IMG/VR virus record: IMGVR_UViG_3300008450_000368
Span: 1 to 27,264 of that record
Length of the DNA stretch: 27,264 bases
Direction: 5' to 3' (one strand)
Source of the DNA: a virus
Part shown: piece after piece, positions 1 through 27,264 of the stretch
How positions within the stretch are numbered: the first letter of the stretch is position 1
Layout: each line of letters opens with the position of its first letter
Position numbers and translations under genes: made by a program
Notes under the pieces: generated by a model
The model's input: only the letters and a program-made list of their open reading frames with translations
Databases searched by the model: none
What the model was told of the DNA's origin: nothing

Positions 1-708
1 GAGACTGCAATGATCGAGGCTGTTCCTGCTGAGTCAGGTTCAGGTGCTGCTAACGCTGCATTAAACCCAACTTACGGTAACAAAGGTTCAGAAGGTATCT
101 TCTACGTTGTTAACAGCCGTGGTAACGTATGGGGCGGTGGTAACCCAACCACTCTTGTTGATTTTGACAGCATCATCTCTCGTCTTGACAAGCAGGGTGC
201 AATCGAAGAGAACGTAATCTTCGTAAACCGCGCTTTCAGCTTTGACATTGACGATATGCTTGCTTCTCAGAACAGCTACGGTGCCAATGGTACTTCTTAT
301 GGTTTGTTCGACAATGACAAGGATATGGCTTTGAATCTTGGATTCACAGGCTTCCGCCGTGGATATGACTTCTACAAGTCTGATTGGAAATACCTGAACG
401 ATCCTACTATGCGTGGTGGATTGCCAACAGGTGCTTCTGCTGCAGGCACTGTAACAGGTCTTTTGGTTCCTGCCGGTTCTACAACTGTGTACGACCAAAT
501 CCTTGGCAAGAACGCTAAGCGTCCATTCTTGCACGTTCGTTACAGAGCGTCTGAGACTGAAGACCGCCGTTACAAGACTTGGATTACAGGTTCTGCCGGT
601 GGTGCTCAAACAAGCGATCTCGATGCAATGGAGGTTAACTTCCTTTCTGAGCGTTGCGTTTGTACGTTGGGTGCTAACAACTTCGTGTTGTTCCGTTATG
701 GCTCATAA
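1..708 (+). CDS. Probable major capsid protein, C-terminal part (5' end outside window)
   Basis: The frame is open from the first base, so the gene begins upstream and only about 235 C-terminal residues are visible. The ATG at 10 is probably an internal methionine. The product looks like a major capsid protein of crAss-like or flavobacterial podophages. It is a soluble alpha/beta protein without membrane segments, and its tail end reads HVRYRASETEDRRYKTWITG, then NFLSERCVCTLGANNFVLF, a shape I associate with capsid shell proteins of this group. Context agrees: it sits just before a conserved virion protein and the ring and tail genes, and it has a strong hairpin terminator directly after its stop, as expected for a highly expressed gene kept as its own unit. 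The capsid call is inferred from resemblance and position; another abundant virion protein is possible. Confidence 0.7.
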   Translation, partial: ETAMIEAVPAESGSGAANAALNPTYGNKGSEGIFYVVNSRGNVWGGGNPTTLVDFDSIISRLDKQGAIEENVIFVNRAFSFDIDDMLASQNSYGANGTSYGLFDNDKDMALNLGFTGFRRGYDFYKSDWKYLNDPTMRGGLPTGASAAGTVTGLLVPAGSTTVYDQILGKNAKRPFLHVRYRASETEDRRYKTWITGSAGGAQTSDLDAMEVNFLSERCVCTLGANNFVLFRYGS

Positions 709-723
709 GCAAGCAATCAATAG

Positions 724-758
724 AGGGTGGGGTGCTTTCTAGCACTCCCCCTTATTTT
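724..758 (+). terminator. Rho-independent-type terminator after the capsid gene
   Basis: Arms at 724-736 and 741-753 pair over 13 positions, with one mismatch and two G-T wobbles, around the tetraloop TTCT. The stem is GC-rich (GGGGTGCT against AGCACTCCCC) and is followed by the T-rich run TTATTTT. It lies 15 bases after the capsid stop codon and before the next gene, so it probably insulates capsid transcription. Confidence 0.75.
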
Positions 759-782
759 AAAATTTAATCAAATTAAAATCTA

Positions 783-1529
783 ATGAAAAAGAATTTAGTT
801 CCTGCTGACAGGATTTACAAGCTTAAAGGAGATTCCGCTCCTCTTTCTTATACTATCCCTTCTCGTAATACAAGACGATTCCCTCTGTTGTGGTTTGATG
901 AAGAAAACAACATCAATAAGCCTCTCAGATACGCCGTTAATCAAAAGACCCCTTTTGAGGACGAGCAAGATGGAAATGCCATTGTCGAACCTATTATATT
1001 TGAGAACGGGTTTCTTCGGGTTCCTAAGAATAACCCGGTACTCCAACAATTCCTACATTATCATCCTCTTAATGGACGTACATTCATAGAGGTTGATACT
1101 GAGAAGGATGCAGCTAAAGAGGTTGAGAACTTAAGTGCTGAAGTGGATGCTTTAGTACAAGCTCGTCAGCTATCTGTAGAGCAGCTTGAGACAGTAGCGA
1201 GGGTGCTTTTTGGTAAGGACCCATCAAGATTCACTACAGCGGAGCTTAAGCGTGACGTATTGGTTTATGCCAAGAAAGACCCAAGAGGGTTCGTAAATAT
1301 CCTTGGCGACCCGATGCTGAAGCTTCAGTCCAATGTACACGTGTTCTTTGAGAATAAACTTTTGACCTTTAGAAACGGGCAGAAGGAGGTTTGGTTTAAC
1401 ACCAACTCCAATAAGAAGAAGATGCTAACCGTACCTTTTGGTCAAGACCCATATTTTACCGTGGCTGAGTTCCTCAAAACTGATGAGGGAATAGACGCCC
1501 TTAAGATGCTTGAAAATAATTTAGCATAG
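783..1529 (+). CDS. Conserved phage virion protein of unknown role (248 aa)
   Basis: The gene starts at an ATG after an AT-rich leader without a Shine-Dalgarno sequence. The product is soluble with no signal peptide or membrane helix. The N-terminal half carries conserved-looking blocks, LRYAVNQKTPFEDEQ (residues 48-62) and LQQFLHYHPLNG (87-98). The middle, about residues 107-170, is charged and helical (AKEVENLSAEVDALVQ, then TTAELKRDVLVYAKKDP), and the end is a mixed alpha/beta segment. I recognise this as the type of protein that commonly follows the capsid gene in phages of marine and gut Bacteroidota, but its function is not known to me. A capsid-associated, head-completion or cargo role is inferred from position only. 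It is flanked by terminators on both sides and so may form its own transcription unit. Confidence 0.6.
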   Translation: MKKNLVPADRIYKLKGDSAPLSYTIPSRNTRRFPLLWFDEENNINKPLRYAVNQKTPFEDEQDGNAIVEPIIFENGFLRVPKNNPVLQQFLHYHPLNGRTFIEVDTEKDAAKEVENLSAEVDALVQARQLSVEQLETVARVLFGKDPSRFTTAELKRDVLVYAKKDPRGFVNILGDPMLKLQSNVHVFFENKLLTFRNGQKEVWFNTNSNKKKMLTVPFGQDPYFTVAEFLKTDEGIDALKMLENNLA

Positions 1530-1556
1530 GTTAATGGTTTCATAGTGTTTAGGTAA

Positions 1557-1585
1557 AGGGGGTATTTCTATACCCTCTTTTTTTT
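1557..1585 (+). terminator. Rho-independent terminator before the tail block
   Basis: A 9-bp stem (AGGGGGTAT at 1557-1565 against ATACCCTCT at 1570-1578, with one G-T wobble) closes a TTCT tetraloop and runs into T7 at 1579-1585. It lies in the gap after the 248-residue virion protein. The loop sequence is the same as in the terminator after the capsid gene. Confidence 0.85.
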
Positions 1586-1588
1586 GTT

Positions 1589-1596
1589 TATATTTG
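1589..1596 (+). promoter_or_regulatory. Candidate Bacteroidota-type -7 promoter box (TATATTTG)
   Basis: TATATTTG matches the TAnnTTTG -7 box of the primary sigma factor of Bacteroidota. It sits directly after a terminator and 13 bases before the ATG at 1610, so transcription would start only a few bases before the gene. No convincing TTG-type -33 box is present at the usual distance, where the terminator stem lies instead. It would drive the tail block. Confidence 0.45.
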
Positions 1597-1609
1597 TAAA
1601 AAGACTATA

Positions 1610-2350
1610 ATGATAAATTCAGTCAGAAATACCGTTCTGTCTGTTCTGAATAAGAATAACTACGGATACATATCACCATCAGACTTCAACCTGTTTTCTA
1701 AACAGGCACAGCTCGAGGTATTTGAAGAATATTTTTCTGAGTATAATAAGCTCTTGAATATGGAGAATCTCCGTACTTCAGGAACGGGTTATGCAGATAC
1801 ACGAAAGGCAGTTGAAGAGGCGATGGAACTTTTTGCACTTACCTCAACACTTACACAGGTTGCTCCTGCCACAAACAGATTCTATCTTCCGTCTATTACT
1901 ACTACAGGCTTCGACTATTTTATGATCAATAAGGTGATGTGTTATGACGCATCTGTAAACCCAAGAGTATTTAAAGGTGAAGCAGAAAAGTTAACGCATA
2001 TAAAAATCACAATGCTTACTACTTCTAATCTTACTGCTCCTACTGAGCAGTATCCTGCATATACGCAAGAAGGTAGTATTCTTACTGTGTATCCATCAAC
2101 CATTAACCTTCCTAATGAAGTAGACGCAAACTATTTTAGATATCCCAAAGACCCCAAGTGGACGTATATTACACTTGCAAATGGTGAGCCTGTGTTTGAC
2201 CAATCGCAAGTAGACTATCAAGACTTTGAAGTTCCAATTGAGGATGAGTATAAACTTGTAACAAAGATTCTTCAATATGCAGGAATGTCTATTCGTGAAA
2301 TAGCTGCTGTTCAATTTGGTGCTGCTGAAGAACAAAAACAATCGCAATAA
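1610..2350 (+). CDS. Head-tail connector / tail ring-type protein (246 aa)
   Basis: The ATG follows a candidate TATATTTG box at short distance. The product is soluble. The N-terminus MINSVRNTVLSVLNKNNYGY leads into ISPSDFNLFSKQAQLEVFEEY (about residues 21-41), and a GTGYAD motif follows near residue 58. This arrangement, a helical N-terminus with FNLFSKQAQLE-type spacing and then a beta-rich body, is one I associate with ring proteins at the head-tail interface of crAss-like and related podophages. The gene lies immediately upstream of a second ring-type gene (2 bases between stop and start) and of the large tail protein, the gene order seen in those phages. The exact ring position cannot be assigned. 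The C-terminus is glutamine/glutamate-rich. Confidence 0.6.
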   Translation: MINSVRNTVLSVLNKNNYGYISPSDFNLFSKQAQLEVFEEYFSEYNKLLNMENLRTSGTGYADTRKAVEEAMELFALTSTLTQVAPATNRFYLPSITTTGFDYFMINKVMCYDASVNPRVFKGEAEKLTHIKITMLTTSNLTAPTEQYPAYTQEGSILTVYPSTINLPNEVDANYFRYPKDPKWTYITLANGEPVFDQSQVDYQDFEVPIEDEYKLVTKILQYAGMSIREIAAVQFGAAEEQKQSQ

Positions 2351-2352
2351 TT

Positions 2353-3276
2353 ATGGCATACATCAGTCAATACCAATATTACGAGAATGGTGGTAACCAA
2401 CCCACAGATGCCAATTGGGGCTCGTATCAATACGTGAGTCTGTATGATATCGTCAACAACTTTATGTTGATGTATGCCGGCAATCACTCGCTTGTAAATA
2501 ATGAAGAGCGTTTTAAGATATTATTTCACGCCAAGCGTGCTGTGCAAGAACTTAACTATGATGCGTTCAAGCAGATAAAAGTATTAGAGCTTACGGTTGA
2601 CGATACGCTTCGCTATATTCTCCCATCTGATTATGTGAATTGGGTGAGAGTAAATCTATACAAAGATGGATACCTCAGACCCCTTACAGAGAATATTCAA
2701 ATCCTATCCTCGCTTGCTTATTTGCAGGATCAAACCGGAAAGATATTATTTGACCAAGAAGGCAATGCGCTATCTCCCGAGTTTTCGCAGATTGACCTAC
2801 AGCGTTTGGAAGGTATTAAGAAAAGCATTTACCTTAACCCACAAAGCCGCTACAACGGTCAGTACGGTTGGTGCCTTGATGGGGTATGGTATTTTGATTA
2901 CAGTCTTGGTGAGCGCTATGGTCTTAATACAGAGACTGCAAATTTTAATCCGACTTTTGCGATTGACCAAAGATTAGGAGTGATAAACTTCAACTCTGAT
3001 ATGTATGGTCAGTCTGTTATTCTCGAGTATATCTCTGATGGGATGGAGAATGGCAATGACGCAAACATTAGCATCAACAAACTTTTTGAGAAATATATTT
3101 ACGCATACATTCAATACGAGATACTCAATTCAAAGCTTGGTGTACAGGAGTACATTGTTGCTCGTGCTCGTAAAGAAAAAGCAGCGTTGCTTCGTAATGC
3201 GAAAATAAGAATGAGTAACATTCATCCGGGCAGACTTCTTATGAACCTGCGTGGTATGGACAAGTGGTTAAAATAA
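2353..3276 (+). CDS. Tail tubular / ring-type protein (307 aa)
   Basis: This soluble protein contains VSLYDIVNNFMLMYAG (about residues 28-43), ERFKILFHAKRAVQELNYDAF (52-72), then TVDDTLRYILPSDYVNWVRV (81-100). Helical hairpins followed by LPxDYVNWVRV are typical, to my recognition, of ring or tail-tube adaptor proteins in Bacteroidota podophages, analogous in place to the tail tubular A protein of T7-like phages. It follows the 246-residue ring-type gene by 2 bases and precedes the large muzzle-type gene by 1 base, so the three are almost certainly co-transcribed. The C-terminus is basic (LRNAKIRMSNIHPGRLLMNL), a possible binding surface. Ring assignment is inferred from motifs and order. Confidence 0.65.
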   Translation: MAYISQYQYYENGGNQPTDANWGSYQYVSLYDIVNNFMLMYAGNHSLVNNEERFKILFHAKRAVQELNYDAFKQIKVLELTVDDTLRYILPSDYVNWVRVNLYKDGYLRPLTENIQILSSLAYLQDQTGKILFDQEGNALSPEFSQIDLQRLEGIKKSIYLNPQSRYNGQYGWCLDGVWYFDYSLGERYGLNTETANFNPTFAIDQRLGVINFNSDMYGQSVILEYISDGMENGNDANISINKLFEKYIYAYIQYEILNSKLGVQEYIVARARKEKAALLRNAKIRMSNIHPGRLLMNLRGMDKWLK

Positions 3277-3277
3277 T

Positions 3278-6200
3278 ATGGCAAACATCACGAGGAACTT
3301 CATAGCGGGTAAAATGAACAAGGTCGTAGACGAGCGACTTGTTCCAAACGGAGAGTACATCAACGCACTCAATATCCGTATGGGCTCCACGGAGCAGTCT
3401 GAGATAGGTGTTGTAGAGAACACAAAAGGAAACATACAGCTTACTACCTTAAAATATATTGATGGCACTCCGCTTAGCTCCTCTGCAAAATGTATTGGAG
3501 CTATTGACGATAGTGCTAATGAAACGCTTTATTGGTTTATTCACGACTCAGCATTTCCTGTAGGCGCTACAGGGAAGCTTGATATGATTGTATCCTTTAA
3601 TGTGCTGACAGGGATACTAACCTATCACGTAGTTAGTATTGACGATGGAGATGGTGTAAATACCACTCTGAATTTTAATCCGCAATATTTAATCACAGGG
3701 GTTGACCTAATTGACAAGTTGATATTTTTTACGGATAACTACAACCCTCCAAGAGTTATCAACTTTACTCGTAACTACGCAGATCCAATTGGCAACATAG
3801 ACCAATTCAGTGCGGAGTCAATCCTTGTCATAAAGAAACCACCTGTTGAAGCTCCCGGAGTACAGCCTATAACTACAGGAGATCAATCCAACTTTTTACA
3901 AGATAGGTTTATATGTTTTGCCTATCGCTATCGTTATGAAGACGGAGAGTATTCTGCCACTTCTCAGTGGTCTGCTCCTGCTTTCCAACCAAACCCATTT
4001 GAGTTCAGCATCAATAGCTTCCTTAATGAGGGAATGGTAAACCTGAACAATACAGCCATTGTAACTTATAATACAGGGGGACCGCTTGTAAAAGGCATTG
4101 ACCTTTTATTTAAAGAAGCGGGCACAAGTATTATTAAAATAATTGAAAAGCTTGACAAGGCAAATCTTGGTCTTGCTGATAATACCAACTACACTTATAC
4201 GTTTACAAACAGTAAGATATTTACTATCCTTCCTGAGTCCGAGCTTCTTAGACTATACGATAACGTGCCTTTACTTGCAAGAGCGCAAACCATTATGGGT
4301 AACCGCTTGATGTATGGCAACTACGTTGAGGGGTATAATATGTTGGATGCTGATGCAGCTCCTGTAAAGCTTGAGTATGAAGCCAATTTAATTTCTGAAT
4401 TAATTGATACTTCTACTGTTCCCGACAGTACAACTTCGGGTATATACTTTTTTGGTAATGGCGGTACAATACCAAACTCAATTGTAAATATTGACTTGGC
4501 TGGGTTAGACCTTATTGAAGGTGCATCTATAACCCTTGAGGTTCGTCTTACCCATCAATCTTTTACAGGAGATACGCCACCTCCTACAGAGACTACTGAA
4601 AATGTTGCTGCAACTTTCTCTTTCTCTTTGCCCACAACATACGGTTCAGTGTACGAGATGGTTACAAGCATTGAGTTTCAAGAAGCGGTAGGTACCGTTG
4701 CAAATATTCAAACTGTTGCCAACGCTTGTAACGGAACGACATTTACGGATCAAATCAACTGCGCTATTCCAAACAACTTGGATGCGCTTATAAAATATCA
4801 AAGTGGTATTAGTGCTGCAGGTCAGCCTATTGGTTTAGTTACTTCACCGGCAAGTACGGTGATTGGATTTATTATGCCTGCAATGAGATTTGTAGATAAT
4901 ACAACTACCCCCACTTTTAATGTATACGAATACTACTCAATTAGCTTTGCCGAGGCTTTCTATCAAAAGATTAACTCACCAAAGAGCTTGCATAGCAATA
5001 GAGGTTATGAGATTGGTATTGTGTATATGGATGAGTATGGTCGCTCTACTACAGCACTTGTAAGCCCCAACAATACGGTACACGTACCTTGCTCGGCTTC
5101 TGATACCAAAAACTCTATTCAGGTTACAATACCACCTACACAAGTAGCTCCATATTGGGCGAAGAGATACAAGTTTGTTATCAAGCCCGATGAAGAGAAT
5201 TACGACACTATTTATAGTAGCATATTTTTTAATGACCCACTAAGCAATAATGCTTACTTCTTGCTTGAGGGTGAGAACGCTCGTAAAATTGAGCAGGGAG
5301 ATAGGCTGATTGTAAAAGCTGACACGAGTGGTCCTACGCAGACTTGCGTATATGCTACAGTACTTGAGAAAGAAGCAAAGCAAGCAGGATTTATTGAGAT
5401 ACCAAGCGAGCTTGACCCTGCTGTAAATGTTCCTATTCCTTCAGGAGTATATATGAAGATTAATCCTAACAACTTTGCTGTTGTACAGAATGAGCTTTCT
5501 ATTATAGCTCCGGGTACCGAGCAAGTTGATCAGGATGAAGCAGGAGAGTATCCAATCCTCAATTACCCAATGAATAGGTTTGATACCGCTACTTCAGCTT
5601 GGGTTGACTATACTGTTCCTGCCGGTAGTCGTATCAAGCTTGACCTTAAGTTCCAACGTCTTGGCGTGGGTTCAGGAAGTGCATCTTGTGAAAAGCGTAT
5701 CTATACTCTGCAAAAAACATTGGTTGCTTCTGCGAACTACGACAATATGCAGGATTGGTTCAATGGTGATAATGTAGCGCAGATACTTAATGATGGTGTT
5801 CAAGATATTGGAGGCAATAACTGCGAGGCTGATAACGTGTATATACCAACACTTGCATCAAGCAATATTGATATACCAACTGATTTATGTACTAACTACT
5901 ATAGGTTCTATCGTAACCCTGCTAATAATCAGTTGACGCTGATTATGAGTGGTACTGTTCGTTGCGGTGGGGTACTTTCAAGAGAGAAGCGCAGGTCCTC
6001 GATTACTGCTAACATTGAGGTATTTAGGGCTGAAACCACTATAATATTTGAAACAGAACCTGCCGATGCTTTACCTGATGTATTCTTTGAAAATGAACTT
6101 TCTTTTGGTATAGATGCAAATGGCAACCATTTAGGTAACGTACAAAATCAAAATATTAGCACAAATACTCCGGCTATTGTAAATACGGAGTTCTTTAACT

Positions 6201-7984
6201 GCTTCAGTTTTGGTAATGGTGCTGAGAGTTACAAGATTCGTGACTCAATTATTGGTAAGACCTTTAACCTTGGCAACAGAGTTTCGGGTGTATCGGCACA
6301 AGATTATAAACGCACGCATAGGTTTGCCGACATCACATATAGTGGTGTGTATAACTTTGAGTCAAATGTTAACAAGCTTAATGAGTTCAACTTTGGACTC
6401 CTTAATTATAAATACTTAGAAGTATCTTTTGGTCCTATCTATAAGATGGATGGGCGTGAGACTGACGTGCTTGTACTCCAAGAAGATAAGATTTCATACG
6501 TACTTGCAGGTAAGAATTTGCTATCAGATGCTGCAGCCGGTGGTGCTATCACCTCTGTGCCTGAAGTGTTGGGTACGCAGATTGCAAGAGTGGAGAAGTA
6601 TGGTATCAGCTTCAACCCCGAGAGCTACGTTCAATGGGGATACTATAGATTCTTTACTGACGTAAAGCGTGGAGCTGTCCTTCAACTTGTCGGCAACTCA
6701 TACAGCTCTGATCAGTTAAAAGTGATATCAGAGTATGGTATGCGGACTTGGTTTAGAGATGAGTTTATTGAATCTTTTAATACACAGAAGCTTGGTGGCT
6801 TTGACCCATATATGAACGAGTATGTTCTATCCTCTAATGAGGAGGAGATACCACAGCCACAAGAGTGTTTAGCTTGCGGAATAGGTCAGACCTTTACAAT
6901 TGCTGCAGGAGATACAGCTACTTACTGCGTAGACTTAGGGTCAGTAGTAGGAGACAGTACCGTTACTTACACGGTAGACCCTTCTTCGACTGCAGAGTTT
7001 GAAGTTGAGGCTACGTATAACAATATAACAGAAAGCTCAGGCATTGTATCTGCATCAAGTTCTTTAGTTGTAGAAAAGAATGTCAACAATATTAATGAAG
7101 TCGTAATTACGATTACAGCTATAGACAATGTAACAGTTACGGTCAATGTAGGCTGTCCGTATGTAGACCAAATAACTATACTTAGAGTTTGTCTTACAAG
7201 TAATCCTGACGCAGGTAAGTATATCCATAATGAATACAGATATACTGATGGCGACTATGTTTCTCCTCTTCAGTCAAGCTTAATTACATTCGGTTCTTCT
7301 GCTCAGAGTCCCGTTGTTTCGGGATATGATGATGTTACGGGTGCCCCAGGCACAGGTGGGTTCCCGCCTGCAGGAGCAACGATGGAGATTATCTCCAACA
7401 AGATTAACTTCGACAACTTCATATTTAATTCTTCAACCAACAAGTTCAGATACTTAAGAACTAATACCCTTTACGCAAATACACCTGTAGATATTGCAGC
7501 AATGCTTGCTGCTTCTACGCAGGCTACCCCAATTACAGGATCAGCTCCAACTTATATGAGCTCATTTACTGTTCCAACTGTGGGTCAGTATTTATATTTA
7601 ATATGGGATTACAGAAACTCACTACCGCTTAGTTTATGTTATTCAGAAATTGATGGAAGTGATGCTTGCTGTGGATGCTTACCTCCTTATGTGGTATTGT
7701 GTTATGCTGCTACAAACGCATCAGACTCCTGCTGCGATTGTCCAACTTCACAGGGGTACTACTTAGGCGGTGGTAATACACTTGCTTCTGCTGTAAGTAT
7801 TTATACTGATGCAGGGCTTACCACACAAGCTCCTAACGGATACTATTCTCAGGGAGGACTTGTTCGTCAGCAGATTGCAGGAGTATTACAAGCACAGCAA
7901 TCTTGCCCGGGTTGTGGAACTGAGGTATCACTTTGTTATTCAAACGTAGACGCATTTGACGCTTGTTGCGGATGCCTACTATAA
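3278..7984 (+). CDS. Large muzzle / tail-stabilisation-type protein with cysteine-rich C-terminus (1568 aa)
   Basis: This probably forms the distal part of the short tail through which DNA leaves the virion. The N-terminus has the block DERLVPNGEYINALNIR (about residues 18-34) followed by SEIGVVENTKGN, which I recognise from tail-hub, stabilisation and muzzle proteins of podophages. The long beta-rich body has no membrane segment. Near residue 1197 a cysteine pair (ECLACG) opens a beta-sandwich-like region. The C-terminus changes character. Three 15-residue repeats of the form LCYxxxxxxDxCCxC lie at residues 1453-1467, 1474-1488 and 1552-1566, the last ending two residues before the stop. Between repeats two and three lies a roughly 54-residue module (1493-1546) that recurs in the next gene. 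A role in receptor binding or tip anchoring for this end is inferred. No catalytic motif was seen. Confidence 0.7.
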   Translation: MANITRNFIAGKMNKVVDERLVPNGEYINALNIRMGSTEQSEIGVVENTKGNIQLTTLKYIDGTPLSSSAKCIGAIDDSANETLYWFIHDSAFPVGATGKLDMIVSFNVLTGILTYHVVSIDDGDGVNTTLNFNPQYLITGVDLIDKLIFFTDNYNPPRVINFTRNYADPIGNIDQFSAESILVIKKPPVEAPGVQPITTGDQSNFLQDRFICFAYRYRYEDGEYSATSQWSAPAFQPNPFEFSINSFLNEGMVNLNNTAIVTYNTGGPLVKGIDLLFKEAGTSIIKIIEKLDKANLGLADNTNYTYTFTNSKIFTILPESELLRLYDNVPLLARAQTIMGNRLMYGNYVEGYNMLDADAAPVKLEYEANLISELIDTSTVPDSTTSGIYFFGNGGTIPNSIVNIDLAGLDLIEGASITLEVRLTHQSFTGDTPPPTETTENVAATFSFSLPTTYGSVYEMVTSIEFQEAVGTVANIQTVANACNGTTFTDQINCAIPNNLDALIKYQSGISAAGQPIGLVTSPASTVIGFIMPAMRFVDNTTTPTFNVYEYYSISFAEAFYQKINSPKSLHSNRGYEIGIVYMDEYGRSTTALVSPNNTVHVPCSASDTKNSIQVTIPPTQVAPYWAKRYKFVIKPDEENYDTIYSSIFFNDPLSNNAYFLLEGENARKIEQGDRLIVKADTSGPTQTCVYATVLEKEAKQAGFIEIPSELDPAVNVPIPSGVYMKINPNNFAVVQNELSIIAPGTEQVDQDEAGEYPILNYPMNRFDTATSAWVDYTVPAGSRIKLDLKFQRLGVGSGSASCEKRIYTLQKTLVASANYDNMQDWFNGDNVAQILNDGVQDIGGNNCEADNVYIPTLASSNIDIPTDLCTNYYRFYRNPANNQLTLIMSGTVRCGGVLSREKRRSSITANIEVFRAETTIIFETEPADALPDVFFENELSFGIDANGNHLGNVQNQNISTNTPAIVNTEFFNCFSFGNGAESYKIRDSIIGKTFNLGNRVSGVSAQDYKRTHRFADITYSGVYNFESNVNKLNEFNFGLLNYKYLEVSFGPIYKMDGRETDVLVLQEDKISYVLAGKNLLSDAAAGGAITSVPEVLGTQIARVEKYGISFNPESYVQWGYYRFFTDVKRGAVLQLVGNSYSSDQLKVISEYGMRTWFRDEFIESFNTQKLGGFDPYMNEYVLSSNEEEIPQPQECLACGIGQTFTIAAGDTATYCVDLGSVVGDSTVTYTVDPSSTAEFEVEATYNNITESSGIVSASSSLVVEKNVNNINEVVITITAIDNVTVTVNVGCPYVDQITILRVCLTSNPDAGKYIHNEYRYTDGDYVSPLQSSLITFGSSAQSPVVSGYDDVTGAPGTGGFPPAGATMEIISNKINFDNFIFNSSTNKFRYLRTNTLYANTPVDIAAMLAASTQATPITGSAPTYMSSFTVPTVGQYLYLIWDYRNSLPLSLCYSEIDGSDACCGCLPPYVVLCYAATNASDSCCDCPTSQGYYLGGGNTLASAVSIYTDAGLTTQAPNGYYSQGGLVRQQIAGVLQAQQSCPGCGTEVSLCYSNVDAFDACCGCLL
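7634..7975 (+). repeat. Three cysteine-rich protein repeats (LCYxxxxxxDxCCxC)
   Basis: In-frame copies lie at 7634-7678 (LCYSEIDGSDACCGC), 7697-7741 (LCYAATNASDSCCDC) and 7931-7975 (LCYSNVDAFDACCGC). Each has four cysteines in fixed spacing: one near the start, an adjacent pair, and one more. The DNA has diverged more than the cysteine pattern, so selection on the protein is likely. Disulfides or metal binding are both possible. Confidence 0.85.
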
Positions 7985-8169
7985 AATAAAATGAAATGGC
8001 AACACAAGGAACATTCTATTTAGACGCACCATCACTGAGCTCAGCCTCTGTAATTTATGATGATGCTAACTTAACTACAGTAGCGGCTGATGGTTTCTAC
8101 TCTGACGGAACAATTGTGCGTGAGCAGGCGTTAGGAGCGCTGCTTCCACAGGTGTCGTGTCCTTCTTGT
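7754..8169 (+). repeat. Module duplicated across two adjacent tail genes
   Basis: The protein segment at 7754-7915 (end of the muzzle-type protein) and the one at 8011-8169 (start of the next protein) align end to end. Both read roughly YxxxxxLxSAxxIYxDxxLTTxAxxGxYSxGxxxRxQxxGxLxxxxSCPxC. The copies sit 95 bases apart on either side of a stop and a new start. Confidence 0.85.
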
Positions 8170-8652
8170 AACAATGAGTTCTTAGTAGGCTTTGGCGGTG
8201 CTGCTGAAGATGCTTGTGACTTCTTGGCTTCAGGAACGGTTACCGGTGATGACCCTACGTTCTGCGATTGTACTACGTTTACCGGAGCAATATTTTCTGC
8301 AGCAGCAACAGGCACCTATCACGTGTCCTTTGGCGGATATAGTGTTGAGGTAAGTGTAACAAACGGAAACCCTATTGCTACCGTTACCGGCATCTGTGTT
8401 ACTTGCACGCCATCATACTCATTTAGTGGTAGTGGTGTCAGCAATGTAAACGAATCAGGTGCTTGTGGTGATGCAACTACAAATCCAAAGACACTTTATT
8501 CTGACTGTGCAGTATTAACAACAGGATGTTTGCTTTGTTGGGATGCTGCCTTACAATCTCCTGTAACAGAGCTATATGCGTTTGTGCCAACTCAGAATTG
8601 GGATTTAGATGGAAATGGTCTTATTGTTTCTTCATCATCAATTCAATGTTAA
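7996..8652 (+). CDS. Small cysteine-rich tail-tip protein (218 aa)
   Basis: The start is the ATG at 7996; an ATG at 7991 in another frame opens only a very short frame. Residues 6-58 repeat the module found near the end of the preceding 1568-residue protein, ending in SCPSC. Two further weakly similar segments follow, each opening with a lone cysteine (DACDFLASG near residue 74, then ESGACGDATTN near residue 153) and containing an FCDC or YSDC turn. The protein has more than ten cysteines, no signal peptide and no membrane helix, and ends on cysteine. It is rich in Ser, Thr, Gly and Asn, as are exposed beta-rich adhesins. With only 11 bases between it and the upstream stop, it is co-expressed and probably assembles with the muzzle-type protein at the tail tip. 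The receptor-binding role is inferred. Confidence 0.6.
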   Translation: MATQGTFYLDAPSLSSASVIYDDANLTTVAADGFYSDGTIVREQALGALLPQVSCPSCNNEFLVGFGGAAEDACDFLASGTVTGDDPTFCDCTTFTGAIFSAAATGTYHVSFGGYSVEVSVTNGNPIATVTGICVTCTPSYSFSGSGVSNVNESGACGDATTNPKTLYSDCAVLTTGCLLCWDAALQSPVTELYAFVPTQNWDLDGNGLIVSSSSIQC

Positions 8653-8655
8653 TAG

Positions 8656-9462
8656 ATGCCAAATAACACACTTACATATAGCGAAGGGGTACAAGGATGG
8701 GCGTCCTTTTACTCCTTTATGCCCGATTGGATGATTGGGATGAATAACTACTTCTATACTTTTAAGGGTGGTAATCTTTACCGCCATAATGTGAACGAAC
8801 TGCGTAATAATTTTTACGGCACCCAATACAACTCTGAGCTTACAAGTGTATTTAACGATGCGCCCCTTGAGAATAAATTATTTAAAACCATTAATTTGGA
8901 GGGGGATGCGCCTTGGGATGCCACAATGCAAACCGATATTCAAGACGATGGTTTTGTGGATGATTCGTGGTTTGAAAAGAAGGAGGCGTCTTGGTATGCT
9001 TTTGTGAGAAATGATGGCACCATCCCTGCTCAACCCTCTGAGTATGCGCTTAGATCTACAAATGGTATAGGTCGCAGCACTACGATTACAGGAACAGGGG
9101 CTGCCGTACAGGTCAACTTTGCCATTGGTGCAAGCCCTATTTTAATAGGAAGCATCATAAGCATAGGCGATATCCTTTACTACAGCCTACCGCCTACCTA
9201 TAACGCTCCTTTGTTGTTTGGTCAGGTTACCAATATTCAGGTTAATTATCCATCCAACCTTAACAGGATTACGGTGGATACGACCATACCGGGAGCAACC
9301 ATACCGGGGATACAGAACCCGTACATAATGTTTATCAAAAACTCTGTAGCTGAGTCGCACGGGGTGCTTGGGCACTACTGTGTTTTCACCCTTGAGAATA
9401 ACAGTACAAACAAGGTGGAACTCTTTGCTGTAGAGTCAGAAGTGATGAAAAGTTATCCTTAA
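8656..9462 (+). CDS. Tail protein with YSEGVQGWASFYSF-type domain (268 aa)
   Basis: The N-terminal third reads TYSEGVQGWASFYSFMPDWM (residues 7-26), then NNYFYTFKGGNLYRHN (30-45) and FNDAPLENKLFKTINLEG (66-83). This aromatic-rich block is one I recognise from the tail-tube, stabilisation or muzzle proteins of many podophages, where it often forms the C-terminal part of the large protein; here it is a separate gene. The rest is beta-rich, with a small internal near-repeat (TIPGATIPG) coded by two similar 12-base stretches at 9283-9294 and 9298-9309. It follows the cysteine-rich gene by 3 bases and shares its transcription unit. It probably packs with the 1568-residue protein in the tail. Confidence 0.6.
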   Translation: MPNNTLTYSEGVQGWASFYSFMPDWMIGMNNYFYTFKGGNLYRHNVNELRNNFYGTQYNSELTSVFNDAPLENKLFKTINLEGDAPWDATMQTDIQDDGFVDDSWFEKKEASWYAFVRNDGTIPAQPSEYALRSTNGIGRSTTITGTGAAVQVNFAIGASPILIGSIISIGDILYYSLPPTYNAPLLFGQVTNIQVNYPSNLNRITVDTTIPGATIPGIQNPYIMFIKNSVAESHGVLGHYCVFTLENNSTNKVELFAVESEVMKSYP

Positions 9463-9470
9463 TTTTTCAA

Positions 9471-9478
9471 TATCTTTG
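9471..9478 (+). promoter_or_regulatory. Candidate Bacteroidota-type -7 promoter box (TATCTTTG)
   Basis: TATCTTTG matches TAnnTTTG and ends 5 bases before the ATG at 9484, in the short gap after the upstream stop. A transcript from it would be leaderless or nearly so. No clear -33 TTG is seen. It would drive the GNAT-like gene and the internal virion proteins. Confidence 0.45.
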
Positions 9479-9483
9479 TATAG

Positions 9484-9894
9484 ATGGCATTAATTGTACA
9501 ACCATTAAACGAAAATGACTACGATTCTGTATTAGTGGGTTGGTGGAACGCTTGGGGTTGGACTCCTCCAAAAAAGGATTTCCTCCCTGATGATGGCAAA
9601 GGAGGCATAATGGTGTATGATGGTGAGGAACCGATATGTGCAGGGTTTATATATACCACAAATTCAAAGGTTGCGTGGGTTGATTGGATAATATCGAGCA
9701 AAGAGTATAGAAAGAAACCTGAGAGAAGTGAAGCGATAAAATTATTAGTTAGTACGCTGACTAATATTTGTAGAAATACGGGGCATAAATATACTTATGC
9801 TTTGATAAAACATCCAAGCCTTGTAGAGACCTACAAAGAAATAGGTTATATGAAAGGTGATGGATACATAGGAGAACTAATTAAAGTATTGTAA
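9484..9894 (+). CDS. Small GNAT-fold acetyltransferase-like protein (136 aa)
   Basis: The product has the size and layout of a GNAT-fold protein. An N-terminal helix rich in Trp (VGWWNAWGW, residues 18-26) is followed by a LPDDGKGGIMV strand turn and the central strands GFIYTTNSKVAWVDWIISS (54-72). A helix after RKKPERSEAIKLLVSTL (76-92) lies where acetyl-CoA would bind. The canonical R/QxxGxG/A loop is replaced by a charged, glycine-poor sequence, so catalysis is uncertain. Similar small proteins occur among tail genes of marine phages; their substrates are unknown. It lies one base before the next gene. The region fits a virion or early takeover role, but neither is shown. Confidence 0.6.
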   Translation: MALIVQPLNENDYDSVLVGWWNAWGWTPPKKDFLPDDGKGGIMVYDGEEPICAGFIYTTNSKVAWVDWIISSKEYRKKPERSEAIKLLVSTLTNICRNTGHKYTYALIKHPSLVETYKEIGYMKGDGYIGELIKVL

Positions 9895-9895
9895 T

Positions 9896-10708
9896 ATGGC
9901 AGCAATAACAGGTTTGGTATTAACAGCGGGCACAACTGCAGCTTCTTTTGCACAAGCATCAAAGCAAAAAAAACTACAGCGTGAAGCTGAGGCTGACGCC
10001 AAAAAGTATATGACTGATGCTCGTAAGGCTCTTGAGGTAAACTTCTACGAGCAACTTGGTATTCAAAAAGAACCTTATGAACTTGCTCGTGAAGCAGTCA
10101 CTTCAACTGCTGCTCAAGCTATTGAGGCAGGAAGAGAAAGTGAGCGTGGTGCTACACCAACATCAGGTAGGATATTTTTAGGAGCACAAAAAGGTCAGCG
10201 TGATATTGCAACACAAATGGGGCAGGAGATGCAGCAGCTTGATAAACTTGTTGCCGCTGAAGATGCAAGTCTTCGAGATAAAACTGTTGCCCTTGATCTT
10301 GAGCAGGCTGCCGGAGCGCAAGTTGCAGCAAGAGAAGCAGAGACAAGAGCGCAGCAAGCATCTCAACAAGCAATAAAAGGTTTATCAAGTCTTGCCACAC
10401 AAGTTGGTGCTATGCAGCCTGAATATGCAAAAACACAAAGCTCACGCGAGTTTGGCAAGTTGGCAGAGGGAGCAGAGAAAGCAGGGCTTAGTCAGGCACA
10501 GTTTCAACAACAGCTTGCACAGTTTGGTGCAAAGACACCTACGTTTGGAAACTTAGCAGGTGTAGGCGCTATGGATCCAACAGCGTTTGCTGCATTTATG
10601 GGTGGTTTAAATGCAGATTATCTTAAGCAGTTATCAATGAAGTTTAATCCAACAGGAATATATACTCAACCTATGGCAGGACAAGGTATGATTGGACCTG
10701 AGTTTTAA
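9896..10708 (+). CDS. Internal virion / ejection-type protein, helical (270 aa)
   Basis: The N-terminus has a short apolar stretch (ITGLVLTAGTTAASFAQA, residues 4-21), followed by a long charged, alanine- and glutamine-rich helical region (about residues 22-190) with coiled-coil character. The C-terminal part is Gly, Phe and Gln-rich and ends GQGMIGPEF. This composition and the place between tail genes and two larger internal proteins match the small internal core or ejection proteins of podophages, which leave the capsid with the DNA and help form a channel across the envelope. That role is inferred; sequence identity to a named family was not recognised. It starts one base after the GNAT-like gene. 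Confidence 0.5.
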   Translation: MAAITGLVLTAGTTAASFAQASKQKKLQREAEADAKKYMTDARKALEVNFYEQLGIQKEPYELAREAVTSTAAQAIEAGRESERGATPTSGRIFLGAQKGQRDIATQMGQEMQQLDKLVAAEDASLRDKTVALDLEQAAGAQVAAREAETRAQQASQQAIKGLSSLATQVGAMQPEYAKTQSSREFGKLAEGAEKAGLSQAQFQQQLAQFGAKTPTFGNLAGVGAMDPTAFAAFMGGLNADYLKQLSMKFNPTGIYTQPMAGQGMIGPEF

Positions 10709-10721
10709 AAGATAAAATAAA

Positions 10722-12584
10722 ATGGGAAGAACATACTATAAATACGCTGAACGGCAGGCTAACAATCAGATAGATTGGTTTCAAGTCGGAAAGGACTTGA
10801 CCGATATGCTTAAAAAGCAAGAGACCGATCGTGAAACAAAAAGAGCAGCGATTGATGAAGCGTCAAGAAAGTTTGGTCAAGAACTTGAGAACGCACCTCA
10901 AGGAACATCTGATGTTGTAAATCAGTTTACAACAGACTACGCGGGCGATATGCAAGCCTATAGATTAAACATTTTAAAGCTACTCAAACAGGGTCAGCTA
11001 AAGCCAAAAGAGTATGCACTAATTAATCAGAACAATCTTGATGGTACTAAAAATTTATTTGCTCTTGTAAAAGAATATCAAGACGAGCATAAGATAAAAA
11101 TGGAACGTGCGCAAAATAGTGAGGCGTCTGCATCTGAAGCGCAGTTTATGGCAATGGTTGAGGGGTTTGGAAATATCAAAGATACCAAGGCGTTAATAAA
11201 TCCTACCGATGGAAGTATTAGCGTGGGCAAAATGGTTACGGGTAAAGATGGTGTTAAGACGCTTGCAGAAGGACCCGAGAATTATATGACAGTTACTCAG
11301 CTTCGCAATAGGATAAAGCAAAAGATTAATAAGTACGACCTAAATACAGAGCTTGATGCTGAGACAAAACTATTAGGTCCCGTTGTTACTGAAGTTGTAA
11401 GTAAAACAGGAAGCTCTACTCAGACAGGATTTATGACCAAGGTTACTGACCCTACTCAAAAAAAGGGACTTAGCCAAGAAGGACAACAAGCAGTTGACGC
11501 TTATATAGAAACGGAAAAAAAGATTGTAGCATCTAAGCTATCTAATCCATTTAACGTCTCTTCAATACTATTTGATTGGACAGGAGGAATAGACCCAAAG
11601 ACTAATAAGCCATATCAGGTTACGCTTGATCCTAAACTTGCTGAGACAAGTTCTCATTATATCTTATGGACTTATCAGAATGGTATTTTGCAGCCTAATT
11701 TTGAAGCTAATGCAAATGGTAAGGAGCAGTTTAAAACAGCTCAAGAATATACAAAGAATAAGTTCCGCAGTATGCTTGAGCAGAAGACTGAGCTTCAGCC
11801 GTTCCAACAGCCACGTCCCGAACAACAGCAGCAATGGCAATACGAAGCAGGTCAAAAGAAAAAACAAGAAGGTGATGCACTTGCTTTGTGGCAGCAGATA
11901 TACAGCGGTAAGGATACCAATGCAAAAGAAACAGCTAAGCAAGGACTTCTTGGTACTCCTCAAGCACTGAAAGAGGGATTGATTGATATTGACGTAAGTG
12001 ATGGTAAAAATATCAAGCTGATATACTCTGATGCTGCAAAGAATAGAACTATTAAATTGGTTGATAAAGAAGGTAAGCCTGTGTCGGGAGATCAGTTTGC
12101 AGCGTCCGGTACAGAGCTACACGGTGTTACAGATAGAAACAAGTTCTCAAAATTTAAGAATGAAAGATTTGCTACAGAGGGTGTAGATTGGGCAAATGTT
12201 AGTGGCGGTCGTGCAGGAACTAAAGATATAAATAAAGTATACGGTGACTTTGTAGCATCTGCAATAACCACTGTTCCGACAGATGAAACTGCAGCAGTGA
12301 AAGCGTTGTCGCCAAATCTTAACAAGTTAGGATTTACGGTAAAAGAAGCTGATATATTTAGTGGTCAAGCCATCAAGGTTGTCAACCCCAACGGTGAGGA
12401 GTCTGAGACTATATACCTTGACGAGCCTGATGCTGTAGGAAAGATTCAAACATTCCTTTTAACTAAAGTGCCCGGTGAAAAAGAAGAGGATAAATTGTTA
12501 TACTTAAACAGCCTAATAAAGAAGGGCTCTTTAAATGCAGGTCAGCAAGGGGGAGGAAGTATGAGTAAGTATAATAAACAATAA
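10722..12584 (+). CDS. Internal virion (cargo) protein, helical (620 aa)
   Basis: The ATG follows the A-rich leader GATAAAATAAA, typical of Bacteroidota starts. The protein is soluble, Lys-, Gln- and Glu-rich and largely helical. It begins MGRTYYKYAERQANNQIDWF and continues with a charged helical region (about residues 25-140). A glutamine-rich stretch (FQQPRPEQQQQWQYEAGQKK, about residues 361-380) lies in the middle. No enzymatic motif was seen. Position between the 270-residue helical protein and the 2965-residue polyvalent protein points to an internal virion or cargo protein co-ejected with DNA. It stops 19 bases before the giant gene. The function is inferred from context only. Confidence 0.5.
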   Translation: MGRTYYKYAERQANNQIDWFQVGKDLTDMLKKQETDRETKRAAIDEASRKFGQELENAPQGTSDVVNQFTTDYAGDMQAYRLNILKLLKQGQLKPKEYALINQNNLDGTKNLFALVKEYQDEHKIKMERAQNSEASASEAQFMAMVEGFGNIKDTKALINPTDGSISVGKMVTGKDGVKTLAEGPENYMTVTQLRNRIKQKINKYDLNTELDAETKLLGPVVTEVVSKTGSSTQTGFMTKVTDPTQKKGLSQEGQQAVDAYIETEKKIVASKLSNPFNVSSILFDWTGGIDPKTNKPYQVTLDPKLAETSSHYILWTYQNGILQPNFEANANGKEQFKTAQEYTKNKFRSMLEQKTELQPFQQPRPEQQQQWQYEAGQKKKQEGDALALWQQIYSGKDTNAKETAKQGLLGTPQALKEGLIDIDVSDGKNIKLIYSDAAKNRTIKLVDKEGKPVSGDQFAASGTELHGVTDRNKFSKFKNERFATEGVDWANVSGGRAGTKDINKVYGDFVASAITTVPTDETAAVKALSPNLNKLGFTVKEADIFSGQAIKVVNPNGEESETIYLDEPDAVGKIQTFLLTKVPGEKEEDKLLYLNSLIKKGSLNAGQQGGGSMSKYNKQ

Positions 12585-12588
12585 TAAT

Positions 12589-12596
12589 TAACTTTA
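12589..12596 (+). promoter_or_regulatory. Weak candidate -7 box (TAACTTTA) before the giant gene
   Basis: TAACTTTA matches TAnnTTTG at all but the last base and lies 7 bases before the ATG at 12604. That is close to the placement of the TATCTTTG box before the GNAT-like gene. The region is AT-rich, so chance is a real possibility. Confidence 0.2.
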
Positions 12597-12603
12597 TTCT
12601 AAG

Positions 12604-15600
12604 ATGAACGAACAAGCAATAATAGACTCATATAACTTATTCGTAAAGAATGGGTATACCGACTCCATCGAAGACTTTAAAAAGTTAATTGCATCTAACC
12701 CACAGGCGTTATCCGACTCATACAATCTATTTAAAAATAACGGATACGGTGACTCTATCGATGACTACAAGTCCTTGATGGGGCTTGCTGCTGATAAAAA
12801 AAAAGTCGATACGGTATCACCTTCGGCAGTTGGTTCTTTGGTCTCGCCAAAGATTGAGCGTGCCGTTGCTGAGTCCACAGGTATAAAGCCACAGATGCTT
12901 GGTCCTGCTCCTAAGAAAGAGGAGCCGACTCCCATATCTACAGAACCCGAAAAGCCTTATTTCACAGGCAGATTTGGGGAAGCTCTGAAGATGATGGATA
13001 GCCCATTAAATCCTTTGGGTGGATTGGGCTTAGGTGATAAAATAGATGACCTCGCAAGAGCAATAGATGTTGGTTACAAGCAAGGGGCTTCGGCAGCGCC
13101 TACTTCGATTGTAATGGCTAAGGGAAATAGTATTACTTCTGAAGATTTAAAAAAATATATAGCTGCAGCAAAACTCATTGAAAAGACAGGACAGTCTGAT
13201 GAGATGAGGAACTTTACAAGAACTTATGAGGAGGGTGGTAAAACTGTAGTTAGTTTCTTAAAGGCATTAGCTAATAATCCGTCTGTCCCCTTTGAATATA
13301 TAGCTTCATCTATAAGCGCTCGCTTGAATCCTGTTTCTGCTGCTGCTGCTGGTACAGTAGTAGCGGGTTTTGCAGGAACGGGTGCAGTAGCAGGAGGCGC
13401 TCCGGGTGCGGGAGCTGCTGCAATAGCATCAATTCCTTGGGCAATAGGTGCATCTGCAGCAACACTTGAGACAAGCGCTACATTTTCTGAACTGCTAAAT
13501 GAGCAACTGCAAGAGAAGGGATTAGAGTTTAATGAAGAGGGTGTTAGACAAGTTCTTAGTGATGCCGGTGCTGTAAACAAAATGAGAGTTAAAGCTGCTG
13601 CCAAAGGTGTTACTATTGGTTTAATTGATAGATACACAGCAGGTATAGCGGGTAAGGTTGGCGCAAAGCTTGCTTCTAAGGGCGCAGTAAAAAGCGCAGC
13701 AGCAGCAGCGGGTGGTATAGAAGCTGTTGGCGGATCTGTAGGTGAGGCAGCATCTCGTGCACTTATTGGACAACCATTAGATGTAGCAGAGATTGCGATG
13801 GAGGGTATAGCAGAAGTTCCAATGGCAGCCATTGACTTGGGTGCAGAGGTTCTAAAAAAGCCTGTATATAAAATCAATGGAGAGATTAGACCCGAATCGG
13901 ACATTCAGGATATAATTCAAACTGCTACTCCTGATGAGCTTAGCAAGATAAATATTGATATTAAGAACGATAAGAAGGGGTATGCAAATCAGATACAAGA
14001 CAAGGTTGTAACAGGTCAGATAAGAAAGGATGTTGAACAGGCTAACCCTAATGTTGACGACACTACCATAGATGAATTGGTTAGTCTTGAGAAAGAACTA
14101 AAGAAATTTGAAAATAATAAAACGCAGTCAGGAAAAGACAGGGCTGCTGCTATTCGTTCACAAATTAAAACCATACAAGAAGATGCCATTCAAGAGCAAG
14201 CAGCAGGTCAAGTACCTGTACAGCCAACACCCGGAGATCGCGAAGCGTTGGCGGAAGGAGAACCCCAAGCAAAACCTGAAGTCATTACCGAAGAAGGTGT
14301 CCCGCAAGAAAAAGTAAAGCCTGTTGATTTTTCTACTCAGCTCGAGCAGAAATATGGTGTTCAAGTGGACTTGTTAGGTAGTTTGGATAAGGGCAACCTT
14401 AGTCTTTCAAGAATTGTAATACCTGAAGGACAGCGTGGTACAGGAATTGGAACGCAGGTGATGGAGGACATTGTCAACTACGCTGATGAGAATAAAGTAA
14501 AAGTAACTCTTACGCCATCAATAGACTTTGGCGGTGAGTCGGTTGAAAGACTGACTGACTTCTATAAAAGGTTTGGATTTGTAGAAAACAAAGGGGATAA
14601 CAAAGACTTTACCATAAAGGACACGATGTATCGTGAGCCTCAATTAGCAAAAACAATTGAACAAAAGATATATGAAACTTTACCGACTGAGAGGTTACAG
14701 CCCCAACCCGGGATTGTTCAACCCCAAAAAGCAGCAGAAATTAAGCCAACAGGACTTGCAGTCCCTGTACAACCTTCTCCAAAAAGAGCAGAAGTCAAAG
14801 GCTCCATTGAAAGAATCGCCAATGCAGGGCTTCTCCGCTCCGCAGAAACAGGGCAACCTGCAATAACGCAGCAAGAAATTGATGCGCAGATGGAGCTGAC
14901 CGATGCGATGGCACGGGTGTGGGAAGAGACAACAGGACAAAACAACTTCTACGAAACTTTCATCAGCGATGTAAAAGAAGGAGATGTGCAAGCCATCAAA
15001 GAAAAGGGTGGTGCGCTTTTCCAAAACACAGAGGTTCCACAAAGACCCATAAGCAGGGTAACGCTTGGCGTATTTGAGCTGCCTGAGTTTCAAAAAATGA
15101 AAGGAGTCTCTGTCGCTCCTCAATCTATTAGCGACTTGATGAAGTCTCGTGGCAAGCAGATCGAAAAAGATATTGTTGCTACAGTTCTTGACTACGATAA
15201 ATACAAAGGTCAAAAGAGAATACCATTTGATGAGTTTAGAGATGATGTAGAGACGCAGTTAATGAAGCTCGAGCGCATCGATACTACTACTTACGCTTCT
15301 TATGGTATGGATAACTTGGGTGATAACCAAAACTATGGTAGATCTCAGACCGTTATATTCAACAGCCCAATTGACCACGGTCAGTACGGTCACTTCAGAA
15401 GCGACTTTGTTAAGAGCAACCTCACTCCTACTACTTGGAGTATAAGACAAATACCTAACACTGAGCAGTACGTAGCTATTGATGCTAATATGCCTGCAGG
15501 TACAAGCCAAACAGAAATGGCGCAGTATATTGGTACTGCTGGTCCTATTGCTGATGTAGAAAAGTGGGTTAGCGATAGAAACGCCATAACTGAAAAGGAG

Positions 15601-18600
15601 ATTAACAAAGGTTTGTTTGGTCATATCCGTAATTGGTATAATCAAAACACAGGCGTATATACTTTAGCAGAGCTGCAAAGCGATTACTTCCAAAAGAATA
15701 AAGCCAACGATTTATACGCATCAAGAATACCTCAAGAAGAAGTTGACGAGTATGTCAATAAAAACTTTAGGGTTAAGCTTGACAATGAGTATAGGGAGAT
15801 ATTAAAAAATGAATTAAATATTGCTACCGATATTTTTGTAAACGCAAATGGTGATTTACAAGTAACATCTTTTGTTAAAGATAACCCTAAAGATATTCTT
15901 TATTCGGCATCTTACGACCGTTCATATACTCCTCCGGCAGGTTATACACTAGAAGAAAATAAAGAAAATATAGCTGTTGCTGAAGTGGCAAGAAGGTTAG
16001 CTATTTCAGATGAAGAGATTGCAGATAAAAGAAGGGCAATAAAGGATGAATACGAGACAAAAAGAAGTGCCCTAAAAGCTGAAGAGAATAAATATATAGC
16101 AAAAAGAATAGAGGAGATTAAAAAGTCAGAAGCGGGTAATCTAATGGTAAGACAGTTCGTTGCCTCTCAGAAGGTGCACGAACTACGCCTTTTCAGAGAA
16201 GCCCTTAAGCACGCTGCAGAAAAAGGAGCTACTGAACTGTGGTTCCCTACACCATTCACCATTGCAACCATTGAAGGATACGTTAGTGCAAATGGAAGAG
16301 CACCCTATGATATCATACAAGGTAGTGAAGGAGGTCTTGAGCCGGGTGATATAATTGATTACGGAGGCACTGAGATGATTGTAGTTGACTCCACAGACTT
16401 CTCAATAACAGTTGCTCGGAGAGATGATGTGCAGATATATGATATAGAAGATGTTAGGGTTGATGAGACTAACAATAGAATGGATGAGTTGGAATATGAC
16501 CTTGGTCGTCAGTTTGATAGCATTAACTCTATAACAAAAGAAGATGTTGAGGCGTATCAAACATATGAATTTTTGTCTGAAGAAGTGCTCACACAACTTA
16601 AAGAATACTTTGAAAATAATCCCGAAGAAGAAACAGTTGCTTGGAGTGATATTGAAAGTGGTGTCAGAGACTATGTGTCAAGCTATTACGATGACCTTGA
16701 AGTTCGTGATTTGATAAGTTGGGCTGATGATGTATATCAAGATGGTGATACTGCTTATGCTATTGACGGAAGAACAGGCACTGAAAGACTTGGGCAGCCA
16801 TCAGAGTATGAAAGCGATGTAGACGAGGCAAACTTTGATGGAGAGCTTGATGATGATCAAATGACCGTTGTCAAAAAATATGATGAGCTTGGTCAGATGA
16901 TGCGCAAGATGAGACCTGACGTCACTGAAGTTACAGACAACAACGGCAAGAAGTGGCTTAGAACTGCCATCACCGCAAGCGATAAAGCAAATCCAATTAT
17001 TGCCTTCCAAGAAGAAGGAGGTAAAATTAAAGGAGCTATTGACTTTTCAAACGACAACAAGGCTTCTATCTACCTTTTTGATGGCGCTGATATCTCCACC
17101 CTGTCTCACGAAATGAGTGGGCACCTTGGTCGTAGAGTGCTTGAGCAACTGTCAATGGTTGATGAAAGGTTTGCAAAAGACTATGAGACCGCAAAGAAGT
17201 GGGCAGGTGTAGTAGACAATCAATGGTCTCGTTCTGCTGAAGAAAAATGGGCAAGAGGATTTGAGAAGTACTTGCTTACGGGTAAAGCTCCAAGCAAAGC
17301 CCTCAATAATGTGTTCCAAAAATTAAGAGATTGGCTAACCAATATCTACAAATCAATCAAGGGTAGCAGCATAGATATTGAACTAACCCCCGATGTCGTA
17401 AGAGTTTTTGACAACCTACTTTCCACGAGGTCAGAACAGCTAATGACAGCAGACACCAAGGATGCCACTGTCTTACAAAAGGTACTTGACTTTTTGGATA
17501 AAGCTGATGCCGATTTAACCAAGTTTGGTCGTGAGACAGCCGGTATGAATATCACCATACCTGTTATGAAAGCCATCATCAAAACGGTGAAAGCGCTTGT
17601 AAAGACAGGTATCACACTACAGGAAGCTATCAAGAGAGCTGCCGAGAAAAATAATGTAACTGAAAAGGATGTAACCGATGCTATCAATATGCTAGCTCAG
17701 CAGCGTGTCATTCAAGCAAAGCCTGAAGGGGTGAGCGAAATGGAACTGCCCGGCTACAACCGTATGATTGGTGAGCTCGAAGGTGTTATTGAGAAGTCAA
17801 GAGAGCGTGGTGTAGAGGAAGTGCAGGTGATGGACAATGCCATTGCTTACTTACAGGGATCAAGAGTGTACGAGACAGCCTCAGATACGCAGCGTGAGCA
17901 AATGGTTCGTGATGTGCGTAAGATGTTTGGTAAGCGCGAGAAGCCTGCGCCAAAGCCTGAGAAGCTATTTGGTGAGCTCAAGGATGTCAAGATGATTACA
18001 ATGTCTGACTATGACTTGATGGTAAAGCAAATCTCAGACTTTGAAAAAGGTGCTAAGAGCGTTAAGGTTAGATGGAAAAAGACAAGCGATGCCCTTACCA
18101 AATATTTAAAAGAGATGGCTGATGGTGGTCGTATCACCATCAACCAAATGACAGCAGTGCTAAGAAAGTTTGGCGGTGTCAATATGCTTGACCCACGATC
18201 TATAGAAAGATTCGTTCAGTATATGTCACGTGTATTCCAAAACGCTAACTACGCTGAACAGATTGCTGCCATCAACAAGATGTTACCAACAGCAAGGAAG
18301 AACGCACAGACAAAGATTGGTGTTTCACAAACACTAAGCCCACTTCTTAAAAAGCTGTTTGCCATCAACCCCACCCTGATTCCAGATGCTGTCTTTGACA
18401 AGTATACCGAGGTGGTTCAAATGATGGGAGAGCGTAAGGCAGTACTTGAACTGCAAGAGTCAGGTAAGCTAACCGATACGGTAGAAGAAATACTTGATGC
18501 GGTAGATGAAGAAGTGTCTCGCAGCGAGGAGCTGACTGAACTGTTCAGTTCTTATGATGACAAGGTGGTAGATGAAGAGGGTAATATAGACTTCTCCAAG

Positions 18601-21501
18601 ACACTGAAGAGAATGGTCGATAAAGAAGTTATTACCGAACAGGATGCAGCGCTGATGCGTAAGTATAAAAGCACCATCGTTCCAAGACCCGAACGAGTGA
18701 AGCCAACCGAGGAGGAGATTGCTGCGGAAAAAGAAATGCTGATTGAAGAGGTTGCAGATACTGAGGTAGACAGCGATGGTCTATCAATGAAGGATGAGAG
18801 GGATAAAGCTCGTGAGCTTGCAAAGCTTATTAGAACAGATGCAGTAGAAGGGCTTGACAATACACAGCTTAAAAACTTGCTGCGTGTTATTGACAATATA
18901 AACAATGGCTACTTCCCGCACTTTGCCGAGCTAATGGTAGAGCGTTTAAATGCCATCAATGAATCAAAGCCTCTTGATAAGGCTATCAGCACGATAAAGA
19001 TTCCAAAGATGTCTTTGGTATACGCAAAGGTTAAGTCAATCTTTACCGGCAAGGACAAGATATCAGAGCTCATCAGAAGAGAACCGCAGTATTACATTGA
19101 CGCAGCCTTTGGCGACTTCAAAACCAAAACTATATTTAACTCAGTATTTGAGAAGCCTGCCGAAGCGCAGGCAATGTTCAAGCGTTCAGTCACTGAGCTC
19201 AACAATAAGTTAGATCAGGCGGAAGAAGCAGTGTCTAAGTCATACAAATACAATGGTAATGATATAACAATGTCTAAATTCAAGATGATGACCTTTATGC
19301 TTCAGCTTGAATACGACTCCAATCCTGATAACGATCAGGTCAACCCTGCTCACGAGTTCTTAAAAAAGACTATTACCCATATTAAAAACGGGAAGTCAAG
19401 ATTTGGTGTTCGCGATGCTAAGATGCTTGAAAAGATTCTTGAGGATTACGGCGAAAATGGTACAATAGATAACGACAAGCTCTATAAGTCCTTTAACAAA
19501 GCAGAGAAAAGCGCCATCAAGACCATTCAGGAGATTAACAATGAGATGCGCGACAAAGCCATCTACACTGCTGCTGTGGTAAGAGGTGATAAAATTCACC
19601 CTCTCAATAACTATGTGCACTTAAACGTACTACACGAGTACAAGCCTGATGAAAACACTCAGGGCGTGGCGTTCATTGATTCCTATAATAATTCAATGCG
19701 TCCATCCACTAAGGCGAAGTCCTTGATTGCTCGTACCGGAGATGTGTCACCACTGAACTTTGATGTGTTTGCTTCGGCAAGCCGTGGTGCCAAGTTCACC
19801 CTGATGGATTACTATCTGACTGAGCCCATACGTACTTCTCGTAAGACGCTCAACGAGACAAGGAAACTGATGGAAGAGCGTGGAATGAACGAGCAAGAGC
19901 GTGATATATTCAATGCCATTGACAGAGCTTTTGAAGAAGCAGTAGAAGATGTGCTCGTCAATAACTTTACCTCATCGTCATTCTTTGACAGGGTAATTGA
20001 AGTGGCTTCTAAGCAGGGATACCGTGCAGTACTTGCAAGTATACCAAGGTTTATATCGGAGCTATCCTCAAACGTAGCCTTTGCCGCTATTGCCGCTCCA
20101 AAGGATTTTGCTACAGGTATTAAGAATAGAGATATTGTATTGTCGGCTGATGCTTCCACTATAATGAATAACGTAAAGAGTAAGCAGACGAACCGCTTAT
20201 TCCCGCACGACACGCTGAGTGGAAGACTTGTTGACACTTCAATACTTGAGCAAGCAAGTGGTATTAAAGGTGGTAGAGCAACTAATGATGTAGCAAATAA
20301 GATTCAACAGATCTACAATCTCTCACTTAAGAAGTATAAGAACGCAGTAGAAGTAATGGCAGATGCGCTCATCTCAACACCTGATAAGATGGTGATGAGA
20401 CCGATGTGGTTTGGAACATTTGCTAATGAGTTCAAGCGTATCGCAGGTAAGGATATTGACTTCGACAAGGTAGCTGCTAACGATGAGCTATATATGGCAA
20501 AGAACAAGGAAGCCCTTGATGAAGCTCGCAACATAGCAGACCAAAAGACTGTACTTACCGGTGCTACTGACAATGCCTTTATGGGAGTACTAAAAGGCAC
20601 TCCGAAGAAGGACCAAAACGCACTTGTTAAGACGTTCAATACGTTCAATAACTTTATGACTAACTTCTTGATATATGAATATATGACCGCTCGCACAGGC
20701 GTGATGGCTGCGATGGGCAATGGTTCAATATCAAAGAAGCAAGGGGCTGCGCTACTCGCTGCAGTGTCTACAAGGATGACCCTCTATACCTTAACTACAG
20801 CGATGCTCAGTGAAGCGCTAATCAATCTCTTTGTTGAAGACAAAGAGGAAGAAGAAGAGAAGGACTTCATTCAAAAGGCAGGACAGGCGATAGCTTCTTC
20901 TGCTACCTCTTTGTTCTTTGGTCGTGACTTCGGTAACGCCACCAAAGGAGTAATTAACCAAGGAGTAGAGTACGCCAACGAAAAGTATCTTGATTTCTTG
21001 CGCAAGGGTGATTATGATCCATACAAGGATGCTATTCAGTATACGGTTCTACCTCCTGAAAGAAAAGGAAAGCAGGCTGCCTACCAAGATATGATAATGA
21101 ATATGATGGGACCATTCGGTCCTGCTGTCAAGACTTCTGAGTTTGCTTTCAGGAAGTTTACTGAACCACCGAAGAAAGAGGCTGCTGCTCGTCAGCGTGT
21201 AGAAAAAGAAATGCAAATCCGCCTGCCTCTTGAAGTGCTCGGGAACCTCGGCTTAGTACCTCTATACAAAGACATACGTAAGGTTGTCAACGCTGAGATA
21301 TACAAAGAGCTTGACAATGCAGAAAATAAAAAGCCAATGAATAAGATTGGCAAGGAGGATATGAAGCGCTACTTCCCTGATATGTACAAGAATCTGTACG
21401 AGCCGGGTGGTACGCTCTATGACGCAGAGCAAATAAAGAAGGAGATGAGAAAAGAAAAAGAAAGAATTAAACGTGAGATAAAAGATCAAATGTATAAATA
21501 A
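12604..21501 (+). CDS. Giant polyvalent virion protein with GNAT, ELQSD-type and HEXXGH metallopeptidase-like domains (2965 aa)
   Basis: The domain order is as follows. Two tandem 22-residue repeats at 8-29 and 38-59 have the form DSYNLFxxxGYxDSIxDxxxL. Gly/Ala-rich hydrophobic helices at about 245-295 and 346-415 flank a charged helical segment. A GNAT domain at about 575-680 has the acetyl-CoA loop QRGTGIG at 610-616. A domain at about 915-1225 has YGHFRSD (928-934), FGHIRNW (1006-1012), ELQSD (1023-1027) and a helix with AAEKGATELWF; this layout is known from phage polyvalent proteins. A zinc-protease-like HEMSGH lies at 1502-1507 with downstream EEKWARGFEKYL. Long helical regions follow to the end, including an apolar stretch near 2700. 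Such proteins are thought to be packaged and ejected with the DNA. The gene overlaps the next start by one base (TAATG). The substrates of the enzymatic domains are unknown. Confidence 0.75.
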   Translation: MNEQAIIDSYNLFVKNGYTDSIEDFKKLIASNPQALSDSYNLFKNNGYGDSIDDYKSLMGLAADKKKVDTVSPSAVGSLVSPKIERAVAESTGIKPQMLGPAPKKEEPTPISTEPEKPYFTGRFGEALKMMDSPLNPLGGLGLGDKIDDLARAIDVGYKQGASAAPTSIVMAKGNSITSEDLKKYIAAAKLIEKTGQSDEMRNFTRTYEEGGKTVVSFLKALANNPSVPFEYIASSISARLNPVSAAAAGTVVAGFAGTGAVAGGAPGAGAAAIASIPWAIGASAATLETSATFSELLNEQLQEKGLEFNEEGVRQVLSDAGAVNKMRVKAAAKGVTIGLIDRYTAGIAGKVGAKLASKGAVKSAAAAAGGIEAVGGSVGEAASRALIGQPLDVAEIAMEGIAEVPMAAIDLGAEVLKKPVYKINGEIRPESDIQDIIQTATPDELSKINIDIKNDKKGYANQIQDKVVTGQIRKDVEQANPNVDDTTIDELVSLEKELKKFENNKTQSGKDRAAAIRSQIKTIQEDAIQEQAAGQVPVQPTPGDREALAEGEPQAKPEVITEEGVPQEKVKPVDFSTQLEQKYGVQVDLLGSLDKGNLSLSRIVIPEGQRGTGIGTQVMEDIVNYADENKVKVTLTPSIDFGGESVERLTDFYKRFGFVENKGDNKDFTIKDTMYREPQLAKTIEQKIYETLPTERLQPQPGIVQPQKAAEIKPTGLAVPVQPSPKRAEVKGSIERIANAGLLRSAETGQPAITQQEIDAQMELTDAMARVWEETTGQNNFYETFISDVKEGDVQAIKEKGGALFQNTEVPQRPISRVTLGVFELPEFQKMKGVSVAPQSISDLMKSRGKQIEKDIVATVLDYDKYKGQKRIPFDEFRDDVETQLMKLERIDTTTYASYGMDNLGDNQNYGRSQTVIFNSPIDHGQYGHFRSDFVKSNLTPTTWSIRQIPNTEQYVAIDANMPAGTSQTEMAQYIGTAGPIADVEKWVSDRNAITEKEINKGLFGHIRNWYNQNTGVYTLAELQSDYFQKNKANDLYASRIPQEEVDEYVNKNFRVKLDNEYREILKNELNIATDIFVNANGDLQVTSFVKDNPKDILYSASYDRSYTPPAGYTLEENKENIAVAEVARRLAISDEEIADKRRAIKDEYETKRSALKAEENKYIAKRIEEIKKSEAGNLMVRQFVASQKVHELRLFREALKHAAEKGATELWFPTPFTIATIEGYVSANGRAPYDIIQGSEGGLEPGDIIDYGGTEMIVVDSTDFSITVARRDDVQIYDIEDVRVDETNNRMDELEYDLGRQFDSINSITKEDVEAYQTYEFLSEEVLTQLKEYFENNPEEETVAWSDIESGVRDYVSSYYDDLEVRDLISWADDVYQDGDTAYAIDGRTGTERLGQPSEYESDVDEANFDGELDDDQMTVVKKYDELGQMMRKMRPDVTEVTDNNGKKWLRTAITASDKANPIIAFQEEGGKIKGAIDFSNDNKASIYLFDGADISTLSHEMSGHLGRRVLEQLSMVDERFAKDYETAKKWAGVVDNQWSRSAEEKWARGFEKYLLTGKAPSKALNNVFQKLRDWLTNIYKSIKGSSIDIELTPDVVRVFDNLLSTRSEQLMTADTKDATVLQKVLDFLDKADADLTKFGRETAGMNITIPVMKAIIKTVKALVKTGITLQEAIKRAAEKNNVTEKDVTDAINMLAQQRVIQAKPEGVSEMELPGYNRMIGELEGVIEKSRERGVEEVQVMDNAIAYLQGSRVYETASDTQREQMVRDVRKMFGKREKPAPKPEKLFGELKDVKMITMSDYDLMVKQISDFEKGAKSVKVRWKKTSDALTKYLKEMADGGRITINQMTAVLRKFGGVNMLDPRSIERFVQYMSRVFQNANYAEQIAAINKMLPTARKNAQTKIGVSQTLSPLLKKLFAINPTLIPDAVFDKYTEVVQMMGERKAVLELQESGKLTDTVEEILDAVDEEVSRSEELTELFSSYDDKVVDEEGNIDFSKTLKRMVDKEVITEQDAALMRKYKSTIVPRPERVKPTEEEIAAEKEMLIEEVADTEVDSDGLSMKDERDKARELAKLIRTDAVEGLDNTQLKNLLRVIDNINNGYFPHFAELMVERLNAINESKPLDKAISTIKIPKMSLVYAKVKSIFTGKDKISELIRREPQYYIDAAFGDFKTKTIFNSVFEKPAEAQAMFKRSVTELNNKLDQAEEAVSKSYKYNGNDITMSKFKMMTFMLQLEYDSNPDNDQVNPAHEFLKKTITHIKNGKSRFGVRDAKMLEKILEDYGENGTIDNDKLYKSFNKAEKSAIKTIQEINNEMRDKAIYTAAVVRGDKIHPLNNYVHLNVLHEYKPDENTQGVAFIDSYNNSMRPSTKAKSLIARTGDVSPLNFDVFASASRGAKFTLMDYYLTEPIRTSRKTLNETRKLMEERGMNEQERDIFNAIDRAFEEAVEDVLVNNFTSSSFFDRVIEVASKQGYRAVLASIPRFISELSSNVAFAAIAAPKDFATGIKNRDIVLSADASTIMNNVKSKQTNRLFPHDTLSGRLVDTSILEQASGIKGGRATNDVANKIQQIYNLSLKKYKNAVEVMADALISTPDKMVMRPMWFGTFANEFKRIAGKDIDFDKVAANDELYMAKNKEALDEARNIADQKTVLTGATDNAFMGVLKGTPKKDQNALVKTFNTFNNFMTNFLIYEYMTARTGVMAAMGNGSISKKQGAALLAAVSTRMTLYTLTTAMLSEALINLFVEDKEEEEEKDFIQKAGQAIASSATSLFFGRDFGNATKGVINQGVEYANEKYLDFLRKGDYDPYKDAIQYTVLPPERKGKQAAYQDMIMNMMGPFGPAVKTSEFAFRKFTEPPKKEAAARQRVEKEMQIRLPLEVLGNLGLVPLYKDIRKVVNAEIYKELDNAENKKPMNKIGKEDMKRYFPDMYKNLYEPGGTLYDAEQIKKEMRKEKERIKREIKDQMYK
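12625..12780 (+). repeat. Two tandem N-terminal repeats, 30-residue period
   Basis: The copies at 12625-12690 and 12715-12780 encode DSYNLFVKNGYTDSIEDF and DSYNLFKNNGYGDSIDDY with the following KxLI/SLM. The period is 90 bases. They lie at the very N-terminus of the giant protein, a likely place for a packaging or docking tag; this role is inferred. Confidence 0.85.
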
Positions 21502-21773
21502 TGAAAAAGTTTTTTAATTGGATAGGAGGATTCTTTTCCTCAGAGAGTAATAACTCAAGCAAAAGACTCGTAGGTATTATCGGTGCAGGGTTCCTGTATT
21601 GGACAATGTGGGATAACTCTCACAGTGCAACGCACGTAGCCCCTGCTGATTCATTGGTATACAGCGTAGCTACGCTTGTTGCCGTGTCTCTTGGTCTTAC
21701 TACCATTGAGTCGGTAGCCAATGTGTTCAAGTCTATCAAAGGTGATAAGCCTACTGATAGCGAACATATTTAA
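21501..21773 (+). CDS. Small two-helix membrane protein, holin candidate (90 aa)
   Basis: An amphipathic N-terminus (MKKFFNWIGGFFSS) is followed by two hydrophobic segments, about residues 22-37 (RLVGIIGAGFLYWTMW) and 53-70 (VYSVATLVAVSLGLTTIE), and a charged C-terminal tail (KSIKGDKPTDSE). Size and layout fit a two-helix holin that would open the inner membrane at lysis. Small membrane proteins of this kind are common at the end of the structural block in Bacteroidota phages. No endolysin gene is visible in the window, so the lysis role rests on topology and place. Its ATG overlaps the stop of the giant gene (TAATG), which suggests coupled translation. Its last 23 bases overlap the convergent nuclease-like gene. 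Confidence 0.55.
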   Translation: MKKFFNWIGGFFSSESNNSSKRLVGIIGAGFLYWTMWDNSHSATHVAPADSLVYSVATLVAVSLGLTTIESVANVFKSIKGDKPTDSEHI

Positions 21774-22167
21774 GTGCTTTTTGCTTTTCAAAGTACACCA
21801 TCATCTCAACATCGGTGTTACCGCCATCTCTTGGAGGGCGACCACCTAACTTTACCTCACCGATAAGGGAGAACACTTTCCCGTAGATGATGCCGTCATC
21901 ACACGCCCATATAAGCACGGGGTTCAGGCGCTTTTCAATTAGCTTACTCAGCTTACTGAGTGCTACAGGGAGCGGATACGCATCCCTAATGGCACGTATC
22001 CTACCCTTTACTTCAGCATAAGCGATGAGTTTCTTCTCTTTGTCAAAGACTTTGTAGTCAATGTCTTGCTGTCCGAGCTTTTGAAATGAACCACCAAACA
22101 CATTTACAAATGTGGTGATGGCTTTCTTCTCTCTGATTAAGTCTTGTTCGGTTTCAAAAATCGTCAT
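21751..22167 (-). CDS. PD-(D/E)XK nuclease-like protein (138 aa)
   Basis: From the ATG at 22167, the protein has an early acidic helix (FETEQDLIREKKAI), then GQQDIDYKVF with D35/D37 and IAYAEVKGR with E52-x-K54. These fit the D...ExK core of PD-(D/E)XK nucleases, with a later GRPPRDG turn. A TTG two codons earlier (22173) is also possible. It is the last gene of the leftward operon; its start overlaps the previous gene by 14 bases, and its 3' end overlaps the + strand holin candidate. Likely roles are phage DNA processing, repair or host DNA breakdown; the substrate cannot be told. The core motif is clear but the fold is read by eye. Confidence 0.6.
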   Translation of the reverse strand: MTIFETEQDLIREKKAITTFVNVFGGSFQKLGQQDIDYKVFDKEKKLIAYAEVKGRIRAIRDAYPLPVALSKLSKLIEKRLNPVLIWACDDGIIYGKVFSLIGEVKLGGRPPRDGGNTDVEMMVYFEKQKALKYVRYQ

Positions 22168-22339
22168 CTTCAATAAGTTTTAATGTTGCACGCAGGTCTC
22201 TCATAAGTGATTTAATGTCTTGGGTAGCGGAGTCATATTCCCTGTCCACCAACTTCTCATAGATGGTGGTCGCACTCAAATGAAAGCCTTCTGTCATAAA
22301 GGCTATGCGTTGGGCTCTATCGTTTTCCTGCTCAGTCAT
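22154..22339 (-). CDS. Small acidic protein of unknown function (61 aa)
   Basis: The ATG at 22339 overlaps the 3' end of the DnaA-like gene by 8 bases, and the 3' end overlaps the next gene by 14 bases. Tight stop-start overlaps on both sides support a real gene in the operon. The product is helical and charged, opens MTEQENDRAQRIAFMTEG and ends in a very acidic tail (LIEDDDF). There are no cysteines, membrane segments or known motifs. A TTG one codon earlier could also serve. Function is unknown; as a small partner in a replication operon it could bind one of its neighbours, which is a guess. Confidence 0.55.
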   Translation of the reverse strand: MTEQENDRAQRIAFMTEGFHLSATTIYEKLVDREYDSATQDIKSLMRDLRATLKLIEDDDF

Positions 22340-22862
22340 CAAACATCTTCCTTATTTTGCGTTCAACAACAAGCTCATATCCCGGCTTGGTATTCTCTTC
22401 AATTAGCTTGAATACTTTAAGCAAGCGGTTCTCATCAGTAGATAGCTGTTTTGCAAGTTCTTGCCTTTCTTCAGATAAGATATAGTTTTCCATCTTAAGA
22501 ATTTCTATCTGCTTTTTAAGTTGATCGATTTCTTGATTTAAATTTACAGGCTCTTCGTCTAACATCAACAACTCTTTACACTTTAAATATTTCTTAAGCA
22601 AAGATTTGTCAATATCAGTTAGCTCCTTGAGCTTTCTTAGATAGTGTATAACAGTGGTATGATCTTTCTTTAACACGCCACCGATTTGGGTTAATGAATA
22701 CCCCATATCTCTGAGCATAGAAGAGTATACCATACGTGCTTCTACTTCGTGACGCTTGCGGTTCTTGGTGATAACATTCACCCCCATCACCATTTCCACC
22801 ACACGCTTTACGTGCTCATAGTCATTCGTCTTTTCCGTAGTATACGGTTGCTTTAATTCCAT
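22332..22862 (-). CDS. DnaA domain IV-like DNA-binding protein with coiled coil (176 aa)
   Basis: The N-terminal half carries a helix-turn-helix like domain IV of DnaA, the part that reads DnaA boxes: VKRVVEMVMGVNV (residues 18-30), RKRHEVEARMVYSSMLRDMG (35-54), SLTQIGGVLKKDHTTVIHYL (56-75). DHTTVIHY matches the DnaA signature. The AAA+ ATPase part is absent. Residues 108-142 form a likely coiled coil (NQEIDQLKKQIEILKMENYI), suggesting a dimer or oligomer. The start at 22862 is chosen because the ATG at 22913 would overlap the previous gene by 92 bases instead of 41. The sequence supports DNA binding; a role in phage origin recognition or transcription control is inferred from the family and the operon. 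Confidence 0.75.
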   Translation of the reverse strand: MELKQPYTTEKTNDYEHVKRVVEMVMGVNVITKNRKRHEVEARMVYSSMLRDMGYSLTQIGGVLKKDHTTVIHYLRKLKELTDIDKSLLKKYLKCKELLMLDEEPVNLNQEIDQLKKQIEILKMENYILSEERQELAKQLSTDENRLLKVFKLIEENTKPGYELVVERKIRKMFDD

Positions 22863-23070
22863 ACTGTTTAAGTTCTTTGATTCGGTACTCTTGTAGTTTA
22901 GATAGTTTACCATCGGGTTTTTTTACTTCAATAAATTCAGCATCTGAGTTTTTGGGAATGGCGATAAGGTCGGGGATACCATTCTTGTTGGTCTTAACAA
23001 GTTTGATTACGTAGTACCCCTTCTTCTCAAGCTCTTTGATGAGCTTACTCTGTATCTGCTGCTCCGTCAC
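22822..23070 (-). CDS. VRR-NUC family nuclease, small form (82 aa)
   Basis: The compact PD-(D/E)XK core is nearly complete. An N-terminal helix (TEQQIQSKLIKELEKKGYYV) leads to GIPDL with D34, then EFIEVKK with E48-x-K50, then GKLSKLQ with S57 and Q60, the pattern of phage and FAN1-type VRR-NUC domains. Stand-alone proteins of this size are frequent in phage replication modules and are thought to cut branched or forked DNA. The start is GTG at 23070: an in-frame stop lies directly before it, and no ATG occurs in the usable N-terminus. It overlaps the upstream gene by 26 bases and the DnaA-like gene by 41. Confidence 0.8.
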   Translation of the reverse strand: MTEQQIQSKLIKELEKKGYYVIKLVKTNKNGIPDLIAIPKNSDAEFIEVKKPDGKLSKLQEYRIKELKQYGIKATVYYGKDE

Positions 23071-23326
23071 TCAGTTGCTTTTTTACTTGCTCGTAATACT
23101 TTACATACATCATCATCTTCATCTTGGTCTCCGACTCTGGTAGGCTGTCAATGGTGTTTCGTATCTCTAATATTTTGTTGACGGTGAGTAGAGCGCAAGC
23201 CTTTGCAGACTCTTCTGTTATCCTCCCACAAGGGAAGGTGAACGCATCGCCATCGTGATCAAAGAGTACAATCTCTAATTTGAGGAAGGAGTCTCTGAGC
23301 TCCTTCGCTTCTTCTTTTGGTATCAT
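23045..23326 (-). CDS. Small protein of unknown function in the replication operon (93 aa)
   Basis: The ATG overlaps the helicase stop in an ATGA junction (4 bases), which supports translation. The protein is mostly helical. It begins MIPKEEAKELRDSFLKLEIV, has a central DHDGDAFTFPCGRITEESAKAC segment (one acidic cluster and two cysteines), and ends in a methionine-rich helix (TKMKMMMYVKYYEQVKKQL). No membrane segment or known catalytic motif was recognised. Its place between a helicase and a VRR-NUC nuclease suggests an accessory role in DNA metabolism, inferred from context only. Confidence 0.6.
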   Translation of the reverse strand: MIPKEEAKELRDSFLKLEIVLFDHDGDAFTFPCGRITEESAKACALLTVNKILEIRNTIDSLPESETKMKMMMYVKYYEQVKKQLSDGAADTE

Positions 23327-24780
23327 AAATAGAAGTCTTTTTTAAAATGGTTTACGGTATAGTCTTTCTTCTTAGTTACTGCTTTATAGATATCGTGCTC
23401 AATGCCGCCTTTACTAAACACCCAATACACGTGATTGAACGCACGCTCCTTGGTTGTCATCCTATCCTTACTCTGCCAATAGCTTGTAGCACTGAAGTCA
23501 ATATTGTAGTACACTAAGTAGTCAGCCTTTTTTAAACTGATGCCTTCACGTCCACTTACAATTTGTAGTGCAATGTTTTTATCAGTGTCTTCAAAGACAC
23601 TAAGGTCAGTACACAACGCATCTCCAAACACTTGCTTCAGTGCGCTCAGCTCCTCCTTAAATTTATAAAAAATCCCAATCTTACAACCGGCAAAGTACTC
23701 TTTAATGAACTCAGCCTTAGTGGTATCAAGCACCATACTATTGCCACTTTCAAACTTGATGGTCCCACTACATAGCTGATGCACCTTCATCATAAGCTTA
23801 GCCGGTGTGTCGGCAAGGATGACCTCGTTTTTACCCTCCACAACTAACTCCTTCTGTAACTTTTTGATGATAGCTTTAGTACTCTCCTTCATCTCTACGT
23901 CAAGAATCTCCTCGGTTACCTGCGTCACAAACCCTGCTTCTTCCTGTGAGTAGTTAATCATATAGGGCTTCATCGCTTCAAGGATTGACTCCCTACCACC
24001 GCTGTAGTCATTCACATAGAGTCCGTTGATTTTCTTTTTAGTCACCTTAACATACTCCTCAGCAAAACGGTAGAAGTTTTTGTGCCTATGAAACGGGTTA
24101 TTGGGTATCCCGTAGACCTGATGATACATCTGAGAGTAACTCTCCGGTGTTGGCGTACCGCTCAGCAGTATCACCATTGGTCTACACTTCTCGATCAAGT
24201 CTCTTACCATTATTGCCCGCTCGCTTGGCTTAGCGAACGCCCCCAAACTATGCGCCTCATCAAGTATAATCAAGTCCCACATCTCGTCATCCATTACGTG
24301 ATGAAGGCTTTCGTAGTTGATGATGGTCATCTTGTAGGACGGGTTGAGCATAGCGTAGTCCTGCTCGATGCTACCCATTGCCTTTTTCTTCGTGATAAAC
24401 AGCACGTGCTTAACCTTCATCTCACTTGCAATTCCGAGACTCGTTAGTGTCTTACCTGTTCTCACCTCCATTGCAAGGTATAAGAAGCCATATTGCTTCA
24501 GGATGGTACACCCTGAAGTCGTAATGTCTTTCTGATATTGTCTGAACTCCACTTGGCTACCTCCTTTTTCGTGAAGCTCCTTGTAATAGTCACGGCTGCG
24601 CTCAAGCCGTGGCAGTACCTCAGGAGCGTCTTTGTATTTATACTCGTGGCGAATCTCGATAGTCTTCCCTCTTCCAATCTTTACTTCCTTAGTCTGACTC
24701 ATCACCTTACAAAGTGTTTCACAAAACTTATACATACCATAGTCAGATGTCCCAGGGGTGCGCTCAACTATCTCATTCAT
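23323..24780 (-). CDS. SNF2-type SF2 helicase (485 aa)
   Basis: The helicase motifs are visible in order: a Q-like FRQYQ at 79-83, motif I MEVRTGKT at 104-111, motif II DEAH at 174-177, motif III SGTPT at 207-211, and in the second RecA-like domain SGREGISLKKADYLVYY followed by SYWQSKDRM (motifs V and VI). The spacing and the YW-Q-xxR form fit SNF2-type translocases that phages carry in replication modules, where they may remodel forks or help the primase-helicase. No extra domain is fused. The start at 24780 overlaps the primase-helicase gene by 8 bases and has a strong AGGAGG upstream. Its stop overlaps the next start in ATGA, so translation is probably coupled. Confidence 0.85.
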   Translation of the reverse strand: MNEIVERTPGTSDYGMYKFCETLCKVMSQTKEVKIGRGKTIEIRHEYKYKDAPEVLPRLERSRDYYKELHEKGGSQVEFRQYQKDITTSGCTILKQYGFLYLAMEVRTGKTLTSLGIASEMKVKHVLFITKKKAMGSIEQDYAMLNPSYKMTIINYESLHHVMDDEMWDLIILDEAHSLGAFAKPSERAIMVRDLIEKCRPMVILLSGTPTPESYSQMYHQVYGIPNNPFHRHKNFYRFAEEYVKVTKKKINGLYVNDYSGGRESILEAMKPYMINYSQEEAGFVTQVTEEILDVEMKESTKAIIKKLQKELVVEGKNEVILADTPAKLMMKVHQLCSGTIKFESGNSMVLDTTKAEFIKEYFAGCKIGIFYKFKEELSALKQVFGDALCTDLSVFEDTDKNIALQIVSGREGISLKKADYLVYYNIDFSATSYWQSKDRMTTKERAFNHVYWVFSKGGIEHDIYKAVTKKKDYTVNHFKKDFYL

Positions 24781-27178
24781 TTGTTCCCTCCTTTTTTTTG
24801 TTGATCACAATCCATCTACCGTTCAGGTCTCTACCTTCCTCAGGAGTAACGCCCTCCTTGTACAAAGCATAAGAGACGAGCCACTTGTAGAACTTGGTTC
24901 TGCTGATGGTCATCTTAGCCTTCGGTCCGTAGTCAGGATACTCGTTGATGAAGTCGTGATATAGATCATTCTTGTAGAGTCTAACCCCTGTCTCAAGCGC
25001 AGTGTTACGCTGCTGCCCATCGACAAGACCGCACCATTCAATGAAGTCGTGGGATGTCTCTGCAGATAGCTGACGAATCTTTAGGTTGACAAACTTACTC
25101 TTCACAAGTCCTGTGTCAAGGTAACTCTTTAGACACCCAATCATATAGTTGTCAAACTCACACCAATCATCATCGTTCCAATCCCCAAACATCAGCTTAC
25201 CAAACTCATCCAAAGGCGTGTACGCCTTGGAATAATACTGATGCAACTCAAGCTCCCACTTCCTCCGGGCAAATGAATTACCCGATCCTTTGATGGCATA
25301 GTTGGTAGTGATCGCAATCTTAGGACTCTTGCTGAATGGTATCTTGATGGCATCCTTATTCTTCTTCTCGAGGGTTAATCCCTCGGTGACCACCGAAAAT
25401 AACCTCTCGAAGTCAAAGTGTTTTTTCACATCATCAAAGCATAGAATCTGCGTGTCTGCACTCACCAACTGATAGGCGAAGCTGCGCTCAAAGGTGAAGC
25501 TCTTACCATCGATTACCACAAGCTTTTTCATATTGCTAAGGGCGTTCATAAACAGACCCTTACCTGTTCCACCCTCGGGATTGTCGCTGATAACTTCGTC
25601 ATTAAGGATAACCGCAGGGCAGAAGCTCAGGTTCTTGTACCCGTGCAGTAAGAATCCAATCGTACTCTCCATTGATGCAACCCTGCTGTCATCATCCCCG
25701 CAGATATTACGGATGAACTGCCGGTAGTTGCAGTGCTGTGTAACCTTACACATCGTGAAGTTTCGATCAATAACGTGGTCTTTCCATACGTACCCGCCTA
25801 AGTCAAGGTAGTCGATGGAAGTGATGCCTTCGCTTGTTATCTTGACCGCACAGTTCTTGTAGTATAGGTATGCCGCATCCTTGGTATCCTCAATAAAGTA
25901 GATGTCAATAGTTGATAGCATTGACAGGAACTCTTCTTTAAAGAATCGTGTGTTGTCAGCAAAATAGTTATACACCATTATGTCGTCAAGCTCAAGCAGA
26001 TGGTTCAGCACGAAGTCCTTTATCTCCTTCTCTGAAGTGTGGTCGATTAGGTTATTGGTTACTTTGACGAACACATAGTTCTTCCCACCCTCGGGGCAGT
26101 ACTTGTAGAACCCTGAGTCCTCGAGGAACTGCTTAAATAGGATATGCACTATCTTGATGACTCCCTTGTCGTTCTTTGTCCAAAAGGTCTGCTTGGCGTT
26201 CTCCTCCTCGACCTTTGCAAGCACCGCTTCGATCGTGTCGCCATCCAAATTGGAGTCCTGTAGTTGGAGGCGTACCTCTTTTTTTGAGACACCGCGTCTT
26301 AGTTTTGCTTTGATTTGGTTTAGTCTCTCCTCATCCTCGTAGTACTTAGTTCCGAAGTTCGCTGTGTTCTGATAGGCTGAGTCAATAGTCCTTTGAATCT
26401 CCTTGAGCGGGAAGTCAGCCGTTGCGTACTGATTCAATACGTACCCCGCCAAACTCTTGTTGATGCCGAAGTCATTGAACGCCATCGCAAGAATAAAGCA
26501 GTTCTGATTGCGCTGCCCTTCGGTCATCGGATACTTCTTATGCCACCACTTGACAAGTATTTCCACGATCTTGTTCTCATCCGTGATCGGGATAGTGGGT
26601 TGGTCTCTTGTCTTGTTGACCTCCGTGTACTCAGGCTCCTCAATCGTGTCCCAAATACTGCTATTCTCGTTAACGTGGATTAGAGGGTCATAGGACTCAT
26701 AACAAACCCGACTAAGGTTCTTACTCGTTTTATCGAAATAAGGCGAATTAAAGTACTTTTCTAAGCTGTTAAAGTAATTCTGATGGTTCTCTGCATCGGC
26801 AGGAATCTTCACGAGCACCTTCAGCCCGTTGCCGGATGGAGAAATAAACACCGAGTATACGTATTTATTCTTACTGAGAGTCTCTTTGTCGTTGAGTAAT
26901 AGTTTCTGCTTATCATACCCATCGAAGTCAAGGCAGATAAGACCGCTGTGTTCAATCAGGGCTGTGTCTGCGCGCTTGTTGAAGGTACCGCTGAAGCACA
27001 CTGCGGGCAGTTGCTTCTTCAGCTCATTGCGCTCCGCCTTGCGCTTCTCTGCTCTTATCTTCTTCACAAGGTCTTTAGTCGCCCCATCCTTGATACGCTC
27101 AAGGATTACACGCACATCCCTGTGAAAAGGAGTAGATGTTTCTTTGATGTTTTGGAATATGGTTACCTGTTGTGTCAT
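24773..27178 (-). CDS. VirE/BT4734-like primase fused to D5/SF3-type helicase (801 aa)
   Basis: The N-terminal region (about residues 1-175) has CLDFD (82-86), SPSGNGLKVLV (113-123) and RVCYESYDP (157-165). This is the VirE N-terminal / BT4734-like domain, whose acidic DxD and SxSGxGxK blocks resemble archaeo-eukaryotic-type primases. A helical PriCT-like segment follows (about 196-270). The C-terminal half is an SF3/D5-like ATPase with Walker A PEGGTGKG (534-541), Walker B-like ILCFDDV, and a following ITTN block (sensor-type). The product probably primes and unwinds DNA at phage forks. The ATG at 27178 is the first gene of the leftward operon in this window, after an AT-rich gap with ATGTCG repeats. 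The primase activity is inferred from motifs. Confidence 0.8.
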   Translation of the reverse strand: MTQQVTIFQNIKETSTPFHRDVRVILERIKDGATKDLVKKIRAEKRKAERNELKKQLPAVCFSGTFNKRADTALIEHSGLICLDFDGYDKQKLLLNDKETLSKNKYVYSVFISPSGNGLKVLVKIPADAENHQNYFNSLEKYFNSPYFDKTSKNLSRVCYESYDPLIHVNENSSIWDTIEEPEYTEVNKTRDQPTIPITDENKIVEILVKWWHKKYPMTEGQRNQNCFILAMAFNDFGINKSLAGYVLNQYATADFPLKEIQRTIDSAYQNTANFGTKYYEDEERLNQIKAKLRRGVSKKEVRLQLQDSNLDGDTIEAVLAKVEEENAKQTFWTKNDKGVIKIVHILFKQFLEDSGFYKYCPEGGKNYVFVKVTNNLIDHTSEKEIKDFVLNHLLELDDIMVYNYFADNTRFFKEEFLSMLSTIDIYFIEDTKDAAYLYYKNCAVKITSEGITSIDYLDLGGYVWKDHVIDRNFTMCKVTQHCNYRQFIRNICGDDDSRVASMESTIGFLLHGYKNLSFCPAVILNDEVISDNPEGGTGKGLFMNALSNMKKLVVIDGKSFTFERSFAYQLVSADTQILCFDDVKKHFDFERLFSVVTEGLTLEKKNKDAIKIPFSKSPKIAITTNYAIKGSGNSFARRKWELELHQYYSKAYTPLDEFGKLMFGDWNDDDWCEFDNYMIGCLKSYLDTGLVKSKFVNLKIRQLSAETSHDFIEWCGLVDGQQRNTALETGVRLYKNDLYHDFINEYPDYGPKAKMTISRTKFYKWLVSYALYKEGVTPEEGRDLNGRWIVINKKKEGTNE
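24787..24792 (-). promoter_or_regulatory. Strong Shine-Dalgarno (AGGAGG) for the SNF2-type helicase gene
   Basis: On the - strand, AGGAGG lies 6 bases before the ATG at 24780, directly after a run of eight A. It falls inside codons for the KKEG end of the primase-helicase, so it may be partly coincidental. It stands out because most other starts in the window lack such a sequence. Confidence 0.45.
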
Positions 27179-27264
27179 AAATGTTAAGGTTATGTCGAGA
27201 AAATGTCGTGTAACTAATTGACTCTGAAACTGATGTCGATTATGTTAATATTTAATTTAATTTC
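27179..27264. promoter_or_regulatory. AT-rich upstream region of the replication operon; possible operator or origin part
   Basis: No gene is seen here apart from a possible 16-codon tail of an upstream - strand gene (27214-27264, ending TAG), open to the window edge. The stretch is AT-rich at its right end (TTAATATTTAATTTAATTT on the + strand). No clear TAnnTTTG box faces the operon. It holds three ATGTCG copies. Confidence 0.35.
27192..27238 (+). repeat. Three direct ATGTCG repeats (iteron- or operator-like)
   Basis: ATGTCG occurs at 27192-27197, 27203-27208 and 27233-27238, all in the same orientation, with start-to-start spacings of 11 and 30 bases, close to one and three helical turns. 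They lie 14 to 60 bases before the ATG of the primase-helicase gene, next to an AT-rich run. Confidence 0.5.

Follow-up and report, generated by a model that had tools for sequence, protein, structure and literature searches.

Domain shuffling in phage receptor-binding proteins, with a conserved anchor and variable display domains, is known. The muzzle is the tail-tip assembly of crAss-type phages. The muzzle gp44 of crAss001 (PDB 7qok/7qol/8ckb; PMC10172136) is one chain of 1371 aa, and its Ig domains hang distally from the inter-blade loops (PMC10172136). In Cellulophaga phi18:3 (Pachyviridae), the muzzle is divided between two genes, gp114 and gp115, whose products are both listed as virion proteins from MS/MS.

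The DNA analyzed here, called the window, is a 27,264-base IMG/VR virus record, a fragment and not a whole genome, from a large, uncultured group of crAss-like phages. It appears to encode the muzzle in two genes, muzzle-N and muzzle-C, with another gene, ORF2, between them. Two elements at the boundary of muzzle-N and ORF2 were named in this analysis: B, an LCYx6DxCCxC motif, and A, a 54-residue module. Domains downstream of A were named D1 to D9 by profile. By profile, the window muzzle belongs to the same family as gp44, with the N-terminus and a C-terminal segment aligning, and both have domain insertions on a propeller scaffold; the crAss001 tail is moreover disulfide-stabilized. However, gp44 has nothing at the junction between YFTYKD and HCLCYSE, whereas in the window the chain is interrupted at this point, with the B/A cassette in the gap. 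The split into two genes is common to the window and phi18:3, where D1 ends gp114; phi18:3 differs in that B/A was not detected, no separate cassette ORF exists and a bacterial Ig (Big_9) domain is found instead. Podoviridae sp. ctfjg026 (MW202828.1, Manatee Spring) is the only curated or annotated phage with a significant match to A or B-A. It resembles the window in gene order and in a muzzle-N with one B, and its next ORF (183 aa, labeled 'putative glycosidase') starts with A; unlike the window, it has no fused A-B link and another domain follows A. No description of the split muzzle or of the A/B module was found in openly available papers.

Gene Block of the Window

The left part of the window is a crAss-like virion block, including virion structural proteins of PHROGs 13704, 14543, and 13977. 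These are followed, all on the plus strand as are the other features given below, by muzzle-N (3278..7984; 1568 aa), which ends in the cassette, the cassette protein ORF2 (7996..8652; 218 aa) and muzzle-C (8656..9462; 268 aa). Muzzle-N matched the virion structural protein of PHROG 14478 (E 1.6e-222) and was homologous to phi18:3 gp114, a protein found in virions by MS/MS; its N-terminus aligned with residues 28-159 only of crAss001 gp44 (hhalign prob 89, E 2e-6), and no match to Pfam was obtained, including the full-length crAss_MUZ family PF25731. Muzzle-C matched Pfam PF25729 (crAss_MUZ_C) above the cut-off (E 1.7e-18) and aligned to gp44 residues 1199-1283 (E 7e-8). Profile searches of PDB with muzzle-N or muzzle-C found nothing. 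Judging from sequence comparison, the 1568-aa and 268-aa proteins are to be regarded as the N- and C-terminal parts of one split crAss-type muzzle. The alignment with gp44 and the PHROG assignment bear out the muzzle-type identity that an initial annotation of this locus had given to the 1568-aa protein. The same annotation regarded the cysteine-rich region as the end of the tail protein, which is correct for the 1568-aa chain, of which it forms the C-terminus, but not for the muzzle, which continues two genes downstream.

The gene break corresponds in position to the gp44 junction given above and maps to a loop of the gp44 beta-propeller, which from the strand pattern would be a B-C loop of a propeller blade. 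In propeller topology, B-C loops and inter-blade loops share one face, so the cassette is probably distal on the muzzle. The distance from muzzle-N to muzzle-C ranged from 0 to 4.5 kb in the window and its relatives (loci are denoted by L numbers), and the muzzle is one gene in Elemovirus phages (L005) and two adjacent genes in phi18:3. Protein splicing by an intein at the split was rejected, with no Hint-type Pfam family in muzzle-N, ORF2 or muzzle-C.

Several other features were observed around these genes. At the same muzzle split site, L133 (3582-7536) and L136 (3615-7554) have four extra genes, one like an NAD-dependent sugar epimerase and one like an iron/2-oxoglutarate hydroxylase by eye, and their muzzle-C has a proline/threonine-rich linker at the N-terminus; possibly, this gene set is a glycan-related cassette. 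Directly after muzzle-C in the window lies a 136-aa ORF (PHROG 17252; 9484-9894), whose counterparts have 134-139 aa in several relatives though the preceding genes vary. A 2965-aa protein (12604-21501) with partial matches to the very long PHROGs 32588, 9880, and 10691, which are of unknown function, is perhaps a cargo or polymerase-type protein. In addition, intergenic gaps in the window (7985-7995) and in relatives are A-rich and have no clear Shine-Dalgarno sequence, as is often so in Bacteroidota phages.

B Motifs and A Modules at the Gene Boundary

Three LCYx6DxCCxC repeats had been described at the C-terminus of the muzzle-type protein, and they are present at residues 1453 (LCYSEIDGSDACCGC; 7634..7678), 1474 (LCYAATNASDSCCDC; 7697..7741) and 1552 (LCYSNVDAFDACCGC; 7931..7975), while 20,000 shuffles of the 1568-aa protein gave 0 matches. 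The last motif ends two residues ahead of the stop, also as described, and is the candidate partner of A copy 2. The second lies four residues ahead of A copy 1, and the first has no A behind it. A copy 1 occupies residues 1493-1546 of muzzle-N (7754..7915; profile 73.5 bits), and A copy 2 residues 5-58, at the N-terminus of ORF2 (8008..8169; profile 103.3 bits). They matched each other directly with 48% identity (E 1.2e-12), in agreement with the earlier observation that a module of about 54 residues reappears where the 218-aa protein begins. The order across the gene boundary is B-B-A-B, stop, A, which positions 7634-8169 bracket exactly, and the three B motifs are not consecutive. The B/A region of muzzle-N comprises residues 1453-1566, and 26 of the 42 cysteines of this protein fall within its last 123 residues. 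Behind A, ORF2 consists of D3 (VGFGG...VTGDDPTFC; 8176..8406), which is reused in other architectures of relatives, and D4 (GVSN...NPKTLYSDC; 8407..8649), which has other partner domains in L012 and L016. A frame or genetic-code error as the source of the pattern was ruled out, the ORFs being clean under table 11.

A search with 17 diverse A modules gave no match in Pfam and nothing significant in PHROG (best E 0.015, in single members), and the 218-aa ORF2 matched neither Pfam nor PHROG. The 592 pattern matches to A in bacterial genomes included no relative.

Cassette Variation Among Relatives

Six scans of viral contigs recovered about 370 loci, with many contigs represented more than once, and 147 remained after duplicate removal. 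B was present in muzzle-N at 139 of these 147 non-redundant loci, and at 134 of the 139 the next ORF begins with A. Overall, 27 ORF2 architectures occur in the 147 loci, A-D1-D2 being the commonest; A, D3, and D4 are common to L016 and the window, and in L016 D1-D2 separates A from D3. Cassettes differed in 32 of 74 locus pairs with >88% muzzle-core identity. Even at 97-99% muzzle-core identity, relatives can have different numbers of copies, another fusion state or other downstream domains; in this range the cassettes of L304 and L311 and of L238 and L241 differ. The comparison with close relatives that had been suggested for this locus therefore found a region that is not kept unchanged, and the proposal of an exchangeable cassette was upheld by the variable copy number, fusion, and downstream domains. 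In the muzzle-N tails of L038, L039, L041, and L061, a short cysteine motif like YNCxxGxCxDPGDGTGTYxTLxxCxxxC was also observed; motifs of this kind occur singly or as runs of as many as eight, after B and in ORF2.

Tail fibers mutated by diversity-generating retroelements have been reported for zeta crAss-like phages (PMC12386605), and such an element or another programmed system might have made the variation. We regard this as extremely improbable: the reverse transcriptase PF00078 was found in none of eight relatives (roughly 60-64 kb), with control genomes positive, and the variation is by whole domains.

Adjacency and Fusion of B and A

An A module inside a longer chain comes immediately after a B, from which a few linker residues separate it (L048 twice, L082, L084, L085, L230, L233, L235, L303, L356 and the window clade), and the sole listed internal A that does not follow B is a weak 25-bit match in L293. 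Where the chains are separate, the stop-to-start spacing between muzzle-N and ORF2 is -1 to 28 nt and covers all three frames, which means that the two are separate proteins; the same spacing ruled out a programmed frameshift or readthrough giving one B-A protein. Since ORF2 starts and stops at codons of its own, and this spacing excludes a fixed frameshift product, B and A might be taken for independent small modules, with the cassette protein an unattached accessory co-located by operon structure only. Such independence appears quite unlikely to us, as it is opposed by the position of internal A directly after B, by cases elsewhere in which these domains are covalently fused to the muzzle, and by the difference between the AlphaFold models of A behind B and at the start of ORF2 (see below).

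In five loci (L010, L011, L012, L015, and L227), an 81-aa ORF has A at its start and B at its end, and A also opens the ORF that follows. An A-B link lies within muzzle-N itself in the window and in L007, L008, L009, L088, and L048 (twice). At the level of sequence, the internal A copy of the window corresponds to an extra A-B link fused to muzzle-N, which relatives would have as the separate 81-aa ORF. The pairing is not strictly one to one, several loci having one more B than A, and in many muzzle-N proteins 70-170 further residues follow B, so that B and A are not adjacent there.

The split state was found in 124 of 135 scored loci, natural B/A fusions occurred at 11 non-redundant loci, and the muzzle tree implied at least six changes between the two states. 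L085 is wholly fused, with B-A-D1-D2-D8 in a single chain of 1905 aa directly ahead of muzzle-C, and L147 has a degenerate B...A in one chain. These fusions, together with the state changes, the single unsplit muzzle gene of elemoA phages and the occurrence of D1 within phi18:3 gp114, would suit the explanation that all of these are pieces of one ancestral insert-bearing muzzle gene, which broke and rejoined at tolerant points and left ORF2 as a passive remnant under no selected docking. A passive break should nevertheless decay, whereas the split state is the majority, ORF2 in that state has a conserved start (MATxxTYY) and the cysteine set is kept in both halves; we consider passive breakage somewhat unlikely. 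We favor instead the reading that B and A serve to dock the two proteins. A module is shared over the gene boundary as the initial annotation stated, but what was there called module shuffling is better read as a two-part module with its halves on neighboring genes.

Structure Models

AlphaFold2 was applied to muzzle-N residues 1185-1568 (alignment of 31 rows, about 11 covering A) and to the 218-aa protein (12 rows, about 12 covering A). The former model contains two confident beta-rich domains followed by a folded unit of B motif 2 and A (pLDDT 79-91). The first domain (residues 1190-1297; 6845..7168; pLDDT ~90) resembled SIDT1, subtilase C-terminal and ColG domains (Z 10-12, rmsd 2.1-2.8 over 90-100 residues; VIA-align), and it is modeled as a beta-sandwich resembling pre-peptidase C-terminal/collagen-binding domains, the putative first insert domain after the propeller strand. 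The second (residues 1298-1444; 7169..7609; pLDDT 82-96) ends in the strand YLYLIWDYR and is conserved in relatives. The fold search with this model was dominated by the first beta-sandwich, and that with the model of the 218-aa protein gave a best Z of 4.0.

B motifs 1 and 3, which have no A behind them in the chain, were poorly ordered, motif 1 having low pLDDT. Residues 1-58 of ORF2, which comprise A, were likewise modeled with pLDDT <50 and no secondary structure, and the rest of ORF2 with pLDDT 59-89. The difference between the two copies fits a need of A for a preceding B in its chain to fold, although two shallow, differing alignments could also explain it. Where they are on separate proteins, B and A may assemble in trans.

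Cysteine Pairs in the B/A Module

Columns 27 and 45 of A are both cysteine in 32 of 105 distinct A modules, neither in 73 and single in 0. On the muzzle-core tree, all 8 independent comparisons showed joint gain or loss of the pair (p 0.008), and in the hairpin predicted by AlphaFold2 (337-341/344-349) their register places them opposite one another. Because of this all-or-none occurrence, the joint changes and the register across the modeled hairpin, the paired columns are a disulfide signature within A. The cysteine total was even in 161 of 165 distinct B+A pairs, with B and A usually each even alone. In L046, L051, and L059, B reads CFxC and not CCxC, and the last A cysteine, on the other protein, is also gone; this cross-gene co-loss took no more than two events, each in an A-D6 cassette. 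In L054 the A cysteine is lost alone, on one side, and in L076 the B motif is LCYSETLESSACCDC, with no B cysteine lost. The co-loss is suggestive only as a sign of linkage between B and A, and A-D6 cassettes may have moved as one.

The same B-A docking might also be made by a zinc site formed from CPxC of A and CCxC of B, the spacing of which resembles zinc knuckles, and L046, L051, and L059 keep exactly four cysteines over B+A, which still fits one metal site. We hold zinc in place of disulfides to be unlikely, given that columns 27 and 45 behave as a disulfide pair and that the tail barrel and fiber hubs of crAss001 are held by disulfides (PMC10172136). The same structural precedent contradicts the earlier remark that dense cysteines are unusual for such a tail. 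Disulfides rather than metal are therefore our preferred, though inferred, reading of the cysteines of B and A.

Discussion

Taken together, we propose as the probable explanation, with some reserve, that B and A are the halves of one disulfide-bearing module by which an exchangeable chain, probably an adhesive one, is docked to the muzzle. Three chains would make up the muzzle, namely muzzle-N, muzzle-C and the exchangeable ORF2, which is sometimes accompanied by an additional 81-aa link. The terminal B of muzzle-N and the initial A of ORF2 would be two halves of a small cysteine-bearing module, each pair folding together and probably being locked by disulfides, so that ORF2 is docked onto the muzzle. 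A-B links could be inserted, whether added, fused or split (muzzle-N...B / A...B / A-D1-D2...), with the assembly unchanged, and the domains downstream of A could be swapped. Both the sequences and the models point to the module as the likely means of attaching a surface protein to the tail.

D1 of ORF2 belongs to the muzzle chain itself in two cases, L085 and phi18:3 gp114 (E 1e-18), the latter a virion protein by MS/MS; this supports display of the cassette on the muzzle. We infer a distal placement of ORF2. Its variability and position suggest host contact or adhesion; its most likely role is that of an adhesin, or of a protein in contact with the receptor, displayed at the distal muzzle face. 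More tentatively, the arrangement could amount to a head-to-tail coupling code, in which link proteins that start with A and can end with B form, on the muzzle and across gene boundaries, a disulfide-locked chain of variable surface proteins; this extension is possible, but we would not rely on it.

In receptor-binding-protein domain shuffling the anchor is conserved, whereas in these phages only half a domain seems to serve as anchor, and the end of the preceding gene's product completes it. Domain shuffling in phage adhesins is already known; to our knowledge, half-domain anchoring over a gene boundary would be new. If the proposal is true, it has several meanings. First, the B/A module would provide a natural split-domain pair, small and readily tested at the bench. 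Second, it would give a likely place to many unannotated genes, with 27 architectures and an anchor that has no Pfam or PHROG match. Third, it would explain how widespread environmental crAss-like phages change a likely host-contact surface while the muzzle is undisturbed.
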